A DNA stretch of 48,612 nt from Chitinophagales bacterium 65-1 (lineage in GTDB: Bacteria; Bacteroidota; Bacteroidia; Chitinophagales; Chitinophagaceae), in contig MWYX01000062.1 in the NCBI GenBank assembly GCA_002050465.1, forward strand, positions 1 through 48,612, written 5' to 3'. The notes beneath the pieces were generated by a model. That model worked only from the letters and a program-made list of their open reading frames with translations, made no database searches and was not told the DNA's origin. Every line of letters begins with the position of its first letter. The stretch's first letter is position 1. The position numbers and the translations under genes are program-made. This document shows, piece by piece, positions 1-48,612 of this stretch.

Positions 1-51
1 ATACGGAACCGGTTGGCAAAAAAGGGCAATTACAGTTAAACTATAATTTAT
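1..51. repeat. 51-bp exact copy of a segment of the receptor gene, at the window edge
   Basis: Bases 1-51 are identical to bases 5362-5412, inside the receptor gene. The identity stops at base 52 (G here, C at 5413). From base 52 onward the sequence codes for the middle of a Fur protein. Both coding sequences plausibly share an Asn-Leu codon pair at the joint, so the junction probably lies in an ATAATTTA microhomology near 43-51. A contig end made by a chimeric read or a k-mer overlap is the simplest reading; a real rearrangement is less likely. Confidence 0.85.
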
Positions 52-424
52 GTGTTACAGATAGCAGGCAAAAAATAATGCAGCTTTTCTTAAAACCAAT
101 GGTGCATTGGCACATGCTGATATTGAAAAGAAGACAGGTGAATCTTTTGACCGGGTTACTGTTTATAGAACACTACAATCTTTTGTTGAAAAAGGAATTA
201 TTCATTTGATACCAACAAGAGATAATTCGATTAAATACGCTTTGTGCAAAAACGATTGTGAAGCCGGGCACCATCACGATAACCACGTACATTTTATTTG
301 TGATGAATGTAATAAAACTATTTGCCTTGATGATGTGACGGTGCCTCAGGTTAAGTTACCAAAGGGGTTTACACCACAACATGCTGAAATGGTAGTGAAT
401 GGAATTTGTGAAGAATGTAAATGA
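51..424 (+). CDS. fur: Fur family transcriptional regulator, 5' end missing and frameshifted
   Basis: This is a metal-responsive repressor of the Fur/Zur/PerR family, missing its N-terminus. The C-terminal part from about 95 onward is intact: the winged-helix motif DRVTVYRTLQ, the His-rich stretch HHHDNHVHF that normally holds regulatory metal, and two CxxC pairs (CDEC and CEEC) of a structural zinc site. The upstream part (51-95) reads V-T-D-S-R-Q-K-I and L-F-L-K in another frame, which is also Fur-like. One extra A in the A run at 92-95 would join the two frames into a normal FLKTNGALAHAD. An internal TTG at 107 could be mistaken for the start. Whether the ligand is iron, zinc or peroxide cannot be told. 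The lost base and the foreign first 51 bases suggest poor sequence at a contig end rather than a true pseudogene. Confidence 0.85.
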
Positions 425-428
425 ATTA

Positions 429-1217
429 TTACTTCTGATTAAATAAATTATCAATTTCTGCAGTAATTCCAAAACCATAAATCAATCCATTTCTACCTCT
501 TCCTAAATCAAATGGAAAACGATAGCCAAGCCCATAGATAGAGCGATATTCATTACTGAATGGAATACTTTCTGATATTTGAAGTTGGAATTTTAGAAAC
601 TTAAATCCGGCTTTGATAGTAATAGCAGGTTGAAAGAAGAAATAAGATTTATAATCTAAAAAATTATAATTCTTCAGGCTCTCAGCCGTTAATACACTAT
701 CAGATAAAATCACTTTCCCCTTATTCAAATTATCAATTTTTGCTGTAAACACAACCTCAAAATTTTTATTGACATAAGCGACAGAGGGTTGTATAAATAG
801 ATTCAGGTTATTCATTTTTTGCAGGTATGCTCTCGCAGTATTTTTATATTTATATACACCTAAGCCGCCATATATTTCATACAATATTTGGTTGGATAAT
901 TTATAATAGCCTGCTGCAATGTAAGGATTGAAATAAAACTCATTTAAAAAGGAAGTTTTTGTACCTGAATTATTGATCGTATATGTTTCGTTATGATTAC
1001 CACCTACACCCATTTGAATTCCAAAATTTTCTTTAGGAGAATAAGCAATGCTAATAGTCGACATATTAATATCACTAATCGAATTAATTTTTAATTGATT
1101 TTTTTTAGAAAGCAACACAGGTTCTGCCGGCTTTGGCTGATATATACGCGGAGAGCACGCAGTAAAAAATAAAAAACTATAAAAAGTAAGTAATAAACAG
1201 GATGAATAATATTTCAT
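429..1217 (-). CDS. Lipoprotein with predicted outer-membrane beta-structure, function unknown
   Basis: A 262-residue protein with a lipoprotein signal peptide: a hydrophobic stretch ending in a lipobox F-F-T-A-C at about residues 17-21. The rest is rich in alternating aromatic and polar residues (for example QPAITIKAGFKFLKFQLQIS) and ends with a Phe-rich region, as in small beta-barrel proteins of Bacteroidota. I recognise no named family. It lies tail to tail with fur, four bases away, and a good -7 box precedes it, so it is probably transcribed alone. Confidence 0.75.
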   Translation of the reverse strand: MKYYSSCLLLTFYSFLFFTACSPRIYQPKPAEPVLLSKKNQLKINSISDINMSTISIAYSPKENFGIQMGVGGNHNETYTINNSGTKTSFLNEFYFNPYIAAGYYKLSNQILYEIYGGLGVYKYKNTARAYLQKMNNLNLFIQPSVAYVNKNFEVVFTAKIDNLNKGKVILSDSVLTAESLKNYNFLDYKSYFFFQPAITIKAGFKFLKFQLQISESIPFSNEYRSIYGLGYRFPFDLGRGRNGLIYGFGITAEIDNLFNQK

Positions 1218-1233
1218 CCAACAATATACATAT

Positions 1234-1241
1234 CAAAGATA
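1234..1241 (-). promoter_or_regulatory. Candidate sigma-A -7 box (TATCTTTG)
   Basis: On the minus strand TATCTTTG fits the Bacteroidota consensus TAnnTTTG, 17 bases upstream of the lipoprotein ATG at 1217. No clear TTTG -33 box is seen. Confidence 0.45.
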
Positions 1242-1301
1242 GATCTACAAGAAATTCGCCGGCAGCAGCCAAACAAACTTTTGGATACAAAAGCAAATCC
1301 T

Positions 1302-3020
1302 CTATATCTTTTCCATCTCTTCACTCACAAAATCCATCAGCGTTTTAATATTTTCAGGAGAGAAATCAAATTGTAATCCTGCAGCTTCATACAATTGTGG
1401 TAATGTTTTGGTACCGCCTAAAGAAAGTGCTTTTATATAATTGTCAATTGCCTGTTGCTTATTTTTCTTAAACTGCATCCACATCCCTATGGCACCAAGC
1501 TGGGCAATACCGTATTCGATATAATAAAACGGCACTTCAAATAAATGCAATTGCCGCTGCCATGCATTTTCCCTGTATATGTCAAGCCCGGTATAATCAA
1601 TTACATCATCAGAAAATTCATTTAAAATTTCCATCCACTTATTATTTCTTTCTTCAATAGTATGATCTGTATTTTCATAAACCCAATGCTGAAATTTATC
1701 TATCACAGCAATCCATGGAAAAATAGTCATTGTTCTTTCCAGCTGGTGTTCTTTAGCTCGTTGCAGATCTTCTTTATTGTCAAAAAAAACTTCCCAATGA
1801 TCCATACTAAAAAGTTCCATCGTCATACTGGCAACTTCTGCAATTTCCATCGGGTATTCTTTAAAAGCACTCAGCTCTAAATTATGTGTAAGAAATGACT
1901 GCACAGCATGTCCACCTTCATGTACCATAGTTGTTACATCATGCATTTGTCCTGCTGCATTCATAAAAATAAACGGGGCGCCACTTTCTGCCAGCGGACA
2001 GTTATATCCTCCGGGAGCTTTACCTTTTCTGCTTTCCAGGTCAAGGTGCTTCATTGCATCCATTTGCCGTAAACAATCGCCAAAAAAAGGACGGAGCTGT
2101 GTAAAGCATGCAATGGATTTATTTATCAACTCATCCGATGTAGTAAATGGCGTTAATGGCGGAGTGCCTTCAGGCTCAGCTTCCACATCCCAGGGCCTCA
2201 AGTCTTCAAGCCTTAATTTCTCTTTTTTCTTTTGATAAATTTTATTTACCAATGGCAATACATGCTGCTCAACCGCCTCATGAAACTGATAGCAATCCTC
2301 TTTTGTATAATCAAAACGTCCCAGTTCTTTAAACCTGTAATCCCTGTAATTATCAAAGCCCGCATTTATTGCTACCTGGTGCCGCTTTTGAATTAATTGT
2401 GTATACAGATCATTCAGTTGATCTTTATCCTGTAACCTTCTTATATTAATTTTTGTGTAAACTTCTTCCCGCAAATTTCTATCGTGACTTTCTAAAAATT
2501 TAGCCGCCTGTTGTAAAGTATATTCCACTCCGTTTACCTCTATCATCATCTTGCCGCAAATAACTCCATATTGTTGCTGCATTACTGCCAACTCAGCCTG
2601 CAATGGAATATTTTCATCTCTGAAAAGTTCAATGCTTTTTTTAACCGAACGCAGGTAAGTGAAATATTTATCTGTTTCTAATTCTTTTGTAAAAGGTGAA
2701 TTAATTAATTTTTTATTCAAAGCATCTGCATACGGCTGGATCTTTGGCTGTATCTCCATGCAAAAGAAATTAAATGCCTCCTCCAGCTTTTTATCCGTTG
2801 TATCACACGTCATTTTTATTTGCCGCCAGCAGGCATCTTCATTAATAACTGCTTCCAGCTCGCTCACATCTTTAAGCCATTTTTCTAAATTTTCTTTTGA
2901 GGTGATTTCTCTTTCCAATAGCTCTTTAAAATAAGGCTCAATGGTTTCCCATTTATCCACCAACAGATCGGTTGGTAAAAAAGTGCGTTCTATTTTTTTT
3001 ATATCTGCGGATGCAGTCAT
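1302..3020 (-). CDS. M3 family oligoendopeptidase
   Basis: A cytoplasmic zinc metallopeptidase of family M3 (PepF/thimet oligopeptidase type) that cuts short peptides. The zinc site is plain: MVHEGGHAVQSF gives HExxH at about residues 366-370, and the downstream EIAEVASMTMELF supplies the third ligand Glu. The length, 572 residues, is normal for the Bacteroidota branch. An in-frame ATG further upstream at 3074 would add 18 residues resembling nothing in the family and would run into decayed repeats, so I take the ATG at 3020 (MTASADIKK). There is no signal peptide. DUF5606 lies just upstream on the same strand. Confidence 0.93.
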   Translation of the reverse strand: MTASADIKKIERTFLPTDLLVDKWETIEPYFKELLEREITSKENLEKWLKDVSELEAVINEDACWRQIKMTCDTTDKKLEEAFNFFCMEIQPKIQPYADALNKKLINSPFTKELETDKYFTYLRSVKKSIELFRDENIPLQAELAVMQQQYGVICGKMMIEVNGVEYTLQQAAKFLESHDRNLREEVYTKINIRRLQDKDQLNDLYTQLIQKRHQVAINAGFDNYRDYRFKELGRFDYTKEDCYQFHEAVEQHVLPLVNKIYQKKKEKLRLEDLRPWDVEAEPEGTPPLTPFTTSDELINKSIACFTQLRPFFGDCLRQMDAMKHLDLESRKGKAPGGYNCPLAESGAPFIFMNAAGQMHDVTTMVHEGGHAVQSFLTHNLELSAFKEYPMEIAEVASMTMELFSMDHWEVFFDNKEDLQRAKEHQLERTMTIFPWIAVIDKFQHWVYENTDHTIEERNNKWMEILNEFSDDVIDYTGLDIYRENAWQRQLHLFEVPFYYIEYGIAQLGAIGMWMQFKKNKQQAIDNYIKALSLGGTKTLPQLYEAAGLQFDFSPENIKTLMDFVSEEMEKI

Positions 3021-3069
3021 GTTTATTGGTAAATCCGTTAAATAGTTAATTTGGAATAGTAGCAGGTAT

Positions 3070-3105
3070 CTCACATCGTACTTCGCACATCAAACATCCC
3101 ACATT
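3070..3105. repeat. Degenerate GATGTG-type spacer repeat
   Basis: On the minus strand the motif GATGT occurs three times in about 30 bases, separated by TT and by GCGAAGTAC. The sequence lies between two genes and codes for nothing I can recognise. It looks like a short, decayed intergenic tandem repeat. Confidence 0.4.
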
Positions 3106-3108
3106 CAT

Positions 3109-3591
3109 TTATTTGCTATTTTTTTCTGATCCTTCCTGAGGAACCGGAGTTTCGTTTTTTATTTCTTCAATTACACTACCTGTGGAGGTATCTTCTTCAT
3201 CTTCTGCCTTATCTTTTATTTCAATATTATTTTCAGTTAATATTTTATACCACGAAATAATTTTCTTCATATCACTTGCATATACTCTTTCAAAATCAAG
3301 ATCAGGAAATACTTTTTCGAAATAATTTTTTAAAGCTTTGCCATCAGCTTTCGCATCGGGTATTGGTTCTTTGCTTTCTTTTATTGCTTTAAAAACCTCG
3401 GCTAAAACTGTATTGTCCTTTACAGTGTACACTTCTATGCTTTCCAAATGTGAAAAATTATGTACACGGCTGCTTACAAATTTTGAACTTTTGTCTTCCA
3501 GCGACCGTACCACAGCTCCATCAGCCTTGGAAGTTACCAGTTCATACAATCCGCTTAAGCCTGTTACAGAAATAATCTTGCTATACTCCAT
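3109..3591 (-). CDS. DUF5606 domain protein
   Basis: A 160-residue cytoplasmic protein matching the DUF5606 family, which is confined largely to Bacteroidota and has no assigned role. Recognisable features are the N-terminal IISVTGLSGLYELV, resembling a small SH3-like beta fold, the later F-P-D-L-D-F-E-R-V-Y-A-S-D-M-K-K-I-I-S-W-Y-K helix, and an acidic, low-complexity tail (residues 125-160) rich in Glu, Asp and Lys. It is 88 bases upstream of the M3 peptidase and could be cotranscribed with it. Confidence 0.85.
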   Translation of the reverse strand: MEYSKIISVTGLSGLYELVTSKADGAVVRSLEDKSSKFVSSRVHNFSHLESIEVYTVKDNTVLAEVFKAIKESKEPIPDAKADGKALKNYFEKVFPDLDFERVYASDMKKIISWYKILTENNIEIKDKAEDEEDTSTGSVIEEIKNETPVPQEGSEKNSK

Positions 3592-3731
3592 ATTTATCTT
3601 TTTAAAGGCTGCAATTTAAATCACAATGGTGTAAACTAATTACAAATATTTATGTTGGGCAGATTTTTTGCTTGCCATTCCGCAGGTTTTGCTTAAACAA
3701 AGCGTCCTATGCATACTACTTAAAATCATTT

Positions 3732-6641
3732 ATGAAGAATTTGACACTCTCGGTTGTATTTATAATATTATTTTCCTTGTTTAATACAATTAAAGCTCAA
3801 ACCCTTAAAGGAATACTAACTGATGAAAATGACAAAACACCATTAGCTGGCGCAACTGTAAAGCTTATTAACAGGCCGGATTCAGTAAACACTGACTCTT
3901 CAACTGCTTATACAACCATCAGTAATAAGGAAGGTGTTTTTATTTTTGAGAATGTAAAGCCAAAATTTTATCGCTTAACTGTTTCTTCAATCGGCTTAGG
4001 AGCATTCCAGATGACAATTAATGTAAAAGATAGTGTGATAAGTGATTTGGGAACTATCTCTGTTTCGAAAACTTCTAAAATATTAGATGAAGTTTCTGTA
4101 ACCACTACTGCCCCTCCTGTAAAACAAAAAACAGATACAATAGAATACTCTGCCAGTCAATTTAAGGTTAATCCTGATGCCAATGTAGAAGACCTGATTA
4201 AAAAAATGCCCGGAGTAACAGTTGACAGAGCCGGTACTGTTACTGCACAAGGTGAACAGGTAAGAAAGGTTACTGTTGATGGCAGAGAATTCTTTGGTGA
4301 TGATGCCACCGCAGCTTTACGGAATTTGCCTGCGGAAATAATTGATAAAATACAGGTATTTGACCGCCTTAGTGACCAGGCACAGTTTACGGGTTTTGAT
4401 GATGGTAATTCCCAGAAAGCTATTAATGTTGTAACAAAAGCCAATATGCGGAATGGGCAATTTGGCCGTATGTATGCCGGATATGGAACTGATAACCGTT
4501 ATTCTGCGGGGGGCAACGTAAGTTTTTTTAAGGGAAATCGCCGTGTATCTCTCGTTGGTATTACCAATAATATTAATCAACAAAATTTTTCCTCACAGGA
4601 TATTTTGGGCGTAACCAGTTCCGGGGGAAATCGTGGAGGTGGAAATTTTGGTGGCGGACAGGGAGGGCCTCGTGGAGGGCCGGGAGGAAACCGGGGGGGC
4701 GGGGGTTTTAGCGGTGGAAACTTTAGAGGAGGAGGTCAAAGTGATTTTTTAGTGGGGCAGCAGAATGGCATAAGTAAAACAAATGCTTTTGGTATAAATT
4801 ATTCTGATCAGTGGGGTAAAAACTTAACTGTAACGGGAAGCTATTTTTTTAACAACAGCAATAATAATAATAACCAGATTACAAACCGGCAGCCAAACAA
4901 TAAAGCTGATAGTATTCCTTTTTATAAAGAGAATAGTATCTCCTCTAGCCAAAATTATAATAATAGGTTTAATCTGCGATTAGAGTATAAAATTGATTCC
5001 TTTAATTCTTTGATAATTACGCCAGGCATTAGTTTTCAGAAAAATAGCAGCAGTAATAATTATTCAGCCATTACTTCATACAATAATATTGATCCTGTGA
5101 GCAGTCTGGATAGTCGTAATAACAGGCTAACAACAGGCTATAATCTTAATAATAATATTTTGTTTCGCCACTCATTTGCAAAAAGAGGAAGAACATTTTC
5201 TGTAGGGTTTAATACCAGTGCAAATAAACGGGATGGAAATACTTACCAGGAATCCTTTAACAAGTATTACAACAATCTAGGCACATTAGCAAAATTGGAT
5301 TCTATTTTGCAATTTACTGATAACCTTACCAAAGGATACACGCTTTCACCTAATGTTGCCTATACGGAACCGGTTGGCAAAAAAGGGCAATTACAGTTAA
5401 ACTATAATTTATCTTTTACTAAGAACAAGGCCGACCAGCAGACTTTTCAGTTTGACAGAATTGGGAATAAATACTCATTATTTGATACTACCTTATCAAA
5501 TAAATTTGATAATACTTACAATACACAAAATGCAGGTGTATCGTACCAGGTAGGGGACAGAGATCAACAGTTCTCAGTAGGTGTGAATTACCAACATTCA
5601 AAATTAAACAGTGAACAAAGCTTTCCGCAACTTATTTCCATAAACAAAACCTTTAGCAACATACTACCCAATTTACGGTTACGCCAAAAGCTTTCAGCAA
5701 AAAGCAGTATCAATGTATTTTTAAGAACATCCGTTAATGCACCATCAGTAACTCAATTACAAAATGTGCTCAACAGAGATAATCCACTTTTGCAAAGCAT
5801 TGGTAATCCTGATCTGAAACAACAATACAGCAGCTTCTTTGTTACCCGTTATATATATACCAATACACTAAAAGGGAAAAGTTTTTTTGCAAATATTTTT
5901 CTGCAGCAAATTAATGACTACATAACCAATGGGGTATTTATTGCCTCGAGAGATTCTTTAATAACCAGATCCGATACTTTAAAACGAGGTTCCCAACTTA
6001 CAAGGCCTGTTAATATTGATGGTTATTTTAGCGCTCGTTCATTTTTAACATATGGAATGCCACTTAAATTTATTAAATCAACCTTTAATGTTAACGGAGG
6101 TTTTACATATAATAAATTACCAGGGTTAATTAATAATAAAAAAACTTTAACTACAACGTATACTTATAGCGGAGGAGCAGTTGTAGCAAGTAATATAAGC
6201 GAGTATGTCGATTTTAATTTATCATATAATGGTAATTATAATAATATAGCAGAAAGGCCGGAGGATGATTATTATACGTCTACCGCCGGAGTGCAATTTA
6301 ACCTGTTGGGCAAAGCAGGATGGTTCTTACAAAATGATATTAATAATCAAACGTATAAATATAAAAACAATAATGTGCCTGATCAGAATTTTTGGTTATG
6401 GAATGTAAGTGCCGGTAAAAAATTTTTAAAAGATCAAAAGGGCGAATTGAAGCTATCAGTATTTGATATTCTGAAACAAAATAAAAGCATTAGCAGAACC
6501 GTAACAGAAACTTATATAGAAGATGTACAAAGCCAGGTTTTACAGCGATATTTTATGTTAACTTTCACCTATAAACTTAAAAATTTCGGTACAGCCGCGG
6601 CCAGAAGTTTAAATAACAGGCAACGGGATGAAATGCGTTAA
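3732..6641 (+). CDS. Outer-membrane beta-barrel receptor with carboxypeptidase-like and plug domains
   Basis: A 969-residue outer-membrane protein of the TonB-receptor-like OMP_b-brl_3 group. In order: signal peptide (about 1-23, cleaved near KAQ), a carboxypeptidase-regulatory-like beta-sandwich (about 24-115), a plug-like domain containing DLIKKMPGVTV and KVTVDGREFFGDD (about 140-250), and a long barrel. The first extracellular part holds a striking Gly/Arg-rich stretch (residues about 300-335) and an Asn-rich loop coded by an AAT microsatellite near 4858. I choose the ATG at 3732 because it starts a good signal peptide; the ATG at 3672 adds 20 uncharacteristic residues. The sigma factor begins four bases after its stop, so receptor and regulator are coupled. 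The ligand is unknown; no SusD partner is present. Confidence 0.9.
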   Translation: MKNLTLSVVFIILFSLFNTIKAQTLKGILTDENDKTPLAGATVKLINRPDSVNTDSSTAYTTISNKEGVFIFENVKPKFYRLTVSSIGLGAFQMTINVKDSVISDLGTISVSKTSKILDEVSVTTTAPPVKQKTDTIEYSASQFKVNPDANVEDLIKKMPGVTVDRAGTVTAQGEQVRKVTVDGREFFGDDATAALRNLPAEIIDKIQVFDRLSDQAQFTGFDDGNSQKAINVVTKANMRNGQFGRMYAGYGTDNRYSAGGNVSFFKGNRRVSLVGITNNINQQNFSSQDILGVTSSGGNRGGGNFGGGQGGPRGGPGGNRGGGGFSGGNFRGGGQSDFLVGQQNGISKTNAFGINYSDQWGKNLTVTGSYFFNNSNNNNNQITNRQPNNKADSIPFYKENSISSSQNYNNRFNLRLEYKIDSFNSLIITPGISFQKNSSSNNYSAITSYNNIDPVSSLDSRNNRLTTGYNLNNNILFRHSFAKRGRTFSVGFNTSANKRDGNTYQESFNKYYNNLGTLAKLDSILQFTDNLTKGYTLSPNVAYTEPVGKKGQLQLNYNLSFTKNKADQQTFQFDRIGNKYSLFDTTLSNKFDNTYNTQNAGVSYQVGDRDQQFSVGVNYQHSKLNSEQSFPQLISINKTFSNILPNLRLRQKLSAKSSINVFLRTSVNAPSVTQLQNVLNRDNPLLQSIGNPDLKQQYSSFFVTRYIYTNTLKGKSFFANIFLQQINDYITNGVFIASRDSLITRSDTLKRGSQLTRPVNIDGYFSARSFLTYGMPLKFIKSTFNVNGGFTYNKLPGLINNKKTLTTTYTYSGGAVVASNISEYVDFNLSYNGNYNNIAERPEDDYYTSTAGVQFNLLGKAGWFLQNDINNQTYKYKNNNVPDQNFWLWNVSAGKKFLKDQKGELKLSVFDILKQNKSISRTVTETYIEDVQSQVLQRYFMLTFTYKLKNFGTAAARSLNNRQRDEMR
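5362..5412. repeat. Internal receptor segment duplicated at the window start
   Basis: This is the coding copy of the 51-bp exact repeat whose other copy is bases 1-51. The receptor reading frame runs through it without disturbance, so this is the original location. Confidence 0.85.
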
Positions 6642-6645
6642 ATAA

Positions 6646-7224
6646 TTGCACTTGACTGAATGGGAATTAATTGAGCAGTTAAAGTTAAAAGATAATGAAG
6701 CTTTTAAAATTGTTGTTGATACCTGGCAGGATATGGTGTACAACACGGTTATTGGTATTGTTCAAAATACTGAAGATGCAGAAGATATATCTCAGGAAGT
6801 TTTTGTACAGGTTTATGAATCAATTAAAAAATTTAAAGGTGATTCAAAATTTTCGACATGGATTTATCGGATCGCTGTTTCTAAAGCCCTGGATCATTTA
6901 AGAAAGAAAAAAAGGAAAAAACGCTTTGCTTTTATTCAAAGCCTGTTTGGTGAGAATGAAGAATTGATACATGATCCTCCCGACTTTTTTCATCCCGGGG
7001 TTAGTTTGGAAAATAAAGAAAATGCCGTGGTGCTGTTTAAGGCAATATCTACTTTACCGCAAAAACAAAACACCGCATTTATATTAAACAAGGTGGAAGG
7101 ATTAACGTACCAGCAAATAAGTGAGGTAATGGAATTAAGTGAAGGGGCTGTTGATTCATTGTTGCAAAGGGCTAAAAATAATCTTAGAAAAAATTTAGGA
7201 AATTATTACCTCAATCATAAATAA
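6646..7224 (+). CDS. ECF sigma factor (sigma-70 family), module 1
   Basis: An extracytoplasmic-function sigma factor of 192 residues. Region 2 is clear (AEDISQEVFVQVYESIKKF, then FSTWIYRIAVSKALDHLRKK), and region 4 carries the helix-turn-helix GLTYQQISEVMELSEGAVDS followed by LLQRAKNNLRK. A Lys/Arg-rich linker (KKKRKKR) lies between them. The start is TTG, at 6646 or more probably 6652 (TTG ACT GAA); no ATG fits. It starts four to ten bases after the receptor stop, which suggests translational coupling. With the next two genes it forms a sigma, anti-sigma, periplasmic sensor set. Confidence 0.92.
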   Translation: MHLTEWELIEQLKLKDNEAFKIVVDTWQDMVYNTVIGIVQNTEDAEDISQEVFVQVYESIKKFKGDSKFSTWIYRIAVSKALDHLRKKKRKKRFAFIQSLFGENEELIHDPPDFFHPGVSLENKENAVVLFKAISTLPQKQNTAFILNKVEGLTYQQISEVMELSEGAVDSLLQRAKNNLRKNLGNYYLNHK

Positions 7225-7269
7225 ATAGCAAAGGCTTTTGTTCATTTTATCGTCTAAATAAATATAAAT

Positions 7270-7602
7270 ATGGAAAACAACTCATCTATAAAAGATAAAA
7301 TAGAAAACGCTTTAAACAGCCTGGATAAATTAGACCGGGCGACCCCACACCCTTTTTTTTATACAAGGCTAATGGCAAGGGTACATAACCGGTATCAAAA
7401 TAAATGGGAAAAGTATAGTGCATTTATTACCCGTCCTTTGGTTGCATTTTCCGGCATTTTTCTCATCGTTTTTATGAATTTATTTGCCGCCTATTTAAAT
7501 TTAAAAACTTCGGCTAATAGTGAACCGGCAGAAGCTGCAATCACTGATGAATATACCCAGGTGGCTACCAATTTTTATGACCTTGAAAATATAAAACCCT
7601 AA
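7270..7602 (+). CDS. Small single-TM anti-sigma candidate
   Basis: A 110-residue protein with a basic cytoplasmic N-terminus (about 1-52), one transmembrane segment (about 55-75, LVAFSGIFLIVFMNLFAAYL) and a short acidic periplasmic tail. The cytoplasmic part has PHPFFYTRLMARV, a P-x-x-F-F motif like that repeated in the anti-sigma protein at 44597. By position after an ECF sigma gene and by topology it is most likely the anti-sigma factor, comparable to CnrY; no zinc-binding HxxxCxxC site is seen. Its stop overlaps the next ATG by one base (TAATG), a sign of coupled translation. Confidence 0.7.
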   Translation: MENNSSIKDKIENALNSLDKLDRATPHPFFYTRLMARVHNRYQNKWEKYSAFITRPLVAFSGIFLIVFMNLFAAYLNLKTSANSEPAEAAITDEYTQVATNFYDLENIKP

Positions 7603-8099
7603 TGAACGCATTTGCAAAAAACAGAGCCCTGGTTTCAATAATTATTTTTTTAGTGATATCGAATATTGCAATGCTGATTTATTTTTTATATTTCAGTGAT
7701 GGCAGAAAGGGCTCTCATGGTAAGGACAGAAATGCGGTTTCAGGTTTCCTGCAAAAAGATATGGGGTTTAATAAACAGCAAATGAATAAATATCAAGAAT
7801 TAAAAACAACTCACTTGCAAACCATAAAACCTGTATTTAATGACATCAGAACGGCAAAAGAAAATTTTTATAATTTATTATACGTAAATAATATTTCTGA
7901 CTCAGCGGTAGATAAAGCGGCAGCGGTAATTGGTGAAAAACAAATAGCACTTGATAAGCAAATGTTTAATCACTTTAAAAGCGTAAGAAATCTATGCACA
8001 CCCCAGGAATTGCCAAAATTTGATTCATCATTCAAAAAAGTTGTAGAAAAAATGACCGGCGGCAGATTTAGAAAAGGTCCTATTAACAAAGCGGATTAA
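7602..8099 (+). CDS. Membrane-anchored CnrX/CpxP-like periplasmic sensor
   Basis: A 165-residue protein with an N-terminal membrane anchor (about 8-32) and a helical periplasmic domain. The pattern F-N-K-Q-Q-M-N-K-Y-Q-E-L followed by three further helices and the closing LCTPQELPKFDSSFKKVV matches the heavy-metal-resistance / Spy-CpxP fold (four-helix hairpin; the L-T/C-x-x-Q motif is typical). In CnrYXH such a protein holds the anti-sigma factor and releases it on metal binding; a similar role here is inference. Met and His residues are scattered but I cannot assign a metal site. It is last in the receptor-sigma-anti-sigma unit. Confidence 0.75.
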   Translation: MNAFAKNRALVSIIIFLVISNIAMLIYFLYFSDGRKGSHGKDRNAVSGFLQKDMGFNKQQMNKYQELKTTHLQTIKPVFNDIRTAKENFYNLLYVNNISDSAVDKAAAVIGEKQIALDKQMFNHFKSVRNLCTPQELPKFDSSFKKVVEKMTGGRFRKGPINKAD

Positions 8100-8144
8100 T
8101 ATTTATTCATAGGCTTTAGTATCTTTATTTTTTCCCAAGCGCAC

Positions 8145-9269
8145 ATGACAATTGAAGAAGTAACTGATAAAAAAACTATTAAAGAATTTATTGAGCTTCC
8201 GCGAAAATTATATATAAGTGATCCGAATTTTATTTCCCCCCTGGATAAGGATATAGAAGCTGTATTTGATCCTAAGCTTAATAACTTTCATTCTCACGGC
8301 ATAATAAAAAGATGGATAGCAAAAAATGAGAAACAACAAATTATTGGCCGTATTGCAGCATTTATTAATTATCAAAAAAACAAAAATCCAGATTTTATAA
8401 TTGGAGGCATTGGTTTTTTTGAAAGCGCCAATGACGAGAAAACCGCATTTCTTTTGTTTGATACTGCCGGTCAATGGCTCCGCCAAAATAATGCAAAGGC
8501 CATGGAAGGCCCCGTAAACTTTGGTGAGAATGATAAATACTGGGGATTACTTGTAGAAGGTTTTGTACCACCAAGCATGGGAATGAATTATAATCCTCCC
8601 TGGTACCAAACTTTATTTGAAAAATACGGCTTTGAAAAACTCTATGATCAATATACCAACGTCATTCAAGTTTCAAAGCCCTTCCCTGAACGATTTTCAA
8701 AGATTGCAGACTGGATAGCGAACAAACCTGAATACCGGTTTATACATTTTGAAAAAAATAATTTTGAGAAATATGCAAAGAACTTTCAGGAAATATATAA
8801 TGATGCCTGGAGCGAATTTGAAGATTTTACTCCAATTGAACTTGATACTTTAAAGGAATCTTTCAGGGAAATGAAGCCGATTGTGGATGAAAAAATAATT
8901 TGGTTTGCATATCATGGTGAAGAACCAGTGGCTTTTATACTTGCATTGCCTGATATAAATGTTTTACTAAAATCGTTTAACGGCAAGTTGAATTGGTGGA
9001 ATAAGATCCGCTTTTTTTTGAAATTGAAAACTACAACTATTGATCGAATAAGATTTATAGTGATGGGATGCAAAACAAAATTTCAAAACAAAGGGATTGA
9101 AAGCGGCCTGATAAAAAAAATACAACTTGAAGTTGTACCAAGAAATAATATTAATGAGGTTGAACTGGCATGGGTAGGCGACTGGAATACCAAAATGATC
9201 GCACTGCACGAAGCAACAGGAGCAACAAGAGAAAAAGTTCATCGCACTTATCGTTATACATTTGTCTGA
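8145..9269 (+). CDS. GNAT-like N-acetyltransferase (YghO-like), 374 residues
   Basis: A long GNAT-fold protein of a type widespread in Bacteroidota and often left as hypothetical. The clearest acyl-CoA-binding motif is FQNKGIESGLIKKIQLEV near residue 310-325, matching the Q-x-x-G-x-[GA] turn. A second conserved block reads GPVNFGENDKYWGLLVEGF (about 125-143). The N-terminal third has its own fold, so this is probably a double-GNAT protein. The substrate is unknown. It follows the sigma module by 45 bases, but its own control is unclear. Its TGA stop lies inside the left arm of the inverted-repeat element at 9266. Confidence 0.75.
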   Translation: MTIEEVTDKKTIKEFIELPRKLYISDPNFISPLDKDIEAVFDPKLNNFHSHGIIKRWIAKNEKQQIIGRIAAFINYQKNKNPDFIIGGIGFFESANDEKTAFLLFDTAGQWLRQNNAKAMEGPVNFGENDKYWGLLVEGFVPPSMGMNYNPPWYQTLFEKYGFEKLYDQYTNVIQVSKPFPERFSKIADWIANKPEYRFIHFEKNNFEKYAKNFQEIYNDAWSEFEDFTPIELDTLKESFREMKPIVDEKIIWFAYHGEEPVAFILALPDINVLLKSFNGKLNWWNKIRFFLKLKTTTIDRIRFIVMGCKTKFQNKGIESGLIKKIQLEVVPRNNINEVELAWVGDWNTKMIALHEATGATREKVHRTYRYTFV

Positions 9270-9435
9270 ACTGGGATTAGTGAGATTTATGGGATGATAG
9301 AAAAGGATAATTTTGAACTCCTTTTAAGTTTTTTTGCAAACATTCATAATGATAATAATTTCAAAATAGATTAAAAGTAAATGTGGAGCATTATTTACCA
9401 TAAAATCTTTTTAATCCCATAAATCCCAGTTTCAG
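9266..9435. repeat. Intergenic element with terminal inverted repeats (MITE-like)
   Basis: The arm at 9266-9295 begins CTGAACTGGGATT and ends ATTTATGGGAT. The arm at 9414-9435, read in reverse complement, is CTGAAACTGGGATT then TATGGGAT. The left arm has nine extra bases (a partial local duplication) and one base fewer in an A run. The roughly 120 bases between the arms are AT-rich and show no open frame or further pairing. The unit runs from the stop codon of the acetyltransferase to the base before the ATG of the hydrolase. It may be a small non-autonomous mobile element or a dispersed repeat. Confidence 0.65.
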
Positions 9436-10446
9436 ATGAAATTAGTTTCCTATTTAAAAGACGGGCACGACCAACTGGCAATTTTAGCAGATGGATTATT
9501 ATATGATACTGACCTGATGCATCCTGACCTGCCGGTTAGTATGAGTATGTTTCTTAATTACTGGGAAGATGTGTTTCCTCTTGCATTAGGTGTAAACCGT
9601 TCAATTAAAAATGGCAGCTCTTCACGCCAGCAGGGAATTCCTTATGATTCAGTACAGGTATTGGCTCCAGTTCCGCATCCTACCAGTTGCCGCGATGGTT
9701 ATGCTTTCCGGCAGCACGTGGCTTCGGCAAGGCGTAACCGAAAATTAGATATGATTGCGGAATTTGATCAATATCCAATTTTTTATTTTACCAATCATAA
9801 TAGCATTCAGGGTCCCGGAGAAGTTGTTTGCATGCCTGATCATTTTGAAAAACTTGATTTTGAGTTAGAAGCCGCCATTGTTATTTGCAAGCCCTGTAAA
9901 AATATAAAAGCGGCGGAAGCTGATGAATATATAGGAGGCTATATGGTGATGAATGATTTTAGTGCAAGAAGATTACAGATGGAGGAGATGTTATTGAATC
10001 TTGGACCTGCAAAGGGTAAGGATTTTGCTACTGTAATTGGACCTATGCTTGTTACTCCGGATGAGTTAGTGGAATTTAAAGTTGATTGCAAACCCGGACA
10101 TACAGGAAATGCATATAATTTATCAATGAAATGTTGGGTAAATGATGTGCTGGTTAGCGAAGGAAATTTAGCTGACATGGATTGGACATTTGCAGAAATT
10201 ATTGAAAGGGCTTCCTACGGCGTACAATTATTTCCGGGAGATGTTATTGGCAGCGGAACGGCAGGAACAGGCTGCTTTTTAGAACTGAATGGGACCGGGA
10301 AATTAAATGATCCTGAATATAAAGAGCAATGGCTAAAAGAAGGCGATGTAGTTGAAATGGAAATTGATAATTTAGGTAAGCTCAGTAATACCATGGTAAA
10401 AGATGAAAGTGATTTTTCTATTTTAGCGTTGAAGAAAAATGTTTAA
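9436..10446 (+). CDS. Fumarylacetoacetate hydrolase family protein
   Basis: A 336-residue protein of the FAH superfamily, which cleaves C-C bonds of diketo acids or decarboxylates or hydrates related acids, using a divalent metal. The metal-site region DFELEAAIVICKPCKNI (about 138-155), the family signature YMVMNDFSARRLQ (about 172-184) and the C-terminal G-D-V-I-G-S-G-T-A-G-T-G-C loop are all present. Length agrees with fumarylacetoacetases of tyrosine breakdown in Bacteroidota, but no other gene of that pathway is in the window, so the exact substrate is open. It overlaps the flavin reductase by eight bases, so the pair is one operon. The upstream gap is filled by the inverted-repeat element. 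Confidence 0.85.
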   Translation: MKLVSYLKDGHDQLAILADGLLYDTDLMHPDLPVSMSMFLNYWEDVFPLALGVNRSIKNGSSSRQQGIPYDSVQVLAPVPHPTSCRDGYAFRQHVASARRNRKLDMIAEFDQYPIFYFTNHNSIQGPGEVVCMPDHFEKLDFELEAAIVICKPCKNIKAAEADEYIGGYMVMNDFSARRLQMEEMLLNLGPAKGKDFATVIGPMLVTPDELVEFKVDCKPGHTGNAYNLSMKCWVNDVLVSEGNLADMDWTFAEIIERASYGVQLFPGDVIGSGTAGTGCFLELNGTGKLNDPEYKEQWLKEGDVVEMEIDNLGKLSNTMVKDESDFSILALKKNV

Positions 10447-11326
10447 ATCTATTCTTTTAAACGACGTTGATCCTTTGGTTGCACAAAATTTTCTGCAGCA
10501 TTCAATAGCACCACGGCCTATTTGTTTTGCCAGCACAATTGATCTTAGTGGAAATGTAAATCTTAGCCCATTTAGCTTTTTTAATTTGTTCAGTACTAAT
10601 CCAGCTGTTATTGTTTTTTCGCCATCCCGCCGGGTAAGGGATAATACAACAAAACATACTTTACAGAATATTCTGGAAGTTCCGGAAGTTGTTGTAAATA
10701 TAGTTTCTTACGATATGATACAGCAAACAAGCCTGGCAAGTTGCGAATATCCAAAAGGAATAGATGAATTTATAAAAACAGGATTTACAAAAGAACCTTC
10801 ACAAATAATAAAACCGCCCCGGGTAAAAGAAAGCCCTGTGCAAATGGAATGCAAAGTGCTTGAAGTAAAAACTTTGGGAACAGAGGGCGGTGCAGGAAAT
10901 TTAGTGATTGCAGAAGTACTGATGTTGCACATCAATGAAAATATTCTTAATGAAGATGGAAATATTGATCAAAAAAAATTAGACTTAATGGCAAGGCTCG
11001 GTGGTAACTGGTATACAAGAGCCAATGCTTCCACTATTTTTGAAGTTGAAAAACCAAATATGCAGTTAGGCATTGGTGTGGATGCGTTACCTGAAAATAT
11101 TCGCAACAGTAAAATTCTTACGGGTAATAATTTAGGTCAGCTCGCCAATATTCACGAACCGGCTTTAGTTGATCCTGCTTTTGAAGATGAAAAGCTCAAA
11201 AACATAATTTTATATTATTCCTGTGATCCCGAAGAAATGGAAAGGGAATTGCACTTCTATGCAAAGGAGCTGTTAGAAGCTGGCAAAGTAAAGGAAGCAT
11301 GGCAAGTACTGCTGGCACTGAATTAA
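10439..11326 (+). CDS. Flavin reductase family protein (FMN-binding split barrel)
   Basis: A 295-residue protein of the RutF/DIM6-NTAB flavin reductase family. The N-terminal IAPRPICFASTID and LSPFSFFNLFSTNPAVIVFS (about 25-65) form the flavin-binding split barrel; the longer VRDNTTKHTLQNI loop and a helical C-terminal extension (about 205-295) mark the Bacteroidota subgroup. Such proteins reduce FMN or FAD with NAD(P)H, commonly for a partner monooxygenase. It overlaps the FAH-family gene by eight bases. Joint action in aromatic-acid catabolism is plausible but inferred only from that coupling. Confidence 0.88.
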   Translation: MFKSILLNDVDPLVAQNFLQHSIAPRPICFASTIDLSGNVNLSPFSFFNLFSTNPAVIVFSPSRRVRDNTTKHTLQNILEVPEVVVNIVSYDMIQQTSLASCEYPKGIDEFIKTGFTKEPSQIIKPPRVKESPVQMECKVLEVKTLGTEGGAGNLVIAEVLMLHINENILNEDGNIDQKKLDLMARLGGNWYTRANASTIFEVEKPNMQLGIGVDALPENIRNSKILTGNNLGQLANIHEPALVDPAFEDEKLKNIILYYSCDPEEMERELHFYAKELLEAGKVKEAWQVLLALN

Positions 11327-11347
11327 AAAAGAATTATCTTTACTTTA

Positions 11348-11890
11348 ATGAGCTCTGCAATAAAAATATTACCACATTATACATACGAGGATTACTGTAT
11401 TTGGGAGGGCAGATGGGAGATTATCGATGGGATCCCATTTGCCATGAGTCCTGCACCAAATCCCAGACATCAGTGGGTGAATGTAAATATTATGTCTGAG
11501 TTTAGAGCCGCTATTAAAAAAGCAGGATGTAAAAATTGCAAAGTATATGAATTTATTGATGTAAAAATTGAGGAGGATACAATTGTTCAACCTGATGCAT
11601 TAATAGTTTGCAAACCTATCGATAAAAATTTTTTAGACTTTCCCGCAACTTTAGTTGTAGAAATTTTATCTCCTGCCACTGCATTTAAAGATCGGAATTC
11701 CAAGTATTCTCTTTATGAAAAAATGGGAATAAAATATTTTCTCATAATTGATATTGATAAAAAAACGATTGAAATAAATACCCTGGAAAATAACCAATAC
11801 CGGCTTACAAACTATTTGGGAAACTCATTTCAGTTTTTACTTGACAATGATTGCAATATTGATGTTGAATTAAATAATATCTGGGAATAA
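11348..11890 (+). CDS. Uma2 family protein (DUF820, PD-(D/E)xK fold)
   Basis: A 180-residue member of the Uma2/DUF820 family, predicted restriction-endonuclease-like nucleases of unknown biological role, abundant in cyanobacteria and present in some Bacteroidota. The core reads WEIIDGIPFAMSPAPNPRHQ, then the acidic residues of TIVQPDALIVC and LVVEILSPATAFKDR, then KYSLYEKMGIKYFLIID, all standard for the family. It starts 21 bases after the flavin reductase but is unlikely to share its job. Family members are often gained by transfer; nothing in the codon use seen by eye marks this one. Confidence 0.88.
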   Translation: MSSAIKILPHYTYEDYCIWEGRWEIIDGIPFAMSPAPNPRHQWVNVNIMSEFRAAIKKAGCKNCKVYEFIDVKIEEDTIVQPDALIVCKPIDKNFLDFPATLVVEILSPATAFKDRNSKYSLYEKMGIKYFLIIDIDKKTIEINTLENNQYRLTNYLGNSFQFLLDNDCNIDVELNNIWE

Positions 11891-11947
11891 CTAACTTCCT
11901 TTTTTAATTTAACTTCTTAAATTAATCATCTTGTATAATTTTACAGG

Positions 11948-13000
11948 ATGAAAATCCTGCTTTTTTTAATATGCCTGCCCTTTCTTTCCTTCTCTCAAAA
12001 AAATTATAATTATAAAAACCTTGTGTTAGAAGGTGGCGGAATAAGAGGTCTTGCTTATCCCGGAGTATTGCAGGTATTGGAGGAAAAGAGTATTCTAAAA
12101 AATATCGAAAAAGTTGCAGGGACTTCTGCCGGAGCTATTATAGCATTAATGGTTGGTTTAGGTTATAACAGTCATGATATTGATTCGGTTTTTCAATCAT
12201 TAAAAATTCAAAAATTCAATGATGGGAAAAATATTTTTGGGAAAATCAGGCGATTAAAAAAAGAATATGGAATTTTTAAGGGGGATAAATTCGAAAGATG
12301 GTTAAGTGTTCTTATAAAAAATAAAACGGGTGATCCAAATACTACCTTTTTTCAACTACATCAATTGCATGTCACCAATAATGATTTTAAAGATGTGTAT
12401 TGTACGGGAACAAATGTATCAAAACAACAACTACAGGTGTTTTCGTGGCAGCATACTCCTCATATGCAATTAAAAACTGCTATTCACATCAGCGGAAGCA
12501 TACCTGTATATTTTAGACCAGTTGCTATTGACAGTGCCTGGAACGAGGTGCCCATAAAAAATAATAAAATCAATTTTGATTTGTATGTAGATGGTGGAAT
12601 GATTAATAATTATCCCATAAATATATTTGATAGCTGCCTGGATGGAAACAATCCTTTTGATTGTGAAAACATTACATATAATAATCAAACACTTGGATTA
12701 AAATTAGAAAGGCTTGAACAAATACAGCAGTTCAATAATGGGATTACAACTATAGCGCCTCACCCTGTTACTTCTCTGAATGATTATAAACTTGCTTTAA
12801 TAAATCTGTTGCAGGAAACACTTGGAAGAAAAACCTTCAACCTTGAAAATGAAAAAGGCAGAACAATTTATATAAGTTATGGAAATGTATTTGGAAAAAT
12901 ACGTAAGGTTAGTGCGACGGAAAAAAATGAATTATTTAATAATGGTGTGAAAGCTGCAGAAATTTTTTTTACTAATCTAAATGCCAAGCCTATCAGATAA
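11948..13000 (+). CDS. Patatin-like phospholipase
   Basis: A 350-residue patatin-family lipid acyl hydrolase. It has a signal peptide (about 1-16, ending F-L-S-F-S-Q), the oxyanion motif LEGGGIRGLAYPG (about 27-39), the nucleophile elbow GTSAGAI (catalytic Ser about residue 61) and the DGG triad of the Ser-Asp dyad (LYVDGGMINNYP, about 216). All catalytic parts are present, so it should be active, probably in the periplasm or outer membrane. Patatins with a C-terminal barrel are larger; this one is the catalytic domain with a short helical tail. It seems to be transcribed alone. Confidence 0.9.
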   Translation: MKILLFLICLPFLSFSQKNYNYKNLVLEGGGIRGLAYPGVLQVLEEKSILKNIEKVAGTSAGAIIALMVGLGYNSHDIDSVFQSLKIQKFNDGKNIFGKIRRLKKEYGIFKGDKFERWLSVLIKNKTGDPNTTFFQLHQLHVTNNDFKDVYCTGTNVSKQQLQVFSWQHTPHMQLKTAIHISGSIPVYFRPVAIDSAWNEVPIKNNKINFDLYVDGGMINNYPINIFDSCLDGNNPFDCENITYNNQTLGLKLERLEQIQQFNNGITTIAPHPVTSLNDYKLALINLLQETLGRKTFNLENEKGRTIYISYGNVFGKIRKVSATEKNELFNNGVKAAEIFFTNLNAKPIR

Positions 13001-13035
13001 TCTACACCTCTTTTCTCAATCTCCACCTCAAAAGT

Positions 13036-13043
13036 TACCTTTG
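13036..13043 (+). promoter_or_regulatory. Candidate sigma-A -7 box for lysS (TACCTTTG)
   Basis: TACCTTTG fits TAnnTTTG exactly and lies 20 bases before the lysS ATG, giving a short leader. A T-rich TTTTC lies about 20 bases further up at 13011-13015 in the place of the -33 box. Confidence 0.5.
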
Positions 13044-13063
13044 CCAAAATTGAAAAGGATACC

Positions 13064-14623
13064 ATGAGTACACAGCATCTGTCAGAGCAGGAAATAATAA
13101 GGAGAGAAAAATTGGAGGAATTAAAAAACTTAGGCATCAATCCTTATCCAGCTGCGCTTTATCCGGTAAATACAACTTCAGTTTTTATAAAAGAATTTTT
13201 TTTAGGAGATGCAAATAAAAATGATTTTGCTGATGTATGTATTGCAGGGAGACTTATGGGGATTCGTGATATGGGTAAGGCAAGTTTTGCAGAATTGCAG
13301 GATAGCGTGGGAAAGATTCAGATCTACATTAAAAAGGATGATGTATGTACCGGAGATGATAAATCACTTTATGACATAGTTTGGAAAAAACTGGTTGATA
13401 TCGGCGATATAATTGGTGTAAAGGGTTATGTATTCACAACCAAAACGGGAGAAACTTCTATACATGTAAAAGAATTTTCCATCCTTACCAAAGCATTACA
13501 CCCTTTGCCTGTTGTAAAAAAAAAAGACGGGGAAACCTTTGATGAAGTTACTGATCCTGAATTCAGGTATCGCCAACGCTATGCAGACCTGATCGTAAAT
13601 CCGCATGTAAAAGAAGCTTTTATCAAGCGAACAAAAATGATCAACTCTATGCGTGAATTTTTAAATGAGCATGGAGCCCTGGAAGTTGATACACCTGTAT
13701 TGCAAACTATTCCCGGCGGTGCAATTGCAAGACCTTTTGTAACGCATCACAACGCATTGGACATTCCTTTCTATTTACGGATTGCCAATGAGCTTTATTT
13801 AAAAAGACTTATCGTTGGAGGTTTTGAATGGGTATATGAATTTAGCCGGAATTTTAGAAATGAAGGAATGGACCGCACACACAATCCTGAGTTTACGGTA
13901 CTGGAATTTTATGTGGCTTACAAAGATTACTTGTGGATGATGGAAACCACAGAGCAATTATTGGAGAAAGCAGCCATCGATACAAATGGTACAACAATAG
14001 CTACATCGGGGAATATTGAATCCGATAACTATCGGATTGATTTTAAAGCGCCATACAAACGAATAACTATGTATGATGCTATTAAAGAACACACAGGTTT
14101 TGATATATCAGAAATGAATGAAGAACAGCTTAGAAGTGTTTGCACACAACTGCAGATTCATATTGATAATACAATGGGTAAAGGAAAACTGGTGGATGAA
14201 ATTTTCAGCGAGAAATGCGAGCAACATTTTGTTCAACCTACTTTTATTATTGATTACCCTGTAGAAATGAGTCCGCTTACAAAAAAACATCGTAGCAAAC
14301 CCGGCTTGGTAGAGCGCTTTGAACTATTGATAAATGGAAAAGAAATTGCAAATGCATATACTGAGCTAAATGATCCCATTGAGCAAAGGGAGCGTTTTGA
14401 AGAACAGGTTCAATTAATGGAACGTGGTGATGACGAAGCCATGTTTATTGATCATGATTTTTTAAGAGCGCTGGAATATGGTATGCCACCAACAAGCGGC
14501 ATAGGTTTTGGTATAGACAGGCTTTGTATGCTGCTCACCAATTCCCCTTCTATCCAGGATGTATTATTATTTCCGCAGATGAGACCTGAAAAGTTGCTGG
14601 AAGATCAAACCGAAAAAGAATAA
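13064..14623 (+). CDS. lysS: Lysyl-tRNA synthetase (class II)
   Basis: Charges tRNA-Lys in the cytoplasm. An N-terminal OB-fold anticodon-binding domain (about 55-150, with MGIRDMGKASFAELQD) is followed by the class II catalytic core: motif 2 FRNEGMDRTHNPEFTVLEFY near residue 265-285 and motif 3 GIGFGIDRLCMLL near 483-495. The lysine-site segment EMSPLTKKHRSKPGLVERFE is intact. At 519 residues it is full length for the bacterial enzyme. The ATG at 13064 follows a good -7 box. Confidence 0.97.
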   Translation: MSTQHLSEQEIIRREKLEELKNLGINPYPAALYPVNTTSVFIKEFFLGDANKNDFADVCIAGRLMGIRDMGKASFAELQDSVGKIQIYIKKDDVCTGDDKSLYDIVWKKLVDIGDIIGVKGYVFTTKTGETSIHVKEFSILTKALHPLPVVKKKDGETFDEVTDPEFRYRQRYADLIVNPHVKEAFIKRTKMINSMREFLNEHGALEVDTPVLQTIPGGAIARPFVTHHNALDIPFYLRIANELYLKRLIVGGFEWVYEFSRNFRNEGMDRTHNPEFTVLEFYVAYKDYLWMMETTEQLLEKAAIDTNGTTIATSGNIESDNYRIDFKAPYKRITMYDAIKEHTGFDISEMNEEQLRSVCTQLQIHIDNTMGKGKLVDEIFSEKCEQHFVQPTFIIDYPVEMSPLTKKHRSKPGLVERFELLINGKEIANAYTELNDPIEQRERFEEQVQLMERGDDEAMFIDHDFLRALEYGMPPTSGIGFGIDRLCMLLTNSPSIQDVLLFPQMRPEKLLEDQTEKE

Positions 14624-14703
14624 TTTTTTCTGCCACTCATCATTTACAAATGTTACTTTCTTTCAAAATCATTAACTTGTTTCTTTATTTTAAATCAATC
14701 ATT

Positions 14704-16863
14704 ATGATAAAAAGATTTCCGTTATTGGCTTGTATAACATTCATTTCCCTTACTTCTTTTTCACAAAAAAAAGAGTTAACAAATGAACAGCTTTTTAAAA
14801 ACAGGCTTTCGGCTATTGTTACTCCACTGCCAACTATAGTTTCATGGGAATCAGATGAAAGATTAAGACTAAGCAGGAGATCTCATTCTGATTCAGCAGC
14901 CAAGACATTTTTGTTTGATCCAAAAACAGTTAAGGAGTTGATGATTAAAGAAGAACCTAATAGGACACGGGAAAGGTTAAATGGAAAAAGAGTTTATCTT
15001 AAAAATAATGATTTGTATTATACCAGAGGAATGGATGAAGAAGTTAGATTAACTAATGATACAGAAAAGGAAGTTAATGCAACAATTTCTCCTGACAGTA
15101 ATTTTGTGGCTTATACCAAAAAAAACAATTTATATTTTATCGATCTTAATGCAAAAAAAGAAACACAACTAACAATTGATGGTAACGACAGTTTGATGAA
15201 TGGTTATGCAAGCTGGGTTTACATGGAAGAGATTTTAGGAAGACAATCTGAGTACAAGGCTTTCTGGTGGAGCCCGGATAGTAAACATATTGCCTTCTTT
15301 AGAACAGATGACAGCCCGGTGCCTGTTTATACAATTACCGATGGAGGTCCAGGCCAGTATGGACATTTGGAAACAATGAGATATCCAAAAGTGGGCGATA
15401 AAAACCCCGAAGTAAAAATTGGAATTGCCCATCTTAATAACAACCAGATTTCTTGGGCAGATTTTAATGAAAAAGATGATCAGTATTTTGGTATGCCCTA
15501 TTGGAAATCAGATGCGAGTGCTTTGCTGGCATTATGGATGAACCGTGATCAGAATAATTTAAAAATATATGAGGTAAACCCAAATACAGGCAATAAAAAA
15601 GAATTTTATGACGAGAAACAAAAGACATGGATAGATCTTGATGATGATAACAGGTTATCCTTTTTAAAGAACGGGAATTTTATAATGGTTAGTGACAAAA
15701 CGGGGTGGAAACACATGTATTATTATTCAAAGGATGGCAAACTTATTAACCCGATAACTACGGGCAAATTCACTGTTACAAATGTTAACTGGATTGATGA
15801 GAAAAATAATAAAATTTATTTTTTAGCAAGAAGCCGTGAAAACAATGCCAGGGCTGATTTTTATAGCGTAATGTTAAATGGCACTAATCTAAAAAGATTA
15901 ACCTTTGGTGATTATAATCACAGTGTTCAGATGTCTCCTTCAGGTGCATATTTTGTTACAACATACAGCAATGCAATTACCCCACCCAAAATGGCGTTGT
16001 TAGATAATTCAGGAAAACTTATTAAAGAACTCGCTGATATTAAAGGGCCTGAATTTAATAATTACAATCTTGCCAAAACGGAAATTATTAAAGTAAAAAG
16101 TGATGATGGATTGTTTGATCTTCCTGCAATTGTTACGTGGCCGTTAAATATGGACCCTAATAAACGCTATCCTGTTTTAATAAATATTTATGGTGGCCCT
16201 AATGCAGGAACCGTATTTGATCGCTGGACGTTTAATGCAAATCAACAATGGTTTGCGAAAGAAGGTTTGATTCAAATTGCAATGGACCACAGAGCCAGCG
16301 GGCATTTTGGTAAAGAGGGGATTAATTATATGCACCATAACCTGGGGGATTGGGAGCTAAAAGATTATAGTACAATCGTAAAATATTTAATCAATAAAGG
16401 ATATGCTGATCCTAAAAAAGTATGTATTGCAGGCTTTAGCTATGGCGGTTATTTGGGAGCACTTGCAGTAACAAAGTTTGCAGATGTATTCACTCATGCA
16501 ATGGCAGGTGGTCTGGTTTCTGACTGGACGTTTTATGATACCCATTATACAGAAAGGTTTATGGGAACACCTGCCAACAATCCGGAAGGGTATAAAACAA
16601 GTTCTGTTTTAAATTATATAAATAAATATAAGGGCATGATCCAGATCGTTCATGGAGTGATTGATGAGAATGTTCATGTACAAAACAGTTTACGGCTGAT
16701 AAGTGCTTTGGAAGATGCAAAAAAAGATTTTGAATTTATGCTGTATCCCGGCGGCAGACATGGATGGGGAGGCAACAAGCAATTGCATTTTCAGAATTTA
16801 AGAACAAAATTTATTTATAAGCATTTACTGGAGAAACCAGTACCACAGGAAATATTAAGATAG
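14704..16863 (+). CDS. S9B dipeptidyl peptidase IV family protein
   Basis: A 719-residue secreted serine exopeptidase that removes X-Pro type dipeptides from peptide N-termini. It has a signal peptide (about 1-21, ending S-F-S-Q), an eight-bladed propeller with the S9B double-Glu motif WVYMEEILGRQ near residue 170-180 that grips the substrate amino group, and the alpha/beta hydrolase domain with GFSYGGYLGA (catalytic Ser about 579), HGVIDENVH (Asp) and YPGGRHGWG (His). I take the ATG at 14704; an earlier in-frame ATG at 14650 gives an 18-residue extension that spoils the signal peptide. It is probably periplasmic and feeds peptide uptake. Confidence 0.93.
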   Translation: MIKRFPLLACITFISLTSFSQKKELTNEQLFKNRLSAIVTPLPTIVSWESDERLRLSRRSHSDSAAKTFLFDPKTVKELMIKEEPNRTRERLNGKRVYLKNNDLYYTRGMDEEVRLTNDTEKEVNATISPDSNFVAYTKKNNLYFIDLNAKKETQLTIDGNDSLMNGYASWVYMEEILGRQSEYKAFWWSPDSKHIAFFRTDDSPVPVYTITDGGPGQYGHLETMRYPKVGDKNPEVKIGIAHLNNNQISWADFNEKDDQYFGMPYWKSDASALLALWMNRDQNNLKIYEVNPNTGNKKEFYDEKQKTWIDLDDDNRLSFLKNGNFIMVSDKTGWKHMYYYSKDGKLINPITTGKFTVTNVNWIDEKNNKIYFLARSRENNARADFYSVMLNGTNLKRLTFGDYNHSVQMSPSGAYFVTTYSNAITPPKMALLDNSGKLIKELADIKGPEFNNYNLAKTEIIKVKSDDGLFDLPAIVTWPLNMDPNKRYPVLINIYGGPNAGTVFDRWTFNANQQWFAKEGLIQIAMDHRASGHFGKEGINYMHHNLGDWELKDYSTIVKYLINKGYADPKKVCIAGFSYGGYLGALAVTKFADVFTHAMAGGLVSDWTFYDTHYTERFMGTPANNPEGYKTSSVLNYINKYKGMIQIVHGVIDENVHVQNSLRLISALEDAKKDFEFMLYPGGRHGWGGNKQLHFQNLRTKFIYKHLLEKPVPQEILR

Positions 16864-16872
16864 GTGGCACAT

Positions 16873-17748
16873 TTATAAAAACAGATCTGCATATAATTTC
16901 CCCCCGGGAACTACAGCATATTTATTAAGGTCTGTAATGTCTTCAAGCGCCAACACCTCTTCGTCAATAAACGTATTACCCGTACATTCTGTGGATGGTT
17001 TACTCAAAATATAATAAGCTGCATCTGCAATAATTTCAGGGTGACGGCTCATCTTAATTAATGCATCACCTCCCAAAAGATTTTTTACTGCAGCAGTTGC
17101 AATTGTTGTTTTTGGCCAAAGAGCATTGGATGCGATCTTGTATTTTTTTAACTCTTCTGCAAGGCCTAATACAATCATAGTCATATTATACTTAGCCATT
17201 GTATATGCCACATGATTTCCAAACCATTTTATTTCCAAATTAAGAGGTGGTGATAGGGTAAGGATATGTGGATTAACAGACTTTTTTAAATAAGGTATAC
17301 AAGCCTGGCTTACAAAAAAAGTTCCTCTTCCATTAATGTCATGCATAAGGTCAAACTGCTTGGGAGTTGTTTGTTCTGCGGGAGTAAGCGTAATTGCAGA
17401 AGCATTATTTATGAGAATGTCAATGCCGCCAAATGTTTCAACTGCTTTATCTACTGCATTTTTAATTTGATCTTCAAAGCGAATATCGCATTGTACTGCC
17501 AATGCTTTTCCTCCCGCCTGTTCTATTTCCTGCGCAGCAGAAAAAATAGTTCCACCCAGTTTTGGATTTTCTTCAACAGATTTTGCGGCTACTACAATAT
17601 TAGCACCTTCCTTTGCAAGCCGTAATCCGATCGCCTTTCCAATACCTCTGGAAGCGCCGGTAATAAAAACAGTTCGGCCTCCCCAATTCCTATAGCTATC
17701 GGAACCTCCGGTGGAGGGGCTTTCCAACCCACTTATGCCGTTCTGCAT
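16873..17748 (-). CDS. SDR family oxidoreductase (HSDL2-like) with a repeat-derived N-terminus
   Basis: A 291-residue short-chain dehydrogenase/reductase like the SDR domain of HSDL2. The NAD(P) motif TGASRGIG is at residues 30-37, the structural NNAS at about 117, and the catalytic YTMAK near 180. Family members normally start two to six residues before the beta-strand that leads into TGASRGIG; here 24 residues precede it, and residues 8-24 (L-E-S-P-S-T-G-G ... W-G-G) are coded by a GC-rich palindromic element at 17677-17727. Either the element was inserted after the start codon and is translated, or the true start is elsewhere; no other in-frame ATG exists before the motif. Substrate unknown, perhaps an acyl-CoA or ketone. 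OsmC and an aldo/keto reductase lie upstream on the same strand. Confidence 0.88.
   Translation of the reverse strand: MQNGISGLESPSTGGSDSYRNWGGRTVFITGASRGIGKAIGLRLAKEGANIVVAAKSVEENPKLGGTIFSAAQEIEQAGGKALAVQCDIRFEDQIKNAVDKAVETFGGIDILINNASAITLTPAEQTTPKQFDLMHDINGRGTFFVSQACIPYLKKSVNPHILTLSPPLNLEIKWFGNHVAYTMAKYNMTMIVLGLAEELKKYKIASNALWPKTTIATAAVKNLLGGDALIKMSRHPEIIADAAYYILSKPSTECTGNTFIDEEVLALEDITDLNKYAVVPGGKLYADLFL
17677..17727 (-). repeat. GC-rich palindromic element inside the SDR gene
   Basis: Read on the minus strand it runs from AAAGCCCCTCCA to ATTGGGGAGGC. Inside are two hairpins: CCTCC/GGAGG with a 3-base loop (17705-17717), and TTCC-x-ATAGCTAT-x-GGAA (17687-17704), a palindrome with one mismatched pair. 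It codes exactly residues 8-24 of the SDR. Its ends match those of the element at 38723-38764. The GC content is far above that of the surroundings. Confidence 0.7.
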
Positions 17749-17799
17749 GACTTTAATTTTTAAAATAGAAAATAGAAGATTACATTTCTAATTTTATAT

Positions 17800-18216
17800 T
17801 TAGCCCAATGTTGCTTCCATGGAAATGGCAATGTTAGGGTTTAAAGATTTTGATATAGGACAAGTGATTTTTGCTTTTTCTGCACACTCATCAAACTTTT
17901 GCTTATCAATACCGGGAGCTTTTACTTTAACCGTTAAATGAGATTTGGTAATTGCACCGTCGGCAAGAGTTATATCGCATTTGGTTTCAATTTCATCGGG
18001 CGTAAATCCTGCTTCTCCTAATATAAAACTCAACTTCATTGAAAAGCATCCTGCATGTGCTGCAGCTACCAGCTCTTCAGGATTTGTACCTGGGCCTTCT
18101 TCAAACCTGTCTTTATAGGTATACTGTACTTTATCTAAAACGGCACTTTGTGTAGTAAGGTTTCCTTTTCCTTCTTTTCCACTTCCTTGCCATATGGCTG
18201 TTGCATGTCTGCTCAT
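17800..18216 (-). CDS. OsmC/Ohr family peroxiredoxin-like protein
   Basis: A 138-residue OsmC-family protein, thiol peroxidases that reduce organic hydroperoxides. The two redox cysteines are present: VAAAHAGCFSMKLSF (Cys about residue 56) and AEKAKITCPISKSLN (Cys about 119). The N-terminal A-T-A-I-W-Q-G-S-G-K-E-G-K-G-N-L strand is typical of the OsmC rather than the Ohr branch. It lies 26 bases after the aldo/keto reductase stop and 51 bases before the SDR, in a minus-strand group whose members all fit redox or carbonyl-stress duties. Confidence 0.92.
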   Translation of the reverse strand: MSRHATAIWQGSGKEGKGNLTTQSAVLDKVQYTYKDRFEEGPGTNPEELVAAAHAGCFSMKLSFILGEAGFTPDEIETKCDITLADGAITKSHLTVKVKAPGIDKQKFDECAEKAKITCPISKSLNPNIAISMEATLG

Positions 18217-18242
18217 AAAATTTATTTTTTAAAGTTTAGAAA

Positions 18243-19232
18243 TTAATATTCAGGTAGAACCGGTTTGGTTTTCATAACCGTATCAATTTTATTCATCACT
18301 TCTTCTGTTAACTTAGGCACTACTTCCAGGGCTTTTAAATTATCAATCAATTGTTCTTTTTTAGTTGCCCCCAAAATTGCCGTAGTAACATTTGGATTTT
18401 TTATGCACCATGCAATAGATAGGGAAGGCAATGATACACCTAATTCATTTGCAACGGATGCCAGTTCTTTTACTTTATTTATTTTCTCATCTATCATCCA
18501 TCTTTCTTTAAGCCAGTCAAAGCCTTCCAGACCCAGTCGTGAGCCTTCCGGTATTCCATTATTATATTTACCAGTTAATAAGCCGCTTGCCAAAGGGCTC
18601 CAGATGGTTGTTCCCAACCCCACTGTTTTAAAAACCATTAAATATTCGTTTTCCATTTTACTTCTCTCAAATAGATTGTATTGCGGCTGCTCCATTGTTG
18701 GGCCAATCAATTTATATTGCTGAGCCACACGATGAGCTTCCATTATTTCCACACCACTCCATTCACTGGTTCCCCAATACAAAATTTTTCCCTGTTGAAT
18801 AAGCGTATTCATTGCCCACACTGTTTCCTCAATGGGAGTATTTTTATCAGGGCGATGGCAGAAATATAGATCAAGGTAATCTACCTGTAACCTATGTAAT
18901 GCCTCATTACAGGCTTCTATTAAATGCTTACGATTGTTACCTGTTTGATTGGGTTTATTTTCTTTACCCCGCCAGCCAAAAAAAGCCTTTGAGGAAACAG
19001 TATATGAGGTTCTGTCCCAGTTTTTATTTTTTAAAACACGCCCCATCATTTTTTCACTCTCACCCAGCGAATATACTTCCGCATTATCAAAAAAATTGAT
19101 ACCATTATCATATGCAATTCCCATTAACTCATCCGCTATGGTATCATCTATTTGTTTGCTGAAACTTACCCAACTACCAAATGATAGAACACTTAATTGT
19201 AGCCCTGATTTTCCCAGCCGGCGATATTCCAT
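18243..19232 (-). CDS. Aldo/keto reductase (Kv-beta-like)
   Basis: A 329-residue NADPH-dependent aldehyde/ketone reductase of the AKR6/Kv-beta-like group. The catalytic tetrad is recognisable: Asp and Tyr in FFDNAEVYSLG (about 49-58), Lys in TVSSKAFFGW (about 82), His in LDLYFCHRPDKNTP (about 124). The phosphate-binding C-terminal segment AILGATKKEQL is present. A -7 box lies upstream at 19260. It is first in the AKR, OsmC, SDR group. Confidence 0.93.
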   Translation of the reverse strand: MEYRRLGKSGLQLSVLSFGSWVSFSKQIDDTIADELMGIAYDNGINFFDNAEVYSLGESEKMMGRVLKNKNWDRTSYTVSSKAFFGWRGKENKPNQTGNNRKHLIEACNEALHRLQVDYLDLYFCHRPDKNTPIEETVWAMNTLIQQGKILYWGTSEWSGVEIMEAHRVAQQYKLIGPTMEQPQYNLFERSKMENEYLMVFKTVGLGTTIWSPLASGLLTGKYNNGIPEGSRLGLEGFDWLKERWMIDEKINKVKELASVANELGVSLPSLSIAWCIKNPNVTTAILGATKKEQLIDNLKALEVVPKLTEEVMNKIDTVMKTKPVLPEY

Positions 19233-19259
19233 ATTATAAATAATTGAGTTTGCTCAGAT

Positions 19260-19267
19260 CAAAATTA
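19260..19267 (-). promoter_or_regulatory. Candidate sigma-A -7 box for the AKR-OsmC-SDR group (TAATTTTG)
   Basis: On the minus strand TAATTTTG fits TAnnTTTG, 27 bases upstream of the aldo/keto reductase ATG at 19232. Confidence 0.4.
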
Positions 19268-19300
19268 AATCCAAATATTTTGAAAAAAACTATTCTTTAT

Positions 19301-19876
19301 TTACTGTGGAAAATCTGATGCAGGAACTTTTAAAAAACCTTTGGGATTGCAAATATTCCATCCACTGAAATCCTGCGGAGCTACCAAACAGGTTCCATCA
19401 ATGAAATGCGTTTTAGTTCTGATACGAACCGGCTTATCGGTGTAAAACTCTTTACCTATACGGTTTCTATCCCAATATAATTCCTTACAATATAATGTAT
19501 CTCCGTTTGTATTGATTAAACGAACGCTATCTCTTAAATAAACCTTGCTTTCTGTTTCCATATACCTGCCATAAAGCGCATCCAGCTTACTTTCTATAGT
19601 AAGATTAGCATCATAAAAATCTGCATGAATAGTTTTAGGAAATTCAATGTATGGCACTGTATCCTGGTAGCGTAACAGAACAGGTGCTGTAAGTACGGCT
19701 TTTGTTTTTCCGCCAACGCTATAGTTAATACTTATTCCTTTGCCTTGTTCTACTCCAATTCGGCGTGAGGTTAATTCCTTTATCTGTTGCTCAGAGTTTT
19801 CACAGGCTACCATAAAAAAGCAGCCTGCTAAAATGGCTGCCCAATAATTTATTTTATATGAATGATGTAAAATCAT
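19301..19876 (-). CDS. lptC: LPS export periplasmic protein LptC
   Basis: LptC links the inner-membrane LptBFG transporter to the LptA bridge in lipopolysaccharide export. The 191-residue product has a lipoprotein signal with lipobox M-V-A-C (about 22-25), as is common for Bacteroidota LptC, then a beta-jellyroll recognisable from the repeated strand pattern TAPVLLRYQDTVPYIEFPKT and the LYCKELYWDRNRIGKEFYTD block. The rest of the Lpt genes are not here. It lies 40 bases after an outer-membrane protein gene on the same strand, so coaX, the outer-membrane protein and lptC are probably cotranscribed. Confidence 0.85.
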   Translation of the reverse strand: MILHHSYKINYWAAILAGCFFMVACENSEQQIKELTSRRIGVEQGKGISINYSVGGKTKAVLTAPVLLRYQDTVPYIEFPKTIHADFYDANLTIESKLDALYGRYMETESKVYLRDSVRLINTNGDTLYCKELYWDRNRIGKEFYTDKPVRIRTKTHFIDGTCLVAPQDFSGWNICNPKGFLKVPASDFPQ

Positions 19877-19916
19877 TTAATAACATCTCCTTTTTCTTTA
19901 AAAGAAGAAGTATTGT

Positions 19917-21236
19917 TTATTGATATTTATACCTTCTAAACCAAATATCACTTAATGAAAAACCAACACTAATATGCATTATATTTTCACGTATATTGTT
20001 GTCCTTATTTCCCCGGCTACCATATTCAATCGCTACATTCAGCACTGATTTTTGGGTTTCATAAAATGCCTGTCTTAATTTTAATGGTAAACCGGCACCT
20101 ATAGATACACCAACCTGAGGAAGTTTTTTATCAGCAACAATATAATCAGGGCCTATAAAGAAGCCTGCCCTGTATTTTACAAACTGTGAATATTTTCTGG
20201 AATTATTACGGGCAGGCCAATATTGAAATCCGGCCTTAACTGTCCAATTACTTTTTACTAAATCCTGCTGACCAAAAAAACTGTAATTATTCCAATTGGA
20301 GCTTTCGAAATCAATACCATACAACCAATGTCCTTTTTCCATGATAAAACCAATACCAAAGGTGGCCGGTAACTGAATATTTCCTTTCTGATCATTTTTT
20401 TCGAAAACGCTGTCAAGGTGATCAGTACCTCCTGTTACCGTATTAAATGAAAATGTTTCCCGCAAAATATCCTGTGATGCACCATATTTTTTTTGCAGGC
20501 TTCCATATGCGCCGATACGCAAAACACCATTAAGAGAATCCAAAGGAATTTCATATTGAAGGCCACCATTTAACGACAGGCCACCAATACTGGTTTTTGT
20601 GGAAGAATTGGATTTAAGATAATTGATAGAGTCATTTAAGAAAACTAATCGTGTACTATAAGTTTTATTTCCAAACAGATATCCAACGTTTACACCTAAG
20701 CTAAATTTTTTTATCCGTAACCCTGTACCTGCAAAAACCTCATTTACTCCTCCACTTCCTTCATAAAGTGTGGCCACGCTATCAATATTATTTATGCGGC
20801 TTTCCTTTTCAATTTTATAACCGATCTTGCTAACAGGCCTTAAACCAAGGTTTACCCCTAATGCCATATTTTTTTGAATGGCCTTTTTATTACCATTAAG
20901 TAAAGGAAAACCCAGTTGCAAATAAGATATTGCAGCATTATTGGTTGTTAATTTTCCTGCAGGTGTGGTGCTTCTTAATATTCTGGTATCTACCTGTGCC
21001 GCAATATCTAATGTAGTATATACAAGCCTGCCGTAACTGGCAGGATTAATATAATTAATGGTTGTTTGATCGGCATAACCTGATGAAATACCACCCATTC
21101 CCCGGTTTAATATATTTCCCGGGGCTACTAAATTTCCAATACCATATCTGGAGTAAGGTGAATTTTCCTGTGACAGGGAGAAGAGAGGAAGTGCAAAAAG
21201 CACAAGGGTAAACAGTTTATGTTTTGGTATCATCAT
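19917..21236 (-). CDS. Outer-membrane protein of unknown function between coaX and lptC
   Basis: A protein of about 439 residues with a signal peptide ending F-S-L-S-Q and a beta-rich body. The mature N-terminus NSPYSRYGIGNLVAPGNILN is a recognisable opening of a Bacteroidota outer-membrane protein group with FadL/PorV-like features, and the last strand ends in aromatic residues (S-D-I-W-F-R-R-Y). The start is uncertain: ATGs at 21245, 21236 and 21233 all overlap the end of coaX by 17 to 29 bases. I take 21236. The overlap indicates coupling to coaX. A place in outer-membrane assembly next to lptC is possible but only inferred. Confidence 0.8.
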   Translation of the reverse strand: MMIPKHKLFTLVLFALPLFSLSQENSPYSRYGIGNLVAPGNILNRGMGGISSGYADQTTINYINPASYGRLVYTTLDIAAQVDTRILRSTTPAGKLTTNNAAISYLQLGFPLLNGNKKAIQKNMALGVNLGLRPVSKIGYKIEKESRINNIDSVATLYEGSGGVNEVFAGTGLRIKKFSLGVNVGYLFGNKTYSTRLVFLNDSINYLKSNSSTKTSIGGLSLNGGLQYEIPLDSLNGVLRIGAYGSLQKKYGASQDILRETFSFNTVTGGTDHLDSVFEKNDQKGNIQLPATFGIGFIMEKGHWLYGIDFESSNWNNYSFFGQQDLVKSNWTVKAGFQYWPARNNSRKYSQFVKYRAGFFIGPDYIVADKKLPQVGVSIGAGLPLKLRQAFYETQKSVLNVAIEYGSRGNKDNNIRENIMHISVGFSLSDIWFRRYKYQ

Positions 21237-21966
21237 TATATTCACTAATTGCGTACAACCCTTTAAAAATCAGATCTGGGTCGGCAAATATCTTGCTTTT
21301 AATATGGTATGCAAAATAAGAGGCATCGCCCCCGGTTAAAAGCACGTTAAAATTGCTGAATTTTTCTGCATAAGATTCAATAATTCCATCGATTTCTTTT
21401 ACTATCCCCAATAATACTCCACTCAGAATATTGGTTTTAGTATCATAACCTACTAATGGAAAATTCCATCCGACTGCTAAGGGATCGGGTTTAATTAAGG
21501 GGAGTTTTGCCGTAAAAGTGTGTAACGACCTAAATCGCATTTCCATTCCAGGAGAAATGCTTCCTCCAAGGAATTGGTTGTATTTATTAATGAAATTATA
21601 TGTAATGCATGATCCCATGCCAATTACCAAATTATTTTTTTTCGGATAAAAATAAACCGCAGCAGCAGATAAAGCCAGTCTGTCTGCGCCAATTGTGTCC
21701 GGCCTGCTTACAGGAGTTTTAAAAGGTAATTTAGTTTGATGTGAAAGCTTATGAAACGTTGAAGATGCGGAAAAAATATTTTCCAGGTTTGGATTATGCT
21801 CAATTACAGAGGACAAAATGGTTTTATCAGGTTGATATTTATTTATTAATTGCTCAATAGTTTCATTTTTATCATTTTCTAAGTCAAAAATTTCTTTAAT
21901 AATATTTCCGTGAAATACAGCGCATTTTAGCCTTGTGTTTCCAAAATCAAAACAAAGTGTGGTCAA
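21217..21966 (-). CDS. coaX: Type III pantothenate kinase
   Basis: Phosphorylates pantothenate in the first step of coenzyme A synthesis. The 249-residue product has the ASKHA-fold phosphate motif LCFDFGNTRLKCAVF at its start (Asp about residue 6), the pantothenate-site TIGADRLALSAAA (about 98-110), MGSCITYNF and GGSISPGMEMRFRSLH, and the late LLTGGDA. All match CoaX, which, unlike types I and II, is not inhibited by CoA. It lies 13 bases after the LON-domain gene. Confidence 0.95.
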   Translation of the reverse strand: MTTLCFDFGNTRLKCAVFHGNIIKEIFDLENDKNETIEQLINKYQPDKTILSSVIEHNPNLENIFSASSTFHKLSHQTKLPFKTPVSRPDTIGADRLALSAAAVYFYPKKNNLVIGMGSCITYNFINKYNQFLGGSISPGMEMRFRSLHTFTAKLPLIKPDPLAVGWNFPLVGYDTKTNILSGVLLGIVKEIDGIIESYAEKFSNFNVLLTGGDASYFAYHIKSKIFADPDLIFKGLYAISEYNDDTKT

Positions 21967-21979
21967 TTAAAATATAATT

Positions 21980-22621
21980 TTAAATATTAAGATTTAATCC
22001 TTCTAAGTTTTTAAAATGCCCGTTCAGCTTTATTTTCTCTTTTAGTGTTTCCATTTCAGCAACTACCGGTAATACTTTTGCCAAATGCCGTTTTAGATAT
22101 TCCTGGCGTTGTAGTTCATTCATAAGGCCTAAAAATTCATATTCTTCATCTAAAGTGAGGCCCGCATGATGTGCTACATCATAGCTCCAAAGGTCGTTCT
22201 CAGGTTTTTTAAATTTATTGTCAACTTTTAAAAGCTTATGCAATTCACCGATCGCTTTAATAACTTTTTGCATAAGGAGGCGGTTACAAAATTCAATATT
22301 CTTAGGATAGTTTACAATTGCACCGCTGTATAATTTATCGGGTATCTCTTTTATCACTTCCAGGATGCGAAAGATTTTTTGCCCCTTTGTTTTAATATCC
22401 ATTTCGCCATTATCATAGGTTTTACTCAATTCTGTTATTTCAACCAGTGTACCCAACTCATTCATATTGTTTCCAATAACCGCAGGAATTCCAAATGGTT
22501 TTTTTGTTGTAACACATTCTGATACCAGCTGTTTATATCGTGGTTCAAAAATATGCAGATTGAGTTCTTCTCCGGGGTAAACCACAATCGACAAGGGAAA
22601 GATAGGAATGAAGTTGGTCAT
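21980..22621 (-). CDS. LON substrate-binding domain protein
   Basis: A 213-residue stand-alone protein matching the N-terminal (PUA-like) domain of Lon protease: IPIFPLSIVVYPGEELNLHIFEPRY at the start, and the later L-Y-S-G-A-I-V-N-Y and a helical C-terminal bundle. It has no ATPase or protease domain. Such proteins are common in Bacteroidota; their role is unknown. It appears to be first in the LON, coaX, outer-membrane protein, lptC series and is divergent from the glycosyltransferase at 22714. Confidence 0.88.
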   Translation of the reverse strand: MTNFIPIFPLSIVVYPGEELNLHIFEPRYKQLVSECVTTKKPFGIPAVIGNNMNELGTLVEITELSKTYDNGEMDIKTKGQKIFRILEVIKEIPDKLYSGAIVNYPKNIEFCNRLLMQKVIKAIGELHKLLKVDNKFKKPENDLWSYDVAHHAGLTLDEEYEFLGLMNELQRQEYLKRHLAKVLPVVAEMETLKEKIKLNGHFKNLEGLNLNI

Positions 22622-22675
22622 TATTCAAAATAAAAGAAATTCTTATTAATTAAAATATAAATAAGCTGATAGTTT

Positions 22676-22683
22676 TAATTTTG
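22676..22683 (+). promoter_or_regulatory. Candidate sigma-A -7 box (TAATTTTG)
   Basis: TAATTTTG fits TAnnTTTG, 30 bases before the ATG of the glycosyltransferase at 22714. No clear TTTG lies at -33. Confidence 0.4.
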
Positions 22684-22699
22684 TCTCAAAGGACTCCTT

Positions 22700-22706
22700 G
22701 GGAGGA
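22700..22706 (+). promoter_or_regulatory. Strong Shine-Dalgarno-like site (GGGAGGA)
   Basis: GGGAGGA lies seven bases before the ATG at 22714. Most genes in this window have AT-rich leaders without such a site. The preceding CTCC at 22694-22697 could pair with GGAG at 22701-22704 across a three-base loop and cover it. Confidence 0.45.
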
Positions 22707-22713
22707 ATAAAAA

Positions 22714-23484
22714 ATGGATAAAATATCCGCAGTAGTAATCTCATATAATTCCTCATCAACCATTGGTAATTGTATTGATGCATTAAAAAAGGTTAGCGAT
22801 GAGATAATTGTTATAGATTCTTTATCTACTGATAACACTGCAGAAATTTGTAAACAAAAGGATGTAATTTTTTTTCAGCAAAGCTGGCTTGGATTTGGAC
22901 CGCAGAAGAATTTTGGAATAACCAAAGCCTCCTATAATTACATTTTATCAATAGATGCAGACGAAATTATAAGTGATGAATTGGCTACATCAATTATTAA
23001 TGAAAAAAAAACGGGGCTTACAGGTATTTATAGCTTTTTATTTCGGCACTTTTATTATATAGATTTTTTAAAGCATGGTGCTTCCCGTCCGGGAACTAAG
23101 ATTCGTTTGTTTAATAAAAACAATGTAAGCTGGGATGAAAAAGAAGTTCATGAAGCTTTGATAATACCAAAAGAAGAAAATATTAAGCAACTGGATGGAT
23201 ATCTTTATCATTACACATATATATCTATAGCACACCAGATAATAAAAATAAATAGTTATACCACCTTAGGAGCAAAAGAACTTTTAAAAAAAAATAAAAA
23301 ACATTTTCTGCTTAAAATGATTTTCAGCCCAGCGGTAAATTTTATTATGAATTATTTTATCCGACTGGGATTTTTAGATGGCATTCATGGCTTTATTGTA
23401 GCAAAATTAGCCGCACATGAAAGTTTTGTAAAATATGCGAAACTATGGGAGATGGAAACGAAAAAAAAATCAACTGCAAAATAA
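22714..23484 (+). CDS. Glycosyltransferase family 2 (WaaE-like)
   Basis: A 256-residue GT-A fold glycosyltransferase of the WaaE/KdtX type that adds a sugar to lipopolysaccharide core. The opening ISAVVISYNSSSTIGNCIDAL, the nucleotide-binding VIDSLSTDNTAEIC and the metal-binding SIDADEIIS (DxD near residue 88) are standard. The C-terminal part has hydrophobic segments (about 200-235) that probably lie on the membrane. It is first in a group with meaB and a second glycosyltransferase. Confidence 0.9.
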   Translation: MDKISAVVISYNSSSTIGNCIDALKKVSDEIIVIDSLSTDNTAEICKQKDVIFFQQSWLGFGPQKNFGITKASYNYILSIDADEIISDELATSIINEKKTGLTGIYSFLFRHFYYIDFLKHGASRPGTKIRLFNKNNVSWDEKEVHEALIIPKEENIKQLDGYLYHYTYISIAHQIIKINSYTTLGAKELLKKNKKHFLLKMIFSPAVNFIMNYFIRLGFLDGIHGFIVAKLAAHESFVKYAKLWEMETKKKSTAK

Positions 23485-23494
23485 TATTTAAAAT

Positions 23495-24397
23495 GTGAAC
23501 CAACTTTTGCAACAAATTAAACTGGGAGATACAAAAGCTTTGGCAAGATGTATTTCATTTGTTGAAAATGAAGTTAATGGTTATGAGGAATTATTACAAC
23601 AATTACCTCTAAATAATACAACAAAAATCATTGGTATAACGGGCCCACCCGGTGCAGGAAAAAGTACCTTAACTGATGCATTGATTGGTGAGCTGATTAA
23701 AGGAAATAAAAAAATCGGTGTGCTTTGCGTTGACCCGTCTTCGCCTTTTAATTTTGGTTCGCTGCTTGGCGACAGAATCAGAATGAGTGAATGGTATAAT
23801 AATCCAAACGTGTTTATTCGCTCACTTGCAACCCGTGGTTCCCTTGGAGGTTTGCATCCAAAAATAATTGAGATAACTGATGTAATGAAGGCGGCAGGCT
23901 TTGATTATATTATTATAGAAACCGTTGGCATAGGCCAAAGTGAAGTTGAAATTGCAGGACACGCAGATGTTACAGTGGTTGTTTTAGTTCCTGAAGGCGG
24001 CGATGTGATCCAGACAATGAAAGCCGGCTTAATGGAGATAGCTGATATTTTTGTTGTAAATAAAAGTGACCGGCCAGATGCCGAAACATTTATAAATAAT
24101 CTTAAACTAATGTTAGCTCCGGCTTTTAATAGCAACAATAAAATTGAAATTATTAAAACAATTGCTTCTGAAAAAAGTGGAATTAAGGAGTTAAAGAAAG
24201 CAATTTTAGAATGTAAAGAAAAAACAACAAGTGAAAAGAAATATAGCATGCTTGCTGAAAAAGCCTGGCTACTTATTCAAAATAAGCGAATGAAAAATAT
24301 TAATAAACTGGATTTAAAAGAGGAAATAGAACAAATTTCAAACGCTGACGGTAGCTTTAACCTGTATAGGTATATCCACAAATATATTAATGAGTAA
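23495..24397 (+). CDS. meaB: MeaB/ArgK-type GTPase
   Basis: A 300-residue SIMIBI GTPase that protects and reloads B12-dependent methylmalonyl-CoA mutase. The P-loop GITGPPGAGKST, the LCVDPSSPFNFGSLLGDR block, the switch ETVGIGQSEVEIAGHAD and the base-specificity motif NKSD are all present. The start is GTG at 23495; the ATG two bases before it is followed at once by a stop in its own frame. No mutase gene is in the window. It lies between two glycosyltransferase genes, ten bases after the first and overlapping the second by eight, so its partner must be encoded elsewhere. Confidence 0.93.
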   Translation: MNQLLQQIKLGDTKALARCISFVENEVNGYEELLQQLPLNNTTKIIGITGPPGAGKSTLTDALIGELIKGNKKIGVLCVDPSSPFNFGSLLGDRIRMSEWYNNPNVFIRSLATRGSLGGLHPKIIEITDVMKAAGFDYIIIETVGIGQSEVEIAGHADVTVVVLVPEGGDVIQTMKAGLMEIADIFVVNKSDRPDAETFINNLKLMLAPAFNSNNKIEIIKTIASEKSGIKELKKAILECKEKTTSEKKYSMLAEKAWLLIQNKRMKNINKLDLKEEIEQISNADGSFNLYRYIHKYINE

Positions 24398-25328
24398 TCC
24401 ATTTATTTCAATCTGTATTCCAACCTACAAGAATGTAGATTACCTCCAACGCCTTCTGCAATCAATTATAAAACAAACTTTCTCTGATTATGAAATTGTG
24501 ATAACTGATAATAGTCCGGATAATTCGGTAGAACATTTAGTTATAGAATTTAATAACCAATTATCTATCCGGTATTATAGAAATGATCCTCCTACCAACA
24601 TGGGCGAAAACTTCAACAGAGTTATACGAAAAGCAAGCGGCGAATGGATAAAGATGATGCATGATGATGATTGGTTTGCATCACCATTGTCATTGCAAAC
24701 ATTTGCAGAAAGAGCACAAAACACTTCAGAAAAATTCATCTTTTCGGCAAGTAACAATATCTATTCACCTTCTGGCAAACAGGTAAGCGACTTGCTTACT
24801 GAGCGGAAAAAGAAAATGCTGGAGGAAGATCCAATGAATCTTTTTTATCTGAATGTAATTGGGCACCCGAGCACAACACTGCACAAAAAAGATGATACTC
24901 TTTTATATGATCCTCAATTCAGCTGGGTAGTGGATGTAGATTTTTATATCCGTTATCTTTTAAAATATCGGGGCTTTGAATATATTCCTGAAATACTCGT
25001 AAATATTAGTATTGATGAAAATCAGGAGTCAAATAAATACTATAAAAATCCAAAAATTGAAATTCCGGAATATTTTAAATTGCTGAATAAATACCCGGTG
25101 AAAATTACAGACAACAAATATGTTTTTCATGCTTTTTGGCTGCTGGTACGAAAGTTTAAACTTAAAAATTCAGATGAGATAAAATTTGCCGGGTATACAG
25201 GCTTTATTCCTGAAGAGATAGGTGCTATAATTAAATATCAAAAAAATATTCCCGGAATAATTATTAAACAAACTCCTTTTTCAAATTACTTTATGGAGAA
25301 ATGTTTTGCTTCTTGTAAAAAAACCTGA
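24390..25328 (+). CDS. Glycosyltransferase family 2
   Basis: A 312-residue GT2 enzyme. It has the opening ISICIPTYKNVDYLQRLLQS, the VITDNSPDNS nucleotide site and a metal site in WIKMMHDDDWF (residues about 90-95), followed by a short conserved D-V-D-F-Y-I-R-Y-L-L region. Acceptor and donor are unknown; envelope polysaccharide or LPS is likely. It overlaps meaB by eight bases. Its stop is five bases from the convergent small membrane protein. Confidence 0.9.
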   Translation: MSNPFISICIPTYKNVDYLQRLLQSIIKQTFSDYEIVITDNSPDNSVEHLVIEFNNQLSIRYYRNDPPTNMGENFNRVIRKASGEWIKMMHDDDWFASPLSLQTFAERAQNTSEKFIFSASNNIYSPSGKQVSDLLTERKKKMLEEDPMNLFYLNVIGHPSTTLHKKDDTLLYDPQFSWVVDVDFYIRYLLKYRGFEYIPEILVNISIDENQESNKYYKNPKIEIPEYFKLLNKYPVKITDNKYVFHAFWLLVRKFKLKNSDEIKFAGYTGFIPEEIGAIIKYQKNIPGIIIKQTPFSNYFMEKCFASCKKT

Positions 25329-25333
25329 TGTTA

Positions 25334-25552
25334 TTACGCCTTATTGTTTTTCCACCACCTGTAACCCAAAAAACCTGCGATAGCAAAGGGGGTAAGCATT
25401 AAATAAATAATACCTGAATTAAAACCTTTTGCAGGCTTTTCACCCATCTGTTGGGCCGTTTTCGCACAAATAGAACATTGTGCTTTTGTATTTTCAAAAC
25501 TGAAAAATAACAGGCTGAATGAGAAGCATAATATCAATAATATCTTTTTCAT
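25334..25552 (-). CDS. Small secreted or membrane protein with CxxC
   Basis: A 72-residue protein with a signal peptide (about 1-24, ending T-K-A-Q), a CSIC pair directly after the expected cleavage site, and one C-terminal transmembrane helix (about 45-62) followed by RWWKNNK. Similar short proteins occur in many Bacteroidota, with no assigned role. The start at 25552 is preferred over 25573 because a -7 box (25563-25570) overlaps the longer version. The CxxC may bind metal or act in redox chemistry; this is a guess. Confidence 0.75.
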   Translation of the reverse strand: MKKILLILCFSFSLLFFSFENTKAQCSICAKTAQQMGEKPAKGFNSGIIYLMLTPFAIAGFLGYRWWKNNKA

Positions 25553-25562
25553 ATTATAAGAG

Positions 25563-25570
25563 CAAAGGTA
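25563..25570 (-). promoter_or_regulatory. Candidate sigma-A -7 box (TACCTTTG)
   Basis: On the minus strand TACCTTTG lies 10 bases before the ATG at 25552, implying a very short or no leader. Confidence 0.45.
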
Positions 25571-25620
25571 CAATTGTAAGTTTTAAAAAGGTTAACTTTC
25601 TGCATTAAACAATTGATAAA

Positions 25621-26916
25621 ATGAATACCAGCCGCAGGAGTTTTTTAGGAAAAGTAAGCTTACTTACAGGTGCTTTTTCACTAAATAATTTATACAATCA
25701 ACTGTATGCCACTGATATTGAACAAGCTAATAAAAGAATAAGTTCGTTAACTCCTGAAGCGGCAGCAGGTGATGAAGATTATTGGAGTGTAATTCAACAG
25801 GCATACACGGCAAATCCTAATATCATCAATTTAAATAATGGTGGTGTAAGCCCATCCCCAAAGGTTGTGCAGGATGCTTTAGAAAGGTATAACAGATTAG
25901 CTAACGAAGGCCCATCCTATTATATGTGGCGAATACTGGATCAGGGTCGTGAACCATTAAGAGAAAAACTGGCAGCACTTTCTGGCTGTGATTCAAATGA
26001 GATAGCTATAAACCGAAATGCAACGGAGGCATTGAACACGGTAATTTTTGGATTGAATTTAAAGGCAGGAGATGAGGTGATTGGTACTAAACAGGATTAT
26101 CCAAATATGATAAATGCCTGGAAGCAAAGGGCTGCAAGAGAAGGGATCATCTATACTCAAATAAATTTTAATTTCCCGATAGAAGATGATGAAACAATTG
26201 TAAACGCTTATGAAAAAGCAATTACATCTAAAACAAAGTTGCTTCATGTTACTCACATGATAAACTGGGTGGGTCAACTAATGCCAGTTAAAAAAATTGT
26301 GAAGATGGCACATGCAAAAGGCATTGAGGTTTTGGTGGATGGTGCCCATTCATTTGGTCTGTTGGATTTTAAAATCCCTGACCTTGGAGCTGATTATTTT
26401 GGTACAAGTCTTCATAAATTTTTAAGTGCACCAATCGGCAGCGGCATGTTATGGATAAAAAAAGATAAAATAAAAAACATCTGGCCGCTTGTATGCAGCG
26501 ATAAACCTAATAGTGATGATATACGAAAGTTTGAAAACCTTGGTACACGTAGCTTTCCTATTGAGCAGGCTATTGGGGAAGCTATTAATTTTCACAATGC
26601 GATAGGCTCTAAAAGAAAGCAGGAAAGAATTCACTATTTAAAAAACTACTGGGCTTCTGCTGTAAAGCAAAATACTAAAGTAAAAATTCATACATCTCTC
26701 AATCCAAAATATGGATGTGCCATTTGCGGTATATCAGTTAAGGGCATCACACCGGCAGAGTTGGAAAGTAGCTTATTCAATAACTATAAAATTCATACTG
26801 TTGGAATAGTTTGGGAAAACATCAGCTGTGTAAGAATAACACCGCATGTTTATACAAGCCTAAAAGATTTGGATAAATTAATAAGAGCGGTAAATGAAAT
26901 AGCTGATAAAGCGTAA
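25621..26916 (+). CDS. Class V aminotransferase fold PLP enzyme with a twin-arginine signal
   Basis: A 431-residue PLP enzyme of the class V aminotransferase / isopenicillin-N epimerase-like group. The N-terminus SRRSFLGKVSLLTGAF is a twin-arginine export signal, so the protein is probably folded with its cofactor in the cytoplasm and then moved to the periplasm. LNNGGVSPSPKVVQDAL, AINRNATEALNTVI, VLVDGAHSFGLLDF (cofactor-binding Asp) and GTSLHKFLSAPIGSG (Schiff-base Lys about 268) are all present. Substrate unknown; members of this group include epimerases and cysteine desulfurase-like enzymes. It appears to be monocistronic. Confidence 0.88.
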   Translation: MNTSRRSFLGKVSLLTGAFSLNNLYNQLYATDIEQANKRISSLTPEAAAGDEDYWSVIQQAYTANPNIINLNNGGVSPSPKVVQDALERYNRLANEGPSYYMWRILDQGREPLREKLAALSGCDSNEIAINRNATEALNTVIFGLNLKAGDEVIGTKQDYPNMINAWKQRAAREGIIYTQINFNFPIEDDETIVNAYEKAITSKTKLLHVTHMINWVGQLMPVKKIVKMAHAKGIEVLVDGAHSFGLLDFKIPDLGADYFGTSLHKFLSAPIGSGMLWIKKDKIKNIWPLVCSDKPNSDDIRKFENLGTRSFPIEQAIGEAINFHNAIGSKRKQERIHYLKNYWASAVKQNTKVKIHTSLNPKYGCAICGISVKGITPAELESSLFNNYKIHTVGIVWENISCVRITPHVYTSLKDLDKLIRAVNEIADKA

Positions 26917-26925
26917 TTTATAATT

Positions 26926-28740
26926 TTATCCAACTTCTTCCATCTGCATAGATTTTTGTTGCTTCTTCCTGTCATCCTCATTAAGAATTACTTTTCGCAT
27001 GCGGATGGATTTAGGAGTTACTTCAATGCATTCATCCTGCTGAATATATTCCATGCATTCTTCTAATGTCATTTGTATTTTAGGTGCTGCCCGGGATGCA
27101 TCATCACTTCCGCTTGCACGGTGGTTCGTAAGTTTTTTAGGCTCTGTAGCATTCACTACAAGATCACCTGGTTTTATATGTTCAGCAATTATTTGCCCTG
27201 CATAAACTTCTTCATTAGGATCAATAAAAAACCTTCCCCTGTCCTGGAGTTTATCAATTGAATAAGCTGTTGTTCTTTCTGTATTCTTGGAAATTAAAAC
27301 ACCATTACTTCTACCGGGAATAAAACCTTTCCATGGCTTATATTCAAGAAAGCGATGAGCCATTACAGCTTCGCCTGCCGTATTGGTAAGCATATTGCTG
27401 CGTAATCCTATCAAACCTCTTGAAGGGATTTCGAATTCAAGATGTTGAATATCGCCTTTGCTTTCCATTATCAGCATTTCGCCTTTGCGTTGTGTAACAA
27501 GATCAATAACTTTTCCGCTGTATTCAGCAGGCACATCTACTACCAGATTTTCATAAGGCTCACATTTTTTTCCATCAATCTCTTTAGTAATTACCTGCGG
27601 CTGTCCTATTGTAATTTCAAAACCCTCACGACGCATAGTTTCCACCAAAATACTTAAATGCAAAATACCCCTGCCATATACCATAAAACTATCAGCATTT
27701 CCGGTATCACTCACCCGCAGCGCAAGATTTTTTTCTAACTCTTTTTCAAGTCGATCCTTTAAATGCCTTGAAGTAACAAACTTTCCATCCTTACCAAAAA
27801 AAGGAGAGTTATTGATACTGAACTGCATATTCATTGTAGGCTCATCCACACTGGTAACAGGTAAGGCCTCAGGGTTTTCAAAATCAGCAATGGTTTCACC
27901 AATGTTGAAGCCTTCAATTCCTACAACAGCACAAATATCTCCTGCCTTTACTTCTGTAACTTTCTTTTTTCCCAGGCCTTCAAAAACATATAATTCTTTA
28001 ACCCTGCTTTTAACAATTTTTCCATCCAGCTTCATCAGTGAAATGGGCTGCAGATCTTTTATCGTTCCCCTTGCAATTCTGCCTACTGCAATTCTTCCTA
28101 AAAAAGAAGAATAATCAAGTGAAGTTATTTGCAATTGAAGAGTACCCTCTGTAACTTTTGGTGGTGGTACTTTTTCAAGAATTGTATCAAGTAAGGGGAA
28201 TATATTATCAGTTTCAGTTAGCGATGTGTTCATCCACCCATGTTTGCTGGAGCCATAAATTGTAGGGAAATCAAGCTGCTCTTCAGTTGCATCTAAATTA
28301 AAGAATAATTCAAATACAGCATCATGCACCTCATCAGGGCGACAATTCGGCTTATCAACTTTATTAATTACAACAATAGGGTGTAGATGTAATTGCAAAG
28401 CCTTTTGCAATACAAAACGGGTTTGCGGCATCGGGCCTTCAAACGCATCAACCAGTAATAGTACACCATCTGCCATTTTTAAGACCCTTTCCACCTCACC
28501 ACCAAAATCTGCGTGACCCGGAGTATCAATAACATTTATTTTAACTCCTTTGTACATTACTGAAATATTCTTACTAAAGATAGTAATCCCTCTTTCTCTT
28601 TCAAGATCATTACTATCCATTATCAATTCACCGGTTTCCTGGTTATCTCTGAAAATATTTGTGCTATGCAGAATTTTATCTACAAGTGTTGTTTTACCGT
28701 GATCTACGTGTGCAATTATTGCTATGTTTCTAATATCCAT
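26926..28740 (-). CDS. typA: Ribosome-associated GTPase TypA/BipA
   Basis: A 604-residue translational GTPase related to EF-G that assists 50S assembly, especially at low temperature. G1 AHVDHGKTTLVDKIL, G2 region RERGITI, G3 DTPGHADF and G4 NKVDKP are present, followed by domain II, the EF-G-like domains and the TypA-specific C-terminus (GLIGLRSNMLTNTAGEAVM, then the DDASRAAP segment). Full length. Its ATG is preceded by a -7 box at 28792. Confidence 0.97.
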   Translation of the reverse strand: MDIRNIAIIAHVDHGKTTLVDKILHSTNIFRDNQETGELIMDSNDLERERGITIFSKNISVMYKGVKINVIDTPGHADFGGEVERVLKMADGVLLLVDAFEGPMPQTRFVLQKALQLHLHPIVVINKVDKPNCRPDEVHDAVFELFFNLDATEEQLDFPTIYGSSKHGWMNTSLTETDNIFPLLDTILEKVPPPKVTEGTLQLQITSLDYSSFLGRIAVGRIARGTIKDLQPISLMKLDGKIVKSRVKELYVFEGLGKKKVTEVKAGDICAVVGIEGFNIGETIADFENPEALPVTSVDEPTMNMQFSINNSPFFGKDGKFVTSRHLKDRLEKELEKNLALRVSDTGNADSFMVYGRGILHLSILVETMRREGFEITIGQPQVITKEIDGKKCEPYENLVVDVPAEYSGKVIDLVTQRKGEMLIMESKGDIQHLEFEIPSRGLIGLRSNMLTNTAGEAVMAHRFLEYKPWKGFIPGRSNGVLISKNTERTTAYSIDKLQDRGRFFIDPNEEVYAGQIIAEHIKPGDLVVNATEPKKLTNHRASGSDDASRAAPKIQMTLEECMEYIQQDECIEVTPKSIRMRKVILNEDDRKKQQKSMQMEEVG

Positions 28741-28791
28741 GTATATTCTTTAAGCCATCACAGGTAACTGCTCTAAGCTGTTTTAAGTCGG

Positions 28792-28799
28792 CAAAGGTA
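28792..28799 (-). promoter_or_regulatory. Candidate sigma-A -7 box for typA (TACCTTTG)
   Basis: On the minus strand TACCTTTG, followed by CCG, lies 51 bases upstream of the typA ATG in the 188-base divergent gap at 28741-28928. The rest of that gap shows nothing I recognise. Confidence 0.5.
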
Positions 28800-28928
28800 C
28801 GCTAAAACGGCCGGCATTCCTTGTCTGTATAGAAATGTAAAAGTTAAAACCATAAGTATAGAGGATGCCAAAAGAGCAAAATGCCAATTTGGAAAGTAAT
28901 TTGATAATATCAATATTAAAAAAACGAA

Positions 28929-29228
28929 ATGAAAAAACAAACCCTCCCGAGTTTAACTACATGTTTAGTATTGGATGCTATAGGATGTGCAAGTTATATT
29001 GTTCCTTTTTTTGGTGAATTTATTGACCTGGTATGGGCACCTGTTTCAGGTATTATTTTTTATTTTTTATTTGGAAAAAGATTAGGCCTGTTTGGCGGTG
29101 CTTTTTCAATTGTAGAAGAGTTATTGCCCGGCTTAGATATTATACCAACTTTTACAATCGCCTGGTTTATGCGTAAAAAAGAAATTGAAAAAGAAAATTC
29201 AATTCAACAATTACGGATAATCCAATAA
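28929..29228 (+). CDS. Small integral membrane protein
   Basis: A 99-residue protein with two to three hydrophobic segments (about 8-28, 32-50 and 56-82) and a charged C-terminal tail (RKKEIEKENS). Gly- and Pro-containing turns (VPFFGEFIDLVWAPVSG) recur in a family of small Bacteroidota membrane proteins without known function. It lies 52 bases before the amidase and may be cotranscribed with it. Confidence 0.75.
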   Translation: MKKQTLPSLTTCLVLDAIGCASYIVPFFGEFIDLVWAPVSGIIFYFLFGKRLGLFGGAFSIVEELLPGLDIIPTFTIAWFMRKKEIEKENSIQQLRIIQ

Positions 29229-29280
29229 ACGTTTCTTTCACTGGCAAATAAAAATAAGTAGCTTAGTAGCAAACTTTTCT

Positions 29281-30924
29281 ATGAAGATTTTGCTGCTGGC
29301 TGCCATTTTATTATTTACTACAAACTTATTTTCCCAGGATACACTTACCAGAAAAGATTTTGCAACTGTACAAAAGTTTCTTGACATGAATTTTACAGAA
29401 TCAGAGATAGATTCAATGTATATCACCGTAAGAAATAATGTTCGGGAAATAAAAAAAATGCATGGTTATTCTCTTGGTAATAATGTTCCAATGTCATTAG
29501 TTCATAGCCCTTTATTACCAGGCATGAAATTTAATATGGTGCAAAAATCTGTTAAATGGAATTTGCCTTTTGCCATCGATCTCCCTAAAAATAAAAATGA
29601 TCTCGCTTTTTATTCAATACTACAACTGGCTTCGCTGATTAAAAATAAAAAAATAACATCTGTTGAACTTACCCGTTTTTTTATTAACAGACTAAAAAAA
29701 TATGATGACACACTTCAAAGTGTAATTTTTGTTACCAGTGAGATCGCTATGCTACAGGCAGCACAGGCAGATAAAGAAATTGCAGCCGGAAAATACCGTG
29801 GCCCATTACATGGAATTCCTTACGGGTTAAAAGATCTGTTTGCAGTTAGAGGCACTAATACAACATGGGGCGCTGCTCCTTATAAAGAACAAACGATTGA
29901 TGAGGATGCATATGTATATACAAAATTAAAAGAGTCAGGGGCTGTACTAATAGCAAAATTTACTTTGGGCGCTTTGGCAATGGGAGATTATTGGTATGGC
30001 GGAAGAACAAAAAATCCTTGGAATTTAAAATTCGGGTCAAGTGGCTCTTCGGCAGGCTCAACTGCTGCAACAGTTGCAGGTCTTATACCATTTGCAATAG
30101 GTACTGAAACATTAGGGTCAATAATTTCCCCTGCTTCCACTTGTGGGGCTACAGGATTGCGGCCAACATTCGGCTCTATCAGCAGAAGTGGTGCAATGAC
30201 ATTAAGTTGGAGTATGGATAAGGCAGGTCCCATTTGCCGCTCAGCAGAAGATGCAGCGGTTGTCTTTTATTATTTGCATGGTACTGATGGTAAAGATGCA
30301 TCTGCTGTTAATATGCCTTTTAATTATACAGGCAAAACCGATGTATCTAAATTGAAGATAGCTTATGCAAAAAATTATTTTAGCAGGAAAGATACAATGG
30401 GTAATGAGCAAGCTGTGTTGGAGGCTTTTAGAAAAGCGGGTGCACAATTAATCCCTGTGGATTTTCCTGACTCCGGCCATTTCAATTTTAATATGACCGG
30501 CATTATATTGAATGCGGAGGCTGCTGCAGCTTTTGATGAATTTACAAGAACCGATCTTGATGATAAAATGACAAGACAGGGAAGAGGAGATTGGCCTAAT
30601 TCATTCAGGGCCTCAAGATTTATACCTGCGGTAGACTATATAAACGCTAATCGTCATCGCTACCTGCTGATGCAAAAAATGAATGATTTTATGAGTCAAT
30701 ACGATGTGGTTATTTGTCCCACGTTTACAGGTAGTCAGCTGAGGATAACCAATCTTACAGGTCATCCGGCAATTTCTCTTCCAACTGGCTTTAATAAAAA
30801 TAAACTACCTACCAGTATAACTTTAGTTGGAAAATTATATGATGAAGCAACTTTATTAGCGGTAGCAAAGGCTTATCAACAAACTACACAATGGGAGGAT
30901 ATGCATCCTGAAATGTTTAAATAA
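29281..30924 (+). CDS. Secreted amidase (amidase signature family)
   Basis: A 547-residue amidase-signature enzyme with a signal peptide (about 1-19, ending L-F-S-Q). The Ser-cisSer-Lys triad is present: Lys in GIPYGLKDLFAV (about 183), and the two serines in the signature KFGSSGSSAGSTAATVAG (about 250-270). The helical N-terminal extension of about 130 residues is usual for the exported Bacteroidota group, which is annotated as GatA-like but acts on other amides. It is not a tRNA amidotransferase: it carries a signal peptide and gatB/gatC are absent. Substrate unknown. Confidence 0.92.
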   Translation: MKILLLAAILLFTTNLFSQDTLTRKDFATVQKFLDMNFTESEIDSMYITVRNNVREIKKMHGYSLGNNVPMSLVHSPLLPGMKFNMVQKSVKWNLPFAIDLPKNKNDLAFYSILQLASLIKNKKITSVELTRFFINRLKKYDDTLQSVIFVTSEIAMLQAAQADKEIAAGKYRGPLHGIPYGLKDLFAVRGTNTTWGAAPYKEQTIDEDAYVYTKLKESGAVLIAKFTLGALAMGDYWYGGRTKNPWNLKFGSSGSSAGSTAATVAGLIPFAIGTETLGSIISPASTCGATGLRPTFGSISRSGAMTLSWSMDKAGPICRSAEDAAVVFYYLHGTDGKDASAVNMPFNYTGKTDVSKLKIAYAKNYFSRKDTMGNEQAVLEAFRKAGAQLIPVDFPDSGHFNFNMTGIILNAEAAAAFDEFTRTDLDDKMTRQGRGDWPNSFRASRFIPAVDYINANRHRYLLMQKMNDFMSQYDVVICPTFTGSQLRITNLTGHPAISLPTGFNKNKLPTSITLVGKLYDEATLLAVAKAYQQTTQWEDMHPEMFK

Positions 30925-31007
30925 CGAAAACATAATATTTTGATTACATATTAAAGAATAATAAGAGGGTTATGTTTTCTCATTTTTCGTATTAACCAAT
31001 AAAGATT

Positions 31008-31466
31008 ATGAGCCATATCCGTAAAATACAAACCCGCAAACGTGTAGCACTTGTTGCTCATGATAATAAAAAAGAAGATCTTATTGACTGGGCTATTTAT
31101 AATAAAGCAGTTTTATCAAAACATGAATTAATAGCCACGGGCACTACAGGAAGATTACTGGAACAGCATCTTGATACTCCTGTAAAAAAATTATTCAGCG
31201 GACCTTTAGGTGGCGATCAGCAAATTGGTGCAATGATAGCAGAAGAAAAACTTGATCTGCTGGTTTTCTTCTGGGATCCTATGGAAGCACAGCCCCATGA
31301 TAGTGACGTAAAAGCTTTATTACGTTTAGCTGTAGCATGGAATATCTTAATTGCCTGCAATCGTACTACTGCCGATTTCATTTTAACATCAGTTTTAATG
31401 AAAGGTGAATATTTAATGGATGTACCTGATTACACGGGTTTTTTAACACGAAAATTAGTTCAGTAA
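31008..31466 (+). CDS. mgsA: Methylglyoxal synthase
   Basis: Converts dihydroxyacetone phosphate to methylglyoxal and phosphate, an overflow bypass of lower glycolysis. The 152-residue product has ALVAHDNKKEDLIDWA, the phosphate-binding ATGTTGRLL, the catalytic-Asp motif SGPLGGDQQIGA and the His of MEAQPHDSDVKALLR, all as in the E. coli enzyme. It lies 83 bases after the amidase and 14 before the M20 peptidase. The aldo/keto reductase at 18243 could detoxify its product, but they are far apart and nothing ties them in regulation. Confidence 0.95.
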   Translation: MSHIRKIQTRKRVALVAHDNKKEDLIDWAIYNKAVLSKHELIATGTTGRLLEQHLDTPVKKLFSGPLGGDQQIGAMIAEEKLDLLVFFWDPMEAQPHDSDVKALLRLAVAWNILIACNRTTADFILTSVLMKGEYLMDVPDYTGFLTRKLVQ

Positions 31467-31480
31467 ATTTATTACTATAT

Positions 31481-32761
31481 ATGAAAAAAATATTATTGCT
31501 TTTATTATTATGCATATCCTTAAAAATAGCTGCACAAAAACTTACTATAGAGGAAACGAAAATCATTAATGAGATAAACAAACAGATGCCTCAAACCTTG
31601 CGGATGCTGGAGCAGCTGGTGAATATTAATAGCGGCACAAATAATCTGGAAGGCGTTAGGGAGGTTGGCGCAATCTTACGAAAAGAATTTGACAAAATTG
31701 ATTTTACAACCCAATGGATAACATTACCCGATTCACTAAAACGTGCAGGACATCTGGTTGCTAATATCAATGGGAAAATGGGAAAAAAATTATTTCTAAT
31801 AGGCCATCTGGATACCGTTTTTGAACCCGACATGCCTGCTAATCCCTATAAAAAAGTAAATGCTTCAACAGCTACCGGGCAGGGTGTGGTAGATATGAAA
31901 GGAGGAAATATGATAATACTTTCAGCATTGCAAGCTTTATATAAATTGGGGTACTTAAAAAATACAACTATCACAGCCTACTTTACGGGAGATGAAGAAA
32001 AATCTGGTAAACCAACATCGGTTAGTCGTGCAGATTTTATTGAAAGAGCTAAACAAGCTGACATTGCATTAGGATTTGAAGGCGGAAGTTTAACTACTGT
32101 AGCTGCTGCCCGGCGGGGGACAAGTCATTGGCAGCTTACCACAACAGGAAGACAGGCTCATTCCGCAGGAATTTTCACTGCAGGCTATGGTTCTATTTAT
32201 GAAGCCGCAAGAATTATTAATACATTCCGTGAACAGTTAGGTAAAGAAAAGTATCTCACCTTCAATCCCGGGTTTGTTATAGGTGGTTCTGAAATAAAAT
32301 ATGACTCTGCAAAAATTTATGGCGAGGTTTCAGGAAAAACAAATATTATTTCTCCTGTTACAGTAGTGCAGGGAGATCTTCGTTTCTTAACAGAAGCTCA
32401 AAAAAATAGTGCCCGTGTAAAAATGAAAAAAATTGCTGCAACCGATAATTTAAAAGGCACAAGTGCCAAAATAGTTTTTGCAGAAGGCATCCCGGCTATG
32501 GAACCTACACCCGGCAATAATGCATTGGTGCAAATATTAAATAGAGTAAGTATTGATATGGGTATTGGACAAACTAAAGCGGGAGATCCGGGAAGCCGTG
32601 GTGCCGGAGACATTTCTTATATAGCAAAATATGTTGATTGTTTAGATGGATTGGGGGCAAGCGGAAGCGGGGCTCATGCACCTGGTGAGATTATTAACCT
32701 TAAGGAATTTCCCATACTTATTCAACGTGCAGCAATCTTTATATATCGGTTAACTAGATAA
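31481..32761 (+). CDS. M20 family metallopeptidase (glutamate carboxypeptidase-like)
   Basis: A 426-residue exported zinc peptidase of family M20, CPG2-like. It has a signal peptide (about 1-18, ending K-I-A-A-Q). The metal ligands are in GHLDTVFEPDMP (His), QGVVDMKGGN (bridging Asp), TGDEEKSGKP (general base Glu and ligand Glu) and GFEGGS; a late GSGAHAPGE supplies the last His. The dimerisation domain starts near residue 205 (SHWQLTTTGRQAHSAG). It probably trims C-terminal residues from peptides or hydrolyses acyl amino acids in the periplasm. Confidence 0.93.
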   Translation: MKKILLLLLLCISLKIAAQKLTIEETKIINEINKQMPQTLRMLEQLVNINSGTNNLEGVREVGAILRKEFDKIDFTTQWITLPDSLKRAGHLVANINGKMGKKLFLIGHLDTVFEPDMPANPYKKVNASTATGQGVVDMKGGNMIILSALQALYKLGYLKNTTITAYFTGDEEKSGKPTSVSRADFIERAKQADIALGFEGGSLTTVAAARRGTSHWQLTTTGRQAHSAGIFTAGYGSIYEAARIINTFREQLGKEKYLTFNPGFVIGGSEIKYDSAKIYGEVSGKTNIISPVTVVQGDLRFLTEAQKNSARVKMKKIAATDNLKGTSAKIVFAEGIPAMEPTPGNNALVQILNRVSIDMGIGQTKAGDPGSRGAGDISYIAKYVDCLDGLGASGSGAHAPGEIINLKEFPILIQRAAIFIYRLTR

Positions 32762-32824
32762 CTTTTTCCTTTTTGCATTTTAGGAAAAGCTAAGTGGATG
32801 ATTGATTAATTTTACAATCCTATT

Positions 32825-34855
32825 ATGCCGTTCCAGATTCAATCATCATATCAACCCGCAGGTGATCAGCCGGAAGCTATACATGATCTTACACAGGGAA
32901 TTTTGCAGGGAGAAAAACATCAAACCTTGTTAGGTGTTACAGGAAGTGGAAAAACCTTTACTATTGCTAATGTTATTCAAAATGTTCAGAAACCAACATT
33001 GGTTCTTACGCATAACAAAACATTGGTTGCACAATTATATGGCGAGTTCAAACAGTTTTTTCCGGATAATGCAGTAGGTTATTTTGTTTCGTATTATGAC
33101 TATTACCAGCCTGAGGCATACATGCCTGTGAGTGATACATACATTGAAAAAGACCTCAGTATAAATGAAGAGCTTGATAAGCTCAGGCTGCAAGCTACTT
33201 CGCAATTACTCACCGGCAGGAGAGACATTATTGTTGTTGCCAGTGTGAGTTGTATTTATGGTATTGGTAATCCAAAAGATTTTGCTGAAGGAGTAGTCAG
33301 AATTCAGTCAGGGCAAAGCATAAGCCGGCAGGGATTTTTGCATTCTTTAGTAAATGGATTGTATTCCAGAACGCAGGGAGATTTTGCCAGGGGAACATTC
33401 AGGGTAAAGGGAGATACGGTTGATATCAATCTTCCTTACATGGATTATGGCTACAGGATAACCTTTTTTGGCGATGAAGTGGAAAGTATTGAAACATTGG
33501 AATTAAACACCGGGAAAAGAATTTCTAAAATTGATAATGCAGCTATATTTCCGGCTAATTTATACATTGCTCCAAAAGATAAACTACAGGATATTTTATC
33601 AGAGATTCAGGATGAATGCGGAAGGCAAACTGATTATTTTAAAAGCACCGGAAAGTATATTGAAGCACAAAGAATAAGTGAACGGGTTAATTATGATGTG
33701 GAAATGATCCGTGAATTAGGTTATTGCAATGGAGTAGAAAATTATTCAAGATTTTTTGACAGAAGAGAACCGGGCACAAGACCATTTTGTTTGCTAGATT
33801 ATTTTCCAAAAGATTTTTTATGTGTTGTTGATGAAAGTCATCAAACCATTCCACAGGTTAGCGGAATGTATGGCGGTGACCGTTCAAGAAAATTAATTTT
33901 GGTTGATTATGGTTTTCGTTTGCCATCTGCATTGGATAACCGGCCGCTTAATTTTAATGAGTTTGAAGCAATGCTCAATCAAACCGTTTATATAAGCGCA
34001 ACACCGGGAGATTATGAATTGGAAAAATGCGGAGGCGTAGTGGTAGAGCAGGTAGTTCGGCCTACAGGTTTATTGGATCCGCCGATTGAAATACGTCCTT
34101 CAATAAATCAAATAGATGACCTGTTGGATGAGATTGACAAAAGAGTAACCAAGGGCGACCGTGTTCTGGTAACCACCCTTACAAAACGAATGGCCGAGGA
34201 GATGGATAGGTACCTTCATAGAATTAATATAAAATCAAAATATATACACAGTGAAGTTGATACATTGGACAGGGTGGAAATATTAAGGCAATTAAGGCTT
34301 GGTGAGATCGATGTATTGGTAGGTGTAAATCTTTTAAGAGAAGGTCTTGATCTTCCTGAAGTTTCTCTTGTTGCAATTCTTGATGCAGATAAGGAAGGTT
34401 TTTTACGCAACGAGAGATCGCTAACCCAAACTGCAGGTAGGGCTGCCCGCAACATTGATGGATTGGTAATTTTTTATGCGGATAAGATGACAGAGAGCAT
34501 GCAAAAAACCATTGATGAAACTGATCGGCGTAGAGACAAACAAATTGCTTATAATATAAAACATAATATTACACCTACTACTATAAAAAAATCAATTGCA
34601 CAGATAATGAGCCAGACCTCAGTACTGGATATAAAGGGCTATGACGAAAGATCACCTTATGCAGTTGATGAATTAATTACTGTTGCTGCAGAAGACCAGG
34701 AACAGTATAAAACAATCCCACAAATGGAGAAAGCTATTTCTCAAACCAAAAGACAAATGGAAAAAGCTGCCCGTGATCTTGATTTTATGGAAGCAGCAAG
34801 GCTGCGTGATGAGATGTTTAAGATGCAGAAAGAACTGGAAGGGATGAAGAGGTAA
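32825..34855 (+). CDS. uvrB: Excinuclease ABC subunit B
   Basis: Damage-verifying helicase subunit of nucleotide excision repair. The 676-residue product has Walker A GVTGSGKTFT, the beta-hairpin region YYDYYQPEAYMP, the DESHQT Walker B-like motif, YISATPGDYELEK, helicase motif VI QTAGRAARN and the C-terminal UVR domain (LDFMEAARLRDEMFKMQKEL) that contacts UvrC. Full length. Its TAA ends at the base before the convergent lipoprotein stop. No LexA-type box is recognised in the 63-base leader. Confidence 0.97.
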   Translation: MPFQIQSSYQPAGDQPEAIHDLTQGILQGEKHQTLLGVTGSGKTFTIANVIQNVQKPTLVLTHNKTLVAQLYGEFKQFFPDNAVGYFVSYYDYYQPEAYMPVSDTYIEKDLSINEELDKLRLQATSQLLTGRRDIIVVASVSCIYGIGNPKDFAEGVVRIQSGQSISRQGFLHSLVNGLYSRTQGDFARGTFRVKGDTVDINLPYMDYGYRITFFGDEVESIETLELNTGKRISKIDNAAIFPANLYIAPKDKLQDILSEIQDECGRQTDYFKSTGKYIEAQRISERVNYDVEMIRELGYCNGVENYSRFFDRREPGTRPFCLLDYFPKDFLCVVDESHQTIPQVSGMYGGDRSRKLILVDYGFRLPSALDNRPLNFNEFEAMLNQTVYISATPGDYELEKCGGVVVEQVVRPTGLLDPPIEIRPSINQIDDLLDEIDKRVTKGDRVLVTTLTKRMAEEMDRYLHRINIKSKYIHSEVDTLDRVEILRQLRLGEIDVLVGVNLLREGLDLPEVSLVAILDADKEGFLRNERSLTQTAGRAARNIDGLVIFYADKMTESMQKTIDETDRRRDKQIAYNIKHNITPTTIKKSIAQIMSQTSVLDIKGYDERSPYAVDELITVAAEDQEQYKTIPQMEKAISQTKRQMEKAARDLDFMEAARLRDEMFKMQKELEGMKR

Positions 34856-35278
34856 TCAGTTTGTACTTAAAGAATATTTTTTTAATGTTGTTAACCTTAG
34901 CTGATCATTATTTGCTGACAACATCTTGTATTCTTTAAAAATTTTTTCTTTATCTAAAAATCCGATAATACATGAAAGTGTATCTCTGCCCGGCTTTATT
35001 TGTATTACAGGGGAAACAACAATATTGGGTATATACAAAGTATCCTGCTGCTCTGTTCCATCATGAAACATCATCAGCAGGTATTTGAAAGTGAAAGGCG
35101 TTTCAAAAATTTGAACTCCAAATTTTCTATCAAGTTTGGGGTCGCCCATTGGTATAACATAAGAGGCTACAGGTGCTTTATTTACATTTTCTCTTATTTC
35201 CGGAATATCATTTTTATTATCAGCGCAGCTACCAATTAAAATAATTAAAAGAAACAAAAAATATTTAGAGGCTTTCAT
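34856..35278 (-). CDS. Putative lipoprotein, function unknown
   Basis: A 140-residue protein with lipobox I-G-S-C at about residues 15-18 (mature Cys followed by Ala-Asp-Asn, so likely outer-membrane or periplasmic). The middle contains KFGVQIFETPFTFKYLLMM, and the rest has no motif I recognise. It lies tail to tail with uvrB with no gap between stop codons. It starts 52 bases downstream of the metH stop on the same strand, so it could be the last gene of that transcript. Confidence 0.7.
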   Translation of the reverse strand: MKASKYFLFLLIILIGSCADNKNDIPEIRENVNKAPVASYVIPMGDPKLDRKFGVQIFETPFTFKYLLMMFHDGTEQQDTLYIPNIVVSPVIQIKPGRDTLSCIIGFLDKEKIFKEYKMLSANNDQLRLTTLKKYSLSTN

Positions 35279-35329
35279 TTTTATTATGAATATATCTTGA
35301 AATTAAATAATCTTATTTTTATAAATTTC

Positions 35330-38065
35330 CTATTCCATATTAGGCCTTAACCATTTTTCCATTTCTTCCAACGGCATATTTTTTCTTTTTGCATAGTCTT
35401 CCAGCTGGTCTCTTCCTATTTTGCCCAAGCCAAAATAATGACTTTCAGGATGAGCAAAATACCATCCGCAAACGGAAGCAGGAGGATTCATAGCAAGGCT
35501 TTCTGTAAGCTCAATACCTATATTTTCAGTAACATTAAGTAAAGAAAACAATTTTAATTTCTCAGTATGATCAGGGCATGCAGGATAACCCGGCGCCGGC
35601 CGTATTCCTTTGTATTCTTCTTTAATTAGTTGATCATTTGAGAGTGCTTCATCTTTTACATACCCCCAATATTTTTTACGAACCTGTTGATGTAAGCATT
35701 CAGCAAATGCTTCTACAAACCTGTCTGCTAAAATCTGCACTAAAATTTTATTGTATTCATCATTGTCTGCCGCAAAGCGATCAATATGTTCCCTGGCACC
35801 CTGGATACAAACAGCAAAGGCTCCCATGTAATCAGTCCCCTTTTCAGAATCAATATCTAATCTTGGGGATGGACTTGGCTTTACAAAATCTGATAAAGAA
35901 TATGTTGGCTGCCCTATTGCTTTTTTCATCTGCTGCCGCAATGATTCCAAATTCACTTCTCCATTATCAGTTTGCAATGTGATAGTATCTTTATTATTGG
36001 AGTTTGCTTCCCAAAATCCAATTGTCCCGTTAGCTGAAAACCATTTTTTGTCAATAATAGTTTTAACCATTTTTTTGGCATCATTATATAATCGTGTTGC
36101 CTCAGCACCAAAAATTTTATCCGTAAGCACCTCGGGAAAACGACCAGGCATTTCCCAACCTATAAAGAACGGTCCCCAGTCAATATATTCTGCAATAGTA
36201 CCCAAGTCAAAATCTTTAAACACTTTGATACCGTCAACAGCTGGCTTCACAGGTTGATAATTCTTCCAATCAAAATATTCTTTCGTTACTACTGCTTCTT
36301 CGTATGGTATTAAAACCTTGTATTTTTGTTTATTTGAGAACTGTGTTTGAAGATTGGAATATTCGACTTTTACATTTTTAAGAAAATCGGGTTTTTGTTC
36401 CTTACTTAATAAACTTCCTACAGCTGTTACGCTTCGGGAAGCATCTAACACATGCAATACCCCATTATCATATTCAGGCGCAATGCGGACCGCAGTATGC
36501 ATCCGTGAAGTGGTGGCGCCGCCAATCAATAAAGGAATTTCAAAATGTTGGCGCTTCATTTCTTTAGCAATGTGTACCATCTCATCTAATGATGGTGTTA
36601 TTAATCCGCTCAATCCTATTATATCCACGTTGTTTTCTTTAGCAGCCTGTAAAATTTTATCTGCAGAAACCATTACACCAAGGTCAATGATATCATATCC
36701 ATTGCAACCCAACACAACACCAACAATATTTTTCCCGATATCATGCACATCGCCTTTTACTGTTGCTAATAAGATTTTTGCAGCTCCTGCCCCTTCTTCA
36801 TTTTTTGTTCCTGCAGCCACATGAGCAATTCTTCGTTCTTCTTTTTCCGCTTCTATGTAAGGAGTTAAAATAGCAACAGATTTTTTCATCACCCTGGCGC
36901 TTTTTACTACCTGAGGTAGAAACATTTTACCGCTGCCAAAAAGATCACCAACGATATTCATTCCATCCATTAAAGGGCCTTCAATAACATCCAATGGCTT
37001 GGAATATTTTAGTCTTGCTTCTTCTGTATCTGCATCAATATAATCTGTAATTCCATTAACCAGCGCATGACTCAGCCGTTTTTCTACAGGCTCACTTCTC
37101 CATGCCTGGTCTTTAACCTCAACTTTGCCTTTTTGTTTTACTGTTTCTGCAAATCCAAGAAGTTTGTCTGTTGACTCGAGATCCCGGTTTAATATTACAT
37201 CCTCACAAAGCTCTTTTAATTGCGGCTCAATTTGCTCGTAAACCTGTAGCTGGCCTGCATTTACAATACCCATACCCATGCCTGCCTTTATTGCATGATA
37301 TAAAAAAACAGAATGCATTGCATCCCTTACGGTATCGTTGCCACGAAATGAAAAAGAAATATTACTTACTCCCCCGCTCACTTTAGTAAGTGGCATTTTT
37401 TGTTTTATTATCCTGGTGGCTTCAATAAAATCAACGCCGTAATTATTATGTTCTTCAATTCCTGTTGCTATTGCAAAAATATTTGGATCAAAAATTATGT
37501 CCTGAGGATCATAACCAACCTTTTCTGTTAATATCTTATATGCTTTTTCGCATATCTTCACTTTCCGGTCTTGCGTATCTGCCTGCCCTTTTTCATCAAA
37601 GGCCATTACGATAACAGACGCTCCATAGCTTTTACAAATTATTGCCTGCTCAATAAATTTCTCCTCCCCTTCTTTCATTGAAATAGAATTCACGATACAT
37701 TTACCCTGTACGCATTTCAGCCCTGCTTCTATAATATTGAATTTAGAAGAATCGATCATAACGGGGATCTTTGCAATGTCCGGTTCAGCCTGTAACAAGT
37801 TTAGAAATGTTGTCATTGCTTTTTCCCCATCCAGCAAAGCATCATCCATATTAACATCTAAAATTTGTGCACCATTTTCCACCTGTTGTCTTGCAACAGA
37901 AAGTGCTTCTTCATATTTATCTTCCCGTATTAACCTTGCAAATTTTTTAGAGCCCGTTACATTAGTACGTTCGCCTACATTCACAAAATTTGTTTCCGGA
38001 CGAACTACTAGAGGCTCTAAGCCTGCTAATCTTAAAAAAGGTTGTATTTGTATTGTATCACTCAT
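35330..38065 (-). CDS. metH: Methionine synthase, folate, B12 and activation domains
   Basis: The larger part (911 residues) of cobalamin-dependent methionine synthase. In order: the pterin-binding domain from [20 protein letters not shown] (about 25-285), the four-helix cap (about 330-430), the B12 Rossmann domain with DVHDIGKN, whose His ligates cobalt (about 435-450), and the reactivation domain with the SAM-site motif [12 protein letters not shown] near residue 840. It lacks the homocysteine domain, which is encoded by the next gene upstream, nine bases away. This two-gene arrangement is usual in Bacteroidota. I see no cobalamin or SAM riboswitch in front of the pair. Confidence 0.96.
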
Positions 38066-38074
38066 ACTTTATTA

Positions 38075-39116
38075 TTATACCGCTAACTCTTCTTCTAATG
38101 CAGGTAATTCCCTGGTCTTGTATTTTTTTACCTGTTCTGCAATATGTTTAATGTGATCAGGCGTTGTACCACAGCAACCACCTACAATATTTACAAATCC
38201 TTCTGCCGCCCATTCTTCAATAATGTGTGCGGTTTCATGTGGCTGCTCATCATATTCGCCAAAGGCATTTGGCAAGCCTGCATTAGGATATGCAGAAGTG
38301 TAACAACTTGCCAATTGACTTAGCTCTTCAATGTGGGGACGCATTTCTTTTGCTCCTAAAGCACAATTCAATCCTATACTTAAAGGTTTTGCATGTGATA
38401 CAGAAATATAAAATGCTTCCAGAGTTTGTCCGCTTAAGGTACGTCCACTGGCATCGGTGATAGTTCCGCTTATCATTATGGGAAGCTCCTTTTGCTTTGT
38501 ATCTCTGAAATATTTTTTAATTGCATAGATGGCGGCTTTGGCATTGAGCGTATCAAAAATTGTTTCGATCAAAAGAATATCAACTCCCCCATCAACTAAT
38601 CCTTTTATTTGTTCATAATATGCACCTGCAACTTCATCAAATGTTACTGCACGGTAACCCGGATTATTTACATCTGGTGATAAACTTAAAGTTTTATTTA
38701 AAGGACCTATGGCGCCTGCAACAAAAGCCCCCTCCAACCCCCCCCCCCATTGGGGAGACTTTCCGAGATTCTAAAAATTTGGTAACAGCATTTCTGGCAC
38801 ATTTAGCTGCTGCTACGTTTAACTCGTATGCCAATGATTGCATATCATAATCTGCCATAGCAATGGTTGTGCTACTGAATGTATTGGTTTCTATAATATC
38901 AGCTCCTGCATCTAAATACTGCAGGTGAATTTTTTCAATAATGTCAGGTTGTGTAATACTTAAAAGATCATTATTGCCTTTTACATCTTTATGCCAGTCC
39001 TTAAATCTTTCTCCGCGGTAATCTTTTTCTTCAAGTTTATGTCGCTGGATCATGGTGCCCATAGCACCGTCAATTATTAATATCTTTTCCTTTAACCGAT
39101 CGTGAATTGTTTTCAT
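38075..39116 (-). CDS. metH: Homocysteine S-methyltransferase part of methionine synthase, frameshifted at a G run
   Basis: The N-terminal homocysteine/zinc domain of methionine synthase as a separate gene, in two overlapping frames: 39116 to 38694 and 38737 to 38075. The first has [12 protein letters not shown] and [13 protein letters not shown]; the second has [19 protein letters not shown] and the zinc cysteines GLNCALG and GGCCGT. On the coding strand the joint is an 11-base G run (38738-38748). Ten Gs would give one 346-residue protein reading [12 protein letters not shown]. The residues [11 protein letters not shown] are extra compared with the family and come from a palindromic element (38723-38764). 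The break is either a sequencing error or a slippery tract that varies in vivo. Confidence 0.88.
38723..38764 (+). repeat. GC-rich palindromic element with an 11-base C run inside the metH N-part gene
   Basis: On the plus strand it runs AAAAGCCCCCTCCA, then C11, then ATTGGGGAGAC and TTTCC. The ends match those of the element at 17677-17727 (AAAGCCCCTCCA and ATTGGGGAGGC on the minus strand). CCCC-ATT-GGGG forms a short hairpin. Here it lies antisense to the host gene, whereas the other copy is in sense orientation. That argues for a dispersed element rather than a conserved peptide. Confidence 0.7.
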
Positions 39117-39328
39117 AATAATAATTTTATGAGGACGAACAGTTTGCGTTCAGAAGATATTTAAACTATAAAACGTGTGGGAAACGGTATGTGAGTTTCT
39201 TTGCGTTTATTAGTTCGATATGGCTGAACAATAAACAAATCCGCCTTAATGTGATGTAAAAATATAATAAGAAAATGGTAACACAAAATCATGTGGGTAT
39301 TCATAAGGACTGTTTTTGAAATTCTAAA

Positions 39329-39598
39329 TTAATTTATACCACTATTTAAATCAGGCCTTTTTGAAAGATTCGATTTTAAAATTAAGTATCCTGTTATTGC
39401 ACCTGCAAGGGCAACTAATATCACACTAACAAGATTGTTTGTTCCAAATATCATGATACCAACTAATATACCTACGAATTCTCCTGCAAGCCAGGCTAAT
39501 ATCGTATAGAGTTGCCATCTCCCAGGCTTTAACCCTTTGCGTGATGCAATTCTTCCCATTTCGGCGGTAAGTAAGATAAGAGCAATTACTTCAATCAT
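39329..39598 (-). CDS. Small membrane protein, function unknown
   Basis: An 89-residue protein with three hydrophobic segments (about 1-18, 28-50 and 54-74) and a polar C-terminus with KSNLSKRPDLN. A conserved-looking R-K-G-L-K-P-G-R-W loop joins the first two. Similar short proteins are common in Bacteroidota without known role. It starts five bases after the PfkB kinase stop, so the two are probably one transcript. The 212-base gap to metH (39117-39328) holds no feature I recognise. Confidence 0.75.
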   Translation of the reverse strand: MIEVIALILLTAEMGRIASRKGLKPGRWQLYTILAWLAGEFVGILVGIMIFGTNNLVSVILVALAGAITGYLILKSNLSKRPDLNSGIN

Positions 39599-39603
39599 AT
39601 AAA

Positions 39604-40527
39604 TTATACAAGATCAATATCAAAATTTACTAACTGTACAAACTCCTCGAGTCTTACATCTATATCTGCCTTGGTAATTTCTTTTAAACGCTGCGGCCCG
39701 AATTTTTCTACACAAAAACTTGCCATTGCAGAACCAACAATAATCGCTGTTTTCATATTTTCAAAACTAATATCTTTTGTTCTTGCAAGGTGACCGATAA
39801 AACCACCGGCAAAACTATCTCCTGCACCGGTAGGGTCAAACACCTCTTCCAAAGGCAACGCAGGTGCAAAAAAAACATGATTGTCATGAAACAATAAAGC
39901 GCCATGTTCTCCCTTTTTTATGATGAGATATTTTGGCCCCATATCAAGTATTTTCTTTGCTGCCTTAACTAATGAAAAATCTCCGCTAAGCTGCCTGGCC
40001 TCAGTATCATTGATCAACAATACATCAATCATCGTCATAACTTTTTTCAGATCTTCCATTGCAGTATCCATCCAAAAGTTCATGGTATCAAGAACAATTA
40101 ATTTTGGTCTTGTTTTCAATTGTTTTATAACACTCATCTGTAACTGTGGCATTAAATTACCCAGCATTAAAAAGTCAGCCCCCTGATAACTCTCAGGAAC
40201 CTGTGGATTAAAATCAGCCAGCACATTTAGATCTGTTATCAATGTATCTCTTGTATTCATATCCATATGATACCTGCCACTCCAGAAAAAAGATTTTTTA
40301 TCTGCAACTATTTCAACTCCATCCAGGTGCACACCACGGCTTTTAAGTTCGCTTAACTCTTCTTCAGGAAAATCAGCTCCTACAATTGAAATTTGTTGTA
40401 TGGGTTTATAAAGATGGCTTGCCGCATACGCCACATATGTAGCTGATCCGCCTACAATTTTATCAATTTTCCCAAAAGGGGTTTCAATAGCATCGAAAGC
40501 CATAGTACCAAGTGCGATAACAGACAT
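39604..40527 (-). CDS. PfkB family carbohydrate kinase
   Basis: A 307-residue ribokinase-fold sugar or nucleoside kinase. The N-terminal KIVGGSATYVAYAASHLYK gives the sugar-binding GG site, and the second PfkB signature DPTGAGDSFAGGFIGHLA near residue 230 contains the anion hole and catalytic Asp. LLINDTEARQLSG is also typical. The lid is short, as in the adenosine/inosine kinase-like group. Substrate unknown. A -7 box at 40568 precedes it and it is divergent from Sua5. Confidence 0.92.
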   Translation of the reverse strand: MSVIALGTMAFDAIETPFGKIDKIVGGSATYVAYAASHLYKPIQQISIVGADFPEEELSELKSRGVHLDGVEIVADKKSFFWSGRYHMDMNTRDTLITDLNVLADFNPQVPESYQGADFLMLGNLMPQLQMSVIKQLKTRPKLIVLDTMNFWMDTAMEDLKKVMTMIDVLLINDTEARQLSGDFSLVKAAKKILDMGPKYLIIKKGEHGALLFHDNHVFFAPALPLEEVFDPTGAGDSFAGGFIGHLARTKDISFENMKTAIIVGSAMASFCVEKFGPQRLKEITKADIDVRLEEFVQLVNFDIDLV

Positions 40528-40567
40528 AACTTTTTTCTTGATTAATTATTTTTAAATTTAAACCCTG

Positions 40568-40575
40568 CAAATGTA
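40568..40575 (-). promoter_or_regulatory. Candidate sigma-A -7 box for the PfkB gene (TACATTTG)
   Basis: On the minus strand TACATTTG followed by CAGGG fits TAnnTTTG, 40 bases before the ATG at 40527. Confidence 0.45.
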
Positions 40576-40636
40576 GTTGATTAACTTGTGTTCTGCTTTA
40601 CCGGTATTTAATATAAATTTTATTCAAACTTTGTAT

Positions 40637-41245
40637 ATGCTTCTACAATTGCATCCTGATAATCCGCAACCAAGATTGTTAAAACAAATTGCCGAGTGTC
40701 TTAAGGCTGGAGGCATTATTATATATCCTACTGATACAATCTATGGTTTAGGATGTGATATTCACCATCAAAAGGCAGTTGAGAGGATCTGCAAAATAAA
40801 AAACGTAGATCCGGAAAAAGCACAACTTTCTTTTATATGCCGTGACCTAAGTCATTTAAGTGATTATACAAAAAGTATTGATACACCTTTATATCGAATG
40901 CTGAAAAGTTATTTACCCGGTCCATATACCTTTATTTTACCCGCAAGCAAACAAGTACCTAAAATATTAAAAAGCAAAAAAGAAACTATTGGGCTTCGTA
41001 TCCCTGATAATATAATTTGCAGGGGGATTTTAGAAACATTGGAGACACCTATTTTAAGCGCCTCTTTACCGGGAGAGATGGTAGAAGAATATACAGACCC
41101 TGAAATTATTTTTGAAAAGTTCGGTGATAAAGTTGACTTTGTAATTGATGGTGGCCCCGGCGGTACGAACCCATCTACAATTATAGATTGTACTACCGAT
41201 GAATGGCAAATAATCAGGCAAGGGCTTGGGGAATGGGCGGCATAA
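40637..41245 (+). CDS. L-threonylcarbamoyladenylate synthase (Sua5/YciO/YrdC family)
   Basis: Makes threonylcarbamoyl-AMP for the t6A37 modification of ANN-decoding tRNAs, or is a YciO-type paralogue. The 202-residue product has GGIIIYPTDTIYGLGCDI, then KNVDPEKAQLSFICRDLSHLS, ETIGLRIPDN and the closing G-G-P-G-G-T-N-P-S-T-I-I-D-C, all standard for the single YrdC domain. The KxR-SxN site is variant (Q-L-S-F), as in YciO-like members. I choose the ATG at 40637 since the earlier in-frame ATG at 40577 gives a non-homologous leader and lies close to the divergent promoter. The last 32 bases overlap rnhB tail to tail. Confidence 0.88.
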   Translation: MLLQLHPDNPQPRLLKQIAECLKAGGIIIYPTDTIYGLGCDIHHQKAVERICKIKNVDPEKAQLSFICRDLSHLSDYTKSIDTPLYRMLKSYLPGPYTFILPASKQVPKILKSKKETIGLRIPDNIICRGILETLETPILSASLPGEMVEEYTDPEIIFEKFGDKVDFVIDGGPGGTNPSTIIDCTTDEWQIIRQGLGEWAA

Positions 41246-41870
41246 CCTGTAACTCTTCAGCTAATTCATCATCATGAATTTCACAAAGCCTGGCTGCAAA
41301 AATATTGAAGCTTTTACGATGGTACTTGCATAATCCATGTTTTTGTATAGCAGTGCGATGTTCAGGAGTACCATAGCCTTTGTTAGTTTCCCATGCATAC
41401 ATATTATATCTTTTATGCAACTTCTGCATATATTCATCCCTGTAAGTTTTTGCAAGAACGCTTGCGGCTGCTATAGATGTATATATTCCATCTCCCTGTA
41501 TTACACAACGATGAGGATATTCTTTATATTTTTTAAAACGATTGCCATCTACCAATAAATACTGAGGTTTATATTTTAGATTATTAAGAGAAATATGCAT
41601 TGCTTTAAAGGATGCCTGTAAAATATTTATCCTGTCTATTTCTTCATTATCTACTTTTGCGACAGAATAAGAGATACATTGTGTCTCAATTATTGGCCGA
41701 AGCATTTCTCTGTCTTCTTTTTTCATTTGCTTAGAATCATTAAGTGCAGGATGGTAAAAATCTTTTGGTAGTACAACGGCTGCTGCAAATACCGGACCTG
41801 CAAAGCATCCCCGTCCTGCTTCATCTAAGCCGGCTTCGCAAAATTTATTATGGAAAAATGGAAGAAGCAA
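41214..41870 (-). CDS. rnhB: Ribonuclease HII
   Basis: Removes ribonucleotides and RNA primers from DNA-RNA hybrids. The 218-residue protein has the catalytic GLDEAGRGCFAGPVFAAAVVL (two acidic residues and the GRG loop), NDSKQMKKEDRE, the third acidic residue in YLLVDGNRF, and AAASVLAKTYRDEYM. The C-terminus extends over the end of the Sua5 gene by 32 bases on the opposite strand. No SD-like site is seen. Confidence 0.95.
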   Translation of the reverse strand: MLLPFFHNKFCEAGLDEAGRGCFAGPVFAAAVVLPKDFYHPALNDSKQMKKEDREMLRPIIETQCISYSVAKVDNEEIDRINILQASFKAMHISLNNLKYKPQYLLVDGNRFKKYKEYPHRCVIQGDGIYTSIAAASVLAKTYRDEYMQKLHKRYNMYAWETNKGYGTPEHRTAIQKHGLCKYHRKSFNIFAARLCEIHDDELAEELQVMPPIPQALA

Positions 41871-41954
41871 TCAGAAATTTTATCAAATGTAATTATCCCG
41901 TAAATATTTTATCCAAATAATTATCAACATAAAAGTTTAATGGCCTTATACAAA

Positions 41955-41962
41955 TAACTTTG
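41955..41962 (+). promoter_or_regulatory. Candidate -7 box abutting the ctaA start (TAACTTTG)
   Basis: TAACTTTG fits TAnnTTTG, and only three bases separate it from the ATG at 41966. If real, transcription would begin at or within a base or two of the start codon. Confidence 0.35.
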
Positions 41963-41965
41963 CGC

Positions 41966-43033
41966 ATGCGGCATGCTTCGGATAACTCATCATCTAAACC
42001 AGTTGCTATATGGTTATTGATTGGGGTAGGAATGATAATGATACAGGTACTGCTTGGCGGAATTACAAGGCTTACAGAATCAGGTTTGTCAATAACAGAA
42101 TGGAAGCCAATAACAGGAATCCTTCCGCCCTTAAATACTGCCCAGTGGCATGCAGAATTTGATAAATATAAAAACACAGATCAGTTTAGATATATACATG
42201 CTGATTTTACTTTAAGCGATTTTAAATTCATTTTTTTCTGGGAATGGCTTCATCGTTTCTGGGCCAGATTGTTGGGTATAGTATTTTTAATCGGCTTTGT
42301 TTATTTCCTTCTAAGAAAAAAATTTAAACAGGGAATGATAATTCCTCTGATAATTCTTTTTTTACTGGGTGCTTTACAGGGACTTGTAGGATGGATAATG
42401 GTAAAGAGTGGTTTGGTACCTGAAAAAATGTTTGTTGGTCATTTTGAATTGGCAGCTCATTTTATTGCTGCACTTGTTCTCCTCTGTTATACATTTTGGT
42501 TTGCACTAACCTTATTGGTACTAAAAGAAAAACAGCTGGTAAATAAATTCCTTAAAAAATTTGCAATAATTATTATTGGTGTTCTTGTTATCCAGCTTAT
42601 TTATGGTGCATTTATGTCAGGATTAAAAGCGACCACTGCGGCTCCCACATGGCCAGATATAAACGGAATGATAATTCCGGAACAGATAAATAATTTATCT
42701 CCGTGGTGGAAAAACTTTTTAGAAAATAAGATTACTATTCAACTATTACACAGAAGTATAGCATATCTCCTGATAGTATTAGTTTTTATCTGGACAATGA
42801 AAGCAAAAGGAATTGATAGTAATCCGCTTTTTAATAAGACCAAATGGATCCCCTTAATTTTAATTTTGATGCAAGGGGTGCTTGGTATTCTAACTGTAAT
42901 AACATCGCCTTATGGAAATAACCTTGTATGGTTTGGGCTTGCACATCAGTTTACGGCAATGCTTTTTTTAATTAGTATGATATGGATGATATTTTTGATA
43001 CGCAACCATATAAAAATATACCCTTACGGATAA
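41966..43033 (+). CDS. ctaA: Heme A synthase (COX15/CtaA)
   Basis: An integral membrane enzyme that oxidises the heme O methyl to the formyl of heme A for aa3-type cytochrome oxidase. The 355-residue protein has about eight transmembrane segments. It has the conserved GGITRLTESGLSITEWKP block after TM1 (about 30-47) and the haem-ligand histidines in EWLHRFWARLLG, FVGHFELAAHFIAAL, LLHRSIAYLL and LAHQFTAMLFL. This is the eukaryote/alpha-proteobacteria-like (type 2) form. I take the ATG at 41966, two codons inside a possible TTG start. No oxidase or ctaB gene adjoins it. Confidence 0.93.
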   Translation: MRHASDNSSSKPVAIWLLIGVGMIMIQVLLGGITRLTESGLSITEWKPITGILPPLNTAQWHAEFDKYKNTDQFRYIHADFTLSDFKFIFFWEWLHRFWARLLGIVFLIGFVYFLLRKKFKQGMIIPLIILFLLGALQGLVGWIMVKSGLVPEKMFVGHFELAAHFIAALVLLCYTFWFALTLLVLKEKQLVNKFLKKFAIIIIGVLVIQLIYGAFMSGLKATTAAPTWPDINGMIIPEQINNLSPWWKNFLENKITIQLLHRSIAYLLIVLVFIWTMKAKGIDSNPLFNKTKWIPLILILMQGVLGILTVITSPYGNNLVWFGLAHQFTAMLFLISMIWMIFLIRNHIKIYPYG

Positions 43034-43036
43034 GAT

Positions 43037-43780
43037 ATGAAGATAATACCTCTCAGCGAAGGCGCTTTTACAGTAGATAAAACAAAAAAGTTTATTCCAT
43101 TCGATCTTGGGAAAGATAAATTACAGGAGAGAAATGCCGGAAGTTTATTGGTAGAAATTCAACCCTTTGTAATTGTTACATCAAAGGATATTTTATTATT
43201 AGATACGGGCTTGGGATTTGCAAATGAAAAGGACATTTTACAAATACACCAGAATTTATCAGACAATGGTATCAATCCATCAGATGTTACAAAAGTATTG
43301 CTCTCCCATTTGCATAAAGACCATGCCGGAGGAATAAGCCATCAAAAGAACGGAGAAAGGGTGGTAACCTTTAGCAATGCAACTTATTATATAAACAGGC
43401 AGGAGTTTGAGTTTGCTCTTCAAAACACAAAGTCATCCTATATAATTGAAGATTTTGAAATACTAAAAAAATCAGACAATTTAAAATTTACGGATGGAAC
43501 CGGGAAAATTAATAACTATATAACGCATGAAGTTAGCGGAGCACATTGCCCTTATCACCAGGTTTTTTGGATAGAGGAAAATGGAGAAAAGATTTTTTTT
43601 GGCGGAGATGTAGCACCTCAATTACAACAAATAAAAAATAAGTTTATTGCTAAATATGATTATGATGGAAGGAAATCAATGCAATTACGACAACTATGGA
43701 GAGAAGAAGGAGAACGTGAAAAATGGGTATTTTTATTTTATCATGACATTAAAACGCCAATATTCACTAATGAAAGCTAA
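43037..43780 (+). CDS. MBL-fold metallo-hydrolase
   Basis: A 247-residue metallo-beta-lactamase-fold enzyme. The zinc site is in VLLSHLHKDHAGGIS (HxHxDH at about 93-98), with further ligands in VSGAHCPYHQVFW and FFGGDVAP. The closest named groups are glyoxalase-II-like or quorum-quenching-type hydrolases, but the substrate cannot be told. It follows ctaA by three bases and so is probably cotranscribed with it. The stop is six bases from the convergent GxxExxY remnant. Confidence 0.9.
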   Translation: MKIIPLSEGAFTVDKTKKFIPFDLGKDKLQERNAGSLLVEIQPFVIVTSKDILLLDTGLGFANEKDILQIHQNLSDNGINPSDVTKVLLSHLHKDHAGGISHQKNGERVVTFSNATYYINRQEFEFALQNTKSSYIIEDFEILKKSDNLKFTDGTGKINNYITHEVSGAHCPYHQVFWIEENGEKIFFGGDVAPQLQQIKNKFIAKYDYDGRKSMQLRQLWREEGEREKWVFLFYHDIKTPIFTNES

Positions 43781-43786
43781 TAGGAC

Positions 43787-44047
43787 TTAATAAGTACAAA
43801 TAACCCTTTGGAATTTTAATTTATCTTCTCCAAAATTTATAATAATACCTAATTTAACTTGCGAAGCTTTTAAATAATTTAAAGTCTGGCGAAAATTTTC
43901 TGTATGAATTTGAAATGCAGATTTTATTTCTAGTATGATTGAATCAAAAACAAAAAAATCAGCTATAAACTTATGGGGTAATACTATTCCATTATAAATT
44001 ATCTTAAATGGTTTTTCTCTTTCAAACACAACCTGTTCTTTTAGCAT
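43787..44047 (-). pseudogene. GxxExxY protein, 5'-truncated
   Basis: An 86-residue C-terminal piece of a GxxExxY-family protein (a PD-(D/E)xK-like fold, function unknown). It retains IADFFVFDSIILEIKSA (acidic and E-x-K residues), the T-L-N-Y-L-K-A-S-Q region and GIIINFGEDKLKFQRV. The family is usually about 120-130 residues and is named after an N-terminal G-x-x-E-x-x-Y motif; here that first third is missing. The frame opens only six bases from the terminator hairpin at 44053-44082, so no room is left for the lost part. It looks like a remnant left by a deletion; a short working form cannot be excluded. Confidence 0.75.
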
Positions 44048-44052
44048 GTAAT

Positions 44053-44082
44053 AAAAAAGGCCGGCCCTAAAAAGGGCTGGCC
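44053..44082 (-). terminator. Intrinsic terminator of the sigma/anti-sigma/Spy-like operon
   Basis: A ten-base-pair stem (44059-44068 with 44073-44082, one G-U pair) closed by a four-base loop is followed on the minus strand by TTTTTT. It lies about 100 bases after the stop of the Spy-like gene at 44181 and directly ahead of the GxxExxY remnant. It is the strongest hairpin I see in the window. Confidence 0.85.
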
Positions 44083-44180
44083 GTTGCTAACCTATGAAAA
44101 ACACCTAGTAACAAAAATAGCAGAATTTTTATATTATGCAAGTTTTCCTTTAGAAATTGTTATAAAAAAGAAAGTAATAC

Positions 44181-44585
44181 CTATTTACGGAAAGAATTAT
44201 TGCCTTGCTTATTCTTAAGCTGGCGCATTAAAACGCCTCTGAACTCCTTCTCTGCGTTAAAAAGAGTATTTGTTTTTTGCTGGCCGAGTACTTTTATAAA
44301 TTCTGATCTGTATCGTTTTTTTACATTTAAAACTTTTTCTTCATTGTCTATTGCGTCTCCACCCAGTTTATTATCCATCATCACTTGCCGTACTTCGCTT
44401 TCAAAGCGGTTATAAACCGGCCAAAAGCGTTGAGCTTCATCAGAAGTAAGTTCCAGCTTTTGGGTAATAAAGGCAATTTTTAGAGCCTGGACCTTTTCCG
44501 CTCTTTTTTCCCTGTTATCGTTTTGGGCGTTTACAAGGGAAAAGCTTCCTAAAAGAAAAACTATTATAAGGAAATATCGTTTCAT
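44181..44585 (-). CDS. Spy/CpxP-like periplasmic protein, module 2
   Basis: A 134-residue exported protein with a signal peptide (about 1-20, ending V-N-A-Q). The mature part is basic and helical and contains KLELTSDEAQRFWPVYNRFE, the L-T-x-x-E-A-x-x-F-W-P-V-Y motif of a Spy/CpxP-related group common in Bacteroidota. It has no membrane anchor beyond the signal, unlike the protein at 7602. It follows the anti-sigma gene closely and is last before the terminator, so it may modulate that anti-sigma protein or act as a chaperone under its control. Confidence 0.75.
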   Translation of the reverse strand: MKRYFLIIVFLLGSFSLVNAQNDNREKRAEKVQALKIAFITQKLELTSDEAQRFWPVYNRFESEVRQVMMDNKLGGDAIDNEEKVLNVKKRYRSEFIKVLGQQKTNTLFNAEKEFRGVLMRQLKNKQGNNSFRK

Positions 44586-44596
44586 CTGATTCATGT

Positions 44597-45352
44597 TTAA
44601 TTTTGCGAATATTTATCTGAATTCAAATAAGTATCTAATGTCTTATCATCAAGTAAATAATCTTTAGCAGCAGGAAGCTCAGTTTCATCAATACCTGTAA
44701 CTAATATTTCAGTGTCAACATCACTGCCTGTTCTTTCAAGATATTTAATTATTTCATCATCGGATAAAGAAGCTATGGCCGTATTTATCTGTTGCGTATT
44801 TTTAAACTGAGCAGCTGTTTTAATTGAAGCGGAGACTGCTAATTTAGTCTCTTTATCAATTACCGGTGCTTTTGAAGTATTAAACATGATTAAAGGACTT
44901 AATCCTATTACGCCTGTTACCACAGCTGCGGCAGCATATTTCCATATAGAATCTCTTTTCTTTAATTCCACAACTTTGGCTTCCGGTTTTATAAATACTT
45001 TATCCAGAATCTCATACTGTAAGTTTCTGAAATAACCAGCAGGAACTTCAAAAACATTTTCATTCTGAATAGCATAAAGCAGGGGGGATAATGATCTTAA
45101 TTCATCTGCCGGATTATCATTCAGCGATCGTATTTTACTTAAAATAGTTGTGCTTAAATTTTCAAAATACCCTTCAGGCACTTTTAATTTATCGGCTTTG
45201 GATTCAGTATTAGGATTTATTCTTTTTAAGAGGTTAACTGCAAGTATGTCGAAATATTCTTCTGGGACAGAAAAAACATTATTTTTTTCCATACCTGCCA
45301 GTAAAGGGCTGATGCTTTTCAATTCTTCGAATATTTCTGCTGATAATTTCAT
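44597..45352 (-). CDS. Single-TM anti-sigma candidate with repeated P-x-x-Y-F motif
   Basis: A 251-residue protein with a cytoplasmic N-terminal region (1-130), one transmembrane segment (about 133-153) and a periplasmic tail (about 154-251). The cytoplasmic region carries an internal duplication: ELKSISPLLAGMEKNNVFSV (about 10-29) and ELRSLSPLLYAIQNENVFEV (about 84-103), and the motif P-x-x-Y-F occurs three times (P30, P59 and P104). The tail has INTAIASLSDDEIIKYLE. It starts 41 bases after the sigma gene stop, which, with the topology, makes it the likely anti-sigma factor. No zinc motif is visible. Confidence 0.72.
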   Translation of the reverse strand: MKLSAEIFEELKSISPLLAGMEKNNVFSVPEEYFDILAVNLLKRINPNTESKADKLKVPEGYFENLSTTILSKIRSLNDNPADELRSLSPLLYAIQNENVFEVPAGYFRNLQYEILDKVFIKPEAKVVELKKRDSIWKYAAAAVVTGVIGLSPLIMFNTSKAPVIDKETKLAVSASIKTAAQFKNTQQINTAIASLSDDEIIKYLERTGSDVDTEILVTGIDETELPAAKDYLLDDKTLDTYLNSDKYSQN

Positions 45353-45393
45353 TGGTTAATAGACATGAATTATACTTAAAAGTTTAAACACAT

Positions 45394-45945
45394 TTAGCCA
45401 TTTAATATAAATTCTTCAATTTTTTTAGCTGCATGATGATAGCTTGCTTTTAACGCTCCCTCGCTGGTATCCAATACCTTGCTCATTTCCTCATAAGGCA
45501 TTTCATCATAATATCTTAAATTAAATACAATTCTCTGCTTTTCAGGCAGTTGTTGAATTGCCAGCTGTAATTTCCATTCCAAACGTGTAGCATCAAAATT
45601 AGTATCTGCTTTAAGCCTATTTGATAAACCGGTCTCCACGTCGCTTAAAGATGTTATGTTTCTTTTTTTTTGCTGTTCCAAAAAGGTAAGGCATTCATTG
45701 GTTGCTATACGATAAAGCCATGTATATAACTGGCTGTCCTCTCTAAAATTTTCAAGTCCCTTCCAAACTTTGATGAACATATTTTGAAGTACATCATTAG
45801 CATCATCGTGATCAATTACCATTCTGCGTATATGCCAGTATAATTTTTCCTGGTATTTTTTTAAAATTGCTGTAAAAGCAGATTCTTTAGTATCTGCCTT
45901 CTTAAACTTATATAAAAGCTCCTTATCATCCTGCTGAACAGCCAT
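45394..45945 (-). CDS. ECF sigma factor, module 2
   Basis: A 183-residue ECF sigma factor. Region 2 reads DANDVLQNMFIKVWKGLENF and then LYTWLYRIATNECLTFLEQQ; region 4 has RIVFNLRYYDEMPYEEMSKV and the helix-turn-helix ending S-E-G-A-L-K-A-S-Y-H-H-A-A-K-K-I. The linker is shorter than in the factor at 6646, so the two are not close duplicates. It begins the set sigma, anti-sigma, Spy-like, with a Kazal lipoprotein 43 bases upstream on the same strand. Confidence 0.94.
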   Translation of the reverse strand: MAVQQDDKELLYKFKKADTKESAFTAILKKYQEKLYWHIRRMVIDHDDANDVLQNMFIKVWKGLENFREDSQLYTWLYRIATNECLTFLEQQKKRNITSLSDVETGLSNRLKADTNFDATRLEWKLQLAIQQLPEKQRIVFNLRYYDEMPYEEMSKVLDTSEGALKASYHHAAKKIEEFILNG

Positions 45946-45988
45946 ATAATCTATGTAATAAATGGTGAAATTAAGTTTAATTGCATAT

Positions 45989-46225
45989 TTATCTACATGC
46001 TCCGTATGTATATGATGCTATGCCTGCACATTGTGCCTCGCATGCGCTGCCATAAGTAATCTTATTACATCCGCAGACAGGTTTGCCGTCAGGATTGCAC
46101 CTTACTGTTGCACACCATACGGGAGGTGGTTGCATGCAGTTTTGTAAATCCGCTGATAATTGTTCTTTAGCACAGGAAATTAATCCAGTTACAAAAACAA
46201 AAGCTAAAATGTATACTTTTTTCAT
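45989..46225 (-). CDS. Kazal-domain lipoprotein
   Basis: A 78-residue lipoprotein with lipobox L-I-S-C (about 15-18). The mature part has the Kazal pattern: KPVCGCNKITYGSACEAQCA, then A-S-Y-T-Y-G-A-C at the C-terminus, with the Y-G-x-x-C-x-x-x-C-A core. The protease-binding loop is the P-V-W-C-A-T-V-R-C region. Kazal domains inhibit serine proteases; bacterial ones are uncommon and are thought to protect the cell surface from its own or foreign proteases. Which protease is targeted cannot be said. Confidence 0.85.
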   Translation of the reverse strand: MKKVYILAFVFVTGLISCAKEQLSADLQNCMQPPPVWCATVRCNPDGKPVCGCNKITYGSACEAQCAGIASYTYGACR

Positions 46226-46278
46226 AGTAGCCTATTAGCACTACTAAAAAAACAAGAATCAAACCAAAGATTAAGATC

Positions 46279-47241
46279 TTAAAGAGAAGTTTTTTTAGCC
46301 ATTACTCTTTCTGCAGCAGCAACAATATTGGGAGTATCTAATCCATATTTTTTAAGAAGTTCAAGGGGCTTCCCGCTTTCACCAAAAGTATCATTGGTGC
46401 CTACATATTCAATAGGAATGGGAAAATTTTTAGCCGCAACCTGTGCAATGCTATCTCCCAGCCCCCCTATAATATTATGTTCTTCAGCTGTAACAGCGCA
46501 TTTTGTTTTAGTGATTGATTTAATGACCGCATCAACATCCAACGGTTTTATAGTATGAATATTTATCACTTCTACGCTAATTCCTTTTTCTTCTAAAATT
46601 TTACCGGCTTCAATTGCTTTCCATACCAGATGCCCACAGGCAAAAATGGTAACATCATTCCCCTCACCTAAAATTTGTGCTTTACCAATTTCAAATTCAT
46701 TTTCATTAGTAAAATTTGGCCATTTAGGTCTGCCGAATCTTAAATATACAGGCCCTTTATAATCTGCAATCGCTATTGTAGCTGCTTTGGTTTGATTAAA
46801 GTCGCATGGCACTATCACCGTCATACCGGGTAACATTTTCATTAAGCCAATATCTTCTAAAATCTGGTGTGTAGCACCATCTTCTCCCAGCGTTAAGCCG
46901 GCATGAGATGCACATATCTTTACATTTTTTTTACTATATGCTATTGATTGACGTATTTGATCGTAAACCCGGCCGGTGGAAAAATTAGCAAATGTTGTAG
47001 TGAAAGGAATTTTACCTCCTATAGTAAGGCCTGCAGCAATACCCATCATATTTGCTTCAGCAATACCACATTGAAAAAATCTTTCAGGAAATTCTTTAAT
47101 AAAGGGTTTAAGTTTTAATGAGCCTCCCAGATCTGCAGTAAGAACAACAACATTCCTATTGCGTTTACCCAGTTCATAAATTCCCTCACCAAAGCCTTCT
47201 CTTGTTTCCTTCTCGTTAACAGGCTGAATATCTTTAAGCAT
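46279..47241 (-). CDS. Transketolase C-terminal subunit
   Basis: A 320-residue protein corresponding to the pyrimidine-binding and C-terminal domains of transketolase. It has the catalytic Glu in QCGIAEANMMGIAAGLTIGG (about 57), the T-L-G-E-D-G-A-T-H-Q stretch, PVYLRFGRPKWP and the C-terminal Rossmann-like E-E-H-N-I-I-G-G-L-G-D. The other half, which binds the thiamine diphosphate phosphates (about 280 residues), should be a separate gene, often adjacent. Here galE lies directly upstream and the Kazal gene downstream, so the partner is elsewhere. Confidence 0.93.
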   Translation of the reverse strand: MLKDIQPVNEKETREGFGEGIYELGKRNRNVVVLTADLGGSLKLKPFIKEFPERFFQCGIAEANMMGIAAGLTIGGKIPFTTTFANFSTGRVYDQIRQSIAYSKKNVKICASHAGLTLGEDGATHQILEDIGLMKMLPGMTVIVPCDFNQTKAATIAIADYKGPVYLRFGRPKWPNFTNENEFEIGKAQILGEGNDVTIFACGHLVWKAIEAGKILEEKGISVEVINIHTIKPLDVDAVIKSITKTKCAVTAEEHNIIGGLGDSIAQVAAKNFPIPIEYVGTNDTFGESGKPLELLKKYGLDTPNIVAAAERVMAKKTSL

Positions 47242-47303
47242 TTAAAATCTTTAATTAAGTCTGCGGCTAAGATAAGTGTTTACACTAACTTACCATACAG
47301 ACG

Positions 47304-48359
47304 CTAATTCATTTTAAAATTTGGATTATTATGTATTGCTTCATCGTCTTTTAATTTAAGTTCCCACTTCCATGCGGTTAACATCATCTCGTCTAAAGAA
47401 TATTCAATTTCCCATCCCAACTGTTCTCTTGCAAGTTTATTATCAGCATACACAGCTACAATATCTCCCTGCCTGCGTGGGCCAATTATATAATTTAATT
47501 TTACACCACTTACTTTTTCAAAGGCCTTTATTGCTTCTAAAACAGTTACCCCGTTTCCAGTCCCCAAATTAAAAATTTCACACCTGCTCTTATTTTTACG
47601 TTTTATAAGATATTGCAGTGCCAGGATGTGTGCATGTGCAATATCGCAAACATGTATATAATCCCTTACGCAGGAACCATCACGTGTAGGGTAATCATTT
47701 CCGTGCACTTTCAACTGAGGTATTTTTCCTATTGCAGTTTGAGTTATGGCTGGTACCAGATTCTCAGGCTTACCTAATGGCATCTCGCCAATAAGGGCTG
47801 TAGGATGAGCGCCAACAGGATTGAAATATCTTAGTAAGATGCTTTGGGCAAAGATGGTTTTGGTTGTTTCACTTACAATTTGTTCTCCTATTTGCTTTGT
47901 ATAACCGTAAGGTGATTCAGCGGGTTTGGTTGGGGTGTTTTCGGTAACCGGAATTTCATCAGGGTTACCATATACCGTACAGGATGAAGAGAAAATAAAA
48001 TACGGAACTTTAAACTCCTTTACACACTTTAAAATGTTTATAAGCGAAAATAAATTATTTTCAAAGTAAAGTAAAGGTTCGTGTACTGATTCTCCAACCG
48101 CCTTATAAGCTGCAAAATGAATGATTCCTTCAATATCAGGATTCTCCTGGAAAACGGCATGTGTTTCATCAAAACTGCATAGATCTACTTTATAATTCTT
48201 AATTTTTTTACCAGTAATTTTTTCTATGCCTTCTAATAGAACAGGAGTAGATCTTGAATTATTATCAACACAAATTGGCTCAAAACCATTTTCAATAAGA
48301 TCTATAATTGTATGAGCACCAATATATCCGCATCCACCTGTAACTAAAATTTTTTTCAT
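47304..48359 (-). CDS. galE: UDP-glucose 4-epimerase
   Basis: Interconverts UDP-glucose and UDP-galactose for surface polysaccharide and galactose use. The 351-residue product has the NAD motif ILVTGGCGYIGAHT, the catalytic SSSCTVYG (Ser) and SPYGYTKQIGEQI (Y-x-x-x-K), and DGSCVRDYIHV. I take the ATG at 48359 because the in-frame ATG at 48410 adds 17 residues that reach into a tandem repeat and would break the NAD-binding start. It is a complete gene on the minus strand. Confidence 0.95.
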   Translation of the reverse strand: MKKILVTGGCGYIGAHTIIDLIENGFEPICVDNNSRSTPVLLEGIEKITGKKIKNYKVDLCSFDETHAVFQENPDIEGIIHFAAYKAVGESVHEPLLYFENNLFSLINILKCVKEFKVPYFIFSSSCTVYGNPDEIPVTENTPTKPAESPYGYTKQIGEQIVSETTKTIFAQSILLRYFNPVGAHPTALIGEMPLGKPENLVPAITQTAIGKIPQLKVHGNDYPTRDGSCVRDYIHVCDIAHAHILALQYLIKRKNKSRCEIFNLGTGNGVTVLEAIKAFEKVSGVKLNYIIGPRRQGDIVAVYADNKLAREQLGWEIEYSLDEMMLTAWKWELKLKDDEAIHNNPNFKMN

Positions 48360-48392
48360 GGTGCAAAGAAAGAAAAAAATTGTGGTAAGAAT

Positions 48393-48420
48393 GCAAACGT
48401 GAAACGGCAAACGTGAAACG
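48393..48420. repeat. Two tandem copies of a 14-bp repeat upstream of galE
   Basis: GCAAACGTGAAACG occurs at 48393-48406 and again at 48407-48420 without change, and is followed by another CAAA. It lies 34 bases upstream of the galE ATG, between it and the PiT permease stop. It may be a simple spacer repeat or an operator. Confidence 0.7.
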
Positions 48421-48457
48421 CAAAATTATTTTAATACGTCGCCGCACTGACATAACA

Positions 48458-48612
48458 TTATGTGCGAAATACCACGAAGTATATTAAGGCAGCTAAACCT
48501 GCGCTTATAGGAATGGTTAATATCCACGCCCAAAGCAGGCTTACAGTTATACCCCATCGTACGGCTGAAAGTCTTTTTGTAGCCCCAACTCCCATAATTG
48601 CACCGGCAATTG
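48458..48612 (-). CDS. PiT family inorganic phosphate transporter, C-terminal end
   Basis: The last 50 codons of a gene cut by the window edge. Reading from the edge it gives I-A-G-A-I-M-G-V-G-A-T-K-R-L-S-A-V-R-W-G, then I-T-V-S-L-L-W-A-W-I-L-T-I-P-I-S-A, then A-L-I-Y-F-V-V-F-R-T and a stop. The G-x-G-x-x-x-x-x-S-A-V-R-W-G loop and the W-A-W-I-L-T-I-P segment are the C-terminal repeat signature of PiT/PHO-4 phosphate permeases. Two transmembrane segments lie in this fragment. The rest is outside the window. Confidence 0.85.
   Translation of the reverse strand, partial: IAGAIMGVGATKRLSAVRWGITVSLLWAWILTIPISAGLAALIYFVVFRT

Follow-up and report, generated by a model that had tools for sequence, protein, structure and literature searches.

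Short palindromes inserted within protein-coding genes raise the question of what they are and of what might move them. Here we follow up one such insert, in the methionine synthase gene (metH) of Chitinophagales bacterium 65-1, whose genome as assembled measures 1.96 Mb and is 79.5% complete; the window, meaning the whole stretch of 48,612 nucleotides that was analysed, is contig 2 of this assembly. The initial annotation reported the metH element together with a second copy in a short-chain dehydrogenase (SDR) gene, and it was right in the main. The element is present and above chance, but its peptide frame, orientation and type identity needed correction, and the link to DUF559 nucleases, which is the stronger finding, was absent from that note.

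The insert in metH

The methionine synthase of the window is encoded on the minus strand by two ORFs, both confirmed by Pfam, of which the first spans 38075-39116 and the second carries the remainder of the enzyme (Table 1). The element sits in the first ORF, between two halves of the homocysteine S-methyltransferase domain that both match PF02574, and in the sense of the gene (minus strand) it reads AAAGTCTCCCC-AAT-G11-TTGGAGGGGGCT. The 5' part of the ORF finds matches in 55 of the 59 genomes searched, its own included. When C-run lengths of 9-12 were tried, the metH frame was kept across the element with ten C and broken with 9, 11 or 12, and the form with ten G is 36 nt long, which is the canonical length. 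An assembly error or a slippage mutation probably accounts for the extra C. The run could also be a phase-variable tract, which here is indistinguishable from an assembly error. An addition of 11 residues between conserved parts of the domain had been described; its position stands, but the reading continues into FVAGAIGP only with ten C. Likewise, the description of both window copies as near-frame-preserving holds for the SDR copy but not for the metH copy as assembled.

Table 1. Features of the metH and SDR loci in the window
Feature	Position	Strand	Remarks
Type-A palindromic element in metH	38726..38762	-	37 nt as assembled, canonical 36
C11 homopolymer inside the metH element	38738..38748	.	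shifts metH frame by +1
Homocysteine-methyltransferase (MetH N-terminal) ORF, 5' part	38763..39116	-	PF02574 profile positions 1-88
Same MetH N-terminal ORF, 3' part, other frame as assembled	38075..38737	-	PF02574 profile positions 92-283
Rest of methionine synthase, separate ORF	35330..38065	-	PF00809, PF02607, PF02310, PF02965 (pterin-binding, B12-binding, activation domains)
C-type palindromic element with nested palindrome, SDR N-terminus	17677..17723	-	in frame (ESPSTGGSDSYRNWGG)
Short-chain dehydrogenase gene hosting the second copy	16873..17748	-	PF00106

In a model of a MetH that has the element (40-row alignment, mean pLDDT 82), the element residues 121-132 form a coil that follows a helix (95-121) and precedes a strand (134-139); confidence there is low, with a block mean pLDDT of 56. 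Human methionine synthase, the closest solved enzyme, is nine residues shorter at this site. From the low-confidence coil and the shorter human enzyme it appears likely that the element occupies a surface loop, as had been supposed.

The ends of the metH and SDR copies had been regarded as matching. They are indeed related palindromes, but the SDR copy belongs to another type, CCCCTCCACCGGAGG, and encloses a second, nested palindrome, CCGATAGCTATAGG, and the treatment of both copies as one type was dropped. Opposite orientations had also been assigned to them; the ends of the element are near-palindromic, so its sense was read instead from the order of hairpin and G-run, and by this architecture (hairpin first, G-run tail second) both copies have the same sense relative to their hosts. 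The SDR element is present in G000 and G010 and absent in 11 of the 13 readable N-termini from the genus (19 loci fetched). At the DNA level the nested palindrome was seen in the SDR copy only, and PIAIG in two IcmF proteins (L006, L175) suggests the same arrangement there.

The metH site was followed across relatives in 112 rows, which after removal of 13 duplicates left 99 to be placed on a tree built without the linker columns. The linker carries a type-A element in seven of these (degenerate in L075 and L099), a CCCCTCTCC-type palindrome in two, and neither in 90. Near neighbors on the tree differ (L074 with the element and L131 without, L077 with and L143 without), and the type-A label needs six changes, at least three of them across well-supported branches. 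The tree is compatible with recurrent insertion and with an old insertion followed by losses alike, and does not decide between them. No exact empty site is available, since filled linkers differ from unfilled ones in the adjacent sequence as well. The search for empty sites in orthologues, which the initial annotation had proposed, thus gave a divided answer, in that the great majority of rows hold neither palindrome, but six other rows, from other genera, have an element of this kind at this very position.

A family of coding palindromes

Sixty-seven copies aligned in register define a family core of AAGTCTCCCC-N4-GGGGAGATTTAGAGGGGGC, 36 nt or 12 codons long, with the peptide KVSPxGGDLEGA and with TAG, TGG or GTTTGG variants within its spacer. 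As these copies were collected by pattern, conservation within the core is partly built in; the drop in conservation beyond GGGGGC does not stem from this. They come from loci fetched partly for other reasons (metH, DUF559), with the strict-pattern search of the genus and the related-pattern search of the family supplying loci for 30 matches each. The metH copy of the window is outside the list because its hairpin is degenerate; its core still resembles theirs and, judged by its sequence, it is a genuine degenerate solo member of the family.

Further copies were expected from a genome-wide search, and they were found. The two-ended pattern AAAGCCCC(5-35)GGGGAG occurs at eight places in the genome, two of which are the metH and SDR copies of the window, and a stricter pattern occurs at 11, none of them in the window's contig (the two window copies do not match it); the reversed control gave zero in both cases. 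Within the window alone a single end-motif is not significant, with 10 found against 5.8 expected and 7 of 100 shuffles as high. Strict copies number 18 in G015, 23 in G010 and six in G008, all close genus-mates, and zero in the other 16 of the 20 genus genomes. Across the taxonomic family the related pattern is very patchy: 17 genomes out of 294, from 16 of the 101 genera, have matches, and the controls have none.

Nearly half of the listed copies (32/67) are spanned in frame by an ORF that extends 60 codons or more to either side of them; 20 of these have one orientation and 12 the other. The remainder lie beside an ORF (25/67) or in neither position (10/67), and none of the 67 splits a gene out of frame, that is, between same-strand ORFs of at least 80 codons in different frames. 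When only pattern-fetched loci are counted, 62 copies divide into 28 in frame, 24 beside an ORF, 10 in neither position and no frame-splitting case. The host genes, as read from sequence, include those of UvrA, SpoT/RelA, NadB, AroA (Pfam-confirmed), LeuRS, MetRS, IleRS, MetH and IcmF, and some host sites are shared between genera, UvrA by G015 and G115 and LeuRS by G008 and G269, for instance. The best explanation is that this family enters protein-coding genes in frame and would be tolerated in exposed loops. The first impression of a dispersed element that survives inside genes has therefore held up, given the further copies, the copies in frame and the 90 metH linkers without a palindrome.

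Three arrangements may be recorded here. Locus L057, the uvrA gene of the same genome, has three consecutive copies in one open frame that is cut by the locus end, and these were tallied as lying beside an ORF owing to their position near that end. In G010 (C165:6528-6826) there is an array of five type-A copies in one orientation at spacings of ~54 and 108 bases. The copies in L004, L005 and L007 start at TAAAGCC, where an outside gene reading in could stop.

DUF559 nucleases flanked by palindromes

In the IcmF and LeuRS proteins of relatives, an extra domain lies between palindromes of this kind, and Pfam identifies it as DUF559. We consider it reasonably probable that the metH insert is a solo of the coding palindrome family and that the palindromes of the family are the end-modules of a homing-like DUF559 unit. 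In the larger unit, a DUF559 nuclease would lie between two palindromic end-modules, cutting target DNA and moving the palindromes, and the whole would behave like a homing endonuclease gene, with nuclease lineages tied to sites in conserved genes and with relatives that lack it. Solo palindromes would most likely arise by loss of the nuclease part or by one end moving alone. DUF559 was found at the metH linker in none of the 99 rows, and the nuclease link for this particular site consequently rests on family resemblance.

A search of 18 hand-picked genomes (11 with and 7 without strict type-A copies) gave 52 DUF559 matches, and 50 domains were located in fetched loci. Of these, 22 lie well inside longer ORFs, where the open frame continues for over 100 residues on each side, in IcmF, LeuRS, MetRS, MetH, AroC and CinA. 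Pfam scanning of ten ORFs showed host domains accompanying DUF559 in all ten and flanking it on both sides in seven, namely those of IcmF, MetH, LeuRS site 1, MetRS, CinA, chorismate synthase and an AMP-binding CoA-ligase-type enzyme; the ORF of LeuRS site 2 is cut after DUF559, and in the ArgB-like and TrpA ORFs DUF559 is N-terminal. Pfam at E 1e-5 detected no intein splicing (Hint) domain around DUF559 in the ten ORFs, and Rfam at gathering score gave no match in the window, L191, L174 or L040, so an intein or a known ribozyme intron is ruled out in the loci tested. With the reading frame uninterrupted and no splicing machinery found, host and nuclease probably form a single protein in which DUF559 is an internal domain, which would require that the host-DUF559 fusion is translated. 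In L228 (G259), a single leucyl-tRNA synthetase ORF has an in-frame DUF559 nuclease at each of two sites, and the two nucleases differ.

The association with palindromes was tallied by a fixed hairpin criterion in the 44 DUF559 domains with 360-nt flanks on both sides. A palindrome lies on the right in 28, on the left in 20, on both sides in 13 and on either side in 35, compared with 11 of 800 control placements with such flanks on any side (window controls: 1 left, 1 right and 0 both of 400; metH-locus controls: 6 left, 4 right and 1 both of 400). Bracketing is concentrated in the 21 domains inside longer ORFs (right 19, left 12, both 10), the other 23 being bracketed less (right 9, left 8, both 3). 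In 22 of 32 cases the right palindrome lies 26-60 nt from the domain end. Several palindrome types are involved, with type A beside some domains (e.g., L189, L204, L220, L223, L224, L228), and in a CoA-ligase-type gene of G008 those flanking DUF559 share their type with dispersed copies in the genus. Among family genomes, DUF559 (E <1e-15) is present in 15 of the 16 that have the strict element and in 7 of 16 that lack it, the latter taken at neighboring handle numbers (Fisher 0.006).

Some observations count against the proposed unit. By the fixed criterion, 16 of the 44 domains have no right palindrome; strict solos outnumber DUF559 matches in G010 (23 vs. 9) and G015 (18 vs. 4); G083 has the strict element and no DUF559; and in G000 IcmF, host sequence separates the left palindrome from DUF559. 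In favor of the unit, the IcmF site is found in several states, with DUF559 and a right palindrome peptide in G000, G010, G015, G001, G018, G031 and G203, a palindrome alone in G090, a remnant in G003, and in G008 what we read as a scar with both element ends and no hairpin (GGAAAGTC/AGAGGGGGC). The other IcmF loci read are without DUF559. Insertions seem to replace a few host codons, and no target-site duplication of the kind looked for in a MITE, and no exact empty-filled pair, was found among filled and unfilled sites, which are too diverged.

The DUF559 domains have the sequence features of a nuclease-type fold (PD-(D/E)XK / EDxHD / Vsr-like). An alignment of 32 sequences, retained from 40 first tried, contains 14 invariant columns, among them D64, E75, D77 and H81, and the only solved structures matching a DUF559 model below E 0.001 are 3hrl and then the homing endonuclease I-Bth0305I. 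A profile search agrees, the match to 3r3p having E 3.6e-4 by fold and 8.1e-6 by profile. PADLOC returned weak restriction-enzyme and DpdF matches, and the NCBIfam DUF559 model was matched far below its cut-off. A finite dS was obtained for 28 of 41 pairs, and in all of these dN/dS is below 0.45, with dS mostly near or beyond saturation.

On a tree of 47 DUF559 domains (the partial L195, L205 and L230 left out), host-site labels, which are our own reading with ten ORFs checked by Pfam, change 12 times, the minimum for 13 labels; shuffled labels average 28.6 changes and none of 200 shuffles was as low. By genome, the same tree shows 35 changes. The IcmF, MetH, LeuRS-2 and AroC lineages are each well supported, and LeuRS site 1 has two lineages, one beside type-A and one beside type-B palindromes. 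This site-tied pattern would fit homing and, equally, old insertions inherited with losses. At IcmF, DUF559 is more diverged than the host flanks and there is no sign of recent transfer. At LeuRS site 1, the DUF559 domains of G031 and G259 are 75% identical and their flanks 57% and 67%, identities which favor transfer; other pairs are mixed.

Competing explanations and related systems

An alternative that we regard as unlikely holds that the palindromes are mere targets, spread by something else, which DUF559 homing endonucleases recognize and land in or beside. The excess of strict solos over DUF559 matches in G010 and G015 would suit it, as would the separate lineages adjoining type A and type B at the single LeuRS site 1 and the host sequence interposed in G000 IcmF. 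Against it stand the regular short distance of the right palindromes and the left and right copies that mirror each other in a number of units, plasmid units from other phyla among them, as would be expected of ends.

It is less probable still that these are old vertical insertions with many losses and no present mobility, the palindrome being kept for a role in RNA or DNA. The site, orientation and frame in metH are common across genera and are accompanied by a shared upstream TCTCG-like stretch, the IcmF domains diverge beyond their host flanks, and site-tied lineages suit inheritance as well as homing. Nevertheless, the patchy spread over 17 of 294 genomes, the restriction of multiple copies to four of the 20 genus genomes, the occurrence of two palindrome types at one metH site and the LeuRS site 1 identities of G031 and G259 (other pairs being mixed) argue against purely vertical descent.

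Repetitive extragenic palindrome (REP)-like elements moved by Y1 (RAYT/IS200-type) transposases are a further and very improbable source. Y1 matches occur in 10 of the 11 genomes searched, one of them in G000 (C23:3517) ~2 kb from type-A copies (C23:1395 and C23:6229), and REPs can occur inside genes, according to passages of PMC3733652. Yet none of the 27 Y1 genes with full flanks (of 39 matches, several of the 27 being partial or weak) has a type-A hairpin within 1.5 kb, the two that are bracketed are bracketed by another palindrome, CTCCGCC, and G031, at 72% completeness, carries type-A copies but gave no Y1 match. Y1/RAYT was rejected as the partner on these counts. The proposed unit does resemble REP/RAYT systems (REPtrons) in combining dispersed palindromes with a gene bracketed by them, but the bracketed gene here is DUF559 and not Y1, and the tested Y1 genes are without these palindromes. 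The GTAG tag of REPtrons is absent from the core, and GTTAGC just upstream of some intergenic copies is a weak resemblance. The two bracketed Y1 genes, L266 (G010) and L267 (G015), have their own palindrome, CTCCGCC...GGCGGAG, which differs in sequence from the element here, and look RAYT-like.

Finally, a chance GC-rich repeat or an assembly artefact is conceivable still for the single extra C, with a C11 run that breaks the frame in a MAG and a window-only motif count that is not significant, but it is ruled out for the family by reversed controls of zero beside the genome counts and by same-site orthologues in separately assembled genomes, and as a general account it has a negligible chance of being correct.

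Returning to the homing-like unit with palindromic ends, its closest counterparts among known systems each share part of its features. Rickettsia palindromic elements (RPE; Ogata et al., 2000, and later in Wolbachia, as cited in PMC2229807; also treated in PMC10969869) are likewise dispersed palindromic repeats which, as their descriptions have it, lie in frame in unrelated and often conserved genes and add a short peptide. In the passages of PMC2229807 and PMC3733652 devoted to them, they measure 105-150 bp with CGTC at one end, whereas the present element is ~36 nt, has the core AAGT...GGGGGC without a CGTC end, and belongs to another phylum. CGTC repeats, including the assigned RPE of R. 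conorii, are reported in PMC3733652 without a dedicated transposase, while a nuclease partner is proposed here. EDxHD (Vsr-like) homing endonucleases such as I-Bth0305I show fold and profile similarity, site-tied lineages, patchy presence and insert-free alleles; the solved chain of I-Bth0305I is labelled a mobile intron protein, whereas DUF559 is an in-frame internal domain with adjoining palindromes, and no intron or intein was found around it in the loci tested, unlike the I-Bth0305I setting. The element appears to work like both an RPE and a homing endonuclease unit, and we file it as a member of neither; for RPE, compared by description, this is because their length and CGTC end were tested and not found. 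A methylase of phage ShiLan (PMC11855218) offers a third parallel, a homing-like insertion that, according to the abstract, is open in frame with its host gene with no known splicing, though its HNH nuclease lies in a different frame and the abstract makes no mention of palindromic ends.

No earlier description of the palindrome-DUF559 association was found in the open-licence literature searched, mostly at listing or passage depth. PMC9403480 mentions DUF559, as does PMC12907096, which does not contain the word 'palindrom'. A nuclease with palindromes on its flanks, in the same kinds of gene, makes the question of what moves coding palindromes directly testable, and genes for essential enzymes in which an entire nuclease domain shares the unbroken frame, without indication of splicing, are relevant to the ways in which proteins acquire loops and domains. 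More tentatively, and as a proposal that may well prove too broad, DUF559 with paired C-rich palindromes could constitute a class of mobile element that crosses phyla, homes into genes and operons, and often lies in frame in essential proteins without splicing. Its detached ends would disperse as protein-coding elements, and DUF559 would then be the mobilizing enzyme that has been missing for one kind of coding palindrome or more.

Plasmids of Cyanobacteria, Deinococcus and Alphaproteobacteria provide a view beyond the phylum. Palindromes lie within 250 nt of DUF559 genes in all ten loci read, on both sides in six, and some pairs are mirror images; these are ten hand-chosen records of 39, and the three from Deinococcus look like one orthologous site. 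Of 210 control windows placed in six of the loci, 16 had a palindrome on the left and 16 on the right. Three plasmid DUF559 genes lie in a Deinococcus hpa cluster, and on a Sphingomonas plasmid (L315) sufB and sufC enclose a DUF559 gene whose two flanking palindromes are mirror images. At a second site in metH, the G010 loci L040 and L072 have a 40-residue in-frame insert composed of two palindromes plus a spacer; it may be a unit from which the nuclease has been lost.
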